Assembly: GCA_016208975.1 (NCBI GenBank)
Contig: JACQXA010000004.1
Span: 1,675,015-1,739,014 of the forward strand
Origin: Nitrospinota bacterium
GTDB lineage: Bacteria > Nitrospinota_A > UBA7883 > JACRLM01
Direction: 5' to 3'
Length of the DNA: 64,000 nucleotides
A program made the position numbers and the translations under genes. Positions 1-64,000 of this stretch are shown piece after piece. Numbering within the stretch: position 1 is the first letter of the stretch; every line of letters starts with the position of its first letter. The notes under the pieces are model-generated. The model had not been told where the DNA came from and did not search any database. It was given only the letters and a program-made list of their open reading frames with translations.

Positions 1-183
1 GCCTTGAACGATGAGCACTGGATGGTGCGCAAGGCCGCCATAGAGGCCCTTACCAACCTGAAAGCCACCGACGCGCTGGAGAACATAAAAGAGCATCTGG
101 GGGATGAGCAGGAGGATGTCCGCAGTACGGCGGCCATAAGCGTTATCCGGCTCATACAGATAGCCAAGGCTGGCGCCGCCTGA
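1..183 (+). CDS. HEAT-repeat protein, C-terminal fragment
   Basis: Only the last 60 codons are present; the gene enters from the left edge and stops with TGA at 181-183. The residues form two to three amphipathic helices with the repeating pattern of HEAT/PBS-lyase repeats (DEHWMVRKAAIEALTNL, then a second helix pair ending VRSTAAISVIRLIQIA). Such repeats are protein-interaction scaffolds. The next gene on this strand is a receiver-TPR protein, another scaffold-type signalling protein, so a joint role is possible. Function cannot be set from this piece. The family call is fairly safe and the biological role unknown. Confidence 0.7.
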   Translation, partial: ALNDEHWMVRKAAIEALTNLKATDALENIKEHLGDEQEDVRSTAAISVIRLIQIAKAGAA

Positions 184-295
184 TTTCTACTCAGTCCAAA
201 CAGCCTTTATCCATGGTATTATTGTTGTTTTATTGGCGCTTGCCTGTTGATTTGCGGCGCAAAAGCACAAACACAAACGGGTGTTATTGATTTAA

Positions 296-1465
296 ATGAG
301 GCAATCCGATTTTAAAAACCTTACTGCCCTGGTCGCCGATGACATGTTCAACATGCGTAGAACCATCAAGAACATGTTGCGCGCCATAGGTTTCGAGAAT
401 GTCATAGAGGCCGAGAATGGCCTTAAGGCCTGGGAAATCCTGAACAAAAGCAAGATCGACATCATGGTTTCCGACTGGAACATGCCTGAAATGCCCGGCC
501 TTGAGCTTTTACGCCGGGTGAGGGACAACTCCCGCCTGCGGGACCTCCCGTTCATAATGATCACCGCGGAGGTGGCCGAGGGGAACATCGTCCAGGCGGC
601 CGAGACCGAGGTGGACGGCTATCTTATAAAACCCTTCGTGGCCAAGGCGCTGGAGGAGAAGATAATGGCCATCTTCTCCAACAGGGAAAACCCGTCCCCA
701 TTTGAACGGAACATGAAAGCCGGTCAGGTGTATATGGATTCCCAGCAGTATGACAAGGCCATAGGAGCTTTCACCGAGTCGCTCAACATCCGGCCAGACT
801 CGGCGAGGGCGAGGTTCTCACTGGGTGAGGCGCACTCGAAAAAAGGTGATATGAAGGAGGCCGAAAAGTGGCACAAGGAGGCCATGGCGGTCAATCCCCA
901 ATACATCCGGGCCTATGAGGGGCTAAGCGCCGTATATGACAATTTGGGGAAATCCGACGAAGCGGTGAAGGTCCTGGAGAAGGCCAGCCAGATAAGCCCC
1001 AACAATCCGGAAAGATACCTTGAGATAGGAAAACTGCACTTAAAGAGGGGCGACAAGGAAAAGGCGGACCAGGCGCTGGAGATGGCCACGCGCAACGCCG
1101 AGCACAATCCGGACATCCACACCCAGATAGGCGAGGTGTACCTGGCCGCCGGGGACGATTCCAAGGCCGCCGACGCGTTCTCCCACTCCATAGACATATT
1201 CGAAAGCGTTCATGTGTACAACCGGCTGGGTATCGCCCTGCGTAAGAAAGGGCAGTTCGACGAGGCTTTAAAGGTGTACCAGAGAGCCATAAAGCTGGAG
1301 CCGGAGAACGAGGTGCTCTATTTCAACGTGGGGCGTCTGCTTATGGAACAGGCTTTTTACAGGGACGCCGCCGAGTATTTCAGAAAAGCGCTGGACCTTG
1401 ACCCGGAGTTTGCCGAATGCAAAAATATGCTAAGTAAAGTCAACGAGCTTTCGGGCAAAAAATAA
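296..1465 (+). CDS. Response regulator receiver domain with C-terminal TPR repeats
   Basis: A 389-residue cytoplasmic protein. Residues 8-130 form a CheY-like receiver with the acidic pair D15/D16, phosphoacceptor D60 (VSDWNMPEMPG), T90 and K112 before Pro-Phe, so phosphorylation should be intact. From about residue 140 to 385 there are six to seven tetratricopeptide repeats (for example ALGEAHSKKGDMKEAEKWH-like units), which bind partner proteins. There is no DNA-binding domain, so output is probably a phosphorylation-dependent protein contact. It stands just upstream of fliL and cheA, which suggests a motility role. The start at 296 has only a weak ribosome site. No separate CheY is seen in this cluster, so the receiver may be a phosphate acceptor of the local CheA; this is inference. 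Confidence 0.85.
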   Translation: MRQSDFKNLTALVADDMFNMRRTIKNMLRAIGFENVIEAENGLKAWEILNKSKIDIMVSDWNMPEMPGLELLRRVRDNSRLRDLPFIMITAEVAEGNIVQAAETEVDGYLIKPFVAKALEEKIMAIFSNRENPSPFERNMKAGQVYMDSQQYDKAIGAFTESLNIRPDSARARFSLGEAHSKKGDMKEAEKWHKEAMAVNPQYIRAYEGLSAVYDNLGKSDEAVKVLEKASQISPNNPERYLEIGKLHLKRGDKEKADQALEMATRNAEHNPDIHTQIGEVYLAAGDDSKAADAFSHSIDIFESVHVYNRLGIALRKKGQFDEALKVYQRAIKLEPENEVLYFNVGRLLMEQAFYRDAAEYFRKALDLDPEFAECKNMLSKVNELSGKK

Positions 1466-1489
1466 CGCTGATCCTGTAAGGTTCAATAC

Positions 1490-2113
1490 ATGGCGAAAAA
1501 ACGCAGAACCGAGCTGGACATAGACCAAGAGTTCCTCGCCGAAGAGAAAAAGCCCGAGCCTCCTCCTCCTGCGCCCCCGCCTCCGGAGAAGAAACCGGAG
1601 GAGCCCAAGCATCACAGGAAAATAAACAAGGTCAAGCTCCTGATGATCACCGGGGCTGGAGTCGCCGCCATAGTCGTTTTGGGGTTGATCATATGGGTGG
1701 CGGTGACCTTCATCTTCGCCGGGGAGAATGAGGCTCAGGCTCCGGAGGCGCCTCCTGCCCCACCGCCCCAGGAAGCGCCCAAAACGCCCGAGGGGGGCGG
1801 GGTAAACCAGGCGCTGTATGTGCTGGAGCCGTTTTTCGTTCCATTGCCAGGCAAAGACGGCGCTCCTGGCGGGTTCGTCCGCATCCAGTTCTCGCTGGAA
1901 ATAAGCGATCCAGATGTGAAAGGCGACTTGGACAGGAACGTGACCCTGGTGAGGGAAAACGTGTTTTTCATCCTTCGCGGCAAATCCCGGGAGGATTTTA
2001 AAGGAGCGGAAAAGCTGGGCCAGCTATCGGTGGACGTGGCCATAGCGATTAACCGGTCCATCCAGTCCGGCGGGGTGACAAAAGCGCTTATCACAGAGCT
2101 TGTGGTGGGTTAA
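1490..2113 (+). CDS. fliL: Flagellar basal-body-associated protein FliL
   Basis: A 207-residue single-pass inner-membrane protein. A charged, proline-rich cytoplasmic segment (residues 1-47, with PPPPAPPPP) is followed by one membrane helix (about 48-76), a second proline-rich linker and a periplasmic FliL domain (about 108-207) with the typical YVLEPFFVPL start and the ISDPDV... late core. FliL forms rings around the stator units and supports torque and stator activity at high load. It lies 24 bp after the receiver-TPR gene and upstream of cheA. The stator genes motA/motB are in this window but about 57 kb away. The proline-rich cytoplasmic tail is longer than in most FliL proteins. Confidence 0.88.
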   Translation: MAKKRRTELDIDQEFLAEEKKPEPPPPAPPPPEKKPEEPKHHRKINKVKLLMITGAGVAAIVVLGLIIWVAVTFIFAGENEAQAPEAPPAPPPQEAPKTPEGGGVNQALYVLEPFFVPLPGKDGAPGGFVRIQFSLEISDPDVKGDLDRNVTLVRENVFFILRGKSREDFKGAEKLGQLSVDVAIAINRSIQSGGVTKALITELVVG

Positions 2114-2277
2114 TTTCACCGGCAGACAGTTTTTTTCATCACAATGTTGTCATCCGGCCCGGCAACCTGATATGATTTGCCTGCGCTGGAAGCTCATTGG
2201 TGGGTTTTAGCGGCTTCCACACTTCTTTCATTCAGCGTGGCGCGGGGAGTCAGTCCTCGCGGGAATTAGCTATAAAT

Positions 2278-4617
2278 ATGTCCGAACTTACCAACGACAA
2301 CATTGAAATAATTCAGGACTTCATCCAGGAGAGCCGGGACGCGCTGGAGCAACTGGAGCAGTCCATCATCGAGCTTGGCCGTAGCGAGGGAGACCCTCAG
2401 GCCATAAACGTCATATTCCGCCTGTTCCATTCCATGAAAGGCACGGCCAGCTTCCTCGGCCTGCGCCACATAGCCAACGTGACCCACGCCGCCGAGAGCC
2501 TTTTGGACCAGATACGGTCGGGCCAGATAAAACTTGAGATACCCGGCCATGTGGATCTCTTTATCCAGGCTTCCGATTTCGCCAAAGAGGCGCTGGTTTA
2601 TGTGGAGAACCACCTGAACGACTCCGGGATGGAGGACGGCGCGAAAACCCTTACGGCCCGTTTGCATGGGGCCATCTCCGGCCGGTCGGCCGCAAAACCA
2701 CAGGTTCCGGTTCTGGAGCTTTCCGCGGCCCCGGTAAAACCGTCGCAGGCTCCAGTGGCCGCGCCACCCGTTATGGAAGCGCCAAAGGCGCCAGCGCCTC
2801 CGCCAGCCAAGAAAGAAACGGAATTTTTCATAACTCCGGAGATGGTGGAAAGGTTCATCCAGGAGTCCGACGAGCTTTTGCAGAAGCTGGAGCACAACCT
2901 GCTGGAGTGGATAAAATCTCCCGACAGCAAGGAAGTGGTGTCTGAATCGTTCAGGAATATCCACAGCTTCAAGGGGAACTGCGGATTTTTCGGCTACGCC
3001 GACATGGAGCGGCTAAGCCACCAGATGGAAAACCTTCTGGACATAGCCCGTTCCGGAGCCTCGATGGATGTGTCCCATGCCGCGGACACGATGTTACAGC
3101 TGAAAGACACGCTCCGTAACGCCATAGCCGACGCGTCCCAGGGCGGCTCGGGCGCCATAATCGGCCTGGAGGCTCTCGTAAGCCTTCTGGAGGAGGAGGC
3201 CAAAGCCGCGGCGCCCCCGGGTGGCGAAGAGCGGGAAGTGAACAGGATCGGGGAGATCCTCGTGGCCGAGGGGGTGGTGTCGGCGGAGGATGTGGTTAAA
3301 GCCCTTGATGTGCAGAGCAAACCACTTGGGGAAATCCTGGTGGACCTTGGCGTGGCCAACCACGACGCGGTTGAAAGGGCGCTTAACAAGCAATCCCAGA
3401 AAGAAGAAGGGGCCAAGCCGAAAACCGCCGCCATCAAACGGCAGGACATCCGGGTGGACCTGGAGAAGCTGGACACCCTGATCACCCTGATCGGGGAGCT
3501 TGTCATCGCCGAGAACATGCTGGTGAACAATCCGGACCTTTCGGGGCTGGAGCTGGAAAACTTCAACAAAGCGGCCCAGCAGACCTCCAAGATAGTGAGG
3601 GAACTGCAGGAACTGGCCATGGTCATCCGCATGGTGCCGGTGTCGGGGCTGTTCCGGAGGATGATCCGCCTGGTGCACGACCTGGCGGTCAAATGCAACA
3701 AGAAGGTGGAGCTTAGGCTTGCCGGCGAGGAGACCGAGGTGGACAAGACCATCATCGAGATCATCACCGACCCGCTGGTGCACATGATAAGAAACGCGGC
3801 CGACCACGGGGTGGAGACCCCCGAGGAGCGCAAAAATGCGGGCAAGCCTGAAACCGGCACGGTGAACCTTTCCGCCAGCCACGAGGAAGGGGAGGTATGG
3901 ATCACAATCGAGGATGATGGCAAGGGGCTGGACCGGGACAGGATAATCGCCAAGGCCCGACAGGTGGGCGCGCTGGAGGGGGACGGGTCCGATCTCTCCG
4001 ACAAGGCGGTGTTCGGCTTCATATTCCTGCCTGGCTTCTCCACCGCCGACAAAATCTCGGACGTGTCCGGGCGCGGTGTCGGGATGGACGTGGTCAAACA
4101 GAACCTGGACAAGATAAACTGCAAAATCGAGGTTTCCTCCACCAAAGGACAGGGTACCCGGTTTGTGCTAAGGATACCTCTTACGCTGGCGATAATAGAC
4201 GGTATGCTTATCCGCGTGGGCAGGTCCAAATACATACTGCCCATAATATCCATCCGCGAGTCTTTCTCGCCCAACCCCGGCGTGATAACAATATCCACCG
4301 ACGGGCAGGAACTGGCCCGCGTGCGCGAGGAATTCATCCCGGTGGTGCGCCTGCACGAGCTACACAGGCTTAGCCCCGACAGCAAAGAGCTTTCCGACGG
4401 CATACTTATAGTGCTGGATACGGCCGACGGCAACATAGCCCTTTTCGTGGACGAGATACTGGGCCAGCAACAGACGGTTATCAAGGGGCTTTCCAAATAC
4501 ATCATGGATGTGGGCAAGGTCCGGGGCGTTTCAGGATGCACCATACTGGGCAACGGCGACGTGTGCCTTATCCTTGACGTGCGCGGGCTGGTGGAGGCCA
4601 CGGCCAGGCATGGGTAA
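2278..4617 (+). CDS. cheA: Chemotaxis histidine kinase CheA with two HPt domains and an MshEN-like insert
   Basis: A 779-residue chemotaxis kinase from ATG 2278; the frame stays open to 2197 but the first good match to a CheA N-terminus is MSELTNDNIE. There are two histidine phosphotransfer domains: the first near 8-130 with H51 (LFHSMKGTASFLG), the second near 185-310 with H229 (NIHSFKGNCGFFG). Residues about 320-375 carry two repeats of the type RIGEILVAEG / PLGEILVDLG, resembling the MshEN domain of GspE-like ATPases, where a response-regulator-binding P2 domain would normally lie. Next come the dimerisation domain (about 393-455), the ATPase (N-box HMIRNAADHGVE, G-box GRGVGMDVV) and a CheW-like regulatory domain (about 640-775). 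CheA phosphorylates CheY and CheB under receptor control. cheW, an MCP gene and cheB follow. Confidence 0.93.
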   Translation: MSELTNDNIEIIQDFIQESRDALEQLEQSIIELGRSEGDPQAINVIFRLFHSMKGTASFLGLRHIANVTHAAESLLDQIRSGQIKLEIPGHVDLFIQASDFAKEALVYVENHLNDSGMEDGAKTLTARLHGAISGRSAAKPQVPVLELSAAPVKPSQAPVAAPPVMEAPKAPAPPPAKKETEFFITPEMVERFIQESDELLQKLEHNLLEWIKSPDSKEVVSESFRNIHSFKGNCGFFGYADMERLSHQMENLLDIARSGASMDVSHAADTMLQLKDTLRNAIADASQGGSGAIIGLEALVSLLEEEAKAAAPPGGEEREVNRIGEILVAEGVVSAEDVVKALDVQSKPLGEILVDLGVANHDAVERALNKQSQKEEGAKPKTAAIKRQDIRVDLEKLDTLITLIGELVIAENMLVNNPDLSGLELENFNKAAQQTSKIVRELQELAMVIRMVPVSGLFRRMIRLVHDLAVKCNKKVELRLAGEETEVDKTIIEIITDPLVHMIRNAADHGVETPEERKNAGKPETGTVNLSASHEEGEVWITIEDDGKGLDRDRIIAKARQVGALEGDGSDLSDKAVFGFIFLPGFSTADKISDVSGRGVGMDVVKQNLDKINCKIEVSSTKGQGTRFVLRIPLTLAIIDGMLIRVGRSKYILPIISIRESFSPNPGVITISTDGQELARVREEFIPVVRLHELHRLSPDSKELSDGILIVLDTADGNIALFVDEILGQQQTVIKGLSKYIMDVGKVRGVSGCTILGNGDVCLILDVRGLVEATARHG

Positions 4618-4671
4618 AGCGCGGGCGGGTAAAATGGTTTATCATCGGCGTTATTCCGGATTGGTGAAACG

Positions 4672-5211
4672 ATGAACCAGACTATGAACAGGGACAACTC
4701 GCTGGACAGCGACCTTGGAGATTTTGACACGTGGGATGACGAGGATTCGCAGAAAAACCGGTATCTGACCTTCCGTGTGGGCGCCGAGGGCTACGGCCTG
4801 GAGATAAGGCACGTCACCGAGATAATCGGGATACAGCAGATCACCGAAGTGCCGGACATGCCAAATTTCGTGATGGGCATGATAAACCTGCGCGGAACGG
4901 TGATACCCATAATCGACGTGAGGCTCCGTTTCGGGCTGGAACCCAGGGAGTACGACGGGCGCACATGCATCATAGTAACAATCCTCAACGAGACCATCGT
5001 GGGGCTTATAGTTGACGAGGTGAGTGAGGTGGCGGATATCCCCGAGGATTCCGTGGAGCCCCCTCCGAGAGTGAGCCGGGGCGCGAACAGCCGGTTCATA
5101 CAGGGGCTGGGTAAAATGGGGAACGAGGTAAAGATCATCCTGGACGTTCGCAAATTGCTTTACGACGAGGATCCGGACAAGGCCGGGCAGGGCGAGCAGG
5201 AGAACGGCTGA
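4672..5211 (+). CDS. cheW: Chemotaxis coupling protein CheW
   Basis: A 179-residue cytoplasmic adaptor that joins receptors to CheA. The CheW fold covers about residues 28-170, with the usual start (RYLTFRVGAEGYGLEIRHV), the central MINLRGTVIPIIDVRLRFG strand-turn-strand and the EVSEVADIPEDSVEPPP motif. A short acidic N-terminal extension precedes it and a charged tail follows. It starts 54 bp after cheA and is followed 43 bp later by an MCP, consistent with one transcript that encodes a full receptor-CheW-CheA array unit. Confidence 0.93.
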   Translation: MNQTMNRDNSLDSDLGDFDTWDDEDSQKNRYLTFRVGAEGYGLEIRHVTEIIGIQQITEVPDMPNFVMGMINLRGTVIPIIDVRLRFGLEPREYDGRTCIIVTILNETIVGLIVDEVSEVADIPEDSVEPPPRVSRGANSRFIQGLGKMGNEVKIILDVRKLLYDEDPDKAGQGEQENG

Positions 5212-5254
5212 AGGTTTCAATGAACAGTAAATCCATTCCATCGTGTGGTGAAAA

Positions 5255-6964
5255 ATGAAGATAAGGGCGAAGATAGGCGGCGGGTTCGGGGTAGTGGTGT
5301 TCCTACTGATATTCCAGAGCGTGATAGGCATCTGGCGTCTCAACGTCGTCAACGACGGTTACAGGAATGACGTTATGAGCGAGGTGCGCGCCGAGGAGAT
5401 AGCGGCGGAGGTGAAGGCGTCTATCCTGGAGGCCAGGGTGGCCGAGAAAGAGTTCCTTCTGCGCAGGGACGCCTCGTACATCAACGCGGTGGAGGACCAT
5501 CTTGGCAACGTGGACCGGCTTATCGAGGAGTTCAACTCGATCGGCGGCAAACAGGAGACCAGGGGCGCCCTCAAAGAGGTGAGGGACAAATTGCGCGCCT
5601 ATCATTCGGACCTGAAGGAAATGGTGCGCCAGATGGGCGGAGCGGCGGAAGAGGCCTCCTCGGCGGCCCTTCTTGGCAAGCTTAAGGAAGAGTCGGAAAA
5701 CATCGTGAGCGTGGCCGACGAAATAATAAAGAACAACCGCAACCAGATCGCCACGCAGGTGAAGGACATATCAGAAATGGCCTCGCTGGGCATAACCGTG
5801 ACGTGGGTGGCTTGCGCCCTTTCGGCGGTGGTGGCGATGATATTCGGCCAGTTGCTGGCCCGGTCCGTATCCATACCCATGGGCAAGGCGGTCCATCTTA
5901 TCCAGGAACTGGGCCGCGGCAAGCTGGACAACCGCCTGCACATGGACAGCGACGATGAGATAGGCCAGATGGCCAAGGCCATGGACGATTTCGCCGACAG
6001 CCTCCAGTTCGAGGTGGTGGCGGCGTTCGATAAGCTGGCCGACGGCGACCTGACCTTTGAGGCAAAGGGCGTCATCCGCGAGGGGCTTGGCAAGACCAAC
6101 GACAGCCTCAACGACCTCATCGCCCGCATAAACAGCACAGGCGAGCAGATAGCCATGGGCTCGGCGCTGGTGTCGGAGTCTTCGCAGGCGCTGTTCCGGG
6201 GCGCGGCGGACCAGGCCAGCTCTCTCGACGAGATCACCTCGGCCATGGAACAGATGGGCTCACAGACCAGGCACAACGCCGAGAACGCGACACAGGCTAA
6301 CACTTTTGCCGCCCAGACCCGCGAGGCGGCCGAAAGCGGCAACAGCCAGATGAAAGAGATGGTGGGCGCCATGGCGGAGATCAACGACTCCAGCCAGAAC
6401 ATATCCAAGATCATCAAGGTTATTGACGAGATAGCTTTCCAGACGAACCTCCTGGCGTTGAACGCGGCGGTGGAAGCGGCCCGGGCCGGTAAACACGGAA
6501 AGGGTTTCGCCGTGGTGGCCGAAGAGGTGCGCAACTTGGCCGCCAGGAGCGCCCAGGCGGCCCGGGAGACGGCCGAACTTATAGAAGGCTCCGTGAAAAA
6601 GGCCCAGAACGGCGCCGAGATAGCCGACCGCACAGCGGTGGCCCTGTCTGGTATCGTCAATTCGGTTTCCAAGGTGACAACGCTGGTAGGCGAGATAGCC
6701 ACCGCCTCCAACGAGCAGGCGCATGGCATCGCCGAGGTGAACAAGGCCCTGTCCCAGATCGAGAAGGTTACCCAGCAGAACACCAACATCGCGGAAAAGA
6801 GCGCCTCCGCCTCGGAGAAGTTGTCCACCCAGGTGGCCCAGCTTAAGGAGATGCTGTCCAGGTTCAGGCTTAAAGAGCCATCCAGGGCGCTTACGTCCGG
6901 TGCGCCGGTTATCGCCGGGAGGCTTAATCCTCCTTCCGGCATGGGAGGTCACGACTGGGCCTAG
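5255..6964 (+). CDS. Methyl-accepting chemotaxis protein
   Basis: A 569-residue transmembrane chemoreceptor. Membrane helix 1 is at about 8-27 and helix 2 at about 178-202. The region between is all-helical and fits a four-helix-bundle ligand domain. A HAMP linker follows (about 200-255), then the cytoplasmic signalling hairpin. Its tip is canonical: [21 protein letters not shown] followed by [13 protein letters not shown]. The C-terminus (GMGGHDWA) lacks the NWETF-type pentapeptide that tethers CheR/CheB in enterics. It sits between cheW and cheB, so it is probably the cognate receptor of this cluster. The ligand cannot be predicted. Confidence 0.92.
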
Positions 6965-7012
6965 CCTGTCGTAGCTTTCCTTCTTTATAATCAACCCGGC
7001 GGGAACTTGCTG

Positions 7013-8101
7013 ATGACTGATGGCAATATCCGCGTTCTGGTGGTGGATGATTCGCCGCTGGTGCGCAACATACTGGCGCAAAGCCTTTCCATGGACGCCC
7101 GAATAGAGGTGGTGGGCGCGGCCAAAGATGCGTTCGAGGCCTGGGACTTGATCATGCAACTCAAGCCCGACGTGGTCACCCTGGACGTGGACATGCCGAA
7201 AATGGACGGGGTGGAGTTCCTGAAAAGGCTCATGCCTCAACATCCGGTTCCGGTGATAATGGTGAGCGCCCTCACCCGCGAGGGGGCGAAAATAACCCTG
7301 GAGGCGCTGGAGTATGGCGCTGTGGATTTTGTCACCAAACCCGCGGCGGACATGGCCCGGGGGCTGACCGGGATGCTCACGGAGCTGGTGGAGAAAATAA
7401 AGGCCGCCGCTTCCGTAAACCGCGCAAGTCTCGGCCAGGGCCGCGCCAGGGCCGGGGGGCGGGTTGAACGTGGCGCTAAACCCGAAGGCGCGCCAGCCAC
7501 AAAACTCATAGCCATAGGCGCCTCCACCGGTGGCACCGACGCCATACGTTCCGTGCTTACACGCATTCCATCCAACGCTCCGGCGATACTGATAGTCCAG
7601 CACATGCCGGCTGGATTCACCAAGGTGTTCGCGGAACGACTCAATGAAATTAGTACCGTTAGCGTTAAAGAAGCCGAATCGGGGGAACTGGCCAGGAACG
7701 GCCAGGCGCTGGTGGCGCCTGGCGACCTGCAAATGCGTATTAAAAAAACCGGGGATGGTTACCATGTCATTTGCGAGCCTGGGGAACGGGTGAACGGGCA
7801 CTGCCCTTCAGTGGATGTGATGATGCTCTCCGTGGCCCAGATCGCCGGACCCGGCGCGGTGGGGGTGGTGCTTACCGGCATGGGGTTTGACGGGGGTGAG
7901 GGCCTTCTTGCCATGCGCCAGGCCGGGGCCAGGACCATCGCCCAGGACAAGGCGACCTCCGTGGTGTACGGCATGCCCCGCGTGGCTTTTGAAAAAGGAG
8001 GGGTTGAGCGTCAAGCGCCGCTGGACCAGATTCCGTCCCTCATTATGAGGATGGCCACCGAGGCTGGCGGCAAGGGCGGGGCGTTCAGAAGAAACCTGTA
8101 A
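7013..8101 (+). CDS. cheB: Chemotaxis protein-glutamate methylesterase CheB
   Basis: A 362-residue two-domain enzyme. It removes methyl groups from receptor glutamates (and deamidates glutamines) when phosphorylated by CheA. The receiver domain (residues 5-125) has D12/D13 and phosphoacceptor D58 (VTLDVDMPKMDG). The C-terminal methylesterase domain has the Ser-His-Asp triad in the usual contexts: IGASTGGTDA, QHMPAGFT and LTGMGFDGGEG. I chose ATG 7013 over the in-frame TTG 7007, because the GGGA at 7001-7004 then has normal spacing. No cheR lies next to it. It ends 8 bp before the convergent kinase gene. Confidence 0.93.
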   Translation: MTDGNIRVLVVDDSPLVRNILAQSLSMDARIEVVGAAKDAFEAWDLIMQLKPDVVTLDVDMPKMDGVEFLKRLMPQHPVPVIMVSALTREGAKITLEALEYGAVDFVTKPAADMARGLTGMLTELVEKIKAAASVNRASLGQGRARAGGRVERGAKPEGAPATKLIAIGASTGGTDAIRSVLTRIPSNAPAILIVQHMPAGFTKVFAERLNEISTVSVKEAESGELARNGQALVAPGDLQMRIKKTGDGYHVICEPGERVNGHCPSVDVMMLSVAQIAGPGAVGVVLTGMGFDGGEGLLAMRQAGARTIAQDKATSVVYGMPRVAFEKGGVERQAPLDQIPSLIMRMATEAGGKGGAFRRNL

Positions 8102-8109
8102 AGGCGCCG

Positions 8110-10518
8110 TTATCCTATCAACTGCCTTATCCTTAATGCCAGTTCGGTTTCGTTCACCGGCTTGTGGATGAAATCGCTGGCCCCCATCCCGATGAACTCG
8201 TCATGGGTGTCTTCGCTCAGGCTCGACGTGATCAATATTACCGGTATGTTTTTAGTGGCCGGATCCGCCTTAATGGCGCAAAGAAGCTCCAGCCCCGTCA
8301 TCAGCGGCATGTTTATGTCTGTGATTACAAGGTTCACCCCGCCACCCTTGATTATCTCCAGCGCCTCCTTGCCATCGCCGGCCACAAGGGTGTCCACGTC
8401 CATACGCTCCACCCGGCGCTGATATATGTAACGGTCGGTCTCCTCGTCGTCCACTATCAGCGCCACCGGCCGCGCAGGCGGCAGGGTAATGGTGAATACG
8501 CTTCCCTGCCCCTCTTTGGACTCCGCTTCCACCTTCCCCCCGTGGGCCTTTACGATGTCGTTGCAGAAAGGCAGGCCATACCCGGTGCCCCGCTCGCCTT
8601 CGGTGCCGGGTGTGCTGGTGGGGATGTCATACCTGAAAAGGTTCGGTAAAAGCCCGGAGGGTATTCCCACGCCGTTGTCCACAACTCTTATCACTCCGGC
8701 AGATCCCTCGGCGCGGGGCTCTACGCTTACAGACCCGCCTCTTCTGCAAAACTTGATGGCGTTGGAGATCAGGTTCTGGATCACCTGGCCGAAAAGATCG
8801 TCGTCGGCGAAAATCCTCAGGTTCAATGGCAGGTTGTTTTTCAGGGCTACACCCTTCCTTTCGGCCAAGTCGGAAACCCTCTCTATTACGGAATCCGTAA
8901 GGCTGGCCACGTTGAGGAACCTTTGTTTTATGGTGAGCCTGCCGGTTTGCAACCGGTTTATGTTCAACAGCTCGTCTATCATGGTGAGGAGCCTGTCGCC
9001 GTTCAGCATGGCCCTGGTCAGCATCTCCGACGTTTCAGCCTCGGACAGGGATCCGCTCCTCATCAACCGTAGAAGGCTTACCATTGAGCTTATGGGGGAG
9101 CGAAGGTCGTGCGCCACCATTGAAACGAATTTATCTTTCAGTTTCGTGGCGTCTTCAGCCTTCTGCTTGGCCCTTTTCAACTCTTCTTCGGCCCTCTTGC
9201 GGGACGTTATATCCCGGGCTATCCCTTGCACGCCGATAACCCGGCCATGGCGGACAATCGGCTGGTCGAACACTTCCAGCGCCACCCGGTTCCCGTCTTT
9301 CCTTATAAGCTCCAGCTCAAAGGGGAGGGGCTCAATGGAGCCACGGCATATGGCATCCAGCCGCCGGGCCGAGCGCTCAAAATATTCCGGGGCCACTATG
9401 TCGCCCACGCTGACCCCCATCAGCTCCGCCCTCGGATATCCGAACGTCTCCTGCGCGCTAACATTTATTGATGTGATTTCACCCAGAGCGTTGAGGGTGA
9501 AAATTATGTCCCGGGCGGATTCAAACAGGCCGCGGTATTTCCCCTCGCTTTCCTTGAGCGCCTCTTCCATGACCCTGCGGTCTGTAATGTCCAGGATAAC
9601 CCCGTCCAGCCGGGAAATCTGGCCATTATCGTCCAATGTGGGGTTGCAATGGTTCTGTACCCACCGGACGGACCCGTTCTTGTGGATTATCCTGTGCTCA
9701 ATGGGCTTTCTATGGCGAAGGCAGTGAATATCCTTAAAGAACCTTAAGGCCTCTTCCCGGTCCTCTTTATAGACCATCCGGAACCATAGGCCCGGATCCG
9801 CCATGTATTCTTCAGGAGCGTATCCCGTTATTTTTTCACACTGGGGGCTGTGAAAACATGTGATCACGGAATCGGCGCTGAAGACAGCCTCGTAAAGATA
9901 GGCTGGCACGGAGTTGATAAGTGTCGAGAATCTGGTCTCCACGCTGGCCAGCTTTTTGCGGCCCTGTATGGCTTCCAGCCCGCTACCCATATCCGCCGCC
10001 AGGTCCCGGAGGCCCAGCAAACCGTATTCGTCAAACGCCGGGTCGAAGGGAGAAAACACGCAGAGCATCCCATACAGCCTTTCCCTTGTCATCACGGGGC
10101 AAAATACCGCGGATTTCAGGCCCATGGCCTTGGCGGCCTGAAGCTCCGCCCGGCCTCCTAAAAAGCTTTCCAAGTTCAGACATTCTATGGGCTTGCCCTG
10201 GTGGATGGCCTTGAACGCGGGCTCCATTTCCCATAGTTTTTCTTCGGAAATCATTGAAAGGAAATCTTTGTCCACTCCCGCGCCAGCGAAGATGTCCTCA
10301 CAGGGGGGCCTGCCGTTTTCCCAGTCGGCCATGGGATTGAACATGGCCGCAGAACAGCTTTTCAACTCAACCAGTTCCCCGCAAACCCTCTTCATGAAAT
10401 CTTTCTCGCAGTCCGCAAAATAAACGGCGTTTATTATGGAGCGGCGGACATGGCTAATGTCTTTGCGGCGGTCAATGGCCTCCGAAGGGATTACATATGA
10501 AATCTCCAGCGTTCCCAT
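8110..10518 (-). CDS. Hybrid sensor histidine kinase (GAF-PAS-PAS-HisKA-HATPase-REC)
   Basis: An 802-residue soluble hybrid kinase. It has a GAF-like sensory domain (about 35-185), PAS domains (about 195-315 and 325-440), a dimerisation domain with H470 in FVSMVAHDLRSPISS, an ATPase domain (about 570-680, VVDNGVGIP, GTGYGLPFC) and a C-terminal receiver (about 685-802) with the phosphoacceptor in ITDINMPLMTG. No membrane helix is seen. Its kinase core and fused receiver closely resemble those of the 1102-residue kinase at 14721-18029 ([17 protein letters not shown]), so the two are paralogues. The gene for an atypical receiver lies 18 bp upstream on the same strand and probably forms an operon with it. 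The signal is unknown. Confidence 0.88.
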   Translation of the reverse strand: MGTLEISYVIPSEAIDRRKDISHVRRSIINAVYFADCEKDFMKRVCGELVELKSCSAAMFNPMADWENGRPPCEDIFAGAGVDKDFLSMISEEKLWEMEPAFKAIHQGKPIECLNLESFLGGRAELQAAKAMGLKSAVFCPVMTRERLYGMLCVFSPFDPAFDEYGLLGLRDLAADMGSGLEAIQGRKKLASVETRFSTLINSVPAYLYEAVFSADSVITCFHSPQCEKITGYAPEEYMADPGLWFRMVYKEDREEALRFFKDIHCLRHRKPIEHRIIHKNGSVRWVQNHCNPTLDDNGQISRLDGVILDITDRRVMEEALKESEGKYRGLFESARDIIFTLNALGEITSINVSAQETFGYPRAELMGVSVGDIVAPEYFERSARRLDAICRGSIEPLPFELELIRKDGNRVALEVFDQPIVRHGRVIGVQGIARDITSRKRAEEELKRAKQKAEDATKLKDKFVSMVAHDLRSPISSMVSLLRLMRSGSLSEAETSEMLTRAMLNGDRLLTMIDELLNINRLQTGRLTIKQRFLNVASLTDSVIERVSDLAERKGVALKNNLPLNLRIFADDDLFGQVIQNLISNAIKFCRRGGSVSVEPRAEGSAGVIRVVDNGVGIPSGLLPNLFRYDIPTSTPGTEGERGTGYGLPFCNDIVKAHGGKVEAESKEGQGSVFTITLPPARPVALIVDDEETDRYIYQRRVERMDVDTLVAGDGKEALEIIKGGGVNLVITDINMPLMTGLELLCAIKADPATKNIPVILITSSLSEDTHDEFIGMGASDFIHKPVNETELALRIRQLIG

Positions 10519-10536
10519 TAATGCCCAACCTCAAAC

Positions 10537-10914
10537 TTAATGCGTTCCTGGCCCGCAATGGTTAAGAAGCGAAATCATGCTTTCCACCTCTCCGGCTGTT
10601 CCCGGTTTGCGCCAGAATTCCATTGCCCCGGCGTTCTGGAGGGAAATAAAATCCATCGCCGTAAGAAAATCGCCAAGGCATACGAAACAACAATTTTCCT
10701 GAAGGGCTTTCGCCCGTTTAATGAAGTCTTTTATGGGAATAGAGGGGTCGGCCATTTCCAGGATGGCCAGGTCTATCCGCCGCATGGAAAGCGTGGTCAT
10801 AGCCTCGGTGAGGGATCCGTGGCAATAAACTTCATACCCGATATCCTCGAGGGAGCGGGCGATCAGGGTAAGAGTGAACGGATCATCCTCTACCAATAAC
10901 GCCTTTAAACGCAT
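10537..10914 (-). CDS. Stand-alone receiver domain with Glu at the phosphorylation site
   Basis: A 125-residue single receiver domain. I chose the ATG at 10914 because GGGAGG stands six bases before it; an ATG six codons upstream is possible. The acidic triad (E9 D10 D11) and the conserved Lys (FWRKPG) are present. The phosphoacceptor position is E53 in DLAILEMADP, and the usual Thr/Ser strand reads CFVCLGD. It should therefore not be phosphorylated normally, although D56 is close by. Glu at this site can mimic the phosphorylated state in other receivers. It is 18 bp upstream of the hybrid kinase gene and may regulate or scaffold that kinase. Confidence 0.75.
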   Translation of the reverse strand: MRLKALLVEDDPFTLTLIARSLEDIGYEVYCHGSLTEAMTTLSMRRIDLAILEMADPSIPIKDFIKRAKALQENCCFVCLGDFLTAMDFISLQNAGAMEFWRKPGTAGEVESMISLLNHCGPGTH

Positions 10915-11243
10915 GGAGGACCTCCCATACAAGCACTGCTACAACCCACCAAACAATATAGTGAATAATATGAACCCCGACCTCCGATAAAGCAAAAACA
11001 AAGCCAGTTAATAAGGCATTGATTAACTTGGGAATTATCCTTAAGGTAAAAATATTTTACGTAGGAAAAAACAACGCCGGGTAGCATTGCGCGACATTGC
11101 AATAATGGAAAGATAAAAAGCCGTTACATGCGCAAATAAAATACCTGTTGTGGAATTTATAAAAATCAACGGGTTCAATGGCGGGCAGGTGATCAGCGAT
11201 GATTTCAGGGTTGTTGCGTTCCACGCCGGAGCGCATTTTCCCG
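10915..11243. other. Intergenic stretch without a recognisable gene
   Basis: About 330 bp that is visibly more AT-rich than its surroundings, between the receiver gene and the radical SAM gene, both on the minus strand. It probably holds the promoter of the receiver-kinase operon. I saw no convincing -35/-10 pair, no tRNA and no strong terminator. A 65-codon minus-strand ORF overlapping it has no protein-like character. Confidence 0.4.
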
Positions 11244-12155
11244 CTAACCGGTAAAACCTCTGCTCAGACCCACCTGTTTAGCGATAGATATGGCGGATTC
11301 GTACTCATCACGGGTGATGGGCCGGGCGATTTGCGGGTAGCGGAAGGCCTTATATAGTGGCCTGTACTGATCCATAATATTCACATAGCTTTTCCTGGAA
11401 AGCTCGTTCGCTATAAATTTCAATACGTCCTCTGTCCCTGCGGCGTTATTTGGCATTACCAGATGCCGTATGAGAAGGCCGCGCCTGGCTATTCCCCGGA
11501 AATCCAGCTCCAGATCCCCTACCTGGCGGAACATCTCTTTTAGAACCTGTTTAATAACCTGGGGATAGTCAGGTGCTTTTGAATAGCGTTTAGCAGATTC
11601 TGTGGCGGAGTATTTGATGTCCGGCATGTAAATATCCACCACATCCTCCAGCAACCGTATCACCTCCAGCGATTCGTATCCACCGCAGTTCCAAACTATG
11701 GGCGTCTCAAGACCCAGCCGGGCCCCCTCGTAAATCCCTTCCACGATCTGCGGGGCGTAATGGGTGGGTGTGACGAAATTTATGTTGTGGCAACCCTGCG
11801 ATTGCAGATGGAGCATCATCACGCCAAGTTCCCGGGCAGTCACCGGCTGGCCCTCGCCGCCATGGCTGATGTCGTAATTCTGGCAGAAGACGCATTTCAA
11901 ATTGCAATGGGAGAGGAAGATGGTTCCGGATCCGTACACTCCGGTAAGCGGCGGCTCCTCGCCGAAATGGGGGAACGCGCTGGCCACGTATAAAGTGGAG
12001 TCGGCCCCGCACACGCCTTTTTCGCCTTCGAACCTTTTGACGCGGCAATTTCTGGGGCAAAGGGCGCATTCTTTCTCCAGTCCGTATAGGGCCTTTACAC
12101 GGTTTCCAAGCTCTCCGCTTTCATATAGCTTCCGGTAAGACGCCGTGAATGACAT
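11244..12155 (-). CDS. Radical SAM protein of the PflX / pyruvate-formate-lyase-activase-like type
   Basis: A 303-residue cytoplasmic iron-sulfur protein. The radical SAM signature is C84-x3-C88-x2-C91 (SHCNLKCVFC), which binds the 4Fe-4S cluster that cleaves S-adenosylmethionine. A second cysteine group lies upstream (C30, C33, C37, C49: ECALCPRNC and GVCG) and is typical of the COG1313/PflX family. The length is normal for the family. Substrates of PflX proteins are largely unknown, so no reaction is assigned. The gene stands alone on the minus strand, divergent from the antiporter gene at 12340. Confidence 0.85.
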   Translation of the reverse strand: MSFTASYRKLYESGELGNRVKALYGLEKECALCPRNCRVKRFEGEKGVCGADSTLYVASAFPHFGEEPPLTGVYGSGTIFLSHCNLKCVFCQNYDISHGGEGQPVTARELGVMMLHLQSQGCHNINFVTPTHYAPQIVEGIYEGARLGLETPIVWNCGGYESLEVIRLLEDVVDIYMPDIKYSATESAKRYSKAPDYPQVIKQVLKEMFRQVGDLELDFRGIARRGLLIRHLVMPNNAAGTEDVLKFIANELSRKSYVNIMDQYRPLYKAFRYPQIARPITRDEYESAISIAKQVGLSRGFTG

Positions 12156-12339
12156 TTTTATTCAAACCCTCCATTCTGGATGAACACGCCCCGCCCACAA
12201 TTATTATCCCGCCTATCATTTACGCTGGTAAAGAGACGGCATGGAGCCGCTAACGGGAATATGTTCCCGGGCCGGATATGGTCAATGATTCCGGGATTGT
12301 GCTATCCTCCTCAAATTATGAGCCATATTTTTTTAAGTA

Positions 12340-14046
12340 ATGCCGCACGCCCTTAGCCTGACCCACGCGGAAATAACCTCCACCATGCTTACCCTGGGGG
12401 TTTTGCTGGCCATGGCCCGGCTTTTCGGCGAGATAGCCAAACGTATTAACCAGCCTGCGGTGGTGGGAGAAATTCTGGCGGGCATCATTCTGGGCCCCAC
12501 CATTTGCGGAACCTTTTTCCCGGACATGGTGTCGTTCATCACCCCCACGGAACACGCCAAGCTTTTCCTGAACGGTTTTACTTCCGTGGCGGTGGCGCTG
12601 TTCCTCCTTGTCGCTGGCATAGAGGTGGACCTGACTTCGGTTTGGCGGCAGGGCAAAACCGCCATGACCGTGAGCGTACTGGGGATATTGACCCCGTTTA
12701 CGCTGGGGATTTTTACAGTCATCCTCTTTCCGGAGACGCTGGCGCTTCCGAGCGGGGTGGATATGGGGATATACGCCCTGTTCTTCGCCACGGCCCTTTC
12801 CATATCCGCATTGCCGGTGATAGCCAAGACGCTCATGGACCTGGACATATACAGGACAGACATTGGAATGGTGGTAATAGCCTCCGCCATGCTGGACGAC
12901 ATCGTTGGTTGGATCATATTCGCCATGGTCCTGGGAATGATGGGGAGCGGCCTTGCCTCCACCATGCCCATTTGGGGCACGGTGGCGCTTGCCCTTTTGT
13001 TCGCCGGGGGGATGTTGACGGTGGGCAGGTTCTCGTTGAACCGGATATTGCCCATTCTCAACGAGCGCACGAGCTGGCCCGGCGGGGTGCTGGGGTTTGC
13101 TGTGTCCCTGGCCTTCATTGGCGCGGCGTTTACGGAGTGGATAGGCCTGCACGCGGTTTTCGGGGCATTCATGGTGGGTGTGGCGCTGGGCGACTCTCCC
13201 CATCTGCGGCAAAAGACCAAACAGACCATAGAGCAGTTCGTCTCGTTCATTTTCGCGCCGCTGTTTTTCGCCAGCATAGGCCTTAAAGTGAACTTCATAA
13301 CAAATTTCGACCCGGCCCTTACTTTGATGGTGCTGGCCATAGCGTCTCTGGGGAAAATAGGGGGGTGCGGAGCCGGGGCCAGGTTTGCCGGGATGGGGGC
13401 GCGGGAGGCTTGGGCCATAGGCTTTGGCATGAACGCCCGGGGCGCCATGGAAATAATACTGGCCCTGCTGGCCCTTCAGGCGGGCATAATCGGCCAGACC
13501 ATGTTCGTGGCGCTGGTGATTATGGCCATATTCACATCAATGGTCAGCGGGCCTGGCATGCAGGCCATCCTTGGGAGGAAAAGAGCCAGGAAACTGGAGG
13601 AGCATTTCTCCGAAAACGCTTTTGAAATGGCCATGCGCGCGGACACCAGGGAGGAAGCCATCGCCGAGCTTTCGTCGCTTCTGGCCGAGGAGACCGGCTT
13701 GGCCGCCGACAGGATTGAACAGGCTGTCCTGAGCCGGGAATTGATAATGCCCACGGGGCTGGACAACGGCATGGCCATACCCCACGCGAGGATAAAGGGG
13801 CTTTCCACGCCGGTGATAGCCGTGGGCCTTTCAGATTCCGGGGTGGATTTTGACGCCCGCGACGGCCAGCCTGCCCAGCTTGTGTTCCTTATATTGACAC
13901 CGGAAGGGGACGACAAGGCCCAGATTGAGATACTGGCCCAGATAAGCAAATTGCTAAAAGACCCCGTTTGCAGGGAGAAGTTGAAAAAATCCAAAAATTT
14001 CCTGGAGTTCATGGCCGCCCTCAAACAAGGCGCCGCCGGTAAATAA
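12340..14046 (+). CDS. Kef/CPA2-type cation:proton antiporter with C-terminal PTS EIIA domain
   Basis: A 568-residue inner-membrane protein. Residues about 10-400 hold 11-13 membrane helices of the CPA2 Na+/H+ or K+/H+ exchanger family, with the typical QPAVVGEILAGIILGP motif near the start and a DDIVGW motif in mid-domain. Residues about 425-565 form a PTS IIA-type (fructose/nitrogen) domain with phosphorylatable H482 in GMAIPHARIKG. In such fusions the IIA domain is thought to regulate transport by phosphorylation. No other PTS gene is in the window. Ion specificity (Na+ or K+) cannot be read from the sequence. The start has little ribosome-site support. Confidence 0.85.
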   Translation: MPHALSLTHAEITSTMLTLGVLLAMARLFGEIAKRINQPAVVGEILAGIILGPTICGTFFPDMVSFITPTEHAKLFLNGFTSVAVALFLLVAGIEVDLTSVWRQGKTAMTVSVLGILTPFTLGIFTVILFPETLALPSGVDMGIYALFFATALSISALPVIAKTLMDLDIYRTDIGMVVIASAMLDDIVGWIIFAMVLGMMGSGLASTMPIWGTVALALLFAGGMLTVGRFSLNRILPILNERTSWPGGVLGFAVSLAFIGAAFTEWIGLHAVFGAFMVGVALGDSPHLRQKTKQTIEQFVSFIFAPLFFASIGLKVNFITNFDPALTLMVLAIASLGKIGGCGAGARFAGMGAREAWAIGFGMNARGAMEIILALLALQAGIIGQTMFVALVIMAIFTSMVSGPGMQAILGRKRARKLEEHFSENAFEMAMRADTREEAIAELSSLLAEETGLAADRIEQAVLSRELIMPTGLDNGMAIPHARIKGLSTPVIAVGLSDSGVDFDARDGQPAQLVFLILTPEGDDKAQIEILAQISKLLKDPVCREKLKKSKNFLEFMAALKQGAAGK

Positions 14047-14178
14047 CACCACGGTTTGTTGAGTGGGAAGTTGAATGGCGCGGGCCGTTGTTATAGGATA
14101 TTCATCAATCGGTGGCGGGCCGAATGGATCCGGAGGGGGGCCGTCAGCGGAAGGTTAAACTGGCAGTGGAGAAAAACC

Positions 14179-14502
14179 ATGAAACAGATTTTTTTGTTGG
14201 CGGTATCGGTACTGATGGTTTCGGCTGGCTCATCGTTTGCGGATAGCGGGGCGGATATTTTTACCAAGAAGTGCAAAACCTGTCACGACACCCCCGGCTC
14301 CGGCAAGACAAAGCTTGGGCCAGACCTGGCTACAAGCAAGATGACCGAGGACCAGTTCGTAAAACAGGTGATGAACGGCTCCGAATGGGCCGGCCGGCCG
14401 GCGAAAATGGCCGGGTTTGAAATGAAGAAGATGATGCCCATAAAAGGCATCACCGACGCCGATGTGAAAGCCGTTTACAAGTTCGCCAAAGGCGGCAAGT
14501 AA
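14179..14502 (+). CDS. Small periplasmic c-type cytochrome
   Basis: A 107-residue secreted monohaem cytochrome c. ATG 14179 is preceded by GTGGAG at good spacing; the open frame upstream to 14056 is not convincing. A signal peptide covers residues 1-21 (cleavage near SSFA-D). The haem motif is C32-K-T-C35-H36. Several methionines in the second half (for example within EMKKMMP) could be the sixth haem ligand. The size and C-terminal helix fit class I cytochromes that carry electrons between periplasmic redox enzymes. No oxidase or reductase is adjacent, so the partner is unknown. A hairpin terminator follows. Confidence 0.88.
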
Positions 14503-14527
14503 ACGCTTCACTCTCCTGAAGGAAATG

Positions 14528-14562
14528 GCGGCGCTGGCGCAATGCCTGCGCCGCTGGCTTTT
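14528..14562 (+). terminator. Probable rho-independent terminator after the cytochrome gene
   Basis: Inverted repeat GCGGCGC (14528-14534) / GCGCCGC (14548-14554) with a further inner GGC/GCC pairing, followed within five bases by TTTT. It lies 26 bp after the cytochrome stop codon and before the tRNA. Confidence 0.55.
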
Positions 14563-14620
14563 CCGGCGCTTCACCCAACCCTTTCGCGCCTTGGCGCCGT
14601 AACTGATAATATGCCTGTGT

Positions 14621-14697
14621 CGGGGCGTAGCGCAGTCTGGTAGCGCATCTGCTTTGGGAGCAGAGGGCCGGAGGTTCAAATCCTCTCGCCCCGACCA
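14621..14697 (+). tRNA. tRNA-Pro (anticodon TGG)
   Basis: A 77-nt cloverleaf. The acceptor stem is CGGGGCG / CGCCCCG with encoded ACCA end at 14694-14697. The anticodon stem TCTGC/GCAGA encloses loop TTTGGGA with anticodon TGG at 14655-14657. The T-arm GAGG-TTCAAAT-CCTC is canonical. A GATAAT at 14605-14610 is a plausible -10 element. No integrase or direct-repeat remnant was seen next to it. Confidence 0.97.
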
Positions 14698-14720
14698 TTT
14701 TCCGGAAATCCCCCATTCAT

Positions 14721-17700
14721 TCAGGCCACATAGCGTTTGACTATGGGAAGTAAGCTTTTCTCGTCGAAAGGTTTGGTCACATATCCATTGGCGCCAAGCC
14801 TGAACGCGTTTTCTTTGGCGGTGGCTGTCAAGTCGGCGGTGACGATTATGACGGGTATTTTAGCCGTCGCCGGGGTGGTCTTTATAATCTTTAGCAGATC
14901 CAGCCCGTCTATCTCCGGCATCATGATGTCCGCCAGAACAAGATTCGCCCCTATTTTCCCCAGAGTCTCCACGGCCTCCCTGCCCGACGCCGCTTCAAAA
15001 ACCGTTACGCCTATCCGCTCCAGCTGGGCCCGTAACAGCCGCCGCGTGGCGGGCTCGTCCTCCACCACCAGCGCCACCGGTTGTTTGTCCGGAAGTGACG
15101 CGTGAAAAACGCTTCCCTTCCCCTCTTCCGATTCAACGGTCAGTTCGCCTCCTAGGGCGCTCATGATATCGTGGCTTAGCGGAAGCCCGAAGCCCGTGCC
15201 CACTTCACCCGCCGTTCCCGGAATGGACGTTTTTTCCTCGTGCCTGAAAAGTAGCGGCAGAAGCTGTTTTTTCACGCCCGTCCCATCATCGGCTACTGAA
15301 ATGATTATACGGCCCCCCCCTTGCGCCGCGTTCAGGCGCACGGACTGGCCTGCATGGCTGAACTTTATGGCGTTGGTCAACAGGTTCTGGATGACTTCTT
15401 CAAGAAGGCCGCTGTCCGTATAAAGCCGCAAGCCGGAAGGGATTCCGTTGACGACAGTTATCCCCTTCTTTTCCGCAAGCTGGCTTATCTTGCTTATGAC
15501 GGCGCCGGAAAGCTCACATGTATCGAAGAACCTGGGTTCGGGTTTTATCTTGCCCGTCTGGAGCCTGCTTATGTTCAACAACTCGTCAACGGTGCGGATC
15601 ATCCGCTCCATGCTGTTGGCCACATGTCCCATGATCTCTTTCTCCCTTGCGCCCATCTGCGCCGTTCCGTCACCATCCATCAACCGGAGCAGGCTCATCG
15701 CGCTGGACATGGGTGACTTGAGGTCATGGGCGACAAGAGACACGAACTTGTCTTTCAGCTTGGTGGCGGCTTCAGCCTCCTCCTTGGCCCTTTTAAGCGC
15801 TTCTTCGGCGAGCTTGATTTCTGTTACGTCCTGCGCCACGCCGGATATTTTCCCCCGGCTCCTGAATATCTTAACGAACATGTGGATGTGCCGTGTCCGT
15901 CCACCAACGATAACCCTGAAATTGATGTCGGAACCGGCGAACTTTGTAATGGCGTTATCCAGCGCCACCTCCACAAAATCGCGGTCTTCCGGATGGCTGA
16001 CATTTAGAAGTAACTCGTAAAGGCAGTCCATGGAACATTCGCGCCGCTCGGGGCCGAGGTTGAATATGCCCCTCATCTCGTCGGAAAGGGCCAGCCTGTT
16101 CGTGAGGACGTCCAGGTTGAAACTCCCGATGCGGGCTATCTTCTGCGCCTCGGCCAGGTTACTCTGCGCTTCAAGAAGCCTGTCTTCCGCGCGCTTGCGC
16201 CCGGTGATGTCCATGTTGCTGGCCCGGCGGCCCAGCCATTCCCCGTCTATGTCGAAAACGTTCTGACAACAATGGAGGATCCAGCGCTCCTCCCCGCTCT
16301 TGGTGGTTATCCTGAATTCCAGTTCGTGGTAACCGACGCCGCCGTGTATTGTACGGTAGTGCTTTTCAAGCGCTTCCCTGTCATCCGGATGGGTGATGCG
16401 GATTTCCAGGCTGTCGTCCTCCAAAAACTCCTCTCTGGAATAGCCGGAGATTCTCTGGCACGAGGGTGATATATAAAGAAGCCTTCCTTTCGGGCCGCGC
16501 CACTCTTCCCAGTTGAACGTATGGTCGGCCACTGTCCGGTATCGCCGTTCGCTCTCCTCCAGCGCCTTCTTGGCGAGGTTGCGCTCCGTTATGTCCCTGG
16601 CGACACCGGCGGCCCACCATTTGTCCCTGTACCAGAGGGCGGAAATGGAAAGTTCCATCGGGAACTCATCACCGCTCTTGCGCATGCCCGCAACCTGGAT
16701 GGTCTTGCCGATGATAGGCCCGTGGCCCGTGGCGGCGAAATTGGAAAGCCCCTCGCAGTGGGCTTCCCGTAACCTTTCGGGTATGACCAGGCTGGAGATC
16801 AGCTGGCCCACGGCTTCCGCGGACGTATATCCAAAAATCCTTTCCGCCGCCGGGTTCCAGAAGTTTATAATTCCGGCGCTGTCTATCATGATGATGGCGT
16901 CGTTCACCGAGGATGTGACCGTACGTAGCGTCTCCTCGCTTTTTCTTATGGCGTCCTCCGCGGCCCTGCCCTCCGTAAGGTCTCGTATGGCGGTTATCCG
17001 CGCCTCCTCCCCGCCGATGACTATGGACTTGCCGCGGATTTCAAGGGGGAATACGGAGCCGTCTTTCCTCAATCCCATTATTTCGTAGGGCCTTTCGTAG
17101 CCGGAAAGCATGTTGTTCTTGACGATCCCTCGGTACTCCGGGGCCGTAAGCTCCAGCGCCGAAGCGCCGATAAGCTCTTCACGGGAATAACCGAACATCC
17201 TTGTGAAGAAACTGTTCACGTCCAGGAATTTTCCGTTACGCGAGATGACTATGCCCTCAAAGGCCGCTTCGTTGAGCCGTTCAAGCCTCTCCTCGCTCTC
17301 CCGCAACGCCTGCTCGGCATTCTCGTGTTCTTTAATCTTGGTCAGCAGAGCCGCGTTGGTCTCGTCCAGTTTTAGCTTTTCGCTGGAGACCTGCTCTAAA
17401 AGTATGGTGTTTTCGAACCTGATTAAAAGCGAGGTGTTGGCCGAATTGTTCATCTCCCTGGCCAATATTGTCATAAGTATCCCGTAGGCCCCCACCAATA
17501 AACCTGTGGCAAGGCTGGTCTCGTCCGCCTCCAGAACAAGCTTCACCGCCAGCGGAACCAGCAAAGGAATAACATAAGCGTAGAAAACCCCCATTACCAC
17601 CGAATCGGCCACCACCGCCCCTATTGCCATACCGCCCAGCACCAGCACCGTGAATATCTTGTGGGACAAAAGTTGCACAGGCATGAGGATAAGCGCAGCC

Positions 17701-18029
17701 GACCCCCATATGGCGCCGGAGATGAAAGCGGAAGCCATATACAGATTCTTCCATTTCCCAGCGCTGGAGACATCCACATCGGCGCGCCTGAACTTTACAA
17801 CCATTGCCATTCTTGCCGCCGTAATGGCCCACACGAATGCTACCCACGCGATAATTAACGGATGGTCAACGGCGTCCCACTGGACGGCGGCCATGATTAT
17901 TGAATTGAGGATGTTGGCGGCTATCACTACGTTTGCATGGGCAAAAAGGAGCTTTATTCTTTCGATGGATATGGCTTGGCCGACGGGAGTTTTATTCGAA
18001 GAAAAGCCGTTAAAGGATAAATTCTTCAT
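14721..18029 (-). CDS. Membrane-bound hybrid sensor histidine kinase with multiple PAS domains and a receiver
   Basis: A 1102-residue protein. Residues about 20-205 contain five to seven membrane helices forming a membrane-embedded sensor region, followed by a short coiled coil. Four PAS-type domains follow at about 245-355, 370-485, 500-615 and 625-740. The dimerisation domain carries the phospho-His in [15 protein letters not shown] (about 775). The ATPase (about 870-975) has VADDGTGV and GTGFGLPLS. The C-terminal receiver (about 985-1102) has its phosphoacceptor in [11 protein letters not shown] and a Lys in YVTKPFDE. The core is paralogous to the kinase at 8110-10518. No partner regulator is adjacent. 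The signal is unknown. Confidence 0.88.
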
Positions 18030-18230
18030 AGCTCAACACTCGAATAGGTTACGGCTAATAAAATCAGCACAGAAACGGCATGAAGGAATGATTTTATTTT
18101 GTAAATGATTGTAACACAATTTCTTGCTACCGCCAAATAAAAAATGCCTCGCTTTTCAAAATGCGGCTGGCAACCCACAATCCTGTCCCATGTCAGGCTT
18201 CAAACCCCTATTGTTCAACTCCACCCTAGG

Positions 18231-18249
18231 CATAACCTTAGCGGTTATG
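18231..18249. promoter_or_regulatory. Inverted repeat upstream of the amino-acid permease gene
   Basis: A perfect 7-bp inverted repeat CATAACC-TTAGC-GGTTATG, centred about 73 bp before the permease start. Its right half runs into TATGTAAAAT, a possible -10 region. It could be an operator. The binding factor is unknown, and chance palindromes of this size do occur. Confidence 0.3.
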
Positions 18250-18312
18250 TAAAATGGGCTTCCCGCGAAGTTTAGGCGACATCTTTCATTTTCAAAAACA
18301 GGGTATGGCGCA

Positions 18313-19716
18313 ATGAGGATTTTCCGCACAAAATTTGTTGAATGCGACGAAGGTGAAGGGGCCGGGCTAAGCCGTGTCCTTACCGCGTTCGACCTTACGT
18401 TCCTGGGGATAGGGGCGATAATCGGCACGGGCATTTTCGTGCTTACCGGCATCGCCGCCGCCACCCAGTCGGGCCCGGCGGTTATCCTCTCCTTCGTGGT
18501 GGCGGGGGTGGCTTGCGCCTTCGCCGCGCTGGCCTACGCGGAGCTGGCCTCGGCGGTGGGGGGGTGCGGTAGCGCCTACGGATACAGCTATGCCGCGTTC
18601 GGCGAGCTGGTGGCCTGGATAATAGGGTGGGACCTGATATTGGAATACGCCGTGTCCGTGGCGGCGGTGGCCAACGGATGGTCCGGCTATTTCAACAACG
18701 CCCTTACGGCCATGGGGCTGGGTTTGCCGGAGTCCCTTACAAAGGCGCCGGAATTGGGCGGGATAATAAACCTGCCGGCGGCGGGGATAGTGCTTATATT
18801 GATGGCCCTGTTGTGCGCCGGGGTGAAGCAAAGCGCCCGCTCCAACAATGTTATGGTGGTGGTTAAGCTAGCCACCATTTTCGTGTTCATAGTGGTGGCC
18901 GCGTTCAACGTAAATCCCGCCAACTGGGACCCGTTCATGCCTTTCGGATGGAGCGGAACGAGCCCGGAAGGCAAACCCGTAGGGGTTTTCGCCGGGGCTT
19001 CCATCGTGTTTTTCGCCTATGTGGGGTTCGACGCTGTTTCCACGGCCGTGGAAGAGGCCAAAAACCCCAGGAGAGACGTGCCCATTGGCATCATAGGTTC
19101 ACTGGTTTTCTGCACCGTTATCTACATAGTGGTTTCGGGCCTTCTTACCGGCATTGTGCCCTACACGGAGCTTAACGTGGCTTCGCCGGTTTCCCACGCC
19201 CTCCAGCTTATCGGGTTCCAGTGGGCCTCGGCCATGGTGGCGACTGGGGTCATCGCGGGGCTCACCACGGTGATGCTGGTGCTGTATTACGCGTTGACCC
19301 GGATAGTGTTCTCCATGTCCCGCGACGGGCTGTTATCGCCGATTTTCTCCACCGTCCATCCCGCCACAAAGACTCCTGTGAGGGTGATAATCCTGTGCGG
19401 AATAATAATGTCCATCATCGCCGGGCTTATCCCATTGGGTGAATTGGCGGAACTGGTGAACATCGGCACCCTGGCGGCCTTCGTGCTGGTGTGTTTCGGG
19501 GTTCTGGCGCTCCGGTGGACCCGCCCCGAACTGGAAAGGCCCTTCAAGACCCCCTTCAGCCCCCTGTTTCCGATCCTGGGAATGCTGTCGTGCGGGGCGT
19601 TGATGGCCTTCCTGCCAGCGATAACATGGCTCAGGTTCATTGTATGGCTGGTGATAGGCGTAATCATTTACTTCTCTTATTCCTTCCATCACAGCAAGCT
19701 TAACGTTAAGGAATAG
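18313..19716 (+). CDS. APC-family amino acid permease (cationic amino acid transporter-like)
   Basis: A 467-residue inner-membrane transporter with about 12 predicted helices. The first helix carries the family motif GIGAIIGTGIFVLTG, in which the helix is broken around the substrate site. The conserved FFAYVGFDAVSTAVEEAKNP segment in the middle is typical of the CAT/YfnA branch, which imports cationic or broad-range amino acids by proton symport. The length matches the family. AGGG stands nine bases before the ATG. It is transcribed alone, with a hairpin overlapping its stop codon. The exact substrate is not predictable. Confidence 0.88.
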   Translation: MRIFRTKFVECDEGEGAGLSRVLTAFDLTFLGIGAIIGTGIFVLTGIAAATQSGPAVILSFVVAGVACAFAALAYAELASAVGGCGSAYGYSYAAFGELVAWIIGWDLILEYAVSVAAVANGWSGYFNNALTAMGLGLPESLTKAPELGGIINLPAAGIVLILMALLCAGVKQSARSNNVMVVVKLATIFVFIVVAAFNVNPANWDPFMPFGWSGTSPEGKPVGVFAGASIVFFAYVGFDAVSTAVEEAKNPRRDVPIGIIGSLVFCTVIYIVVSGLLTGIVPYTELNVASPVSHALQLIGFQWASAMVATGVIAGLTTVMLVLYYALTRIVFSMSRDGLLSPIFSTVHPATKTPVRVIILCGIIMSIIAGLIPLGELAELVNIGTLAAFVLVCFGVLALRWTRPELERPFKTPFSPLFPILGMLSCGALMAFLPAITWLRFIVWLVIGVIIYFSYSFHHSKLNVKE

Positions 19717-19741
19717 GGGCTGGTTTTCCCCGATTCCTTAA
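19706..19741 (+). terminator. Hairpin overlapping the permease stop codon
   Basis: Long stem TTAAGGAAT-A-GGGG / CCCC-G-ATTCCTTAA around loop CTGGTTTT; the stop codon TAG lies inside the left arm. There is no T-run after it, so it may act as an mRNA 3' end stabiliser or a weak terminator. Confidence 0.4.
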
Positions 19742-19897
19742 AAACGTTACTGGTTAAAAAGCTTAAAAAAAGTTATCATATGCCAGTGGGGCAGAGAGGG
19801 TTTTGGGCCCCTTATTTTATAGCGGGGCGAGAGGCGCCATGGGGCCGGTATCGCTCTTCGGCCTGTTGATTAAGCCGTTATTACCAGGATTTGGACG

Positions 19898-21079
19898 ATG
19901 AGTAGGCAAACAGGGCGTTTCATAATTCCTCTTATCGCTTTTCTATTTACCATTGTCTGGTCAGCGTTTTCATTCGCGGACACTGCCATCGGCGCAAAAG
20001 TCACTTTCGTCCAGGGCAGGGTCACCGTATTGACTGTGGATTCCAGGGAACTGACCCTCAAACTCGGAATGACCGTGCGGGCGGGGGACAGGGTGCGCAC
20101 ATCGGAAAGCGGCACAGCCGAAGTGGAGTTCGACAATGGCGACCTGATCCGTATAGATAAAAACACCGACATGGTGATCAAGTCTCTCCACCGCAATCCC
20201 AAGGGCTCCAGTTTTTCCATATTCAGCCTGTTAGTAGGCAGGGTGAAATCATCGGTCTCCAAGCTGGTGGACACGGCCTCCAAGTTCGAATATCACACCA
20301 AGGCCGCCATATGCGGCGTGGCGGGCACTCCTCCTTTCGTGGTGGAAGCGGTGGGGGACACCACCCATGTGGACCTGCTGGGCGCTCCTGGCGAAAGGGG
20401 CGCGGTGTATGTCCAGGGGTTCGACCCCGCGACCACCATGGTGACTGTATTCTCCTCCACCCGCACCACCGTCAGTTTGGGAAACGCGCCGGTTAATCCT
20501 TTCCCGATCACCCAGGACAGGTTCATGCAGTTGAACAGGGCCCTGCCGTTCCGCACCCCTGTTAAGCCCAGGGAGCCAGCCCCGGTGGTTAGGGAGGTAA
20601 AACCCGAGCCTAAAAAAGAGGTAAAACCGGAACAGCCCGCGGAGATTGTCCCAGAGGAAGTTCCCCCCGTGGAGCCTGAAAAACCGGTGGAGCCGGAGAA
20701 ACCGGTAACGCCCGAGGGGGGCCAACAACCAGGTGATACAACGGGCCAGCCGCAAAATGGCGGTGGCGGGGCAGAGCAGGGAGCGCTTATGGCTCCTCAG
20801 GAGCCTAAACTGTTGACCACCCCTGCCGTGATAGACACTGGCCTTACCGGCGGGGCCGCGGGTTTCGGCGGCGCCCAGGAGACTATGGTGTTAAACAACA
20901 TCAGCAGGACTGTGAGCCTGCCCAAGGTCGCCGCGCCGGACCAGACCAACTCCCAGGCGTCCATAGAGAACCAGGCGTCCTCGCAACAGGGCGTCATCGG
21001 CCAGCAGACCACCACATCCGGGGCCGCGGCGCCGCCCCCATTAACCGCTCCCGTCCACATACAGGTTATTTTGAAATGA
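19898..21079 (+). CDS. Secreted FecR-domain protein with proline-rich tail
   Basis: A 393-residue exported protein. The signal peptide covers residues 1-27 (cleavage near SFA-D). A FecR domain follows at about 30-150 (AKVTFVQGRVTV, GMTVRAGDRVRT, FDNGDLIRIDKNT), continuing with a beta-rich segment to about 205. Residues about 210-300 are Pro/Glu/Lys-rich with PEKPVEPEKPV-type repeats, then a Gly/Gln-rich tail. In classical FecR the domain signals from a TonB receptor to a sigma factor across the inner membrane. This one has a cleavable signal and no cytoplasmic anti-sigma part, so it is a periplasmic or surface protein. Its stop is 4 bp before the outer-membrane barrel gene, and a CHASE2 cyclase follows. 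Confidence 0.83.
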   Translation: MSRQTGRFIIPLIAFLFTIVWSAFSFADTAIGAKVTFVQGRVTVLTVDSRELTLKLGMTVRAGDRVRTSESGTAEVEFDNGDLIRIDKNTDMVIKSLHRNPKGSSFSIFSLLVGRVKSSVSKLVDTASKFEYHTKAAICGVAGTPPFVVEAVGDTTHVDLLGAPGERGAVYVQGFDPATTMVTVFSSTRTTVSLGNAPVNPFPITQDRFMQLNRALPFRTPVKPREPAPVVREVKPEPKKEVKPEQPAEIVPEEVPPVEPEKPVEPEKPVTPEGGQQPGDTTGQPQNGGGGAEQGALMAPQEPKLLTTPAVIDTGLTGGAAGFGGAQETMVLNNISRTVSLPKVAAPDQTNSQASIENQASSQQGVIGQQTTTSGAAAPPPLTAPVHIQVILK

Positions 21080-21083
21080 CCAT

Positions 21084-22262
21084 ATGAAAATAAAACCAGA
21101 CCGCTTTCTTTACGCCTGGGCCATCGTTTTGATGGCTCTTTCCTCGCCAGCCACCGCCCAGGAGGAGGGCGTTCCCGTAAAGAACCCGTGGCTTCTCACA
21201 ATCTCCTCCAACTATGGCAAGTGGAGCGCCTCCGATGTGACAAGCGACGGGAACCAGGCGCTGGGGCTGGTCCAGCTTTCCTACTCGCCGGGGGATTGGG
21301 GCGCGGCGGTCTCCGGCACTTACGCAAAGACATCGTACAAATCCGCCACCAGCGAAAACCGGTTCGACGTTTCAACCCTGGCGGATTCGGACCTTTCCCT
21401 GTTCTATATGTACAAAACCGGCGGTTTGACACTAAGGGGCGGGCTGGACGCGCGCCTTCCCACGGGCAAACACAGCTTTTCCACCGAACAGCTGGCCACC
21501 GTGATGGTGGACGAGCTGAACCAGGAGTTGATGCTGTTGAACACATATGGCGGCGGGCTGAACATAATCCCCAACCTGGTGGCGGTTTTCAGCGTGAAGC
21601 CTTTCACTTTCGGCGCCGGTTTGCGGTATGAACTCACCGGGGAGTACGACCCCACCACCGACACCGAGGGTGACAATTTCAACCCGGGGGACCGTCTGCT
21701 GGCGCTGGTGAACGGCTCGTTCTCTTTCAGCGATAGCGATATTGTGATGCTCACCCTTTCATATCTCAACCTGACCCGGGACAAGCAGGGCGGGGCGGAC
21801 GTGTTCAGGCAGGGTGACACATACTCGGCGGATATGAAATATTTCCGCGCATGGGGGGATATGTTCACCTCCATACTGGGCGTCACTTACAAGACCCAGG
21901 CAAAGAACGAATCGCTCTCGTCGGAAAGTTTCCTGTTAAGCGAAGCGTCCAACTCCAACAATAACATCCTGGACATCTACGCCAACGGCACATACAGGTA
22001 TTCGAAAGAAATAGCTATCCAGGGTGTGGTTGGCGTGAAGTTTGTGGGGGCCAACGGCTACCTGGAGGATGACCCCTTATACGACGCGGGGCTGGATAAA
22101 ATATATGTGGAGCCGGGGGTTACCTGGTATTTCACCGAAAGCGCTTATGTGAGCGGCAAAATCCGCTATTCAAGGATAAAGAACAAGAAAGACGCCCTTT
22201 CCGAGGCGGACGCGGTTTATTCGCTATATAACGCCGATGTCTCCTTCGTTTACGGGTTTTAG
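21084..22262 (+). CDS. Outer-membrane beta-barrel protein of unknown function
   Basis: A 392-residue exported protein. The signal peptide covers about residues 1-25 (cleavage near ATA-Q). The rest has alternating polar/hydrophobic strands with aromatic girdles (for example GLTLRGGLDARLPTG and ending DVSFVYGF with a C-terminal Phe), as expected for an outer-membrane barrel of about 14-18 strands. No family name is recognised. It starts 4 bp after the FecR-domain gene, so the two are almost certainly co-translated. It could anchor or export the FecR-domain protein, or be a channel whose state that protein reports. Confidence 0.75.
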   Translation: MKIKPDRFLYAWAIVLMALSSPATAQEEGVPVKNPWLLTISSNYGKWSASDVTSDGNQALGLVQLSYSPGDWGAAVSGTYAKTSYKSATSENRFDVSTLADSDLSLFYMYKTGGLTLRGGLDARLPTGKHSFSTEQLATVMVDELNQELMLLNTYGGGLNIIPNLVAVFSVKPFTFGAGLRYELTGEYDPTTDTEGDNFNPGDRLLALVNGSFSFSDSDIVMLTLSYLNLTRDKQGGADVFRQGDTYSADMKYFRAWGDMFTSILGVTYKTQAKNESLSSESFLLSEASNSNNNILDIYANGTYRYSKEIAIQGVVGVKFVGANGYLEDDPLYDAGLDKIYVEPGVTWYFTESAYVSGKIRYSRIKNKKDALSEADAVYSLYNADVSFVYGF

Positions 22263-22263
22263 C

Positions 22264-22304
22264 GGGCGGGCCGCGCTGGAGAAGGGGGCGCCTCCGCGCC
22301 GCCC
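22264..22304 (+). other. GC-rich hairpin between the barrel gene and the cyclase gene
   Basis: GGGCGG plus CGCG on the left pairs with CGCG plus CCGCCC on the right, with a two-base bulge, just after the barrel stop codon. It has no T-run. It may lower read-through or stabilise the upstream mRNA. Confidence 0.35.
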
Positions 22305-22349
22305 GGCGCGCATTCCAACCCCCACAGCCAAAGGAGCGTGTGACCCACT

Positions 22350-24590
22350 GTGTGGCCGCTAAAACGTATCTATTTCATCCTCCTGGCCGCCATGATGGCG
22401 CTGGCTTTCAAACCCCCATTCTTTATAGAAGCTTTCGAGCTTAAAATTTACGACCTGCTCATCCGTTATTCCGCCCCGAACCAGCCGGATCCGAGGATTG
22501 TAATCGTAGGCATTGACCAAAAATCCCTCGACAATTTCGGCCGGTGGCCATGGTCCCGGGACGTGATAGGAAGGCTGGTGGAAAAGCTGGCGGGGTACGG
22601 CGTAAAGGTCACCGCGTTGGATATGACCTTCTCCTCCCAGGCGGACACCGCCACCCGCGACATTTTAGAAAAAGTGGGGCAGGCGGCGGTAAGGACCGGC
22701 GCAGTGGAGAAGATCCCGTCGTTCAACCAGGAGCTGGAAAAACTCAGGCAGGAAACGCAAAAAGACATGGCGCTGGCCGGTTCCATGCGCAAGGCGGGCA
22801 ACGTGGTTACGGGTTTCGTGTTCCACGGCATGGACGAGGCCGAGTATTCCGCCGAGGTGGAAGAGCGGAAACTGCCCATCGTGCAACCGTTCCGCATAAA
22901 ACTTGTCCAGCGGGACTCGGAAAGCCGGGACGCTTCCCTGCTGTCGCTGGCGGCGGGGGTGGAGCCCAACATCCAGGCCATCCAGGAGGCAGGCTCCGCC
23001 ACCGGTTTCCTCAATACCCTCACTGACGAGGACGGCGTAATCCGCGCCCATCCCATGGTGATGGAGTATAAAGGGGACCTGTACCCATCCCTGGGGCTGG
23101 CCGCGGCGGCGGCTTATTCAGGCGACACCGGAGACATCCAGGCCTACTTCGCCGATGGCATGTTCGACGGCGTTGCCATAGGCGACTCGTTCATCAAGAT
23201 GGACCATTACGGCAGGATATTCCTTAAATATCTCGGCGGGGTGGATACTTTCCCAACCATTTCGGCGGCGGATGTATTGCTGAAACCGGTGGACGACGAG
23301 GGCTTGCGCCGGAAACTTTCGGGCAAGCTCGCTTTTGTGGGCGCCACCGCCACGCAGATATACGACCTCCGCGTTACCCCCATCGGTTACACCGCCGGGG
23401 TGCAGGTGCAGGCCACCTCCGCCTCCAACGCCCTCACTGGGCAGGTGATAAGCAAGGAAGCGTGGCAGACCCTTTACGACCCGGTACTCACTGCAGTGGC
23501 GGGGATGGCGCTTTTCTTCATCCTGCGCCGCGTGCGGGTGGCGCTGGGGCTGGCGCTGACGGCGGCCATGCTGGCGCTCCTGGTGGCGTTCAACTACTAC
23601 ATGTTCGCGGAAAACCATCTTTGGCTCAACTCCGTCACCCCCGGCATGATGATCCTTTTCGGATTCATCACCATAACCACGCACCAGTACATTACGGAGC
23701 AGAAATCCAAACGTTTCATCAAGGACGCTTTCGGCAGGTATCTCTCCCCCAAGGTTATAAACCAGATAATAGACAACCCCGGCCTGTTGAAACTGGGGGG
23801 CGACAAAAGGGTTATGACCGCATATTTTTCCGATGTGGCGGGATTTACCACCGTATCCGAAAAGCTCCCCCCCACCGAGCTTGTGCTGTTGCTCAACGAG
23901 TACCTCTCGGCCATGACCGACATAATCCACACCTTCGACGGGACCGTGGACAAATACGAGGGGGACGCCATAATAGCCTTCTGGAACGCCCCCATAATGG
24001 TGGAGAACCACGCGGAGCTTTGCGTGCGCTCCGCTGTGGCAATGCAGAGGAAGCTTGAGGCCATGCGCGGCAAATGGCGCTCCGAAGGAAGGGACGAACT
24101 GCACGTGCGGATGGGCATTAACACCGGCCCCATGGTAGTGGGCAACATGGGATCCCGCGAGCGGATGGACTATACCATGATGGGGGACTCGGTGAACCTG
24201 GCCGCGCGGCTGGAGGGGGTGAACAAATATTACGGAACTTACATCCTCGTCTCCCAGTTCACCCGCGACATGGTGGCCGACAGGTTCCTGTGCCGGGAGC
24301 TGGACATGGTGAGGGTGCAGGGCAAGAAAGAGGCCATAAAGCTTTACGAGGTGGTGGAAGCCATGGAAGACTCCATCGAGACCCAGCGGCGTTTCGTGGA
24401 GATGTTCCACCGCGCCATAAGGACCTTCCGCGACATGGATTTCCTGAAGGCCCAGGAGTTGTTCTCCGCCTGTGACAAACTTAAAAAGGGGGGTGACGGC
24501 GCCTGCAAGCTATACCTTAAACGTTGCGCCGAGCTTATCGCCTCCCCGCCCGCCCAGGATTGGGACAGGGTGTACGACATGGCCAAGTAA
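22350..24590 (+). CDS. CHASE2-domain class III adenylyl cyclase
   Basis: A 746-residue membrane enzyme predicted to make cyclic AMP. GTG 22350 is the first possible start after an in-frame TGA, with AAGGAG 13 bases upstream. One membrane helix (about 6-25) leads into a periplasmic CHASE2 sensor (about 26-370), then three helices (about 373-450) and a cytoplasmic class III cyclase domain (about 480-680). Metal-binding Asp residues are in YFSDVAGFT and KYEGDAI. The adenine-selecting Lys (VDKYEGD) and Asp (MDYTMMGDSVNLAARLE) both point to ATP rather than GTP. The tail is helical. It is the third gene after the FecR-domain and barrel genes, which suggests that these supply its envelope signal. 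Confidence 0.9.
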   Translation: MWPLKRIYFILLAAMMALAFKPPFFIEAFELKIYDLLIRYSAPNQPDPRIVIVGIDQKSLDNFGRWPWSRDVIGRLVEKLAGYGVKVTALDMTFSSQADTATRDILEKVGQAAVRTGAVEKIPSFNQELEKLRQETQKDMALAGSMRKAGNVVTGFVFHGMDEAEYSAEVEERKLPIVQPFRIKLVQRDSESRDASLLSLAAGVEPNIQAIQEAGSATGFLNTLTDEDGVIRAHPMVMEYKGDLYPSLGLAAAAAYSGDTGDIQAYFADGMFDGVAIGDSFIKMDHYGRIFLKYLGGVDTFPTISAADVLLKPVDDEGLRRKLSGKLAFVGATATQIYDLRVTPIGYTAGVQVQATSASNALTGQVISKEAWQTLYDPVLTAVAGMALFFILRRVRVALGLALTAAMLALLVAFNYYMFAENHLWLNSVTPGMMILFGFITITTHQYITEQKSKRFIKDAFGRYLSPKVINQIIDNPGLLKLGGDKRVMTAYFSDVAGFTTVSEKLPPTELVLLLNEYLSAMTDIIHTFDGTVDKYEGDAIIAFWNAPIMVENHAELCVRSAVAMQRKLEAMRGKWRSEGRDELHVRMGINTGPMVVGNMGSRERMDYTMMGDSVNLAARLEGVNKYYGTYILVSQFTRDMVADRFLCRELDMVRVQGKKEAIKLYEVVEAMEDSIETQRRFVEMFHRAIRTFRDMDFLKAQELFSACDKLKKGGDGACKLYLKRCAELIASPPAQDWDRVYDMAK

Positions 24591-24611
24591 CTTGCGGGTT
24601 GTAACGCAGGT

Positions 24612-27600
24612 TTAAACCTCGCCGATCTCCCCCTGTTTGGAGTACAGGGCAAGCTGGTTCTTCCCCTTGCTTTTCGCCAGGTACATCGCCTCGTCGGCCA
24701 GTTTCAATAGGGTCTGCGCGTCTTTGGCCATGCCGGGGTATATGGATATGCCAAGGCTCGCGCCAATGACTATGTCGTGGCCTTTCAGGTTGAAAGGCTC
24801 CTTGAATTCGGCGAGAATTTTCTCCCCCACCCGCATAAAATCCTCCTCGGAGCGGGCGCCCTCCAGAAGCACAACGAATTCGTCCCCTCCAAGGCGGGAG
24901 ATTGTGTCCTCCTCCCGCAAGGTCGCCACCAGCCGCAAGGCCACGCCCTGCAAAAGCATGTCGCCGGCCTCGTGGCCGCAGGAGTCGTTGATGGCCTTGA
25001 ACCCGTCCAGGTCCATGAAAATTATGCCCAGCTTTGTGCGGCCCCGCCTGGCCTTGGCGATGGCGTGGGATATCCGGTCACTAAACAGCGACCTGTTGGG
25101 AAGCCCCGTGAGGGGGTCGTGATTGGCCCGGTAGCTTATCTCGTCCTCCTGGTTCTTGCGCTCGGTAATGTCGTGGAAAACGGCCACGTACAGCGCCTGG
25201 CCCCCCTCCTCCCCGGGAATTTTGCTGATGCTCATCCATTGCGAATACACCTCGCCGCTTTTTTTCCGGTTCCACACCTCGCCTTTCCACTGCCCTTCCG
25301 CCAGGATTTTCTCCCACATCTCCCGGTAAAATTCCTGCCCGTGCCGGTCGGACTTGAAAATCCTTGGTGTGAAGCCTATCACTTCGTCGGCGGAGTAACC
25401 GGTTATCCATGTGAAAGCCGGGTTTACGGAAAGGATCTTGGCGGACGAGTCGGTTATCATCACGCCGTCCAAAGTGCTTTCGAAAACCTTGGCCGCCAGG
25501 CGCAACTGGGTTTCCGCCGCTTTTATGCCTGTGATGTCCCGCCCGTAAATGTTCACCACCCGGTGTTCAAGTATGGGCACGAAGCTAAGGGTGTATTGCC
25601 GGCCGGAAGCCATGGCTTCAATTTCTATATGATTGCCGCTCTCGATGGCGCGCTGTATCACTTCGTTTACATACGCGGGAACAAATCCGCCGATGTCCAC
25701 TCCCCATTTGGCCAGCAATGGCCTTGCGCCGGTGTTGGCGTATGTCAGGGCGCCTTCCGCGGTCATCTTCATTACCGGGTGCGGATTGAGGTCCGGGAAC
25801 TTGGCCATCTTCAGGATTTCTTCTTCGGCCTGCTTGACGGCGGATATGTCGTGCCCGTAGATGTTTATGTAGCCAGCGTCCGGGAAGGGTTTGAAGGTCA
25901 TGGCGTAGGTCTTGCCGGCCACCTCCACTTCCATGTCCAATGTCCTGTCGGCCTTGAAGGCCCTGGCCGCTTTTTTGCGCAGTTCCCCCTCCGCCACCTC
26001 GCCCCTTTCCGCTCCCCAATGCTGGAGTAGTGGCGAACTGGCTTCGTTGGCGAAAAGTACCAGGCCCTCCGGGCCCATCCTCATCACCGGATGGGGGTTC
26101 CGCTCGGCGAAGGAGGCTATGGAGGCGATCTTGGCCTCGGCGTCTCTCCTTTCCGTGGCGTCCCGCGCCACGCCAAGAAGATAGCCGTCCGGAAGAAGCT
26201 TGGCGCTGATATCGGCGTAAACCAGCGAGCCGTCTTTTTTCTTTAGCCGCCGTTCGGCGGATAGGACCTTGCCGGACATCAATTCGTCAAACCTCACCGG
26301 CTTGGCCTTCAGGTCATCCGGATGGACTATGTCGGTTATTTTCAGTTTCTGGAGTTCTTCAATGGAATAGCCCAGCAGGTTCAAACCGGCTGGGTTGGCC
26401 TCCAGGTAACGCCCCTGGCTGTCCGTCACGAATATCCCCTCGGCGGCCTGCTCCAGGACAACCTTGCTCCGGCCCTCGATTTTCGCCAGGAGCTCCTCGG
26501 CCCGTTTGCGCTCCAGTATGGCGGCAAGAAAATCCGCCACGCCCCTGATGGCGGCAACCGTGGCCGGTGGCACGTTCCTGCTCCGCTGGTCTCCCAGGGA
26601 AACCACCCCAAGCACATGCCCCCGGGCTTTTATGGGGACGCACACGAAAGCCCGCGTTTTGAGCTTTCTTAATTCCGGCGAACTGTACTCGGCCCTGTCC
26701 AGCGCGTTGGTCTCCACAATCTCCCGCCCGGTGGAGGCCACTATTCCAGACAGTGACTGGTTTAACGGAACCCTTATAGGCGGCTCCGCCAGCCCGTCGT
26801 TTGAGCCCATGAATACCATCTCCCCATTCTGCTGGTCATAAAGCTCTATGGCCGTGTTGGGGAAGCCGAAAAGCTCCGACATGATCCTGGGCGCCTGTTC
26901 ATAGATGGATTCTATGTTCTTTACCCCGATGAACACCCGGGCGATGCTATTTATGGCGTCCAGCGCCATCTCCGCGTTGAACCGGGTGGTGACATCCCTG
27001 CAAACGCCCCTGTACCCGGAGATGGCTCCGGTGGCGTCGGTTATGGGCCAGCCGCTTACTTCCAGGACGCGTTCCTCGCCGTCGCCAGCTTTTAAGCGGG
27101 CTCTTATGTTCGTAAACCGGGTGTTGGATAGCAGGCTTTCAAGGATGTCGGTCTGGTCTATCTCGCCGGTACGGAAGAAATCCACCATGAACCTTCCCAG
27201 AGCGCTCTCCGGCGTAACGCCCAGGATATTTTCCACGTAGGAGTTCGTATAGGTGAACCTTAACGCCGTGTCCACCTCCCATATCCATTCCCCGGCGCTC
27301 TCGGCCACGTCGGAAAGCCTTTTTTCCGAATCCCGCAGGCTCTTCTCCGCGGCTCTTTTCCCGGCCATAAGGCGGCGTTTTTCCTCCTCCGCGGATATGG
27401 CCGTTAGTATTTCATCCACGAACCGCCCATTCCGGTCGCGTAACACAAAGTTTGTGCTTAATGTGTTTAGCGCCGCGGTAGCTACGTCGTTATCGGCGTC
27501 GCCGATGATGATTTTTAGAGGGGCGAAAGGTTTTTGGAATGAAAGGCGGTAAAGCAGGCTGGATAGTTCCCTGTCGGCGAAAGCCTGCCAGTCCACTATA

Positions 27601-27791
27601 ACAGCGTCGTAATCGCCGGATTTTATCCGTGAGGCTCCTTCGATGTCCGTGGCGGCGGTATCTATCAGGAAGCCCTTTAAGGCGAACTTCTCCTCCAGGA
27701 AACTTCTGCGGACAGCTTCCTGATCCACATAAAGTACACGAGTCACATTGACCACCCCGACTATCCTGCCCCCGTTCCCACCCGGGGACAT
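24612..27791 (-). CDS. Diguanylate cyclase with receiver-like, GAF and multiple PAS domains
   Basis: A soluble protein of about 1059 residues predicted to make cyclic di-GMP. The frame is open to 27842, but that ATG has no ribosome site; ATG 27791 (AGG nine bases before) or GTG 27746 (GGGGTGG five bases before) are better. Domains: receiver-like N-terminus with Asp in AVIVDWQAF, PAS (about 145-270), GAF (about 270-425), PAS (about 430-550), two shortened PAS repeats starting with NPHPVM (about 555-770), PAS (about 770-890) and GGDEF (about 895-1040). The active site SRLGGDEF is intact and is preceded by inhibitory-site REED at the correct five-residue spacing, so product feedback is expected. 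It converges on the adenylyl cyclase gene with 21 bp between. Confidence 0.92.
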   Translation of the reverse strand: MSPGGNGGRIVGVVNVTRVLYVDQEAVRRSFLEEKFALKGFLIDTAATDIEGASRIKSGDYDAVIVDWQAFADRELSSLLYRLSFQKPFAPLKIIIGDADNDVATAALNTLSTNFVLRDRNGRFVDEILTAISAEEEKRRLMAGKRAAEKSLRDSEKRLSDVAESAGEWIWEVDTALRFTYTNSYVENILGVTPESALGRFMVDFFRTGEIDQTDILESLLSNTRFTNIRARLKAGDGEERVLEVSGWPITDATGAISGYRGVCRDVTTRFNAEMALDAINSIARVFIGVKNIESIYEQAPRIMSELFGFPNTAIELYDQQNGEMVFMGSNDGLAEPPIRVPLNQSLSGIVASTGREIVETNALDRAEYSSPELRKLKTRAFVCVPIKARGHVLGVVSLGDQRSRNVPPATVAAIRGVADFLAAILERKRAEELLAKIEGRSKVVLEQAAEGIFVTDSQGRYLEANPAGLNLLGYSIEELQKLKITDIVHPDDLKAKPVRFDELMSGKVLSAERRLKKKDGSLVYADISAKLLPDGYLLGVARDATERRDAEAKIASIASFAERNPHPVMRMGPEGLVLFANEASSPLLQHWGAERGEVAEGELRKKAARAFKADRTLDMEVEVAGKTYAMTFKPFPDAGYINIYGHDISAVKQAEEEILKMAKFPDLNPHPVMKMTAEGALTYANTGARPLLAKWGVDIGGFVPAYVNEVIQRAIESGNHIEIEAMASGRQYTLSFVPILEHRVVNIYGRDITGIKAAETQLRLAAKVFESTLDGVMITDSSAKILSVNPAFTWITGYSADEVIGFTPRIFKSDRHGQEFYREMWEKILAEGQWKGEVWNRKKSGEVYSQWMSISKIPGEEGGQALYVAVFHDITERKNQEDEISYRANHDPLTGLPNRSLFSDRISHAIAKARRGRTKLGIIFMDLDGFKAINDSCGHEAGDMLLQGVALRLVATLREEDTISRLGGDEFVVLLEGARSEEDFMRVGEKILAEFKEPFNLKGHDIVIGASLGISIYPGMAKDAQTLLKLADEAMYLAKSKGKNQLALYSKQGEIGEV

Positions 27792-27891
27792 TTTATTCAG
27801 CCTGTTTACAATATACCCGACAAACCAATGGGATACAACCATCGAAAGCGATGATAATGTAATACTCTATTACTGGTATATATAAAATGCC

Positions 27892-28920
27892 TTATATGCC
27901 GAAACGGACTTTAAGACGGCCTAACGCTTCTTCTCTTCCGAATCGCGTCTTCAGGGCCTGCATGGCTTTTTCTGTCATGGATTTTTTCTGTTTAACGGTG
28001 GAGGCCGCCGCTTTCTTTAGCGCCGAAGCCACCATGGATGGGGAGGAGTATCCGCATTGCTGGCCCGGCGCGTAGAACGACGGCTCACTGCAAAAAAACT
28101 GGTCGGCCACCACATGCTCCATTTTGATAAACCCATCCTCGCAAAGCAGGCCGGTATGGCCGCCCCAGAAGTTGGCTATCAATGGAAGGCCAGCCAGGGC
28201 CGCTTCCGCCAATGGCAGGCCCAAGCCCTCGCCCAGGCTGGCGGAGACATAGAAGTCGAAATCTTTATACATGGCCAGCAGGTTTCCCCTCTCCATCCAT
28301 CCGGTTTCAATATGGATGTCTTCCCTTGGGGATTTCCATTGGCACGATGGCGAGGTCTTGATCACAAGCCGGGCCTCGCCCGCGCGGGGGAAGGCCAATT
28401 GAAAACCCTCCATAAGAAGGTGGAAACCCTTGCGGAAATGGGGCTCGCCGCAGGAGAGGAATTTTACCGGCCCTGCCGTTCCCCATGCCGTTTTGGCGGG
28501 GACGGTTTCCAGATCCAGCGCCGGGGGCATAAATACCACGGGAGTTGTTACTCCGCTTCGCTCCAACACGGTTTTTACGTGATGGCTGGGCGCCCACACC
28601 TCGTGGAACTGGTTAAGCCTTGCGGCCCATTGCGCCGGATACCGGCTCCATTCGTGGTAGGGCGCGGCGACGTTCACCGCGCCGGGAACGGGGGTGAAAC
28701 ATGGGCCGATGGTAAGATGGATAATCACCTTGCCGCTAAATTCTTTTTCAGCCTGTTGGCGTTCCTCGTCTGTCTCAGGGGTTTTAACCTGTATGGCCGG
28801 GACGCCGATGGACTGGAACGAAAGGAGATAAAGGGAGCCTATGATTTTGTAACTGCCCCGGTGGAGGTCCGTGAATATCACCACGCCCGCCGACGGGTCC
28901 AGGGGTTCCATTCGGCTCAT
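27892..28920 (-). CDS. Glycosyltransferase, GT-B fold (GT4-like)
   Basis: A cytoplasmic glycosyltransferase of about 342 residues. I start it at ATG 28920; a TTG two codons upstream is also possible. The C-terminal half shows the GT4 pattern: FLSCGEPHFRKGFHLLMEGF, then DFDFYVSASLGEGLGLPLAEAALAGLP, where the E-x7-E motif binds the nucleotide sugar. The N-terminal domain is less typical and ends with a VWAPSHHVKTVLERSGV segment seen in related transferases. The acceptor and sugar are unknown. It is 68 bp downstream of a mannose-6-phosphate-isomerase-like cupin on the same strand, so the sugar may be a mannose derivative; this is inference. Confidence 0.8.
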   Translation of the reverse strand: MSRMEPLDPSAGVVIFTDLHRGSYKIIGSLYLLSFQSIGVPAIQVKTPETDEERQQAEKEFSGKVIIHLTIGPCFTPVPGAVNVAAPYHEWSRYPAQWAARLNQFHEVWAPSHHVKTVLERSGVTTPVVFMPPALDLETVPAKTAWGTAGPVKFLSCGEPHFRKGFHLLMEGFQLAFPRAGEARLVIKTSPSCQWKSPREDIHIETGWMERGNLLAMYKDFDFYVSASLGEGLGLPLAEAALAGLPLIANFWGGHTGLLCEDGFIKMEHVVADQFFCSEPSFYAPGQQCGYSSPSMVASALKKAAASTVKQKKSMTEKAMQALKTRFGREEALGRLKVRFGI

Positions 28921-28988
28921 TTGCAAGTCAGCCAGTTCAGGGTTTTAAGAGCGCGCCGCCGGGCGCTGGGGGAAATCCGCCGGAGCGG

Positions 28989-29363
28989 TTAGCCCACCCG
29001 GCCGAAATCATCCTTAAGGCGGATAATGTCGTCTTCACCGAAATAGTCCCCCATCTGCACCTCCACGAACACCAGCGGTTCCGCGCCGGTGTTTTCGATC
29101 CTGTGCAACGCCTCCCGGGGTATGTCTATGGAATGATGGGGAAGAAGGGTGACATCGCGCCCGTCCAGGGTAACCTTGGCCACGCCGCTAACCACCACCC
29201 AATGCTCCGACCGGCGCAGATGTTTTTGCAGGCTTATCCGCTTGCCGGGCAGTACGATGATGCGTTTTACCTTGTGGTCTGCCGTGTCCAGCAATACCTC
29301 GTAGCGGCCCCATGGGCGCTCGCCGATTTTATCTTCCACCATTTCTTCGATTGGATTATTCAT
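28989..29363 (-). CDS. Cupin of the type II mannose-6-phosphate isomerase family
   Basis: A 124-residue single-cupin protein that matches the C-terminal isomerase half of bifunctional ManC/AlgA enzymes: ERPWGRYEVLLDT, the metal-binding LQKHLRRSEHWVVVSG strand pair and IDIPREALHRIENTG. Known members convert mannose-6-phosphate and fructose-6-phosphate, or act as stand-alone sugar-phosphate cupins. The two cupin motifs have the expected His/Glu residues. It precedes the glycosyltransferase gene and may supply its sugar-nucleotide pathway. Stand-alone function is not proven. Confidence 0.85.
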   Translation of the reverse strand: MNNPIEEMVEDKIGERPWGRYEVLLDTADHKVKRIIVLPGKRISLQKHLRRSEHWVVVSGVAKVTLDGRDVTLLPHHSIDIPREALHRIENTGAEPLVFVEVQMGDYFGEDDIIRLKDDFGRVG

Positions 29364-29509
29364 GACATTAAAATGTGAAAAAGCCCTCTAAGTATATGTG
29401 AAAAAGGGCGTTGATTGAAGCGGAAATTTAGGCCGCGCCATGGAGCGCGGCGCCACGGGGGCCGCATGGTAAGATTGTTTATATAGGTTTGCGTCGCGGG
29501 GGAAGGGGT

Positions 29510-30133
29510 ATGAATCCGCGGTTGATGCTTATGCTGATACCATTGTTGTTCGGGTTTTTCGCCTGTGACAGGAGGTACCTTACCCCTCAAGATACGTTGT
29601 ACACCACCCGGACGGGGCCTTATTACCAGGTGGCTGGCGATGGCCTTACCTTGGCGCTGGAACCATTAAGCTGGCCCACCCATGCCAGGAACCTGGAGGG
29701 CGGCCGCCTCCTGCCGGTCTGGGTGATTATCGCCAATGGCTCCCCCAGGCCCGTTTCGGTAGCGCGGCGCCATTTTACTCTGTCCGACCAATGGAACACC
29801 CCGCTTTCCCCATGGAGCCCCGCGCAGTTTTTCATCTGGTGGCGCGGGCAGGGGTTCAGCTTTTTTTACCAGGGCCCGTTCCCCTTCTTCTGGCCCTTCG
29901 CGGAGATAGAAGACAAAACCATCGAGAACAGGTATAGAAGCTGGGATGAATCGGCGGCTTTAACATCGGGCCGGACGCTTCTGCCGGAAATGGTTTTACA
30001 GCCCGGCGATAGCGCCAGCGGGGCGCTGTTGTTCAATCCCGCCGTATCAGAGAAGATGTCCTATACCCTCACATGGCGGCCTGAAGGATTCAGAAGGGAA
30101 CTATCCATAAGATTCACGGTAAGCGCCGTATGA
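29510..30133 (+). CDS. Putative lipoprotein of unknown function
   Basis: A 207-residue exported protein. ATG 29510 follows GGAAGGGG at good spacing and gives a short N-terminus, hydrophobic core and FFAC at residues about 16-19, close to a lipobox but with Phe at -3. If processed, Cys becomes the lipidated first residue. The rest is beta-rich, with a VWVIIANGSPRPVSV segment of the kind found in immunoglobulin-like domains and a Phe/Trp-rich stretch (FFIWWRGQGFSFFYQGPFPFF) that may touch a membrane. No family was recognised. It converges on the unknown minus-strand gene at 30143 with 9 bp between. Confidence 0.65.
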   Translation: MNPRLMLMLIPLLFGFFACDRRYLTPQDTLYTTRTGPYYQVAGDGLTLALEPLSWPTHARNLEGGRLLPVWVIIANGSPRPVSVARRHFTLSDQWNTPLSPWSPAQFFIWWRGQGFSFFYQGPFPFFWPFAEIEDKTIENRYRSWDESAALTSGRTLLPEMVLQPGDSASGALLFNPAVSEKMSYTLTWRPEGFRRELSIRFTVSAV

Positions 30134-30142
30134 ATGGAACGT

Positions 30143-30535
30143 TCAGGCCAGCTTCTCTTTGTTGACGAGTTTGCCGACCTTCACGGGAACACCTTCCAGG
30201 ATTTCCAGGTCGTGGAACTCGCAATATTTCAGCTCATGGGCCAGGCTTACAAGCCGGGACCATCCCTCGCTGTTTTCCGGGGCGCGAACCATCACCGGGC
30301 CGCTTACGGCGGGGAAACATTTTTGATCTTCCCCGGCGGAGTTAAGCGCAAGGTTGAAACAGGCGTGCTCCAGAAATATTGGCGCGCAATCCTGAATGAC
30401 AAGACGGGTTATAAGGCCGCTACGTATCCCCTGGACGTATGTGAAAAACCGCACCCATCCGGGATGAGGGGCGCCATTAGCGATGGCCGCCGCTTCCAGC
30501 GTTCCCCCTTTGCCATATTCCGTCCGCGTTTTCAT
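30143..30535 (-). CDS. Hypothetical protein
   Basis: A 130-residue soluble protein that I do not recognise. It has no signal peptide or membrane helix. It has mixed alpha/beta character, with three cysteines in the middle (QDCAPIFLEHACFNLAL and DQKCFPAVSG) and one later (LKYCEFHDL). I prefer this strand over an overlapping plus-strand frame because its composition is protein-like and it ends in an ordinary charged helix. It lies downstream of the phoB-phoR-kinase operon on the same strand, separated by about 120 bp, so it is probably a separate unit. Confidence 0.5.
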   Translation of the reverse strand: MKTRTEYGKGGTLEAAAIANGAPHPGWVRFFTYVQGIRSGLITRLVIQDCAPIFLEHACFNLALNSAGEDQKCFPAVSGPVMVRAPENSEGWSRLVSLAHELKYCEFHDLEILEGVPVKVGKLVNKEKLA

Positions 30536-30657
30536 AAAACCATCGCCTGCATGGGCGCAAAAATCCTAATGAGCGTAATGCCCCGTTAACGTTTATCGGA
30601 CAGGATTGGCATTAACTTTAGCGGGGAGGAGATTTATTTTTGGCGGTGCAGGGTGTG

Positions 30658-31467
30658 TCAGGCCGTAAGGCCAGCCGCGTCTATGGGAAGTTCCAACGAG
30701 AACCGGGCGCCATGCGGCGAAGCGTCGCCCACGGAAATAACGCCCCCATGACGCTGTGTAAAAAGCCGGGCGTTGGCAAGACCCAGCCCAGACCCTTTCA
30801 GCACCCGTTCAGATCCCAGGTCGCCCTGTTCAAACCGGTGGAATATTTTTTCCCGTTCCGCGACCGGTACGCCCGGGCCGGTGTCTTCTATGATTATGAG
30901 CGCCTTGCCGCCTTCCGCCCGGGCGGAAAGAGTGACCCGCCCGCCCGTGGGGGTGAATTTAAGCGCGTTGGAGAGGATGTTATTCACCGCGTGGTACCGG
31001 ATGCGCCGCATGTCCCACCTTACGGGGGGCATGAGGGCTATGTCCAGTTTCAACTGTATCCTGCGCGCCTCGGCTTCCATGCGGAACGTATCCATCACAT
31101 CTTCCAGTTCCCGTTCCATATCCAAAACCCATTCCAGCTCCACCGGCTCTTTCCCGGCTTCCATCTTGGTCATGGCCAGGATGTCCTCCACCATGGAAAG
31201 GGCGCCAATGGCGGCGTTTTCCACCCGTTTCATCATGTCCAGCCATCGCCCATTGGGGGCTTCCCGGCCGATCTCCTCGGAAAGGATCCTGGAAAACCCA
31301 ACGATTGCCACCATGGGGGATTTAAGATCGTGGCTCAGGCTGGATAGCGCCCGGTCGGCCCTGTCCATCAATTCCCTGCAACACTTGTTTTTGCAATCGC
31401 CATAGGGATGGTAATGGGTGGCCGTTAGCGTAGGCTCTGCCGGAGTTGTACCGGCGCTGGAAGGCAT
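30658..31467 (-). CDS. Soluble sensor histidine kinase, third gene of the phoB operon
   Basis: A 269-residue kinase without membrane helices or a PAS domain. The N-terminus (residues 1-35) has a His/Cys cluster, H18, H20, C25, C29 and C30 (HYHPYGDCKNKCC), which could bind a metal or respond to redox state. The dimerisation domain (about 38-110) carries the phospho-His in SLSHDLKSPMVAIVG. The ATPase domain (about 150-265) has NALKFTPTGG, IEDTGPGVP and GSGLGLANA. It starts one base after the PhoR-like gene ends, so the two are co-translated. It may feed the same PhoB regulator or be an accessory kinase. Confidence 0.85.
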   Translation of the reverse strand: MPSSAGTTPAEPTLTATHYHPYGDCKNKCCRELMDRADRALSSLSHDLKSPMVAIVGFSRILSEEIGREAPNGRWLDMMKRVENAAIGALSMVEDILAMTKMEAGKEPVELEWVLDMERELEDVMDTFRMEAEARRIQLKLDIALMPPVRWDMRRIRYHAVNNILSNALKFTPTGGRVTLSARAEGGKALIIIEDTGPGVPVAEREKIFHRFEQGDLGSERVLKGSGLGLANARLFTQRHGGVISVGDASPHGARFSLELPIDAAGLTA

Positions 31468-31468
31468 A

Positions 31469-32569
31469 CTACTCTCCTTCCTGGCTTTCTCCGATGGGAA
31501 TGTGTATGGAAAACACGCTTCCCTTTCCGGGGACGCTTTCCACTGTCACGTTCCCGCGGTGGGCCAGAACCACGTGTTTTACTATGGACAGCCCCAGCCC
31601 AGTGCCCCCGGCCTTGCGCGACCTGGCCGCGTCCACCCGGTAGAACCGCTCGAATATCCTGTCCAGATGCTGTTTTTCTATGCCTGGCCCCTCATCCCTC
31701 ACATGGATGGACACCATCTCGCCCGCCCTTTCGGCGGATACGCTAACGGTGGTTCCCTCTTCGCTGTAGTTTATGGCGTTGTCGATAAGGTTTGAAATGG
31801 CGGTTTCCAGCAGAGGGCCGTTAACAAGCACATCAATGCCCTGCTCGCACAGTATCTTCATTTTTATATGTTTTTCTTCCGCCTTTTCCGCCATACCGTC
31901 CATGGCTTTTTGCACGATGGTCAGCATGGGCTGGCGCGCCAGCTCTATGGCCTCCCCCTTCTCAAGGCTCGAAAGGGTCAGAAGGTCTTCGATGATGGAG
32001 GAGAGCCTGCTGGCGTGCCGGTTAATGATTTCCAGAAACCGCCGGGCCGCGTCCGGCTCGGTTATTGCGCCGTTAAGCAGGGTTTCCACGAAGCCCCGGA
32101 TGGAGGTGATGGGAGTGCGAAGCTCATGGGAGACGTTGGAGGCGAAGTCCCGCCTGACGTTCTCAAGCCGTCTAAGCTGGGTGATGTCGTTCAACGCCAC
32201 CACCATGCCGATGTATTCCCCGCCGGAGCCGAACATTGGGCTTCTTGTGGCCATGGCTATTATGGGCGATGGGCCGGAGAGCTTTATCTCCCTTTCGGAG
32301 TTATCCCGGGCGGCAAGCCCTTCGGCCACGAACGCCAGAAGCTCCCCCTGCCCGCACACGAAGGAAATGGGGGCGCCTTCAACTTTTGCGCCGGTTATGT
32401 TGAGCATTTGGCGGGCCTTGCGGTTCAGCTTAAGCACCTCGCCAGCGCCGTCTATGGCCAGTATCCCCTCTTTCATGCAAGAGAGGATGGCTTCGCTCCG
32501 CTGGATCTCCGCCTCCAGCTCTTTTTGCACACGCCACAGGTCCGCGCCGAATGTGTCGTCCATTCCCAT
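31469..32569 (-). CDS. phoR: PhoR-like sensor histidine kinase without membrane helices
   Basis: A 366-residue kinase with an N-terminal coiled coil, PAS domain (about 22-130), dimerisation domain with the phospho-His in NVSHELRTPITSIRG, and an ATPase domain (NLIDNAINYSEEG, RDEGPGIEKQ, GTGLGLSIVKH). It starts two bases after the phoB-like gene stops, and pstS is divergent, so the PhoR role in sensing phosphate limitation is likely. Classical PhoR has one or two N-terminal membrane helices, through which it contacts the Pst transporter and PhoU. This one has none. The symbol is by context and family. Confidence 0.83.
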   Translation of the reverse strand: MGMDDTFGADLWRVQKELEAEIQRSEAILSCMKEGILAIDGAGEVLKLNRKARQMLNITGAKVEGAPISFVCGQGELLAFVAEGLAARDNSEREIKLSGPSPIIAMATRSPMFGSGGEYIGMVVALNDITQLRRLENVRRDFASNVSHELRTPITSIRGFVETLLNGAITEPDAARRFLEIINRHASRLSSIIEDLLTLSSLEKGEAIELARQPMLTIVQKAMDGMAEKAEEKHIKMKILCEQGIDVLVNGPLLETAISNLIDNAINYSEEGTTVSVSAERAGEMVSIHVRDEGPGIEKQHLDRIFERFYRVDAARSRKAGGTGLGLSIVKHVVLAHRGNVTVESVPGKGSVFSIHIPIGESQEGE

Positions 32570-32571
32570 CG

Positions 32572-33246
32572 TTACATGTCGAACCGGTAGCCGACGCCGC
32601 GAACGGTGAGTATCCTCGGCCCCAGCGATTTTAGTTTTTTCCTGATGGATGTCATGTGCACGTCCACGGAGCGGTCGGTAACGGTGATCTCCCCGCCGCG
32701 GATTTCGGATACTATCTGCTGTCTGGTCAGCACCCCGCCCCTTCTCTTAAGAAGCAGTTCCATGATGGCGAACTCCGAGAATGTAAGATCCATCTTCTCG
32801 CCGAAAATGAAAGCCTCATGCCGCTCCTTGTCCAGGGTGATCCCCTCAACCTCTATCTTCTCGCCGGTGAGGGGTGAGCGGCGTCTGCGCAGGGCCGCCT
32901 CCACCCGCGCCACAAGCACGTTCACGCTGAAAGGTTTTGTGATGTAATCGTCCGCGCCGAGGGTTAGCCCCTTCACCACGTCTTCTTCCTCGCCCTTGGC
33001 CGAAACCATCACTATGGGCGTTTCGGCGGTCTTTTTCTCGGAACGGAGTCTTTTTAATGTCTCAAACCCGCTCAGGCCCGGAAGAAGGATGTCCAGCAGT
33101 ATCACCGCGGGCAGGCTGTTGATGGCCTTGTTGAGCGCCTCCTCGCCGGTGGAAGCGGTGATTACGTTGTAGCCGGCCTTTTCAAGATTGTAAGAGAGAA
33201 GAACCTGGATGTCCTCCTCATCGTCCACCACCAATATTGTTTCCAT
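32572..33246 (-). CDS. phoB: PhoB-like OmpR-family response regulator
   Basis: A 224-residue transcription factor. The receiver (1-118) has D8/D9, phosphoacceptor D52 (ILLDILLPGLSG), a Thr/Ser strand (VMVSAKG) and Lys in YITKPFS. The winged-helix DNA-binding domain (about 130-222) ends with the usual DRSVDVHMTSIRKKL and RGVGYRFDM. PhoB activates phosphate-starvation genes by binding pairs of 7-bp repeats. It is the first gene of a three-gene operon with two kinases and faces pstS across a 190-bp region that contains candidate repeats. Confidence 0.9.
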   Translation of the reverse strand: METILVVDDEEDIQVLLSYNLEKAGYNVITASTGEEALNKAINSLPAVILLDILLPGLSGFETLKRLRSEKKTAETPIVMVSAKGEEEDVVKGLTLGADDYITKPFSVNVLVARVEAALRRRRSPLTGEKIEVEGITLDKERHEAFIFGEKMDLTFSEFAIMELLLKRRGGVLTRQQIVSEIRGGEITVTDRSVDVHMTSIRKKLKSLGPRILTVRGVGYRFDM

Positions 33247-33303
33247 GCCTCTTTCGTCCTCTTATCCCTTGGCTTATACTACAAGATTAAATATCTTGGG
33301 CGC

Positions 33304-33405
33304 GTTAAGATTTTATTAAGAGGCATGGCCGGATGGCCTGAGGGAAAATCGAATTAACGCTCTTCTAACAAATTGCGGCGATGGATTCTGTTAACGTTTG
33401 TTCAT
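33304..33405. promoter_or_regulatory. Candidate PhoB-binding repeats between phoB and pstS
   Basis: Pho boxes are pairs of 7-bp direct repeats separated by 4 bp. At 33304-33321 there is GTTAAGA-TTTT-ATTAAGA, where the repeats agree at six of seven positions in exact 11-bp register. At 33388-33405 CTGTTAA-CGTT-TGTTCAT is a looser match to the CTGTCAT half-site. Both lie between the divergent phoB and pstS genes. The assignment rests on register and context only. Confidence 0.4.
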
Positions 33406-33438
33406 TGGCAACAGACCAACAACAAGGAGAATAGCGTG

Positions 33439-34422
33439 ATGACTTTTATTTCCAAGGTGACAGTAGCCATGGGCGCGGCCATTGCATTGGCCGCATCGGT
33501 TCCGGCGCAAGCCGGTGGCCCGGTTAAGGTAGATTCGAAAATAGCGGCGTACAAAAAAACCGGCGGCGTAAGCGGTAACATTTCCAGTATCGGTTCCGAC
33601 ACCCTGAACAACCTTATGACACTATGGGCGGAAGGGTTCAACAAAGCCTACCCCAACACCAAAATACAGATAGAGGGCAAAGGCTCTTCCACCGCCCCCC
33701 CAGCCCTCATTTCCGGCACAGCCCAGCTTGGGCCCATGAGCCGGGGCATGAAGGATACCGAAGTGGACGCTTTTGAGAAAAAGTTCGGCTACAAACCTAC
33801 CCAGATAAAAGTGGCGGTGGACGCGCTGGCGGTGTTTGTCAGCAAGGACAACCCTTTAAAGTCCATGACTATGGAGCAGGTGGACGCGGTGTTCTCCAAG
33901 TCTCGCAGAAGGGGTTATAAGGAAGACATCACCACTTGGGGCCAGCTGGGTCTCGCCGGAGCCTGGGCCGCCAAGCCCATCAGCCTTTATGGCCGTAACT
34001 CCGCCTCGGGCACCTATGGGTTCTTCAAAGAGCATTCCATGAAAAACGGGGACTACAGGGATACCGTTAAAGAACAGCCCGGTTCCGCCTCTGTGGTGCA
34101 GAGCGTGGCTGTTGACCGGGCCGCCATGGGTTACAGCGGCATAGGCTACGCCACGCCGGACGTGCGCGCCGTGGCCTTGGCCGATAAAGAAGGCGCCAAG
34201 GCTTATGACGCCACCGCCGACAACGCCTATTCCGGCGAGTACCCCCTTTCCCGTTTCCTGTACGTCTATGTGAACAAGGCTCCCGGCAAGGCTCTCGATC
34301 CGCTTACCGCGGAGTTCGTGAAGTTCGTGCTGTCCAAGGAAGGCCAGGAGGTTGTTGTGAAAGACGGTTACTTCCCGATACCGTCCAAGGTGGTTTCCGA
34401 AGAGCTTAAAAAGCTCAACTAA
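33439..34422 (+). CDS. pstS: PstS-like periplasmic phosphate-binding protein
   Basis: A 327-residue secreted binding protein. ATG 33439 (or GTG 33436) follows AAGGAG. The signal peptide covers residues 1-25 (cleavage near AQA-G). The mature part has the PstS/PBP-like pattern: [20 protein letters not shown], a [21 protein letters not shown] ligand loop, a [15 protein letters not shown] loop and a GYSGIGYA hinge. It captures phosphate for the Pst ABC importer. No pstC, pstA, pstB or phoU is next to it; the gene is followed by a terminator. It is divergent from the PhoB-like operon, which supports control by phosphate. Confidence 0.88.
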
Positions 34423-34447
34423 CCGGACGGTTATTACTTGGCCCCAA

Positions 34448-34489
34448 AAAGAGCCGGGTGGAAAGGTAAAACTTTCCACCCGGCTCTTT
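34448..34489. terminator. Strong bidirectional terminator between pstS and cysA
   Basis: A perfect 18-bp stem (34448-34465 with 34472-34489) around the loop GTAAAA. On the minus strand it is followed by a run of five T; on the plus strand the right arm itself ends in TTT. It serves both the pstS transcript and the converging sulfate operon. Confidence 0.93.
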
Positions 34490-34513
34490 CATTTGGCTGG
34501 TTTTGAGGGACGT

Positions 34514-35563
<1,050 letters not shown>

Positions 35564-35585
35564 TGTTCAACCACGCTATGTTCGT

Positions 35586-36458
35586 TTAAAAATCCTTGGC
35601 CGCCACCGCCATGTCCACGGAAGCGCGTTTTCCTTTTTCCGCCAGCGTCTTTAAAATAAGGGTAACTATGGCCAGGGCCGCCAGCGCCGAGGCCACGGCG
35701 AAAGCCGCCGCGAAATTGTATTCGTTGTAGAGTATCTCCACATGAAGCGGCATGGTGTTGGTAAGCCCCCTTATGTGGCCAGACACCACCGACACCGCGC
35801 CGAACTCCCCCATGGCCCTGGCGTTCAGCAGGATTACGCCGTATATCAGACCCCATTTGATGTTGGGGATGGTAACCCGCCAGAACGTTTTAAGGCCGGA
35901 AGCGCCCAGCGTGATGGCCGCCTCCTCTTCTTCGGAGCCTTGAGTCTCCATCAGCGGTATCAACTCCCGGGCCACGAATGGGAACGTAACGAAAGTTGTG
36001 GCCAGCGCGATGCCCGCCGGGGCGAAAAGTATTTTTATCCCATGTTCCAGCATATACTCCCCGAACCAGCCTTGCGCGCCGAAAATAAGCACGAATATCA
36101 GGCCAGAGATAACCGGAGACACCGAAAACGGGATGTCTATAAGGGTTATCAGCAGACTCTTTCCCTTAAAGTCGAACTTGGTTATGGCCCAGGCCGCCGC
36201 CACGCCAAACGCCGTGTTCAACGGCAACACTATAGCCACGGTGAGAAGTGTGAGACGCACCGAGGCCAGGGTGTCGCTGTCTATGATGGCGCTCAAATAA
36301 GCGTCAAAACCTTTGCTGAGCGCTTCAACGAAAACCGTCACCAGCGGCGCCACAAGGAACACCGCCATGAACAGCAACGCCACCCCGATAAGCGCCCAGC
36401 GGACGAACCACGGCTCACCCACCGTGGCGGTGTTTACGGATTTAAACGCCATAGCCAA
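35586..36458 (-). CDS. cysW: Sulfate ABC transporter permease CysW
   Basis: A 290-residue inner-membrane permease with about six helices. The cytoplasmic coupling loop EEEAAITLGASGLKTFWRVT carries the EAA motif that contacts CysA. The N-terminal helix follows a short conserved EPWFVRW segment typical of CysW. With CysT it forms the channel for sulfate or thiosulfate. It starts 15 bp after cysT. Confidence 0.92.
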   Translation of the reverse strand: MAMAFKSVNTATVGEPWFVRWALIGVALLFMAVFLVAPLVTVFVEALSKGFDAYLSAIIDSDTLASVRLTLLTVAIVLPLNTAFGVAAAWAITKFDFKGKSLLITLIDIPFSVSPVISGLIFVLIFGAQGWFGEYMLEHGIKILFAPAGIALATTFVTFPFVARELIPLMETQGSEEEEAAITLGASGLKTFWRVTIPNIKWGLIYGVILLNARAMGEFGAVSVVSGHIRGLTNTMPLHVEILYNEYNFAAAFAVASALAALAIVTLILKTLAEKGKRASVDMAVAAKDF

Positions 36459-36473
36459 TAACCCGAATCATGA

Positions 36474-37313
36474 TCAATGCCCCGCCGAAAACCTTCTTCC
36501 GGAAAACCATTGGATAAAATTGATCCCCAGCAACATCAGGAACGCGGCCACCAGCATCACCGAAGCGTAAGCCGTGGCCCCGCCGTAATCGTACTGTTCC
36601 AGCTTTATGACGATAAGAAGCGGAGCTATCTCCGAGACCATCGGCATGTTGCCCGCTATGAATATCACAGAGCCGTACTCGCCTATGCCCCTGGCGAAAG
36701 CCAGGGCGAAACCCGTTAATAGCGCCGGTGCGATTTCCGGAAATATCACTTTGGTGAATGTTGTCCATCTCGTGGCGCCAAGACAGGCGGCGGCCTCTTC
36801 TGCCTCCCGCTCCAGATCCTCTATCACCGGCTGGACTGTCCGCACCACGAAGGGCAAACCGATAAACACCAGCGCCACCACTATGCCCACAGGGGTGAAC
36901 GCCACCTTAAGCCCCAAAGGCTCCAAGAACCGCCCGAACCAGCCGTCTCCTGTGTATAGGGTGGTTAACGCTATGCCCGCCACCGCCGTGGGGAGGGCGA
37001 AGGGCAGGTCCACCATTGCGTCCAGCGCCTTCTTTCCCGGGAATTTATAACGCGCCATGACCCAGGCCACGATAACACCGAAAACGGCGTTTATCACCGC
37101 CGCGGCGAAGGCGGCCCCGAAGCTAAGCTTGTACGCCGCCAGGCCGCGCGGGTCGGTAATGGTGTTGTAATACCCTTCCCACCCGATGCTGGCGGATTTT
37201 ATGAACAGCGCCGACACCGGGATTAGCACGATAAGGCCCAGGTAAAACAGGGTGAACCCCATGGACATGGAGAACCCAGGCAAGGGCGACCTGTTAAACG
37301 CGCGCGGAGCCAT
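36474..37313 (-). CDS. cysT: Sulfate ABC transporter permease CysT (CysU)
   Basis: A 279-residue inner-membrane permease with about six helices and an EAA loop ([18 protein letters not shown]). [19 protein letters not shown]-like N-terminal residues and a [17 protein letters not shown] segment are characteristic of CysT. It pairs with CysW. The gene starts five bases after sbp stops. Confidence 0.92.
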
Positions 37314-37318
37314 TGGTT

Positions 37319-38356
37319 TTACCGGCCCTTAAGGAAAATCTGGTCGAACAGCGCGCCGTCGGCGAAAAATTTCTTGTGCGCCTTGGCCCAATCACCAGCC
37401 ACATCGTTTACGGTGAGAAGCTTTAAATCGGCGAATTTCACCGCCGCCCCTTTCAACGCGTCTTTGGAGATTGGCCTGTAATAATGCCGGGCCGCTATAG
37501 CCTGGCCCTCGGGGGAATACAGATATTCCAGATAGGCGCTGGCCACCTCCCTGGTTTTGTGGCGCTCCACAACTTTATCCACCACCGCCACTGGAGGCTC
37601 GGCGAGGATGGATACCGATGGAGTGACTATATCAAAACTGTCTTTTCCAGATTCTTTCACGGCCAGGTATGCCTCATTTTCCCAGGCCAGCAACACGTCG
37701 CCAATGGAGCGTTTGACGAAAGTGGTGGTTGCCCCCCGGGCGCCCGAATCCAGCACCGGGGCGTTTTTGTAAAGCCGGGAGAGGAAATCCCGCGCCTTCG
37801 TTTCATCTTGGCCAAATTTGGTCAGCCCGTAACCCCAGGCGGCCAGGTAATTCCATCGGGCGCCGCCGGAGGTTTTTGGATTGGGCGTTATTACTGAAAC
37901 ACCGGGTTTTACAAGATCGTCCCAATCTTTTATTTTTTTTGGATTGCCCTTACGCACCAGGAAGACGATGGTTGAAGTGTATGGAGAGCTGTTGTGGCCC
38001 AGCTTTTTTTGCCAGTCTGGCGCCAGCAGTTTTCCTTTTGCGGCTATTTCGTCTATGTCGTAGGCTAGGGCCAGTGTCACCACGTCCGCCTCCAGCCCGT
38101 CTATCAAGGCGCGGGCCTGTTTGCCGGAGCCCCCATGGGATTGCCGGACGGTAACACTCTGCCCGGTTTTTTTCTTCCAGTACGCTCCGAACGCTTTGTT
38201 ATAGTCTTCGTATAGCTCCCGGGTAGGATCGTAAGAAACGTTTAGAATCTCCACCGGTTTTACTTGGGCGAAGGCGGGAGTGTATCCAGCCGCCAGTGTC
38301 AAAATGGCCAGTCCGGCGACAAGGGTTTTTAGCTTGAAGATGATGTTTTTGTTCAT
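37319..38356 (-). CDS. sbp: Periplasmic sulfate-binding protein
   Basis: A 345-residue secreted binding protein and first gene of the sulfate operon. The signal peptide covers about residues 1-30 (cleavage near AFA-Q). The mature protein has the Sbp/CysP pattern: [20 protein letters not shown] near the start, [20 protein letters not shown] for sulfate binding, then [20 protein letters not shown] and [12 protein letters not shown]. It delivers sulfate or thiosulfate to CysTWA. A conspicuous palindrome about 65 bp upstream of its start may control the operon. Confidence 0.93.
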
Positions 38357-38413
38357 TGTTCGTTACTTCCAGTTTTCGTTTCCCAGCCCATATTATCAAT
38401 AGGCGCTTCGCCC

Positions 38414-38444
38414 TTGACATAATTCCTATAAAATACATAGGAAT
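38414..38444. promoter_or_regulatory. Palindromic operator/promoter candidate upstream of the sulfate operon
   Basis: Perfect 8-bp inverted repeat ATTCCTAT-AAAATAC-ATAGGAAT at 38422-38444, directly preceded on the plus strand by TTGACA (38414-38419). It lies between the divergent sbp and rtcB genes, nearer sbp. Half-sites of the ATTCC/GGAAT type in this layout are bound by Rrf2-family regulators such as CymR and IscR relatives that control sulfur genes in other bacteria. No Rrf2 gene is in the window. Confidence 0.5.
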
Positions 38445-38618
38445 AATAGATGTAATCAGGGGTGGTTGTCAAAGGAAAAAATGCGAATCACCAGAAAAAA
38501 CTATGAGAACCTATTGAATATATGGGGCGATGCTTAGGTTCTGGGTTGTTAATCATATCCACTATTACAAACGATGGTTATGGGGAATATAATTTGGGTA
38601 AGGGAGGATACTGGCCCC

Positions 38619-39722
38619 ATGAAACCCATCAAAATCTTTGGCGAGAACCTGGATGCGGGTACGCTGGAGCAATTTTACTCGGCAATAAACCAGCCATTCG
38701 CCGTGAAAGGGGTTTTATTGCCGGACGCCCATGTGGGCTACTCGCTCCCCATCGGCGCGGTGGTGGCCACCGATGGGGTAATACTTCCAGCTTGGGTGGG
38801 GTACGACATCGGGTGCGGAATGTGCGCCGTGAAGACGCCGTTGATGATGGACGAGGTGGAACCTCACCGGGTGGATATTTTCAAAAGCATCTACCGCGCC
38901 GTACCCACCGGGTTCGACCACAATAAACGTCCGGAGCCTTGGGATTACGAGAAAATCCCCATGACCCCAACCCTGAAAAAAATATTCGAAAGGGAAAACG
39001 GTTTGACCCAGTTGGCCTCTCTGGGCGGGGGCAACCATTTTATAGAAATCAGCCACGATGAAGAGGGGCGCGTTTGGGTGGTGGTGCATTCCGGATCCCG
39101 CCATGTGGGTCATTCCGTGGCCACCCTTTACATGAAACAGGCCAGCGGCTCGGAAAAAGCCAAAGAGGGGCATTATGGGTTCCAGGTGAAATCCAATGCG
39201 GGGCAAGACTACATAACCGACATGAATTTCTGCCTCAAGTTCGCCCTGGAGAACCGCAAACGCATCATAGAGCGTGTCTTACGGGAGGTTTATTACTATA
39301 CGCGCAGGGGCGAACAGCCGGAGACGCTGGAGTTCATCAACCGGCATCATAACCACGCCGAGGAGAAAGAGGGGCTGTGGATCCATAGAAAAGGCGCAAC
39401 CCATGCGGAAGCCGGCATGGAAGGGGTCATACCCGGAAACATGCGGGACGGTAGTTTTATCACCGTGGGGAAGGGGAACAAGGAGAGCCTGTGTTCATCG
39501 TCCCATGGCGCCGGGCGGGCCATGAGCAGAAACAAGGCCAAGGAAAACATTTCGATGGATTCGTTCAAAAATCAGCTTTCAGGCGTCACCGCCCGGGTGG
39601 AAAGGGCCACGCTGGACGAGGCCCCCGGAGCCTACAAGGACATTTTCGAGATAATGAGGCTACAAAAAGACCTGGTGGATGTGAAACACCATCTAAAACC
39701 GGTCATAAATATCAAAGGCTGA
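38619..39722 (+). CDS. rtcB: RtcB-family RNA ligase
   Basis: A 367-residue enzyme of the RNA-splicing ligase family, which joins 2',3'-cyclic phosphate or 3'-phosphate RNA ends to 5'-OH ends with GTP and Mn2+. Visible active-site elements are LPDAHVGYSLPIGAV, the metal-binding Cys in DIGCGMCAVK, GGGNHFIEI, HSGSRHVGH and the guanylated His in SSSHGAGRAMSR. It is the shorter RtcB form. ATG 38619 has GGGAGG about 11 bases upstream; frames upstream have no ribosome site. It converges with the AbrB-PIN gene, 3 bp apart. No archease or rtcR is nearby. Confidence 0.92.
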   Translation: MKPIKIFGENLDAGTLEQFYSAINQPFAVKGVLLPDAHVGYSLPIGAVVATDGVILPAWVGYDIGCGMCAVKTPLMMDEVEPHRVDIFKSIYRAVPTGFDHNKRPEPWDYEKIPMTPTLKKIFERENGLTQLASLGGGNHFIEISHDEEGRVWVVVHSGSRHVGHSVATLYMKQASGSEKAKEGHYGFQVKSNAGQDYITDMNFCLKFALENRKRIIERVLREVYYYTRRGEQPETLEFINRHHNHAEEKEGLWIHRKGATHAEAGMEGVIPGNMRDGSFITVGKGNKESLCSSSHGAGRAMSRNKAKENISMDSFKNQLSGVTARVERATLDEAPGAYKDIFEIMRLQKDLVDVKHHLKPVINIKG

Positions 39723-39725
39723 TTT

Positions 39726-40325
39726 TCAGCAGGCCGCCTCGCTGGAAAGGAACGGTAACGATTCCGTCCAGAACCCCCAGTAAACCATCACCGCGTCGCC
39801 GAATTTTACCTCCCGCTCCACGTACGCTTTCAGGGCTTTGCGGAATATGTCGTCCATCTCGCAATGGAAGAACGGGGTGTTTAATATTGATTCCACCACT
39901 TCGGCGACGGTTGTCTTGTCGAATTTGTAAACAGCCTCCAAAACGTTTACCGTTTCCAGTATGGCGGAGGGAGAGATTGTGTAAGGCATCCCGCCGCCAG
40001 TGGTTTCCGTGAATTCTTCGGTGAAACGCTCTTGCCAGCGGTAATCGCCGGATAGGATGCGGAAAATAAGTAAAGTGTCCCTTTTGCCTTTGGCGTATTC
40101 CCGGGCCACTTCCTGGATCAACCGTTCCCGGTATGCGCCTGATCCGGAGCCGAGGTGCGTAATTACCCCGGCGTAATCCAGGATGGTTTTGCCCTTTTTA
40201 AGCAGGACGCCGTCTCTGGTCTCGCCCAGCACAAGCGCGTCACCCTCACGGATGTCGAGACGCTCCATGACTTCGGCGGGGAGTTCAATTAAACCGTTAG
40301 CTAACACCTTAGCGGTACTGTACAT
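39726..40325 (-). CDS. AbrB-type domain fused to a PIN-like domain
   Basis: A 199-residue protein. Residues 1-47 form a SpoVT/AbrB-type DNA-binding module (AKVLANGLIELPAEVMERL, IREGDALVLGE, GVLLKKG). A linker resembling an antitoxin tail (about 48-80) leads into a PIN-like nuclease fold: D83 (RDTLLIFRILSGD), E124 (SPSAILETVNVLEAVY) and D177 (VKFGDAVMVYW) align with three of the four acidic PIN residues. The protein ends at 199, before the fourth acidic residue would be expected. AbrB and PIN are usually separate antitoxin and toxin genes; here they appear as one chain. A good promoter precedes it. The PIN assignment is by pattern and not certain. Confidence 0.65.
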   Translation of the reverse strand: MYSTAKVLANGLIELPAEVMERLDIREGDALVLGETRDGVLLKKGKTILDYAGVITHLGSGSGAYRERLIQEVAREYAKGKRDTLLIFRILSGDYRWQERFTEEFTETTGGGMPYTISPSAILETVNVLEAVYKFDKTTVAEVVESILNTPFFHCEMDDIFRKALKAYVEREVKFGDAVMVYWGFWTESLPFLSSEAAC

Positions 40326-40365
40326 GCCACAAACCCCGAGCGGATGCGAATTGATGTTTTATAAA

Positions 40366-40394
40366 TTATTACCCTTTCATTAACTCAAGGTCAA
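40366..40394 (-). promoter_or_regulatory. Sigma-70-type promoter of the AbrB-PIN gene
   Basis: On the minus strand TTGACC (40389-40394) and TAATAA (40366-40371) are separated by exactly 17 bp, about 40 bp before the ATG at 40325. The surrounding DNA is AT-rich. AbrB-type proteins often repress their own promoter, so this is a plausible autoregulated site. Confidence 0.6.
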
Positions 40395-40483
40395 TAGAAA
40401 CGCGCTGTTAATTTATGCTTAATATAAGAAGCTTTATTGATGCATGTTTTGCGGCGCGGAGATGGCTTGGGAAGTGACGGGAA

Positions 40484-42082
40484 CTAAATGAGAGTGTCTT
40501 TAAGGAAACCGCCGTCGTCTTTTTCCGGGTAATCCAGGTTATAGTGCAACCCCCGGGATTCTTTTCGGAGCAGGGCGCATTCTACTATCAGCCCGGCGTT
40601 GACGGCCAGGTTTCGAAGTTCTATAAGGTCTGGAGTTATAACAAAGTTCCAGTAGTAATCCTCGATCTCTTGCGTCAGCAGGGCTATCCTGTTCCTGGCG
40701 CGGGCCAGGCGCTTGTCGGTCCGGACGATACCTACATAGTTCCACATAAGCCTGCGGAGTTCGTCCCACATGTGGTTAATTACAACCTGTTCGTCAGCGT
40801 CCACGGCCTTGCCGTAATCCCATTCAGGTATGGGCCCGTTTGGAACGCAACGCCCCTGTATCCAACCGGCGGCGGATTTGGCCGCGCGGTCGGCGAATAC
40901 CACCGCCTCCAGAAGGGAGTTGGAGGCCAGCCTGTTGGCGCCATGCACGCCGGTATGGGCGCATTCGCCCGCGGCGAAAAGTCCCGGCACCGAGGTTTTC
41001 GCCCAAAGGTCTGTCACTACGCCGCCGCACATGTAATGGGCGGCTGGCACAACGGGGATCATCTGCCGGGTAGGGTCGTACCCGAATTTCAAACATGTGG
41101 CGTTAATGGTGGGGAAACGCCTGGGAAAAAGCTCCGGATCTATGATGGTTGTGTCCAGATACACGAAATCGGCGCCGCTTTTTTTCATTTCCCGGTCTAT
41201 GGCGCGGGCTACCACGTCTCTTGGGGCCAGGGAGCCCATGGGGTGGTACCCTTCCATGAAGGTTGCGCCGTCGGCGCGTTTCAGCTGGGCCCCTTCACCC
41301 CGCACGGCCTCGGATATAAGGAAAGACTTGGCCAGCGGGTGATAAAGGCAAGTGGGGTGGAATTGCATGAACTCCATATTGGCTATCCTGGCCCCGATGC
41401 GCCTGGCCATGGCTATTCCGTCGCCGGAAGCTATATCCGGGTTGGATGTGTATAGATAAACCTTCCCCACGCCACCGGTGGCCAGAAATGTGGCCTTGGC
41501 GGCGAACACGTCTATCTCCCCGGTTTCCTTGTTCATGACATAGGCGCCAAGGCAGGCGTCTTTTTCCTGGCCAGGCTCTATTCTTCCCCCGCTCATTTTA
41601 GAAAGGGAGATAAGGTTTACTCCGATATGGTTTTCGAAGATGGATATGTTTGGGTTCTTGCGGGCGGTGTCTATAAGGGCCCGCTCGATTTCGGACCCGG
41701 TAAGGTCGTTGGCGTGTACGATGCGCCTGCGGCTATGCCCCCCCTCACGGCCCAGGTCCAGCCCTGTCTCACCGCTGGAAAACCTTGCGCCAAACTCCAT
41801 CAACTCCTGGATCATGGCGGGGCCGTTCTCCACAAGTATCCGTACCGCGTCCAGATGGCACAATCCGCCGCCGGTTTCCAGTGTGTCGCGGATGTGAAGG
41901 TCGAAAGAATCGTCGCTGGCCAGGGCGGCGGCTATGCCCCCCTGGGCCTGGTTGGTGTTGGATTCGGCAAGGCCTTTCTTGGTCACCAGCGCCACCGTCC
42001 CCAAGCGGGCGGCCTTAATGGCGAAAGATAATCCGGCAATGCCGGAGCCGATAACTAGAAAATCGAATTCCCTTCTTGCCAT
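40484..42082 (-). CDS. nadB: L-aspartate oxidase NadB
   Basis: A 532-residue FAD enzyme that oxidises L-aspartate to iminoaspartate, the first step of NAD synthesis. The FAD-binding VIGSGIAGLSFAIKAA is at the N-terminus. The succinate-dehydrogenase-like core includes TNQAQGGIAAAL, FMQFHPTCLYHP and the second FAD segment GLFAAGECAHTGVHGANRLAS. The helical C-terminal domain (about 430-532) is complete. Length matches NadB (about 540). nadA and nadC are not in the window. It is transcribed alone from the minus strand. Confidence 0.95.
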   Translation of the reverse strand: MARREFDFLVIGSGIAGLSFAIKAARLGTVALVTKKGLAESNTNQAQGGIAAALASDDSFDLHIRDTLETGGGLCHLDAVRILVENGPAMIQELMEFGARFSSGETGLDLGREGGHSRRRIVHANDLTGSEIERALIDTARKNPNISIFENHIGVNLISLSKMSGGRIEPGQEKDACLGAYVMNKETGEIDVFAAKATFLATGGVGKVYLYTSNPDIASGDGIAMARRIGARIANMEFMQFHPTCLYHPLAKSFLISEAVRGEGAQLKRADGATFMEGYHPMGSLAPRDVVARAIDREMKKSGADFVYLDTTIIDPELFPRRFPTINATCLKFGYDPTRQMIPVVPAAHYMCGGVVTDLWAKTSVPGLFAAGECAHTGVHGANRLASNSLLEAVVFADRAAKSAAGWIQGRCVPNGPIPEWDYGKAVDADEQVVINHMWDELRRLMWNYVGIVRTDKRLARARNRIALLTQEIEDYYWNFVITPDLIELRNLAVNAGLIVECALLRKESRGLHYNLDYPEKDDGGFLKDTLI

Positions 42083-42156
42083 GGAACCGCCGACTGTAAC
42101 ATTGGGCCGGGTCGCCTCTGGTGGAGGAGTTTAAACGGCCTGAATATGGGTTTAAT

Positions 42157-42186
42157 AAAAAAGGCGGCCTTAACAAGCTTTCCGCC
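42157..42186 (-). terminator. Terminator after the FHA gene
   Basis: On the minus strand GGCGG/CCGCC pair with an inner CTT/AAG, and the stem is followed directly by TTTTTT (42162 to 42157). It lies 27 bp after the FHA stop codon and closes the rodZ-phosphorylase-FHA transcript. Confidence 0.6.
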
Positions 42187-42212
42187 GGGAAACAGGAAAG
42201 AGCCGCGGAAAG

Positions 42213-42935
42213 TTAGAGAGCCGTCCGGAACTCGAAGTTGTAGGAGCCTATGGAGAACTTGTCGCCATTGGCAAGAACGCGCCTTTCCTCCTGCTTTCCG
42301 TTCACCTTCAGCCGGGCCATGCCGCCCTGGAATGTGATCTCGTATTGATCCGCGTTGCGGGAGATAACGGCGGCCACCCTGCCAATCGTGAGCCCCTTAA
42401 TCTGGATGTCCGAAGTGTCCGACGAGCCTATGAGCGTGGTCTCTTTCTCCAGCTTCATAACCCGGGGCGCGCCGGAGGACTGCATCAGGAAAAGCTTCGC
42501 CGCCTCCTTGCGCTCCAGTTTCTGCGTGGTGTCCGCCGGCATGGGTGGCTGGGTGGATGTGATGGCCTTAAGAGCGGACGAGTCCATCATCATGGTTTTT
42601 CCGCCCAGGTCCTGGTCGAACCCCAAATCGAAAGTCTCCTCCTTGGGGGCCTGTTCGGGATTCTCGAATTTTAATATGTGCCTGCCTATGGTGATCTGGT
42701 CGCCGGATTTAAGCTCTTGTGTGGTGATTTTTTCGTTATTAACGAAAGTGCCGTTGGTGGAGCCCAGATCGGTAATGGTGAACTTGTTCCCGGCCTTCTC
42801 GATTTTAACGTGCCGGGCGGAAACGGCGGGGTTTTTAATAAGGATATCCCCCGTCTCCCTCCCTATGGAGATAGTCTTGGAAAGCTCGATCTCCTGAAGG
42901 ACTTTGTCTTTAAAAGTAATTATCAGTTTGGCCAT
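42213..42935 (-). CDS. Protein with two FHA domains
   Basis: A 240-residue cytoplasmic protein. The first FHA domain (about 20-92) has all phosphothreonine-binding features: SIGRETGDILI, SARHVKI and LGSTNGTFVN. A linker (about 95-155) is rich in Asp, Met, Thr and Pro. A second, degenerate FHA fold (about 158-238) keeps LIGSSDTSDIQI but has no SxxH or strict TNG loop. FHA proteins read Ser/Thr phosphorylation or act as scaffolds. It is 65 bp after the purine phosphorylase gene and probably in the rodZ operon. No Ser/Thr kinase is in the window. Confidence 0.85.
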   Translation of the reverse strand: MAKLIITFKDKVLQEIELSKTISIGRETGDILIKNPAVSARHVKIEKAGNKFTITDLGSTNGTFVNNEKITTQELKSGDQITIGRHILKFENPEQAPKEETFDLGFDQDLGGKTMMMDSSALKAITSTQPPMPADTTQKLERKEAAKLFLMQSSGAPRVMKLEKETTLIGSSDTSDIQIKGLTIGRVAAVISRNADQYEITFQGGMARLKVNGKQEERRVLANGDKFSIGSYNFEFRTAL

Positions 42936-43000
42936 TAATCACCAGTTCGAGATTTTATAACAGTTTGGAGCTTCCATTCAACTTCTGTTTTTCCAATGCG

Positions 43001-44401
43001 CTAGCTGTTGCGCAGAATGGCGCTCACAAGCCTCTTGAGTCCAACGCAATGTCTTTTTCCCGCGGCGGCTACCGCCTCGTGGGTTAACGGCGCGTTTCTC
43101 CCCTCCATGGCGTCGTTCACAATGAGGGCCAGCGCCGTTACAGGAGCCCCCGCGCGGGCGGCCACTATAACCTCGGGTATCACGGACATGCAAACCGCGT
43201 CCGCCCCAGCGGAACGCAACATGCGCCGCTCGGCGGGGGTTTCGTAAACAGGCCCACTTGTGGCCGCCAGCGTACCCACGCCGCCCCGCACCCGGGCGTC
43301 CCGTAATATCCGGTCCGACATTTCTATTACTTCCCGGTCGTAAGCGGTGGACGGATCCACAAAAACCGAGGGATCTTCCGCCGGGCTTGAGCCTACCAGA
43401 GGATTATCCCCCATCAGGTTTATGTGATCTTCGACGATTATTATATCACCTGGGGCAAAATCGGGATTTAGCGCTCCAGCCGAAGTACACACTATGAGCC
43501 GCTCCACTCCCATTTCCAAAAACGCCTTCACTGCGAATGTGGTTTCGGCCATGGAGCCGGTCTCGTAAAAATGCCGCCTTCCTTCACAGAAGAGGGTCTG
43601 CGTCCCCTCAACCATTCCAGCCTTTATAAGGCCGGGATGGCCAGGAACCAGTGTCGCGGAAAACCCGGGTATCTCCGTGAAAGATACGGACCTGCCATGG
43701 ACCAGCGTAGAAACCGCCGCCTGGCCTGAACCAAGGATCACCGCCACCCTGGGGGTCATCCCCAATGCTTTTTTAAGATATTCAGCCGCGTCGGAAACCC
43801 CTCCCGCCGGTTGAGACTTACCCGCGTTACGCTTGCCCCGTTCCCATAGGCTTCCCCCTAATATGGGGGCTATAGCCGGACCGGGCCCGAAAAGGCTTTC
43901 CCGCTCTCTTCTTCGGGGCACGGCGGGTTTCTTGGCGGAAATCTTTACCCGCTGGGATGTTCCATCCGGCAGGGTGCGAACCTCATAACCCTCTTCTTCC
44001 TGGTTGTCGCGAGGTTTTCTTCCACCCCTGCGCGCCGGAGCCTTTTCCTCCTCCCAATCTTGCGCCGGTTTTTTCCGCTCCTGCGGGGGTTGAAGCCCGG
44101 ACGGTGTTTTTCTAACCAATCCCTGGCGAACGCCACCACGCCGCACGCCCGGCCTTCTGGCGGGACGCTCCTCCCTGTCGGCGGATTCCCCGCGTTCAAC
44201 ATGCTCGGGTCTGGCGGTCTCTTCCGCCTCCCTTGCATGGTGGGGGTGTTTTGGCTCATGCGGCTCTTCCGGCATTTTCCTTCGCAACGAGCCAGGGCGG
44301 GCGATGTTTCTCCGGGGCAATCTGCGTTCGCGCCGGTGTGAGGACCTGTCCGAATCCTCGCTGGATTCGTCGGCCGTGCTATCTTCAGGTATTTCGTTCA
44401 T
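43001..44401 (-). CDS. Purine nucleoside phosphorylase with long charged N-terminal extension
   Basis: A 466-residue protein. Residues about 1-195 are low-complexity, rich in Arg, Glu, Lys and Pro, and predicted disordered. Residues about 200-466 are a trimeric-type purine nucleoside phosphorylase, which splits purine nucleosides with phosphate: VILGSGQAAV, CEGRRHFYETGS, STAGALN-type CTSAGALNPDFAPGD, DHINLMGDNPLVG, GPVYETPAERRM and MSVIPEVIVAARAG. The Asn in IVNDAMEG favours 6-oxopurines (inosine, guanosine) over methylthioadenosine. Normal members have about 270 residues, so the extension is exceptional. The gene follows rodZ by 29 bp and precedes the FHA gene. Confidence 0.88.
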   Translation of the reverse strand: MNEIPEDSTADESSEDSDRSSHRRERRLPRRNIARPGSLRRKMPEEPHEPKHPHHAREAEETARPEHVERGESADREERPARRPGVRRGGVRQGLVRKTPSGLQPPQERKKPAQDWEEEKAPARRGGRKPRDNQEEEGYEVRTLPDGTSQRVKISAKKPAVPRRRERESLFGPGPAIAPILGGSLWERGKRNAGKSQPAGGVSDAAEYLKKALGMTPRVAVILGSGQAAVSTLVHGRSVSFTEIPGFSATLVPGHPGLIKAGMVEGTQTLFCEGRRHFYETGSMAETTFAVKAFLEMGVERLIVCTSAGALNPDFAPGDIIIVEDHINLMGDNPLVGSSPAEDPSVFVDPSTAYDREVIEMSDRILRDARVRGGVGTLAATSGPVYETPAERRMLRSAGADAVCMSVIPEVIVAARAGAPVTALALIVNDAMEGRNAPLTHEAVAAAGKRHCVGLKRLVSAILRNS

Positions 44402-44430
44402 CCGGTTCTTTCTTTATTATTCGGATCCCG

Positions 44431-45459
44431 TTATTGGGCGGGAACCGTGATTTCCATGTCTTTGATCACGTTTTGAAGCGGCTTTGAGAGCTTCACCTCT
44501 CTACCGTTCAGGAAAACCTTTGTGGCCGCGGCGTTGCCAATGGTTATCCTGAATTTTCTATCCCCACGCCAGGTAATCTTTTCCCCGGCCTTCAGATAAG
44601 CCTGCTTGGGCTCCTGCCCGTCCACGGAGATACCAATCCACGACTCCGCATCGGCGGAAATGGTGAGCCTGTTCCCCTTCTCCTTGTTTTCCTGTATAAG
44701 GGGGGGCTCATTCCTGGTCTCAACCGCGGGCTTTACCGGCTCAGCGGGTTTTACCAAAACCGGGGTAGGTCCTGGTTTTACGGTTGAAGCCTTAACCGGT
44801 TTTACCGTATCCACGGGTTTGGGGGATAAAACTTGTTGTTGCGGCGCCGGGGCCGGTTTCACCGGCGCGATTGAAGGCGCGGTGAACGGTTTAATCGGCT
44901 CCGCCGGTTTATTGGAGGCCGCCGGAACTGGAGCGGGCGGAATTGCGGGAGTTAAAACAGAGGTTTTCCCCGGTTCCACAGCAGGTTGCGCCTCGGGCGC
45001 TACAGCCGCTTCATCAACCAGAGGGGCAGGAGGTGGCGTCACTTGGGGTTTTACAACAGGTGTTGGAGCCAAAGAGATATCTTCCACTTCCGCAGGCCTG
45101 GCCAAATAATATAAAAACCCGAATATCGCCATAAAAACCAGCAGACCGGCCCCTGCGATTTTTTGAGCGGCGCCGCGAGGCCTCAATGGCATTGAAATTA
45201 GTTGGGGGCTTCTGTCGGTCACTGGCAGTCCAAGCGAGTCGTAACGGGCCACCATCTCATCACCGGACAATCCCACAACCCCGGCGTATGACCTTAGAAG
45301 CCCTTTGATGAACACGGCCCCGGGCAACTGCTCGTACTGGTCCGCCTCAATCATCCGGATGAACTTGGCGTTTATCCGGGTGACCTTGGCCACATCTTCC
45401 ACCGTAAGGCCCCTTTTTGTCCGGGCCGAGGCCAGGACCTTGCCTAAAGTGTCGCTCAT
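44431..45459 (-). CDS. rodZ: RodZ-like cell-shape protein
   Basis: A 342-residue bitopic membrane protein. An N-terminal helix-turn-helix domain (about 5-70, LASARTKRGLTVEDVAKVT, FIRMIEADQYEQLPG, FIKGLLRSYAGVVG) is followed by one membrane helix (about 103-122), a long Pro/Ala/Lys linker with VKPAEPVKP-type repeats and a C-terminal DUF4115 domain (about 265-340). RodZ links MreB filaments to the cell-wall elongation complex. It is divergent from lnt with 72 bp between and heads the operon with the purine phosphorylase and FHA genes. Confidence 0.88.
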   Translation of the reverse strand: MSDTLGKVLASARTKRGLTVEDVAKVTRINAKFIRMIEADQYEQLPGAVFIKGLLRSYAGVVGLSGDEMVARYDSLGLPVTDRSPQLISMPLRPRGAAQKIAGAGLLVFMAIFGFLYYLARPAEVEDISLAPTPVVKPQVTPPPAPLVDEAAVAPEAQPAVEPGKTSVLTPAIPPAPVPAASNKPAEPIKPFTAPSIAPVKPAPAPQQQVLSPKPVDTVKPVKASTVKPGPTPVLVKPAEPVKPAVETRNEPPLIQENKEKGNRLTISADAESWIGISVDGQEPKQAYLKAGEKITWRGDRKFRITIGNAAATKVFLNGREVKLSKPLQNVIKDMEITVPAQ

Positions 45460-45531
45460 TCTGCCGAGAACCGCTCCCGTTTGGCTGTAAAAACCGTTAT
45501 TGTACCGTCAAATCCGCAGGAAGACTATAAT

Positions 45532-47142
45532 ATGAATTTTCGTCTAAATACCACGGAATACATGGCTTTATCTTATAACATTACAGAGCCGGGCCGTAAA
45601 GCGCCGCTGGCGGCGGGCGGGGCCGCCATTGTGTCGGGCGCCATGATGGCCCTGGCGTTTCCTGATTTCAACGCGTGGCCGCTTATGTGGGCGGCCATGG
45701 TCCCTTTGTTCATGGCGTTACGGGGCAAATCCCCCCTCCACGGGGCGCTTATCGGTTTTCTTGCCGGGGTGGTTTTTTACGGGGTGACCCTGCGGTGGAT
45801 CATAAACACCATTACGGTATATGGCCATTTACCCCTCTACGCGGCCATACCCGTGCAGGTGATGATAACCATGGCGGCGGCTTTCTACACGTCTCTTTTC
45901 GGTTATCTGTTTTCCGTGGTGGAATCCAGGTCTTCGGAGGATTACGCTTTTGCGGCGGCCCCGTTTATTTGGGTGGCGCAGGAGTTTTTCCGGTCGAACT
46001 TTTTTGACCTGGCGTTCCCATGGGCCAAACTGGCCCAGTCCCAGGCGCCGTTTCTTACCATGATCCAGATGGCCGACATCACCGGGGAAGATGGCCTTAC
46101 GTTCCTTATAGTAACGGTGAACATTGCGCTGGCGAGGATCCTGGTTTGCGCCACGGAACAGCCGCGAGGGGGCAAAGCCGGGTTCCCTGTGCGCTGGGCC
46201 GGGGCGGCTACGCTTATGTTCGCGGGCGCGCTGGCTTACGGCGTTGTAAAGTTGAACGCGCCGGAGCCCGCGGGGGAGCCGGTGAGGGTGGCCATTATCC
46301 AGGGGAACATAGACCAGGCCCGGAAATGGGACCGCTCCTATATCATGCCGCAGATACAGATTTACACAGGCAGGACAATAGAGGCCGCCCGTAGGGGCGC
46401 AACGCTGGTTATCTGGCCCGAGGCGGCGGCGCCTTTCTACTACGGCCAGGAGCCGGGCGGTGACGCGATAATAGACAACCTCGTGAAAGATACGGGTGCG
46501 GCGCTGATATTCGGCGCGCCCGCTTACGACCAGGGACCCGACTCGCTGGTGGAATACAACCGGGCATGGGTTGTCCGGCCAGACGGATTCCGGGAATATT
46601 ACGATAAGTTGCGGCTGGTGCCGTTTGGCGAATATGTGCCGATGAAACGCGCGCTCCCCTTCATCCACAGGGTTGTGACCGCTATCGGCGACATGGAGCC
46701 CGGTTCCACCGTGAAAGCGCTGGACGCTGGCGGATTCAAGGTGGGGCTCCAAATATGCTACGAGGTGATTTTCCCCCAGTTCTCCCGGGAAATAGCGAAC
46801 AAAGGGGCCGGGGCGCTGGTGAACATCACCAACGATTCATGGTACGGCGTTTCACCCGCGTCCCGTCAGAGTCTTGCCATGGGGGTGTTCCGCGCCGTGG
46901 AGAACCGCCTGCCACTTCTGCGCGCCGCGCAATCTGGGGTATCCGCCATCGTAACGCCGAAGGGGGAGATAATGGCCCAAACCCCGCTGTTCGTGGAGAC
47001 AACATTATATGGCTCCTTTGTCCCGGCAAAATCCAATGGAACCACATATTCCCTTTCGGGCGATATATTCGCGTGGATATGCGTGATGGTGACTTTTGCG
47101 TTCGCGGGACGGCATCTTTTGGCAAGGCAGGGGTATAAATGA
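45532..47142 (+). CDS. lnt: Apolipoprotein N-acyltransferase
   Basis: A 536-residue inner-membrane enzyme that adds the third acyl chain to the N-terminal Cys of lipoproteins. ATG 45532 has CAGGAAG at good spacing; a TTG at 45481 is less likely. There are six to eight membrane helices, mostly in the first 210 residues, and a periplasmic nitrilase-like domain (about 230-490). The Glu-Lys-Cys triad is in VIWPEAAAPF, DKLRLVPFGEYVP and GLQICYEVIF. The enzyme indicates a diderm with triacylated lipoproteins. Its stop overlaps the next start by ATGA. Confidence 0.93.
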   Translation: MNFRLNTTEYMALSYNITEPGRKAPLAAGGAAIVSGAMMALAFPDFNAWPLMWAAMVPLFMALRGKSPLHGALIGFLAGVVFYGVTLRWIINTITVYGHLPLYAAIPVQVMITMAAAFYTSLFGYLFSVVESRSSEDYAFAAAPFIWVAQEFFRSNFFDLAFPWAKLAQSQAPFLTMIQMADITGEDGLTFLIVTVNIALARILVCATEQPRGGKAGFPVRWAGAATLMFAGALAYGVVKLNAPEPAGEPVRVAIIQGNIDQARKWDRSYIMPQIQIYTGRTIEAARRGATLVIWPEAAAPFYYGQEPGGDAIIDNLVKDTGAALIFGAPAYDQGPDSLVEYNRAWVVRPDGFREYYDKLRLVPFGEYVPMKRALPFIHRVVTAIGDMEPGSTVKALDAGGFKVGLQICYEVIFPQFSREIANKGAGALVNITNDSWYGVSPASRQSLAMGVFRAVENRLPLLRAAQSGVSAIVTPKGEIMAQTPLFVETTLYGSFVPAKSNGTTYSLSGDIFAWICVMVTFAFAGRHLLARQGYK

Positions 47143-48059
47143 AAAAAGCGCTTTTGATCCGCAACGGCGGGCTTGGCGACACCCTGTTGACCCTGTCGGC
47201 CGCGTGTTTTCTCAAAGATAAAGGTTTTCAGACAAGTTTCATGGGGCCATCGAAATACCGCCATCTAGTGGATGGAGTATTCGGAATTCCTTTTATCGCC
47301 GAAGAAATGGCGGAGTTTGAAAGCGCCTATTCGGAGCCCTCAAAAAAGCTTTCGGGCGCCCTGAATGGTTTCGGCGTCGTGGTGGCGGTGAAGGCCGATG
47401 CGGACGGATCTTTCATTAAAAATCTCGCTCAAGCGGCTCCGGGCCATGTTATTCGCATAAATCCTTTGCCTCCGGAAAACCATGACGGGTTATACCACCT
47501 TTTTATTATCCATTCGCTGGCGGAGAAACTGGGCATAGATCCACCGGACATAACCCATTATCCAGAGCCGGTCATTAAATGGAGCCAGTCCGGCAACTCG
47601 GGATTGGTGATTCACACGGGTTCCGGCTCCGCGAAAAAGGACTGGCCATCCGGACACATCAGGGAATTGGCACTGGAGTGGAAGCGGAGAGCCGGTGGCG
47701 GCGTGACTCTGGTATTCGGCCCGGCGGAGATGGGCCGGGCCGCCCAAGGCGCTCTGGAAGACTTGATCCGGTCCGGTGTGGCGGAGCCGCTGTTTGAGCC
47801 GCCGCTGGACGTACTGGCGGTAACGTTGGCGGGAGCGGCGGTTGTTGTTGGGGCCGATTCCGGAGTCACCCATCTTTCGGCCATGATAGGAGCGCCCACG
47901 GTAGCCTTATTCGGCCCAACCAAACCGGAAATATGGGGCCCTTTGGGTCCGAGGGTGGAGATTATGAAGGCCCCTGAAGGCCGAATGGAGCTGTTGAAAC
48001 CAACAATGGTTTTCGAAAAACTTTTCAATATGGCCAGGGGCGTAATGAGCGCCGCATGA
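47139..48059 (+). CDS. Glycosyltransferase family 9 (heptosyltransferase-like)
   Basis: A 306-residue GT-B enzyme of the ADP-heptose:LPS heptosyltransferase family. It starts KKALLIRNGGLGDTLLTLSA, as family members do, and the C-terminal domain has HTGSGSAKKDWPSGHIREL and the nucleotide-sugar motif VGADSGVTHLSAMIGAPTVALFG. It probably adds a sugar to lipopolysaccharide core or a related glycan. The start overlaps lnt by four bases and the stop overlaps the next gene by four bases, so translation is coupled. Confidence 0.87.
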   Translation: MKKALLIRNGGLGDTLLTLSAACFLKDKGFQTSFMGPSKYRHLVDGVFGIPFIAEEMAEFESAYSEPSKKLSGALNGFGVVVAVKADADGSFIKNLAQAAPGHVIRINPLPPENHDGLYHLFIIHSLAEKLGIDPPDITHYPEPVIKWSQSGNSGLVIHTGSGSAKKDWPSGHIRELALEWKRRAGGGVTLVFGPAEMGRAAQGALEDLIRSGVAEPLFEPPLDVLAVTLAGAAVVVGADSGVTHLSAMIGAPTVALFGPTKPEIWGPLGPRVEIMKAPEGRMELLKPTMVFEKLFNMARGVMSAA

Positions 48060-48949
48060 AAGACAGGGTGGCTGTTATCGGAGCCGGAGGGAACATAGGA
48101 TGGAGCGTGGCCCGGGGGATTGCGGGCCGTTGCGAGGTTATACCTGTGTTCCACGATTACATCCCGGCCGGAGTGGCGAATCCGCAACGGCTGGATATTA
48201 CCGACGCCTATGCCGTGGAAAAACTGGTCACGCGAATAGATCCGGATTGGGTGGTGAACATGGCCGCCTGCGCGGACGCGGACCTTTGCGAAAAAGAGCC
48301 GCAAACCGCCCATCTGCTGAATGTGACCGCCGCCATGAACGTGGCGGCCGCGTGCCATAAAGCCGGGGCAAGGCTGATACATTATTCCACCGATTTGGTA
48401 TTCGACGGGCGTAAGGGAAACTATACGGAAGAGGACAGCCCTAACCCCCTCAACGTTTACGCCAAAACAAAGCTGGATGGTGAGCGGGCCGCCATGGAGG
48501 CCAATCCGGGTAAAACCGCCATCCTGCGCACCGCCATAGTGTTCGGCAAAGGCTCGGGCAAACGCCCCGGCTTTTTCGAGACCGCTGTGGGAAAACTGGC
48601 CGCGGGCGCTGAAATGAAAGTTTTCAGCGACCAGTACCGCTCGTTCCTTTATGTGGAGGATTCCGCCTCCGCCGTGTCGGCCATCATGGATCATGGGCTT
48701 TCGGGAGTGTTCCATGCGGCAGGGGACGAGAGGCTGAGCAGGCATGAGTTCATGCTCCGTTTCTGCTTCGCCTTCGGATTTTCGGACAGGCTCCTTGCTC
48801 CCATACGCATGACCGACATGCCCGGCCACGCGCCGCGCCCGGCGGACTGCTCCCTTTCGAACGCGAAGCTCAAGAAAATGACCGGCTGGAGCCCAACCCA
48901 TTTAAACGCCGCGCTGGAGCGGTTTAAGGCTGAGGTGGAGCGGGGATAA
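48056..48949 (+). CDS. dTDP-4-dehydrorhamnose reductase-like sugar reductase
   Basis: A 297-residue NAD(P)-dependent extended short-chain dehydrogenase of the RmlD group. The cofactor motif is VIGAGGNIG at the N-terminus. The catalytic YxxxK is in NVYAKTKLDGER, and LIHYSTDLVFDGRKGNYTEE is the usual RmlD segment. RmlD reduces dTDP-4-dehydrorhamnose to dTDP-rhamnose. No rmlA, rmlB or rmlC is nearby, so the substrate may be another sugar or S-adenosylmethionine-synthase-type partner. It overlaps the GT9 gene by four bases, which supports a role in envelope glycan synthesis. Confidence 0.8.
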   Translation: MKDRVAVIGAGGNIGWSVARGIAGRCEVIPVFHDYIPAGVANPQRLDITDAYAVEKLVTRIDPDWVVNMAACADADLCEKEPQTAHLLNVTAAMNVAAACHKAGARLIHYSTDLVFDGRKGNYTEEDSPNPLNVYAKTKLDGERAAMEANPGKTAILRTAIVFGKGSGKRPGFFETAVGKLAAGAEMKVFSDQYRSFLYVEDSASAVSAIMDHGLSGVFHAAGDERLSRHEFMLRFCFAFGFSDRLLAPIRMTDMPGHAPRPADCSLSNAKLKKMTGWSPTHLNAALERFKAEVERG

Positions 48950-48988
48950 GACCCCTGGCCTTTGTGTTATCATCCTAAAAAAATCCAT

Positions 48989-49117
48989 GTGAAGGTAATA
49001 ACCGGCATGAAAGTTATCGAGGACATTTGTAGCGTCACCATTGGGGTGGAGGCTTCTGTGTCCAGGCGCGTGAAGGGCGCCCACAAAGTTATAGCGGACG
49101 TGATTTTTAAGAGGTGA
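48989..49117 (+). CDS. Very small ORF overlapping the CDF transporter start
   Basis: A possible 42-residue protein from GTG 48989, or 36 residues from ATG 49007 (AAGG about 11 bases before). It reads MKVIEDICSVTIGVEASVS and continues with a basic helix to FKR. Its stop TGA overlaps the GTG 49114 candidate start of the transporter gene, as in translational coupling. The strand-helix pattern weakly resembles the N-terminus of the MTH1187/DUF77 proteins (about 100 residues), so it may be a truncated remnant, or a leader that couples translation. Coding status is uncertain. Confidence 0.4.
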   Translation: MKVITGMKVIEDICSVTIGVEASVSRRVKGAHKVIADVIFKR

Positions 49118-49122
49118 CCGGT

Positions 49123-50334
49123 TTGGATCATCAATACCAGCACGCCAACATGAATCGCCAGCTGAGGACAGCCGAAGCCTGGAATGTGACCGTGGCGGGC
49201 GCCGTGGTGAACATGGGGCTGGTGGGCATAAAGTTCGCGGCTGGTTTTATTGGCTCCTCCCAGGCTCTGATAGCCGACGCGGTCCATTCATTGTCGGACC
49301 TGCTTACAGACCTGTTCCTGCTGGTCACCATCAAGGTTGCCGGCAAAGAGGCCGACGAACAGCATCCATACGGCCATGGCCGGGCGGAGACTATCGGTTC
49401 GCTGGTGATGGGCGGGTCGTTGCTTGGCGTGGGGCTGTTCATACTTTTTGAGATTGTGCAGAAGATAACAGGCGGCCCCATCACAACCCCCACATGGGTG
49501 GCCGCCTGGGGCGCCGCGGCGTCCATCCTTATAAAAGAAGCGCTTTTCTTTTACACCCTGCGGGTGGGCAAAAAGATCAGCAACCAGTCGATAATAGCCA
49601 ACGCCTGGGAGCACAGGAGCGATTCTCTATCTGCGGTGGCGGCTCTGTTGGGCATCCTGGGGGCCATCGCCGGGTTCCCCCTGCTCGATCCGCTGGCGGC
49701 CATAGTGGTGGTGTTCATGGTGGAGAAGGTGGGCTGGGAGATATTCTGGCAGGCGCTAAAAGACCTGATGGACACATCGCTTCCGCCCGAGCAGATGAAA
49801 GAAATAAAAGCCGTGATCATGAAGACCGACGGGGTCATCCACTTTCACGAACTCCGCACAAGGCGGCTGGGGGCGGACATTTTCGTGGACGTGCATGTGA
49901 TGGTCCAGCCGAACATATCCATCTCCGAGGCGCATAACGTGTCGGAGACCGTCCGGGACAACCTGCGCAAAAAAGCGGGCGTGGCCGACGCGCTGGTGCA
50001 TATAGACGCCGAGTTCGATGTTTACTACAAGATAATCGACACAAACCGCGCAAGAGTGGAAGAGTTGGTGAAAAAAGAGGCGGAATCCATAGATGGTGTA
50101 AAAGGCGTGTCGGAGCTTATCTTCCACCTTTTGGGTGGGAAAGTGATGGTTGATTTCAATGTGGATTTCGATGACACCGTAACCATTGGCGAGGCCCGGG
50201 AACGGGTGAAGAAACTGCATGACAACCTTCTGCGCCACCAGGGGCTGGATATGGCCGTTATACGTGGAAGGCTTACCCAAGGCGTTTTGGAGCACGAGTT
50301 TTACCCGCCCAGAAAGAGCGGAGGAAAAGCCTAG
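49123..50334 (+). CDS. Cation diffusion facilitator (CDF) family metal transporter
   Basis: A 403-residue inner-membrane metal/proton antiporter. I chose TTG 49123 because AAGAGGTGA lies just before it; GTG 49114 and ATG 49150 are alternatives. Six membrane helices cover about 20-210, with the metal-site region LIADAVHSLSDLLTD in helix 2 and EHRSDSLSAVAALLG in helix 5. A cytoplasmic dimerisation domain follows (about 215-295, HFHELRTRRLGADIFVDVHV). Another 100 residues look like a second copy of that domain (VKGVSELIFHLLGGKVMVDF). Usual members have about 300 residues. Metal (Zn, Fe, Mn) cannot be read off. Confidence 0.88.
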   Translation: MDHQYQHANMNRQLRTAEAWNVTVAGAVVNMGLVGIKFAAGFIGSSQALIADAVHSLSDLLTDLFLLVTIKVAGKEADEQHPYGHGRAETIGSLVMGGSLLGVGLFILFEIVQKITGGPITTPTWVAAWGAAASILIKEALFFYTLRVGKKISNQSIIANAWEHRSDSLSAVAALLGILGAIAGFPLLDPLAAIVVVFMVEKVGWEIFWQALKDLMDTSLPPEQMKEIKAVIMKTDGVIHFHELRTRRLGADIFVDVHVMVQPNISISEAHNVSETVRDNLRKKAGVADALVHIDAEFDVYYKIIDTNRARVEELVKKEAESIDGVKGVSELIFHLLGGKVMVDFNVDFDDTVTIGEARERVKKLHDNLLRHQGLDMAVIRGRLTQGVLEHEFYPPRKSGGKA

Positions 50335-50336
50335 CC

Positions 50337-51545
50337 ATGCCCATATCCGGTAAAATCGCGGAGATGATGGAGCGGTCATCCTGGATACGCAGGATGTTCG
50401 AGGAGGGGGCGCGTCTTAAAGCCCAGGTGGGGGAAGAGAATGTTTTCGATTTCACCCTGGGCAACCCCGTGGGGGAGCCTCCGGAAGAAGTGGCCCAAGA
50501 GCTTGCCCGGCTGGCCTCGGAACGGGGCAAGGGGGCGCACAGGTACATGCCCAACGCGGGCCTGCCGGAAGCCAGGGCGAAAATAGCAGGCTACCTGAAG
50601 GCGGCCACTGGTCTTCCCTTCGGGATCGGCAACGTAATAATGACCGTGGGGGCGGGCGGGGCGTTGAACGTGATAATAAAAGCCCTTTGCGCTCCGGGCG
50701 ATGAAATGGTCATTCTGGCCCCCTATTTCGCCGAGTACAACTTTTACGCCGACAACCACAACGTCTCCATAAAAGTTGCGCGGACCACGCCGGATTTCCA
50801 GATAGACGCTGGCGAGATTGAAAAAGCCATCACACCGAGAACTCGCGTCGTCCTCCTTAATTCCCCCAATAATCCCACCGGGGCCATATATCCGGCGGAT
50901 GCGCTGGCGGCGGTGTCGCGCCTGCTTGCGGAACGCACGGCGGAATACGGGCGCAAGATATACCTTGTAATGGACGAGCCGTACAGGAAACTTACTTATG
51001 ACAACGTGACGGCTCCCAACGTTTTTCTGGCGGGGAATAACGTAATCGTGGCCACATCCCATTCCAAGGACCTGAACCTTCCGGGCGAGCGCATCGGCTA
51101 TATAGCCATACACCCGGAAGTGGAGCACGCGGGCAGGATTTTCGACGCCATGACGCTGGCCATCCGGATTTTGGGATTTGTGAACGCCCCGGCGCTGTTT
51201 CAACGGCTTGTGGCGGGAATGCAGGATGTGGCGCCGGACATGAGCGTTTACGCGGAGAACCGCAGGATATTGCTGGACGGGCTTGCCGCGGCGGGATACG
51301 GGATCACGCCCCCCATGGGCGGGTTTTACATTTTCGCCAAGTCGCCGGTTCCCGACGATGTGGAGTTCGTGAACATCCTCAAAAGCATGAACACCCTGGT
51401 GGTGCCGGGGAGCGGGTTCGGCGCGCCGGGTTATTTCAGAATAGCCTTCTGTTGCGCGCCGGAGACCTGCAGGGGCGCCCTGCCTGCTTTCGCCGAGGCC
51501 ATCCGGCAGGCCAGAGAGGGAAGCGCGCCAGATGGAAAGGAATGA
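50337..51545 (+). CDS. Class I/II pyridoxal-phosphate aminotransferase
   Basis: A 402-residue fold-type I aminotransferase. The conserved FTLGNPVGEPPEEV start, TVGAGGALNVIIKALCAPGD, LNSPNNPTGAIYP and YLVMDEPYRKLTYD are present. The PLP-binding Lys is in ATSHSKDLNLPGERIGYI and the substrate-binding Arg in GYFRIAFCC. It is close to the aspartate/alanine-type aminotransferases; the actual substrate is unknown. It begins two bases after the CDF gene and lies 33 bp before the permease pair, so it is probably in one transcript. Confidence 0.88.
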   Translation: MPISGKIAEMMERSSWIRRMFEEGARLKAQVGEENVFDFTLGNPVGEPPEEVAQELARLASERGKGAHRYMPNAGLPEARAKIAGYLKAATGLPFGIGNVIMTVGAGGALNVIIKALCAPGDEMVILAPYFAEYNFYADNHNVSIKVARTTPDFQIDAGEIEKAITPRTRVVLLNSPNNPTGAIYPADALAAVSRLLAERTAEYGRKIYLVMDEPYRKLTYDNVTAPNVFLAGNNVIVATSHSKDLNLPGERIGYIAIHPEVEHAGRIFDAMTLAIRILGFVNAPALFQRLVAGMQDVAPDMSVYAENRRILLDGLAAAGYGITPPMGGFYIFAKSPVPDDVEFVNILKSMNTLVVPGSGFGAPGYFRIAFCCAPETCRGALPAFAEAIRQAREGSAPDGKE

Positions 51546-51578
51546 ACGGCTTTATAATAACGCCGGGCTTGTAACCAA

Positions 51579-52553
51579 ATGCGCGCATACATAATCCGCC
51601 GTCTGCTTCTAATAATCCCCATGCTGTTGGGCATTACGGTCATATCATTCTTTATCATCCATCTGGCCCCGGGGGATCCCACAGAGCTTGTGACCGACTT
51701 AAACCCCAACGCTTCTCCGGAATCCATCAAGCGGCTGAGGGAGATGTACCATCTGGACAAACCCGTGATCACCCAGTATTTCCTGTGGCTGTACGACGTG
51801 GCCCGGCTGGACTTCGGCGTGTCGTTCTCCATGGACTCGCGTCCGGTGCTGGACAAGATACTGGAGCGCATGCCCGTTACCCTTACGCTCAACGCGCTGT
51901 CGCTTACGATTGTTTTCTTTGTGGCATTGCCTTTGGGAGTGCTGTCGGCGGTAAGGCGTCATTCGCTGTTCGACAGGCTAACCACACTCTTCGTGTTCGT
52001 GGGGTTCGCCATGCCCACATTCTGGCTGGCCCTGCTATTGATGATGCTGTTCGGCGTATGGCTCAACTGGCTCCCCATTTCGGGCCTCACCTCAATCAAC
52101 CATGAGCAGATGACCGGGTGGGGCAAGTTTGTGGATTACGCCCGGCATCTTGTTATGCCCGTGATGGTGGCGGGGCTCACCAGCCTTGCCGGGCTTTCGC
52201 GGTTTACGCGGCAGAATATGCTGGAGGTCATCCGGCAGGACTATGTGACCACCGCGCGCGCCAAGGGTTTGGCCGAGCGGCTGGTGGTATACAAACATTG
52301 CCTGAAAAACGCCATGTTGCCGGTGGTGACCATTCTGGCGCTCTCCATACCCGGCCTTATCGGCGGTTCGGTGATTTTCGAGACGATATACGCCATCCCC
52401 GGCATGGGCCAGCTTTTTTACCAGGCGGTGATGGCGCGGGACTATCCTCTGATAATGGGGGAGCTTGTGATGGGCGCAATGCTCACCCTGGCGGCCAACC
52501 TTCTGGCCGACATGGCCTACGCCTTCGTGGACCCGAGGATACACTATGACTGA
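51579..52553 (+). CDS. Peptide/nickel-type ABC transporter permease (DppB family)
   Basis: A 324-residue inner-membrane permease with six helices. It starts with the family pattern MRAYIIRRLLLIIPMLLGIT and FFIIHLAPGDP, and has the EAA-like coupling loop DYVTTARAKGLAERLVVYKH. Such permeases import di- or oligopeptides, nickel or similar solutes with a DppC-type partner. It overlaps the dppC-like gene by eight bases. No binding protein or ATPase gene is next to the pair, so these subunits must be encoded elsewhere. The substrate is unknown. Confidence 0.9.
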   Translation: MRAYIIRRLLLIIPMLLGITVISFFIIHLAPGDPTELVTDLNPNASPESIKRLREMYHLDKPVITQYFLWLYDVARLDFGVSFSMDSRPVLDKILERMPVTLTLNALSLTIVFFVALPLGVLSAVRRHSLFDRLTTLFVFVGFAMPTFWLALLLMMLFGVWLNWLPISGLTSINHEQMTGWGKFVDYARHLVMPVMVAGLTSLAGLSRFTRQNMLEVIRQDYVTTARAKGLAERLVVYKHCLKNAMLPVVTILALSIPGLIGGSVIFETIYAIPGMGQLFYQAVMARDYPLIMGELVMGAMLTLAANLLADMAYAFVDPRIHYD

Positions 52554-53409
52554 CGCGCCTGTTTCCGCCCATGGCGGGTACTGGGCCATATTCTGGCGCA
52601 GGTTCCGCAGGAACAAGCTGGCGGTGGCGGGCGGGGCCATTGTGTTATCACTTTTCGTGGTGGCCATCTTCGCGGGGATAATAGCCCCTTACGATCCATC
52701 GGTGATAGACACGGCCCGTATCCTGGCGCCTCCATCTTCCGATCACATTCTTGGCGCCGACGACCTGGGGCGCGACGTTTTTTCGCGAATGGTTTACGGC
52801 TCCCGCATTTCGCTTACGGTGGGGTTTGTGGCGGTGGGGCTGGCCACCACTATTGGGGTTATCATCGGCGCTATCGCCGGTTATTTCGGCGGATGGGTGG
52901 ACAATGGGTTGATGAGGCTGGTGGACATCATGCTCACCATCCCCACCTTCTTCCTGATACTGGCGGTGATAGCCTTCCTGCCGCCGAGCATCTACACCAT
53001 CATGGTGGTCATCGGCGTGACCGGCTGGATGGGAGTGGCGCGGCTTGTGCGGGCGGAATTCCTGGCGCTCAAACGGAGGGATTTTGTGATGGCCGCCAGG
53101 GCGCTGGGGGTGGGGGACGCGGGGATAATATTCCGCCACATACTGCCCAACGCCATGTCTCCCGTGCTGGTCTCCGCCACGCTGGACGTGGCCGGGGCCA
53201 TACTTACGGAATCGGCGCTGTCGTTTTTGGGGATAGGTGTTCAGCCGCCCACGCCAAGCTGGGGCAACATACTTACCCTGGGGAAAGACAACATAGAGTT
53301 CGCCTGGTGGCTGTCGGTGTTCCCCGGCCTGGCCATTCTTATAACGGTGTTGGGCTATAACCTGCTGGGCGAAGGTATCCGCGACGCTTTAGACCCACGG
53401 GTGGACTGA
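52546..53409 (+). CDS. Peptide/nickel-type ABC transporter permease (DppC family)
   Basis: A 287-residue permease with six helices. The N-terminal helix is preceded by FWRRFRRNKLAVAGG, typical of DppC/OppC. ADDLGRDVFSRMVYGSRISL and the coupling loop DFVMAARALGVGDAGIIFRHI are family hallmarks, and it ends in the usual GEGIRDALDPRVD. It forms the translocation pore with the overlapping DppB-type protein. The operon ends here, 20 bp before the convergent HNH gene. Confidence 0.9.
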   Translation: MTDAPVSAHGGYWAIFWRRFRRNKLAVAGGAIVLSLFVVAIFAGIIAPYDPSVIDTARILAPPSSDHILGADDLGRDVFSRMVYGSRISLTVGFVAVGLATTIGVIIGAIAGYFGGWVDNGLMRLVDIMLTIPTFFLILAVIAFLPPSIYTIMVVIGVTGWMGVARLVRAEFLALKRRDFVMAARALGVGDAGIIFRHILPNAMSPVLVSATLDVAGAILTESALSFLGIGVQPPTPSWGNILTLGKDNIEFAWWLSVFPGLAILITVLGYNLLGEGIRDALDPRVD

Positions 53410-53429
53410 CGGAAGCTTGCCGCCCGGGC

Positions 53430-53960
53430 TTAGTAATAATCCGTTTTCGATTTCGGCAGATACTTCATCCACGCCTCCAGATGGGTTTTTGGCGTGTTCT
53501 CGGGCATGTGGGCGTGGACGATGAACGAAGGCTTGGCGGGTTTTCGTAAAAGCTCCATGCCAGAATCCGGCAAAGACTTGTTCCCCTTGCGCAGGTTGCA
53601 TTTCCGGCAGGCCGCCACCACGTTCTCCCAGGATGTCAGACCTCCGGATGAGCGGGGCGCCACATGGTCTATGGTCAAATCCTTCCCGGTGTGGCCGCAA
53701 TACTGGCAGGTGTAACCGTCGCGGCGGAGAACGTTTTTCTTGGAGAAAGAGACGCCTATCCTCCTCGGCCTGTTAACATAGCGGTATAACCGCACAACGG
53801 TGGGCAACCGGAAAGTTTCGGAAACGGTGCGGTAGAAGAAACCGTCGCTCTCCACAGCCTCGGCCTTGCCCTTGATGACGAGGACAAGCGCCCGCCTCAT
53901 GCCCGTAAACTGCAGGGGCTCGTATGCGTTATTGAGCACTAACGCCCGCAGGTTCTCCAT
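53430..53960 (-). CDS. HNH endonuclease family protein
   Basis: A 176-residue protein from ATG 53960; the frame extends to a TTG at 54017 without good support. The start (MENLRALVLNNAYEPLQ) and the middle are typical of a widespread stand-alone HNH family. Residues about 90-140 hold the HNH nuclease: CQYCGHTGKDLTIDHVAPRSSGG, with catalytic H in DHV, and two CxxC pairs (CQYC, CRKC) for zinc. It lies alone between the permease operon and a PAS kinase, with no mobile-element context. The biological role of this family is not established. Confidence 0.88.
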   Translation of the reverse strand: MENLRALVLNNAYEPLQFTGMRRALVLVIKGKAEAVESDGFFYRTVSETFRLPTVVRLYRYVNRPRRIGVSFSKKNVLRRDGYTCQYCGHTGKDLTIDHVAPRSSGGLTSWENVVAACRKCNLRKGNKSLPDSGMELLRKPAKPSFIVHAHMPENTPKTHLEAWMKYLPKSKTDYY

Positions 53961-54068
53961 GTCTTTTTTCTGGTTGGAGAGATATTCCAGCAATTCTAGG
54001 GTTTTTGGCGAGGGCAAGTCAATACACGGGGGTGATTGTGGTGGTGGGCGGCTGGACCGCCCGCATTT

Positions 54069-55268
54069 TCAGCGGCCCTTTTCCTGGTTCACCGGTAGCC
54101 AGATCCTGACCGTGGTCCCTTTGCCCACCTCGCTTTCCACCGTTATGGAGCCCCTGTGCTTCTTAACAATGTTGTAGGAGACATAAAGGCCAAGTCCCGC
54201 CCCCTTTCCCACGGGCCTTGTGGTGAAAAACGGGTCAAACAAATGTTTTATGGCCTCAGGCGCCACGCCACAGCCAGTGTCGGCCACTTCCACGGTTACT
54301 CCATCTTCATGCGGGAAGGTTTTTACATATATAACGCCATTGCCCGCTATGGATTGGGCGGCGTTCATCAAAACGTTCATGAACACCTGGTTTACCTGGG
54401 CCGGCACGCACTGCACGGCCGGGATGTCGCAGTATTCCTTCTCCACTCGCGCCTTGCTGGCGATCTCGCTGTGGGCAAGGGTCAATGCGCTGTCAATTCC
54501 GCCGCGCAGGTCAAAATACTCCAGTTCATTAGGCGTCCCTCTAGTGTAGTCCCGAAGCGCCTGTACAATACTCGTTACCTTCGCCAGCCCCTGCCGCGAC
54601 TCAACCAGCAGATTGTAAATATCGGTTTTCAGGTGGTTGAATTTTATCTTCTTTTTAAAATCGGTTATTTCCTCGGCTATCCGCACTGTCCAAAGGTTTT
54701 CGGTTTTCTCATACACTTCTATCAGGCTTAACAAGGCGCTCACATACTTCTGGAGCATGGCCGTGTTCGAGTACACATAGGAGACAGGATTGTTTATCTC
54801 GTGGGCCACGCCTGCGGACAACTGGCCGATGGCGGCCAGCTTTTCCGACTCCAGCAATATTTCCTCGGCTTTCTTGCGACCGGTGATGTCTTGGATTTGG
54901 GATACTAAGTAAAGAGGAGCGCCTTTAGAGTCGCGCACCAGGAAAACACTCAGAAAAACCCACACCACATGCCCGTCTTTATGGAGATAGCGGTTTTCCG
55001 TATGGAAATATGGAATCTCCCCGGATACCAGCTTTTCCACCAACTTCATTTTGCCGTCAAGATCGTTCGGGCGTGTGAGATCCTGGAAGGTTTTTGTGAG
55101 CATTTCCTCACCGGAATACCCCACTATCTCGCAAAGCGAACGGTTCACCTTCAGCCATCTGCCCTCAAGGGACACAAGGGCCATGCCTATGGAGGATATC
55201 TCGAAAACCCCACTGAACCGGTCCTCAGACTCTTTTAGGGCCGATTCAATTTGTATCCGGTCAAGCAT
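54069..55268 (-). CDS. PAS-domain sensor histidine kinase
   Basis: A 399-residue soluble kinase. An N-terminal PAS domain (about 12-130, FEISSIGMALVSLEGRWLKV) is followed by the dimerisation domain with the phospho-His in SAGVAHEINNPVSYVYSN, the NtrB-like H-box type, and by an ATPase domain (about 265-395: NVLMNAAQSIAG, VADTGCGVAPE, GKGAGLGLYVSYNIV). No membrane helix or receiver is present, and no response regulator is adjacent. Partner and signal are unknown. Confidence 0.88.
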   Translation of the reverse strand: MLDRIQIESALKESEDRFSGVFEISSIGMALVSLEGRWLKVNRSLCEIVGYSGEEMLTKTFQDLTRPNDLDGKMKLVEKLVSGEIPYFHTENRYLHKDGHVVWVFLSVFLVRDSKGAPLYLVSQIQDITGRKKAEEILLESEKLAAIGQLSAGVAHEINNPVSYVYSNTAMLQKYVSALLSLIEVYEKTENLWTVRIAEEITDFKKKIKFNHLKTDIYNLLVESRQGLAKVTSIVQALRDYTRGTPNELEYFDLRGGIDSALTLAHSEIASKARVEKEYCDIPAVQCVPAQVNQVFMNVLMNAAQSIAGNGVIYVKTFPHEDGVTVEVADTGCGVAPEAIKHLFDPFFTTRPVGKGAGLGLYVSYNIVKKHRGSITVESEVGKGTTVRIWLPVNQEKGR

Positions 55269-55345
55269 TGGCGAGATTCCCTATTCGCCTTTATGCGTTA
55301 ACTTTACTCCCGGCAAGCGCCGTATGTAAAGCCGTTGGATTCTTC

Positions 55346-55496
55346 GGTGGTGTCTCAGTTTGAATCTCAAATAATAGACAGATCCTTCACTTCGCTTGCG
55401 CTTCGCTCAGGATGACAATGTTATCAACGGCTGTTATATTGTCATTCTGAGCGTAAGTGAAGAATCTCCCCTGTAATTTCAAACTGAGACACTACC
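55346..55496. mobile_element. MITE-like element with 19-bp terminal inverted repeats and 8-bp flanking repeats
   Basis: The 151-bp element starts GGTGGTGTCTCAGTTTGAA and ends with the inverted copy at 55478-55496, matching at 18 of 19 positions. GATTCTTC flanks it directly on both sides (55338-55345 and 55497-55504), as an 8-bp target duplication would. The interior is a long imperfect inverted repeat (CCTTCACTT...CTCAGGATGACAAT against ATTGTCATTCTGAG...AAGTGAAG). It has no coding capacity and fills most of the 371-bp gap before the small protein gene. The source transposase is not in the window. Confidence 0.75.
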
Positions 55497-55639
55497 GATT
55501 CTTCAGCTGGCGCCAGGTTAGGGGAGCAAAAAACTTCCCTGCGATCTTAATGTTTCTTGCGAAAAAGTTGAGGAGCGTCTTGAGAGAACGGGCACACCCT
55601 TCCCACGCTTTCTTAGGCTCATGAGCTACTGGCCGCTGA

Positions 55640-55933
55640 TTAAGCCTTTGTGGAGATGGAGCCCCCCAACCCCTTCATCAGGTCGCCCAATCCGGAACTT
55701 TTCCCAAGCTCTCCGGCTACCGCGCCTTTTACGGACTGCTTGGCGGTGGTGAGGGCTTTTTGCTTGTCGGCCCGGGCCTGTTGCGCCGCTTGCGCTTCCT
55801 GCCGGTCCTTGGCGGCCTGGTTGGCGCGGTCCGTAGTTGTGTTCCGGCTGAACTTCCCTGGATTGGCCTTCGCGGGATCGTAAGCTTTTACATTACTCAT
55901 TTTCGAGTAATCATAATAATTTTGGTCTGCCAT
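55640..55933 (-). CDS. Small Ala/Gln-rich hypothetical protein
   Basis: A 97-residue soluble protein, not recognised. AGGAG eight bases before the ATG supports it as a real gene. The N-terminus is Tyr/Asn/Asp-rich (ADQNYYDYSK), the middle is a charged helix rich in Ala, Gln, Lys and Arg (KDRQEAQAAQQARADKQKA), and the tail is Gly/Ser/Leu-rich. No signal peptide or membrane helix. It lies between a MITE-like element and the divergent motility block. Confidence 0.6.
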   Translation of the reverse strand: MADQNYYDYSKMSNVKAYDPAKANPGKFSRNTTTDRANQAAKDRQEAQAAQQARADKQKALTTAKQSVKGAVAGELGKSSGLGDLMKGLGGSISTKA

Positions 55934-56222
55934 TTCCGGCTCCTGAAAGGTTAACCCTCACCCCTCACTAATCAATATACAATAATACCGCTGAAAACAC
56001 CAAATTGTAGCGCTTTTTACGCTGGCCTTGTCCTATTCCGGACGATTGTAACGCACCTTAACAAACTGGCCTTTTGCTTCTTGATAAGAGCCGGAAATGG
56101 AAGTAACATGAATTGCCCGTGAGCCAATCCCTTTGAAATGAGGGAAGAACAAGCCCGGGCGGGCCATGGGGCGTTTTTTTTCGCTCCGGCGGGCCGAACA
56201 GTAATTCTGGCCGAGGTACAAA

Positions 56223-57689
56223 GTGAGCGACGGTTTCAAGTTCGAGGTCAACGAGAAGATACAGTTCAGGCTTACGCCAGACCCTGGCGACGAAGGCTAC
56301 GTGTGCCTCGTGAAAAAAACCAAAGACAACCTGGTGGCCATCGTCATCTCCAACAACGACAAGAGCAGGGTAACCCTGGACGCGGGGGACGACATCTACC
56401 TTTTCAGCGAATCGGATGGCGAGCAATGGATTACCCCCGCCAGGCTCAACCAGAAACAATCCTTCCCGCTGGTGATCCTGGGAATTACCGGGGAGCCTTT
56501 CTCCATCTCCGGTGAGGCGCGGCGCAAGATGCCCCCGGCTCCCTTGGATGAGATAGAAAAGATAGACGAGGATTTAACCGTCCTCACGGCGCCGGAGGAG
56601 ACGGAAAGTCTAGAGGTGGAGCCTCCAGCGCCAGCGCGGGGCGAATACTCCCTGGATACGCAGGCTGAAGAGCCGCTGGATGTGGATCTGGAGGAAGACC
56701 TGTCGGCCATACCGGGGATAACGTCACAAGAACTAAGCAAAGAAGAGGAGCCGGACAACCGGCAGGCTTCCATACCCATGGTGGCCGGGGTTGAACTGGA
56801 GGACCTGCCGGAAATAGACACAAGCGAGCTGGAGGCTGAGCTGGATGCGGATATAGAGTCCACCCTGGCGGGCGGCCCCGGTGACGCCCTTAACGATGAG
56901 GATTCCGGGGGACCGCCACTCATGGGCGCTCGAGATGATGATCTGGAGTCGCTGGACGAAGAGCTTTCCGGGCTGGAGGTCAATAAAGACGTCAGCCTTG
57001 ACCTGGGGGATATAGACGACACCACGATTATAGTTCCCCCTCCCGCAAGAGAGAGAAAAAGAAGGGTGGAGCCTGAACCCCGGCCCGAACCCGAGGAGGA
57101 AGAGACAGCCGTATTATTTGTGCCTGAAGTCAGATACACCGGCGCTGAGCAGGAGTTTCATGATTTCTTCGGGCTGTTTGTGACACCGTTGGGGGAACAG
57201 GAGGCCGGTAAAATATCCGCGGCTGTGGGCGCGGGGGAGGAAGTCTCGCCTGGATTGAGCGACTCGGTGATAAGCGGCGGGCTGGACCCTGTCACAAGGC
57301 AGGCTTTCACCGTGTTTACCGGCAGGCTGGAGCGGCTGGAGAAGGCGCTGGTCCAAATCACCGGAGAGGATAACACCACCCCCACGGCGTCGGCGGCCCC
57401 CAGGATAGGGGCGGTATGCGCCAGGCTGGGGGATTCTTATATTCAGGCCGCCATGGACGACGCGCCTCTTACAGGCGGGCGTTTTCTTATAGAAGTGGAC
57501 AGGCCCTGGAAGCCCTCGCTTTCCTTCAGGGCGGTGGCCGTGGCCGAATCTTCCTTCAGCGTCAACGACGTAACACTGGCCAGGTTTGTGTTCGAGCGGT
57601 TGAGCCCCGGCGCCGGGGACCAGATCGCCGAATACCTGGAAAAACGGAAGGCTTATTTCAACGCCCTGGCCTCCCTGGTCAGAGACTGA
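56223..57689 (+). CDS. Divergent split PilZ-like protein with acidic linker
   Basis: A 488-residue cytoplasmic protein from GTG 56223 (GAGG six bases before). Residues 1-105 resemble the YcgR-type N-terminal PilZN domain (NEKIQFRLTP, LVAIVISNND, LDAGDDIYLF, TPARLNQ). Residues about 110-310 are a disordered acidic linker. Residues about 335-488 resemble the second part of a PilZ domain (LTGGRFLIEVDRPW, FRAVAVAES, FVFERLSPGAGDQIAEYLE), but the c-di-GMP-binding RxxxR and DxSxxG motifs are not clear. It is followed by DUF342, motA, motB and a typical PilZ gene. The PilZ assignment is by pattern and needs a profile or fold test. Confidence 0.6.
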   Translation: MSDGFKFEVNEKIQFRLTPDPGDEGYVCLVKKTKDNLVAIVISNNDKSRVTLDAGDDIYLFSESDGEQWITPARLNQKQSFPLVILGITGEPFSISGEARRKMPPAPLDEIEKIDEDLTVLTAPEETESLEVEPPAPARGEYSLDTQAEEPLDVDLEEDLSAIPGITSQELSKEEEPDNRQASIPMVAGVELEDLPEIDTSELEAELDADIESTLAGGPGDALNDEDSGGPPLMGARDDDLESLDEELSGLEVNKDVSLDLGDIDDTTIIVPPPARERKRRVEPEPRPEPEEEETAVLFVPEVRYTGAEQEFHDFFGLFVTPLGEQEAGKISAAVGAGEEVSPGLSDSVISGGLDPVTRQAFTVFTGRLERLEKALVQITGEDNTTPTASAAPRIGAVCARLGDSYIQAAMDDAPLTGGRFLIEVDRPWKPSLSFRAVAVAESSFSVNDVTLARFVFERLSPGAGDQIAEYLEKRKAYFNALASLVRD

Positions 57690-57699
57690 TCAAGAGCCG

Positions 57700-58917
57700 A
57701 TGGGTCTGGAACTGGAATTCATAATACCGTTCGATGAAACGGTAATAAAGAAGACCAGGTATTTTAGGCTTTCGGAGTTTTTAACGCGGCCCATAAAAGT
57801 TAATTCAGGCCAGGTTTTGGCCCGGGAGATAGAAGCGGGCGTTGTTCATCCGGACAAGAAGGTGGGGGTAAGGTTCCCGTTGCCCGCCGGGGTGTCAACC
57901 CAGGACTTGCTCAAGGGGGGGCTTTCCATGGTCAAGGAGCCGCCGCAATCTGTGGCCGCCACCGTGGACGGCTACTTGAGCGCCAGGGATGAAACCCTGA
58001 TAGTGACGAAGATCATGGAGATATTCGGGGATGTGGGCCCTTTGACAGGCAACATAGAAACCGGTTCTCCAGTGAGGATCCACGGAGGGATTACCAGCGG
58101 GTACCGCGTGGAATCCGGCGGTGACGTGGAGACGCTGGGTTTGATGGAAGGGGCCAGCCTTAAAGCCGGCGGCAACATACTTTTGAAAGGCGGTTTTGCC
58201 GGTGGTGGCGATGGGGTGGCGCAGTCCGGCAAGAACATATATTCGACATACGTCCAGCTGGGCCGACTGGAGGCCCACGGCTCCATTGTGGTGGACGGGC
58301 CTGTTATGAACAGCGATTTGAGCGCCGGTTCGCAGATAGTGTTGCGGGGCCGGGCGAGCCTTGTGGGAGGCGCGGCCCGGGCGCGGGAGTTGATCTCCGC
58401 TCCGGTTATTGGCTCTGAAGGGGCGTCCCCCACGGAGATTACGCTGGGCGATAACCCGTTTAAGGCGCGTCTGCGGGAGGGCCGGAAAGCGAAGATGGAG
58501 AAAAGCCGGGAAACCATCCGGGAGAAAGAGCTGGAAGCCAAGTTCGCTTCTCAACATCTTGCGGGGCTTGGGCGGATTCCGCTGGAGGACCCGTTGGCCG
58601 CCGTGTTCACCCTTTCCGACATTATGCGGGACGGGAAGGTGGAAGGAATGGACGAGCCGTCCCAGCAGTATTTCAAGGATCTGGGCGGGGCCGTAATCTC
58701 GATAATAAGTGAAAAAGAGCGCGTGGCCGCCGGGCCGGAAACAGAGGATGGCGGGGCGGAGGAGCAGGCTTGCCCTACGGCGACGCTGAAGGTGGAGAAG
58801 ATAGCCCACCCCGGAGTGGTTATATCCATCTTGGGCGTGGGGATTACCCTGGACCGGGAGTATGAGCGGGCGCGGTTCATCCTAAAAGACGGCGCGGTTC
58901 AGCCCGTGATGTTTTAA
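57700..58917 (+). CDS. FapA-like DUF342 protein
   Basis: A 405-residue cytoplasmic protein of the DUF342/FapA family. It shows the FapA beta-helix core: GDVGPLTGNIETGSPVRIHG, GYRVESGGDVETLGLMEG and ASLKAGGNILLKGGFAGGG, a right-handed ladder of glycine-turn repeats. A long coiled coil follows (about 265-300) and a C-terminal beta segment (KIAHPGVVISILGVGITL). Family members are often encoded beside flagellar or chemotaxis genes and their role is unclear; some link to polymer organisation or protein targeting. It starts 10 bp after the split PilZ-like gene and precedes motA by 24 bp. Confidence 0.85.
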   Translation: MGLELEFIIPFDETVIKKTRYFRLSEFLTRPIKVNSGQVLAREIEAGVVHPDKKVGVRFPLPAGVSTQDLLKGGLSMVKEPPQSVAATVDGYLSARDETLIVTKIMEIFGDVGPLTGNIETGSPVRIHGGITSGYRVESGGDVETLGLMEGASLKAGGNILLKGGFAGGGDGVAQSGKNIYSTYVQLGRLEAHGSIVVDGPVMNSDLSAGSQIVLRGRASLVGGAARARELISAPVIGSEGASPTEITLGDNPFKARLREGRKAKMEKSRETIREKELEAKFASQHLAGLGRIPLEDPLAAVFTLSDIMRDGKVEGMDEPSQQYFKDLGGAVISIISEKERVAAGPETEDGGAEEQACPTATLKVEKIAHPGVVISILGVGITLDREYERARFILKDGAVQPVMF

Positions 58918-58941
58918 TCAGTTTGTTGAGGAGATGATAAT

Positions 58942-59766
58942 TTGACCACGGCGCTTGGGATCATCGCTGGCGTTGGGCTTTTCCTGTACGCCATCATCCA
59001 GCAGGGGGGGCTTAGGATATTCTGGGATCTGCCCGCGGTGATGATAGTCGGCGGCGGCACGGCGGCGGCCCTGCTGATCTCCTATCCCCTTCCGCGCATA
59101 ATGAAAGTCACTGGCGTACTCCTCCAGATTTTCAAGATGGACATGCAGAAACCTTCATGGGCCATAAGGCTCATGGTGGAGCTTTCGTTCAAGGCCAGAC
59201 AAAAATCGTTGCTGGCCCTGGAGGAAGACATAAAGAGGCTGGACAACCGGCTTATAAAACTGGGGCTGGAGCTTGTGATAGACGGACAGCCCGCCAACAT
59301 TGTGCGGGAAGTGCTGGAGACGGAACTTGATTTTGTGCAGGTGCGCCACCGGGCAGGTGAGCACATGTTCCGCGCGGCGTCGCGGTTTTCCCCGGCTTTC
59401 GGTTTGATAGGCACGCTCATAGGCCTCGTGGCGATGTTAAAAAACCTTGGAACTCAAACCGAAGGGGCGGCCAAGGCCATCGGGCAAGGGATGGCGGTGG
59501 GTCTTATCGGCACTTTTTACGGCGCCACCATGGCCAACCTGTTCTTTATCCCCATTGCCGAAAAGCTCCGTTCCCGGTCGGATGACGAAATGCTGGTGAA
59601 CAGGATCATCATCGAAGGTATCCTGATGATACAAGGCGGGGTGAACCCCCGGATAATCGAGCGCAAGCTAAACTCCTTCCTGCCGCCGGAGCTTCGCGCG
59701 GCGTACTACGACAAACTGCTCAAGGATAGCAGGCGGAAAGCCGTCCAAACCGCGGAACAGGAGTAG
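58942..59766 (+). CDS. motA: Flagellar motor stator protein MotA
   Basis: A 274-residue inner-membrane protein of the MotA/ExbB family. It starts with TTG 58942, nine bases after GAGGAG. Four membrane helices (about 3-20, 32-50, 145-168, 180-202) flank a large cytoplasmic loop that contacts the rotor. GTLIGLVAMLKNLG and GMAVGLIGTFYGATMANLFF are the proton-channel helices. With MotB it forms the torque-generating stator. It ends two bases before motB. Confidence 0.92.
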   Translation: MTTALGIIAGVGLFLYAIIQQGGLRIFWDLPAVMIVGGGTAAALLISYPLPRIMKVTGVLLQIFKMDMQKPSWAIRLMVELSFKARQKSLLALEEDIKRLDNRLIKLGLELVIDGQPANIVREVLETELDFVQVRHRAGEHMFRAASRFSPAFGLIGTLIGLVAMLKNLGTQTEGAAKAIGQGMAVGLIGTFYGATMANLFFIPIAEKLRSRSDDEMLVNRIIIEGILMIQGGVNPRIIERKLNSFLPPELRAAYYDKLLKDSRRKAVQTAEQE

Positions 59767-59768
59767 CC

Positions 59769-60422
59769 GTGGCCAGGAAGAGACATCACGAGGATGTTCC
59801 CGACGAGGATCCGGGGATATGGCTGATCACCTTTTCCGACCTTCTTTCGCTTCTGCTTACGTTTTTCATAATGCTTTTCGCCCTTACTTCCCAGCAGGAG
59901 GAAAAATACCTGGGGATGCTGTCCAAGATCGGCGACGCGCTGGGGGGCAAGTCGCTGGTGGACAGGAAAACGGGGCTGGAAGTTACCCAGGAGAAACTTC
60001 AGAAATTCGTCCAGGATAACAACCTTATCCGGCAGGTCCAGCTGACATCCGACACGCGGGGGCTTGTGATGTTCGCCGAGGGAGACCTCTTTTTCGACGC
60101 CGGGTCGGCGGAAATAAAGCCTGACATCAAAAGGTTTCTGCGGCGGGTCGGGGAGATTATAAAAGGGACGCAATACAAGGTGCTGGTGGAAGGGCATACC
60201 GACGATACCGTGGGGCAGATGGAGAAATTCCCAAGCAACTGGGAGCTGTCCTCGGCGCGGGCCACGGCGGTGGTGCGCTATTTCATCGACGAGGCTGGGC
60301 TGGAGCCCTACCGGTTCGCCGCGGTGGGATACGCGCAGTTCAAACCACGCTACGCCCTGATACCGGAAAACCGTCCCAAGAACCGCCGGGTGGAGTTAGT
60401 CATCCTGCGGGAGACTCTCTGA
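59769..60422 (+). CDS. motB: Flagellar motor stator protein MotB
   Basis: A 217-residue protein starting with GTG 59769 (CAGGAG six bases before). One membrane helix (about 18-38) holds D24 (LITFSDLLSLLLTFF), the residue that carries protons. A short plug segment and a periplasmic OmpA-like peptidoglycan-binding domain (about 95-215, VLVEGHTDDTVG, NWELSSARATAVVRYF, NRRVELVIL) follow. It anchors the stator to the wall. It is smaller than E. coli MotB but complete. Confidence 0.93.
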   Translation: MARKRHHEDVPDEDPGIWLITFSDLLSLLLTFFIMLFALTSQQEEKYLGMLSKIGDALGGKSLVDRKTGLEVTQEKLQKFVQDNNLIRQVQLTSDTRGLVMFAEGDLFFDAGSAEIKPDIKRFLRRVGEIIKGTQYKVLVEGHTDDTVGQMEKFPSNWELSSARATAVVRYFIDEAGLEPYRFAAVGYAQFKPRYALIPENRPKNRRVELVILRETL

Positions 60423-60469
60423 CGGCCGGATAGTTTGGAATGTCGTAGCGGCTGGGGGATTTTACGATA

Positions 60470-60859
60470 ATGGGAGAAAAAGACGCGGGGGCGGATAAGC
60501 GGACGTTTTTCCGGTTCGATTACCAGGCCCCCGTCCGTTACAAGTTCGCCAAGAGGACCGGCGAGGGACAATACCAGGTGTCCCCATGGTTCAAAGGTGT
60601 TGGGGCCAACTTCTCGGGCGGGGGAGCGGCTCTTCATATCGGGAAACCTCTGCCCGCAAAGACCCTGCTGTTATTGGAGATAAAATTCCCTTTCAGCGAC
60701 GAGCCGGTTGTGGCCACGGCGGAGGTTGTGCGCCGGGAAGACGACACCATTAACGGCAAGCCGGTAAGCCTTATAATGATAAGGTACCTGGTTATAGATG
60801 AAGCCGTTCAGGACAAGATGGTGAGCTTTATAATCTCCAGGGGCAAGACGGTGGTATAG
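60470..60859 (+). CDS. PilZ-domain protein
   Basis: A 129-residue single PilZ domain, a c-di-GMP receptor. The first motif is KRTFFRF (R-x3-R), the second NFSGGGAAL (N-x-S-x2-G, with Asn in place of the more usual Asp). The end is the common VQDKMVSFIISRG helix. It follows motB by 47 bp and may bind the stator or flagellar switch to slow rotation when c-di-GMP is high, by analogy with YcgR. It ends two bases before the convergent gspF gene. Confidence 0.9.
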   Translation: MGEKDAGADKRTFFRFDYQAPVRYKFAKRTGEGQYQVSPWFKGVGANFSGGGAALHIGKPLPAKTLLLLEIKFPFSDEPVVATAEVVRREDDTINGKPVSLIMIRYLVIDEAVQDKMVSFIISRGKTVV

Positions 60860-60861
60860 GG

Positions 60862-62052
60862 CTATCCGCCCCTTCTGGCCAGCGAGGCCATGTCCCACAT
60901 CGGCAGGAACACAGACAGCGCCAGGAAAAACACCACCAGCCCCACCCCCAGGATAAGGGCTGGCTCCACATAGGCGGAAATTTTTTTGGATGACCTTTGC
61001 GCCTCCCGGATGAAATAACCCCGCAGATTGAAGAACGCCCCGTCCAGCGCCCCGGCCTCTTCACCGGCGGCGATAATCTGAAGGGCGGAAGGGGGCAGTA
61101 AGTTGATGCTTTTCATGGAATGGGCCAGGGAAAGCCCCTCCAGCGCTCCAGCCCGTATTGTGACCAACGGATTTTCAAGACTTGAGTTTCCCGCCGCTTT
61201 GGCGGAAAACTCGATGGACTCTATTATCGGCGCGCCAGCGGCCAAAAGGTTGCCCAATGCGTCCGCCCACCGGGCCAGCGCGGAGTTTAGCGCTATCCGG
61301 CCCATAACGGGAATGTGGAGGATCCATTCGTCCACTTTGGCTCTAACGGCCGGTTGCTCCAACCACCGCCTGATAAGCAAGTACCCCACAGCCGCCACGC
61401 TTAAAAGATATGGCCACCAGCCTAGAATTAGGATGTCCATGGAAATAAGGGCCCGGGTGGGCAAGGGGAGGGGCACGCCAGCCTGGGTGAAAATGGCCGC
61501 ATAGCGTGGTATGACAAACCCCATCAAGGCCACTAGCCCCGCCGCCGCCACGGTCAGGACTATTTTCGGGTATCGCGCCGCGTCTTCCACCGCTTCCTTC
61601 AAGTCCCGCCGCCGCTCCAGCATGGCCGTGAGTTCCTTTAAAACCCTCTCCAGCCTGCCGGTACGTTCCCCAACCGCTACCAGAGCCACGAAAAATCCGG
61701 GGAACACGTCTGACGCCTGCGCCATGGATTCGTGAAGAGGCTTACCCTCTTTGGCGCTGACCAGCATGTGCTGGATTGTTTGGCGCAACCTTCCGAGGCT
61801 CTGGGTTTCAAGATTTTCCAGAATGGAGATAAGCGGCACACCGGCGGAAACCAAAGAGGCCAACCGTTCAGTAAAGATGATCAGGTCGTCATCTTTTACT
61901 TTCTCGGGCGCGGTTGAATCCACCGAAAGCCGAGAGGGAAAAATCCCGCGGCTGACAAGCGTAAGCGCCGCTTCCCGCTCGGAGATGCCCGCCACGGAGC
62001 CGTTCAGCTTCATGCCCGCCGGGTTCCTGGCCGTGTATTTAAAAACAGGCAT
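60862..62052 (-). CDS. gspF: Type II secretion / type IV pilus inner-membrane protein GspF (PilC)
   Basis: A 396-residue platform protein that joins the ATPase to pseudopilin assembly. It starts PVFKYTARNPAGMKLNGSV, typical of the family, and has two GspF repeats with three membrane helices (about 165-190, 215-235, 365-388). GVPLISILENLETQSLG and GAPIIESIEFSAKAAGN are the matching repeat segments. gspE lies 20 bp upstream on the same strand. No secretin, pseudopilin or other gsp/pil gene is in the window, so the system (T2SS or T4P) is not decided here. Confidence 0.9.
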   Translation of the reverse strand: MPVFKYTARNPAGMKLNGSVAGISEREAALTLVSRGIFPSRLSVDSTAPEKVKDDDLIIFTERLASLVSAGVPLISILENLETQSLGRLRQTIQHMLVSAKEGKPLHESMAQASDVFPGFFVALVAVGERTGRLERVLKELTAMLERRRDLKEAVEDAARYPKIVLTVAAAGLVALMGFVIPRYAAIFTQAGVPLPLPTRALISMDILILGWWPYLLSVAAVGYLLIRRWLEQPAVRAKVDEWILHIPVMGRIALNSALARWADALGNLLAAGAPIIESIEFSAKAAGNSSLENPLVTIRAGALEGLSLAHSMKSINLLPPSALQIIAAGEEAGALDGAFFNLRGYFIREAQRSSKKISAYVEPALILGVGLVVFFLALSVFLPMWDMASLARRGG

Positions 62053-62072
62053 GGCTATTTTATTTGTATGGT

Positions 62073-63701
62073 TTAACAGATGGACAGGCCGGGTGTGTAT
62101 GTGGCCCTTTCCACCTCTGCGACGGTGGTAACGCCATACCCCACCTTTCGAAGCCCGTCATCCCGCATCGTGTCCATCCCCTGGGATTTAACGGCGTAAT
62201 CCTTAATGGCCGACGCTGGGGAGCGGGAAAGGATAAGCCCTTTGAGCTTTTCATCGGAGTGTATAAGCTCGAAAATCCCGGTTCTTCCCCGGTAGCCTGT
62301 CTTGCCGCAATGTGGGCAGTTTGCCATGGCTTCCGTCTTGCCCGCGCACCGGTGGCATACCCGCCGCGCCAGCCGCTGGCCCACGGCGCATTTCACGGTG
62401 TCCGCCACTTTATATGGCGCCACCCCCAGGTCTGTCAGCCTTGTAAAAGCCGAAGCCGCGTCCACCGTGTGCAAAGAGCTTAGCACCAGATGTCCCGTCA
62501 TGGCCGCCTGCACAGCCACCTCGGCGGTTTCCGGATCGCGGATCTCTCCCACCATTATGATGTCCGGATCCTGCCTCAAGGCCGACCGCAACCCTCGGGA
62601 GAAAGTTAACCCCGACTTGATGTTCACCTGGGTTTGCCGCACATTATGGATGCGCCGCTCCACCGGGTCTTCAATGGAAACGATGGTGCGCTCCGGGGAG
62701 TTTAACAGGCTAATGGCGCTGTAAAGTGTTGTGGTTTTACCGGAGCCTGTAGGGCCGGTCACCACCACCAATCCCCATGGGTGTTTCAATGATTCCAGCA
62801 ATCTCTCGAGGGTAACACCTCCCATGCCGGTTTCGGCCAGTGTCATGGCTTCGCCGCTTCTTGCCAATAACCGAAGGACCACACATTCGCCGTTGATGGT
62901 GGGGAATGTGGACACGCGGAACTCCACCAGGCCGCTTTCGAGCGTAAGGTTAAACCCTCCGTCCTGGGGGGCACGGGACTCCGCCGTGTCCAGTCCGGCC
63001 ATTATCTTTATCCGGCTGGCCACGGCAGAGCATATCCGGGCAGGGTGGGCTCCGGCGGATTTCATCATGCCGTCCACGCGGTACCGGACTTTCAGGTTCT
63101 TTGAATCCGGCTCAAGATGGATGTCCGAAGCCCCCTCCAGCGCCGCCCGGCGGATTATCCCCTCCACAAGGCTGGAGACCGGTTCCGCCTCCCAGCCGGA
63201 CGACTCAATTGCGCCGCTATAACCAGACTCCACAAACGAACCGGAAACCGCGCCGGGTTCGCAAACTATGGGGCGGGCGTAGGTTTTATCGATGGCCATC
63301 AGTATCTTCTTTTCGGTTGCGATGGAGACTTCCAGAGGAAGCGAGACCCTGGCCGCCAGCTCATCGCGGGCAAGCAGGTCCAACGGGTCGGCCATGGCCA
63401 CCCTTACTGCGCCATTGGGTTTGCCGATGGGCGCCAACAGGTGTTTTCTTGCGAAAGACTCGGGGATGAGCCGGAGTAAATCTTCGGAAGGCGTTTCCAG
63501 TTCCGGCTCGGCCATGGGCGCGCCCAGCTGGCGGGAGAGAATTTGGGTAAGCTCTTCCTCGCTTAAAAAACCCATGGAAACGACTATCCGGCCCAGCCTG
63601 CCACCTCTGGTTTCCCGTTCCACAAGGGCGCGGCCCAGCTGTTCAGCGGTAACCGCTCCGGATTCGGTAAGGATGTCCCCCAGACGTTTGCCAGTGATCA
63701 T
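62073..63701 (-). CDS. gspE: Type II secretion / type IV pilus assembly ATPase GspE (PilB/MshE-like)
   Basis: A 542-residue hexameric ATPase. The N-terminal MshEN domain (about 4-60) has two 24-residue motifs, RLGDILTESG... (from R6) and RLGRIVVSMG... (from R35), the pattern that binds c-di-GMP in MshE. The ATPase has Walker A VTGPTGSGKTTTLYS (near 310-325), Walker B RQDPDIIMVGEIRD and a His-box SSLHTVDA. A tetracysteine zinc motif (CHRC and CPHC, about 450-470) is complete. It powers pilus or secretion pseudopilus extension. It precedes gspF. Confidence 0.92.
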   Translation of the reverse strand: MITGKRLGDILTESGAVTAEQLGRALVERETRGGRLGRIVVSMGFLSEEELTQILSRQLGAPMAEPELETPSEDLLRLIPESFARKHLLAPIGKPNGAVRVAMADPLDLLARDELAARVSLPLEVSIATEKKILMAIDKTYARPIVCEPGAVSGSFVESGYSGAIESSGWEAEPVSSLVEGIIRRAALEGASDIHLEPDSKNLKVRYRVDGMMKSAGAHPARICSAVASRIKIMAGLDTAESRAPQDGGFNLTLESGLVEFRVSTFPTINGECVVLRLLARSGEAMTLAETGMGGVTLERLLESLKHPWGLVVVTGPTGSGKTTTLYSAISLLNSPERTIVSIEDPVERRIHNVRQTQVNIKSGLTFSRGLRSALRQDPDIIMVGEIRDPETAEVAVQAAMTGHLVLSSLHTVDAASAFTRLTDLGVAPYKVADTVKCAVGQRLARRVCHRCAGKTEAMANCPHCGKTGYRGRTGIFELIHSDEKLKGLILSRSPASAIKDYAVKSQGMDTMRDDGLRKVGYGVTTVAEVERATYTPGLSIC

Positions 63702-63891
63702 GGAAGATTAAGCCCCCTGAAATGCCGGCAGGCGCCGGCGTATTTCAACGGGGAAATGTTAACCCAAAACCGTGGGTTCCGGCAATAATATGGTTTGTTG
63801 GACGCAAAACTCCCCTTTACCTGCCCGGCCGCCCCGCATGGCCGGTCACGCCCCGCAAAGGCGCCGCCGTATTTCCTGACGCTAAGCCAAG

Positions 63892-64000
63892 TCAGGCTTT
63901 AGGTTTTACTTTAGCGTCCATGCTCAAGGGTCCGGCGCCAAAATAGGCTATCAACAAGGCCCCGCCCATCATCGAAAGGTTCTTCATGAACATAATCATC
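63892..64000 (-). CDS. DoxX-family membrane protein, C-terminal fragment
   Basis: The last 36 codons of a minus-strand gene that enters from the right edge; the stop is at 63892-63894. The visible residues (MKNLSMMGGALLIAYFGAG then PLSMD) are the typical last membrane helix and tail of DoxX-family proteins, four-helix membrane proteins tied to redox or sulfur metabolism in various bacteria. About 190 bp without features separates it from gspE. The upstream part is missing, so nothing can be said of its start. Confidence 0.7.
   Translation of the reverse strand, partial: MIMFMKNLSMMGGALLIAYFGAGPLSMDAKVKPKA

Follow-up and report, generated by a model that had tools for sequence, protein, structure and literature searches.

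A FecR-domain protein, an outer-membrane barrel and a CHASE2 adenylyl cyclase encoded as a conserved unit in a Nitrospinota bacterium

The locus and its three products

The window, i.e. the whole stretch of 64,000 nucleotides that was analysed, contains three consecutive genes on the forward strand with the following features.

19898..21079, + strand: secreted FecR-domain protein, 393 aa
19898..19981, + strand: signal-peptide-like N-terminus (about residues 1-28), recognised from the sequence, no lipobox Cys; helix 9-23 in the model
20087..20380, + strand: FecR domain, residues 64-161 (Pfam PF04773)
20546..20797, + strand: flexible linker rich in Pro/Glu/Lys, residues ~217-300, of very variable length among homologs
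21044..21076, + strand: conserved, beta-strand-like C-terminal tail of alternating pattern, VHIQVILK; the pattern ends nearly all homologs
21084..22262, + strand: outer-membrane beta-barrel, 392 aa, 16 strands, without match to a Pfam or NCBIfam family
22350..24590, + strand: CHASE2 adenylyl cyclase, 746 aa, GTG start at 22350
22386..23471, + strand: CHASE2 sensory domain, residues 13-374 (Pfam), predicted periplasmic
23814..24335, + strand: class III cyclase domain, residues 489-662 (Pfam), with all catalytic residues

Open reading frames, coordinates, strand and Pfam matches bear out the three same-strand genes and the 4 bp gap between the first two that were reported in a preliminary description of this DNA. 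The barrel and cyclase genes are separated by 87 bp; with this gap and the GTG start, the cyclase may or may not be co-transcribed. A promoter and terminator scan at the locus gave no informative site. The flanking genes code for an amino-acid permease, a PAS hybrid histidine kinase and a PAS/GAF/GGDEF protein, and no sigma-factor, phosphodiesterase or TPR gene is found among them. Both signalling genes run antiparallel to the three genes: the PAS-rich hybrid histidine kinase at 14721-18029 (- strand) and the GAF/PAS/GGDEF diguanylate cyclase at 24612-27842 (- strand).

The FecR and barrel proteins were modelled as single chains with AlphaFold2. The FecR protein matches PF04773 with an E-value of 3.7e-7. 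No FecR_N or anti-sigma domain was detected in it by Pfam or in the structure model, and NCBIfam returned sub-threshold relatives only (Lsa33, LipL45 and the LapA retention module). In its model, the FecR domain is predicted with confidence (~residues 30-200), and the linker behind it is disordered. The best Foldseek matches are the periplasmic signalling domain of PupR (6ovk, E 3.7e-5) and a FecR-type putative anti-sigma factor (4m0n, E 3.9e-5). The alternation of the C-terminal tail has a mean run of 3.65 vs 1.56 in shuffled sequences, and other FecR proteins carry the variants RININFR, VQIRIRLK and VVITIK. This tail may be the docking element for the barrel.

The barrel protein, modelled with 23 homologs, is predicted to be a 16-stranded outer-membrane protein (pLDDT 84) and terminates with a Phe. 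Pfam identifies neither a plug nor an STN domain. Foldseek retrieves generic porins only, so that the fold points to no particular export partner or transport substrate. A well-known export partner of the barrel, which the preliminary description had set against its own reading, was not found: the porin fold is generic and no exporter family is matched. In other phyla, TPR proteins with CsgG-like stretches take the place of FecR in front of the related barrels (L225:9119-11211, L226:9344-10642, L227:9202-10623). The protein of L225 ends with IEVEVRIPK, a tail of the same strand-like kind as that of the FecR proteins.

The cyclase matches CHASE2 (PF05226, E 2.3e-53) and Guanylate_cyc (PF00211, E 7.5e-21). 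Its hydrophobic segments lie at residues 7-28 and ~374-420. All six catalytic residues of class III cyclases are present (D495, K535, D539, T609, N616 and R620).

Gene order in the phylum

The conservation of this arrangement was examined in 24 genomes of the phylum, 16 of which encode homologs of the barrel. At all 24 testable loci, i.e. those with the upstream side on the contig (23/23 and the window), the gene immediately upstream of the barrel encodes a FecR protein. The genome of the window encodes only two FecR domains, one before each of its only two barrels. The cyclase directly follows the barrel in 6 of ~22 pairs, belonging to six genera (the window, L039, L041, L042, L054 and L032), and lies a few kb from the pair at two other loci (L030, L053). 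About 0.02 such triads would be expected by chance among 22 barrel pairs, a figure to be read with the kinship of these genomes, which are not independent; more reliance is therefore placed on the differing flanks. A radA/DUF4124 flank is common to L039, L041 and L042; L088 carries the cyclase at this flank without the FecR-barrel pair. The triads of the window and of a second family, f6, have other flanks. Altogether, the six triads lie in two or, more probably, three different surroundings at the least. The co-occurrence count suggested in the preliminary description thus shows that the gene order recurs, so that the refuting condition named there, an order not conserved among relatives, does not hold; the triad of the window is a real, conserved unit.

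The linkage to the cyclase is looser than that of the first two genes. In G001, the closest relative among the genomes examined, the barrel (57% identical) and the cyclase (70% identical) are encoded on different contigs; the cyclase linkage is therefore facultative. Most FecR-barrel pairs have no cyclase alongside. Conversely, G013, G018 and G023 encode the cyclase without any FecR-barrel pair, and elsewhere it is mostly unlinked. In the barrel tree, cyclase-linked barrels do not form one clade (five changes, as in shuffles), and all four cyclase-linked barrels of the window's order fall within one of two halves. FecR and barrel constitute a conserved gene pair, of which the cyclase is a facultative partner.

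Relation to described systems and a probable relay across the envelope

The closest described system is NsrA-CyaK of Sinorhizobium meliloti, which acts with CyaD1/CyaD2 and Clr. CyaK is SMb20776, encoded on pSymB (PMC5498481). Published accounts show that its response to an external protein signal requires NsrA, and that cAMP rises and acts via Clr (PMC7529298, PMC10463352, PMC13001267); the barrel of NsrA reportedly occupies residues 600-1200 (PMC7529298). When the pSymB record of strain 1021 was searched for FecR domains, only one was found. It belongs to an ORF of 1219 aa comprising an N-terminal FecR domain, TPR repeats and a C-terminal region, and the stop of this ORF overlaps the start of a 649-aa CHASE2 cyclase ORF. 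We infer that these neighbouring ORFs (L209:4229-9837; pSymB 1567228-1572836) encode NsrA and CyaK, NsrA being identified by its position and length. The locus tag of NsrA is presumably SMb20775. The available abstracts and passages of the NsrA papers mention the barrel only, whereas the 1219-aa ORF bears a FecR domain.

Both systems gather a FecR domain, a barrel and a CHASE2 class III cyclase in adjacent genes, with cAMP as output. In S. meliloti, however, FecR, TPR and barrel form one 1219-aa protein, whereas here they correspond to two genes without TPR. In profile comparisons, the FecR family of the window matches the FecR region of NsrA (95.8% probability, E 6.7e-9) and its cyclase matches CyaK over its length (E 1.9e-69). 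No homology was found between the two barrels in a single-sequence comparison (hhalign probability 0.3%). The system of the window would work like NsrA-CyaK without being an NsrA ortholog; by analogy, an external signal would raise cAMP through the barrel.

Other combinations of FecR and CHASE2 have been published. Clusters of a CHASE2 adenylate cyclase, a FecR outer-membrane protein, a phosphodiesterase and a TPR protein were described in Campylobacterota in 2022 and proposed to form one pathway (PMC9239204). There too the cyclase gene adjoins that of a FecR-domain envelope protein, but the phosphodiesterase and TPR genes are absent here and the barrel of the window is a separate gene. In the BiofilmReg operon of Burkholderia contaminans, published in 2016 (PMC5192318), a secreted FecR protein gene likewise lies beside a CHASE2 sensor gene; it differs by its output through a histidine kinase and response regulator, by the lack of a barrel and by a LysM domain on the FecR protein. 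Among 80 named CHASE2-cyclase loci outside the phylum, a FecR-domain gene lies no more than 300 bp away in 12 cases and elsewhere in the fetched flank in 9 others, against a chance expectation of ~0.2 if 5 FecR genes per 4000 are assumed. These taxa include Sulfurimonas, Bacteriovorax, Nitrospinaceae, Acidobacteria, Limnobacter and Desulfobacteria. The Bacteriovorax FecR protein possesses a C-terminal stretch with weak barrel matches and is a candidate fused FecR-barrel protein.

The preliminary description knew of no described pathway of this form, which was wrong in view of NsrA-CyaK and of the Campylobacterota clusters. The claim of novelty therefore falls, while the proposed mechanism gains support. 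The pathway as proposed is of an already known kind. What is new is the split design of the receptor, a barrel family without Pfam match, the C-terminal strand of FecR and the link to lipoproteins described below, with their exchange for the cyclase.

Our favoured reading, held with moderate confidence, is that the three genes encode a trans-envelope receptor of the NsrA-CyaK type, split into two genes, that relays an outside signal to cAMP. The 16-stranded barrel would meet the external signal in the outer membrane. The FecR protein would be exported to the periplasm and dock on the barrel by its C-terminal strand, and the Pro/Glu/Lys linker would let the FecR domain span the periplasm and touch the CHASE2 domain of the cyclase in the inner membrane. 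When the barrel receives a signal, the contact between FecR and CHASE2 would change and so switch cAMP synthesis. Possible receivers of this cAMP are among the proteins that account for the 12 cNMP-binding-domain matches of the window's genome. Where present, a lipoprotein would be the ligand-binding or cargo part.

This relay is supported by the domains, the conserved pairing, the recurrent cyclase linkage, the homology of FecR and cyclase to those of S. meliloti and the intact catalytic site. It is also supported by the FecR genes beside CHASE2 cyclases outside the phylum and by the predicted FecR fold, which is shared with the domain through which PupR communicates with an outer-membrane receptor. 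The absence of a cyclase beside most FecR-barrel pairs, that of the relative G001 included, argues against it, as do the presence of cyclase orthologs with other neighbours such as a kinase-WD40 gene and the lack of homology to the NsrA barrel in the single-sequence comparison. The chain from barrel via FecR to the CHASE2 cyclase and cAMP, put forward in the preliminary description, is the best-supported reading; which proteins touch, which way the signal runs and what it consists of are inferred only. For both of its steps, barrel to FecR and FecR to CHASE2, the strongest outside support is the genetics of NsrA-CyaK.

What CHASE2 domains sense is generally not known, as was stated for CHASE2 kinases (PMC5192318). 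FecR accompanies CHASE2 in many phyla, in one protein with a barrel in the case of NsrA and as a gene of its own here. This suggests a shared answer, namely that CHASE2 reads a FecR protein and the latter reads the outer membrane. The split version offers two small proteins that lend themselves to separate expression and testing.

Lipoprotein linkage and other explanations

The preliminary description passed over a family of lipoproteins to which the FecR-barrel pair is linked more often than to the cyclase. These proteins share a conserved N-terminal domain of ~110 residues, followed by variable PKD, Fn3, LRR or Kelch modules. The domain shows the pattern 'WPEGYxYD...VTLTISG' (e.g. L035:6879-8261). 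Barrel and lipoprotein domain are either both present or both absent in 23 of 24 genomes (both in 15, barrel only in 1, lipoprotein only in 0, neither in 8; Fisher 1.2e-5), and a lipoprotein occurs in the neighbourhood of ~15 of 20 pairs with visible flanks. In the window's order, it adjoins 10/10 testable pairs without cyclase vs 0/4 cyclase-linked pairs, as tallied by hand (Fisher 0.001). None lies near the triad of the window, and the three copies of that genome are located elsewhere. In family f6 (L054, L032, L030), lipoprotein, FecR, barrel and cyclase occur together. Lipoproteins and cyclase thus replace each other beside the pair in the window's order, and the sister family has both. 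This link suggests a possible source of ligand specificity.

The same linkage is the basis of another explanation, that the FecR-barrel pair is primarily a device for the export, anchoring or display of modular lipoproteins with the cyclase as a monitor or passenger. Outgroup barrels fit it as well, since TPR/CsgG lipoproteins substitute for FecR upstream of them and lipoprotein genes are close by. However, the dedicated cargo lipoprotein present at most homologous loci is absent at the window locus and near the three other cyclase-linked pairs of its order; export therefore cannot be their sole role. The generic porin fold without exporter family match also speaks against this explanation, which we consider rather unlikely. 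A wider proposal, which we advance tentatively, sees in the FecR-barrel pair an undescribed outer-membrane module that would serve this phylum generally as a receptor or for display, in which the lipoproteins would be interchangeable ligand-binding parts sharing one N-terminal docking domain, the cyclase one plug-in output and the C-terminal strand of FecR the common barrel-docking element.

An ordinary porin and a FecR-type envelope protein could also lie beside an independent cyclase without any joint function, as the genomes with an unpaired or unlinked cyclase would allow. The excess of triads over the chance figure, the adjacency of CHASE2 cyclases and FecR in many phyla and the fused NsrA beside CyaK, whose function was shown, make this improbable. 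A degenerate Fec/CSS system with a lost sigma factor, suggested by the fold shared with the CSS domain of PupR, is scarcely credible for a protein without anti-sigma domain, a locus without nearby sigma gene and a 16-stranded barrel that lacks plug and STN and so is not a TonB-dependent receptor.

Membership of the Fec/CSS family was accordingly rejected, three defining features (sigma, anti-sigma and TonB-dependent receptor) being contradicted. FecI-FecR-FecA and PupR-PupB resemble the locus in that a periplasmic domain of FecR fold relays from an outer-membrane protein, but differ by these same components; the preliminary description was right to call the locus unlike Fec.

Cyclase orthologs of the window's order also occur directly behind a Ser/Thr kinase-WD40 gene (L086:2295-6395, L090:8229-13988), an arrangement likely in L089 and L091 too. 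The kinase of L086 and L090 bears WD40 repeats and a zinc-ribbon-like N-terminal start, and is possibly another partner of the cyclase. In part of family f6, a single-domain cNMP-binding protein is encoded directly 3' of the cyclase (L093:9026-9517, L094:3227-3718) and is a candidate direct reader of cAMP.

Follow-up and report, generated by a model that had tools for sequence, protein, structure and literature searches.

A merged AbrB–VapC reading frame in a Nitrospinota genome, probably a worn-out toxin–antitoxin relic

The pairing of an AbrB-type antitoxin with a PIN-domain toxin is among the nearly ubiquitous toxin–antitoxin (TA) combinations (PMC2701414). In other families, fused TA chains are known. 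EzeT joins an antitoxin to a zeta-type kinase, Slr1999 of Synechocystis joins HicA to HicB, and these single-chain proteins are thought to derive from the fusion of two-gene operons (PMC4826407, PMC4963859). Decay of chromosomal TA loci is also documented, for example for ccdO157 of E. coli (PMC7167474, PMC2654758). Here, we describe an open reading frame (ORF) of a Nitrospinota bacterium, located at positions 39726..40325 on the minus strand of a 64,000-nucleotide window (the whole stretch of DNA analysed), in which an AbrB-like and a PIN-like part share one polypeptide. The merged ORF is probably a worn-out relic, neither a working toxin nor a new kind of protein.

The ORF begins with ATG, encodes 199 residues followed by a stop codon, contains no internal stops, and lies between the convergent rtcB (38574–39722) and the co-directional nadB (40484–42082). 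Codon usage and GC content by codon position in both of its halves are like those of the neighboring genes and unlike those of the other frames. Scored by codon log-likelihood per codon, the AbrB part reaches 0.27 and the PIN part 0.35, while four neighboring genes give 0.31–0.50 and the other frames give negative values. A short stem-loop with a T-rich tail is found at 39718–39730, at the end of the ORF and in the narrow gap to rtcB; its occurrence is at chance level in the scan. The rtcB–nadB neighborhood was dropped as a test of insertion, since the neighbors of rtcB, judged from ORF translations, differ among the relatives.

Residues 5–47 (40185..40313, minus strand) form an AbrB/MazE swapped-hairpin domain according to profile matches and alignment. 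An AbrB/SpoVT-like N-terminus had been claimed in an earlier note on this DNA, and the TIGR01439 AbrB profile bears this out, matching residues 5–44 above its cut-off (32.0 vs. 28.3 bits). Of the two Pfam families proposed there for a check, MazE (PF04014) falls 0.4 bits short of its cut-off (24.3 vs. 24.7 bits), and PIN (PF01850) gives no match up to an E-value of 10. A HypC-like Pfam match (E 0.06) lies far under the family cut-off and was discarded. The signature positions of AbrB/MazE serve DNA binding in the family, and the Lys-Gly-Gln...Arg signature is absent from the merged ORF: Leu12 replaces a Gln and Met20 an Arg, both found in 21 of 21 relatives, and Asn10 stands where 19 of the 21 have Lys. 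The domain is followed by an antitoxin tail, residues 48–82 (40080..40184, minus strand), delimited by alignment with intact relatives and sharing the KGKTILDYAG stretch with them. By analogy with VapB/MazE, this tail may be the toxin-binding part.

The second half, residues 83–185 (39771..40079, minus strand), derives from a PIN/VapC toxin. No PIN family in Pfam, NCBIfam, or PADLOC matches the merged ORF, and PF01850, which matches all 22 relatives in alignment A4, does not recognize it. However, a profile built from 24 intact VapC relatives, with the query excluded, ranked it first of the 810 window ORFs, at E = 1.6e-21 against E = 0.086 for the runner-up. Residues 79–185 share 37% identity with the intact VapC of G009, a genome from the same Nitrospinota order. 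As the earlier note had stated, Asp83, Glu124, and Asp177 lie in PIN contexts; they occupy the catalytic columns, which hold Asp in 30 of 30, Glu in 29 of 30, and Asp in 30 of 30 intact relatives, respectively. The PIN signature positions serve metal binding and catalysis in the family. Two residues after the first Asp, however, the merged ORF has Leu85, where every relative has Asn or Ser (27 and 3 of 30). The first reading had missed Leu85 as well as the loss of the AbrB DNA-binding signature.

The C-terminal tail (residues 186–199 plus the stop codon, 39726..39770, minus strand) bears no recognizable similarity to the C-terminal strand of VapC by alignment, profile, or model. The [T/S][F/Y/L][D/N] motif, which carries the fourth acidic residue in all 30 relatives, is likewise not recognizable. 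The earlier note had the chain ending before the fourth acid. In one alignment Glu196, four residues from the end, occupies the fourth-acid column, but the tail resembles the VapC C-terminus no more than chance would allow. A second frameshift into a VapC-like C-terminus, in an alternative frame (VLDGIVTVPFQRGG...), was suggestive by eye and was rejected, because stretches drawn at random from the window did as well: its score was reached by a fraction of 0.17 of random stretches in that frame and 0.44 over three frames.

Residues 70–199 were modeled with AlphaFold2 using 22 relatives, with two plasmid rows left out. The model (mean pLDDT 80) has seven helices, low-confidence sequence in place of the first PIN strand, and no C-terminal strands, and thus departs from the alpha/beta PIN fold. 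The intact G009 toxin, modeled from the same sequence set, shows a complete PIN fold with fully alternating strands and helices (pLDDT 96.8). Fold searches were read by ranks and E-values only, since TM-scores and rmsd were poor even for this intact control. In the PDB, PcrIIC1 and VapC20 ranked on top for the merged-ORF model, with no match below E 0.001, whereas the G009 model matched VapC structures with E-values down to 6e-5. The earlier note had made its PIN assignment depend on a PIN fold within residues 80–199; the predicted structure departs from it in part, being helical with neither the first nor the last strand, yet homology to PIN/VapC is clear by sequence. As a separate observation, PcrIIC1 (PDB 8wmm chain G), the partner of CbCas9, is the best PDB sequence relative of the VapC subfamily by profile (E 5.2e-7), which suggests a PIN/VapC kinship for this CRISPR accessory protein.

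The two halves have separate counterparts in G009. Residues 7–82 and 78–185 of the query match two overlapping ORFs in different frames, an AbrB antitoxin (PF04014, 41 bits), 46% identical to the N-terminal half, and a VapC (PF01850, E 1.2e-16). The AbrB–PIN fusion reported earlier is supported, and all relatives examined have the antitoxin and toxin as two adjacent genes, the arrangement that the earlier note had called normal. Judged as an AbrB–PIN (VapBC) system, the merged ORF has homology to both antitoxin and toxin but, unlike its two-gene relatives, consists of one ORF rather than adjacent genes.

The 15 pairs mapped in other genomes all have the antitoxin stop at the first Asp of the toxin or ahead of it, within a range from a two-base overlap with that codon to 21 bases before it; 14 of the pairs are mutually out of frame, and in the remaining one the genes share a frame but are separated by a TAG. 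In the pairs of G009, Candidatus Megaera, and G107, stop and Asp codons overlap directly. In the merged ORF, Arg82 aligns with the last residue of the G009 antitoxin and Asp83-Thr84 follow directly, placing the junction (40076..40085, minus strand) where the antitoxin stop of the relatives meets or shortly precedes the first Asp codon of the toxin. In several intact pairs (L002:1515-1517, L012:2000-2002), the TGA stop of the antitoxin overlaps the GA of the first catalytic Asp codon, a site common to both genes.

No homologue with the same fusion was found: several hundred genomes and plasmid, phage, and viral collections gave no other single-frame AbrB–PIN protein at the sensitivity used, and a limited literature search met no report of one. 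Two candidates were rejected, namely, G109 (L022), which has two ORFs in the same frame with a TAG between them, and G311 (L063), in which the AbrB half was not found. Among 23 other genomes of the phylum, the only orthologue is the two-gene form in G009. Tree branches for the query and G009 are 0.96 vs. 0.60 and 0.79 vs. 0.42 for the two halves, a weak comparison given the low supports of nearby nodes (59–68). Aligning both gene sets jointly with the query gave a misalignment, which was set aside. The same genome has three intact PIN genes. An intact-looking AbrB–PIN pair at L010 (C4:1544773-1548117), with a normal KYQVVIPQEVR motif, is a natural comparator, and the PIN genes of L009 and L011 adjoin an RHH-like and a Phd-like gene, respectively, neighbor families being judged by eye.

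On balance, we favor, with reasonable though far from full confidence, the explanation that the merged ORF is what remains of an ordinary chromosomal AbrB–VapC type II operon that was merged by an insertion or deletion, is inactive, and is recently decaying. The ancestor would have been an ordinary TA operon with overlapping genes; an indel at the overlap would have removed the antitoxin stop and turned two frames into one. As far as such distant relatives show, this is the simplest history. The merged protein would then have lost, on the PIN side, the Asn/Ser after the first Asp, the fourth acid, and the strands at either end, and, on the AbrB side, the DNA-binding residues, leaving a decaying locus. 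Because catalytic and fold elements of PIN and the DNA-binding residues of AbrB are gone, RNase activity is most likely absent and operator binding most likely little or none; the protein thus seems to have lost its activities, and drift rather than selection may lie behind the losses. The degraded active site and C-terminal strand support the retired toxin proposed earlier. That the junction is an artifact of sequencing or assembly, joining two truly separate genes, is improbable. Short homopolymer runs do adjoin the site (AAAAGGG, coding strand), and a single indel would be enough, but one miscall cannot explain why invariant sites of both halves carry in-frame substitutions and the C-terminus is missing; moreover, long neighboring ORFs are unbroken, and ORFs take up about 92% of the window.

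Codon-position divergence of the merged ORF shows no clear relaxation relative to intact pairs. In simulations, 25% of runs kept an ORF of equal length open through 40 random substitutions, and 5% did so through 100. Long neutral drift is therefore unlikely, and either the decay is recent or some role has been retained. The open frame, normal codon usage, and intact-like codon-position pattern argue against a long decay. The same features would fit a new role, in which a catalytically dead PIN tethered to an AbrB-fold dimerization domain makes protein contacts, e.g., sequestering other VapB or VapC. Conservation of the hydrophobic core and toxin-binding tail and the presence of the other, intact AbrB–PIN pair (L010) point the same way. 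Yet neither the first nor the last PIN strand is modeled, and the distribution in the phylum, with only the two-gene form of G009 elsewhere, gives no sign of long-term retention, so that we regard such a role as unlikely, although it deserves some weight. That a dead VapC covalently fixed to its AbrB antitoxin is kept specifically as a decoy or scaffold, for instance sequestering an active VapC or VapB of the same genome, is somewhat more doubtful. Signature residues are lost in both halves, which argues against a working TA protein or a repressor. An autorepressor, with the AbrB part still on its own operator and the dead PIN as a dimerization or corepressor module, would suit the TIGR01439 match and a promoter-like site just upstream of the ORF (TTGACC-18-AATAAT, 40365..40394, minus strand, 10 of 12 matches). 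The site is no commoner than chance (one in the scan vs. 1.1 expected), and with Gln12, Arg20, and Lys10 all replaced, we consider this reading quite improbable; the earlier suggestion of a protein kept for autoregulated DNA binding is not supported. Still less probable is a working single-chain TA protein resembling EzeT, with an active PIN RNase kept quenched in cis by the antitoxin part. The three PIN acids and the fused chains of other families would allow it, but Leu85, the missing C-terminal strand, and the unrecognizable fourth-acid motif speak against an active toxin domain, and the fold is incomplete in the model.

The preferred reading of a merged, decaying operon has wider meaning. 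A small indel may convert a two-gene TA system in which the stop overlaps the first catalytic codon into one ORF, and such merging of frames could plausibly begin a path to loss or to a single-chain TA protein. The case also calls for caution in annotation, since merged TA relics resemble novel domain fusions.

The merged ORF can thus be set beside the known systems. Like AbrB–PIN type II modules, that is, VapBC with an AbrB/MazE-type antitoxin, it has two halves each homologous to its counterpart and in the usual antitoxin–toxin order; it differs in being one ORF instead of two and in having lost the signature residues of the active site, fold, and DNA binding. With EzeT and Slr1999, it shares the presence of toxin and antitoxin in one polypeptide, and Slr1999 is likewise without a fused homologue elsewhere. 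These proteins, however, belong to other families, and the toxin domain of EzeT is active, whereas that of the merged ORF is degraded. Finally, it resembles ccdO157 of E. coli as a chromosomal TA module losing function through mutation, with the difference that in the Nitrospinota ORF the merging of the reading frames would itself be part of the decay.
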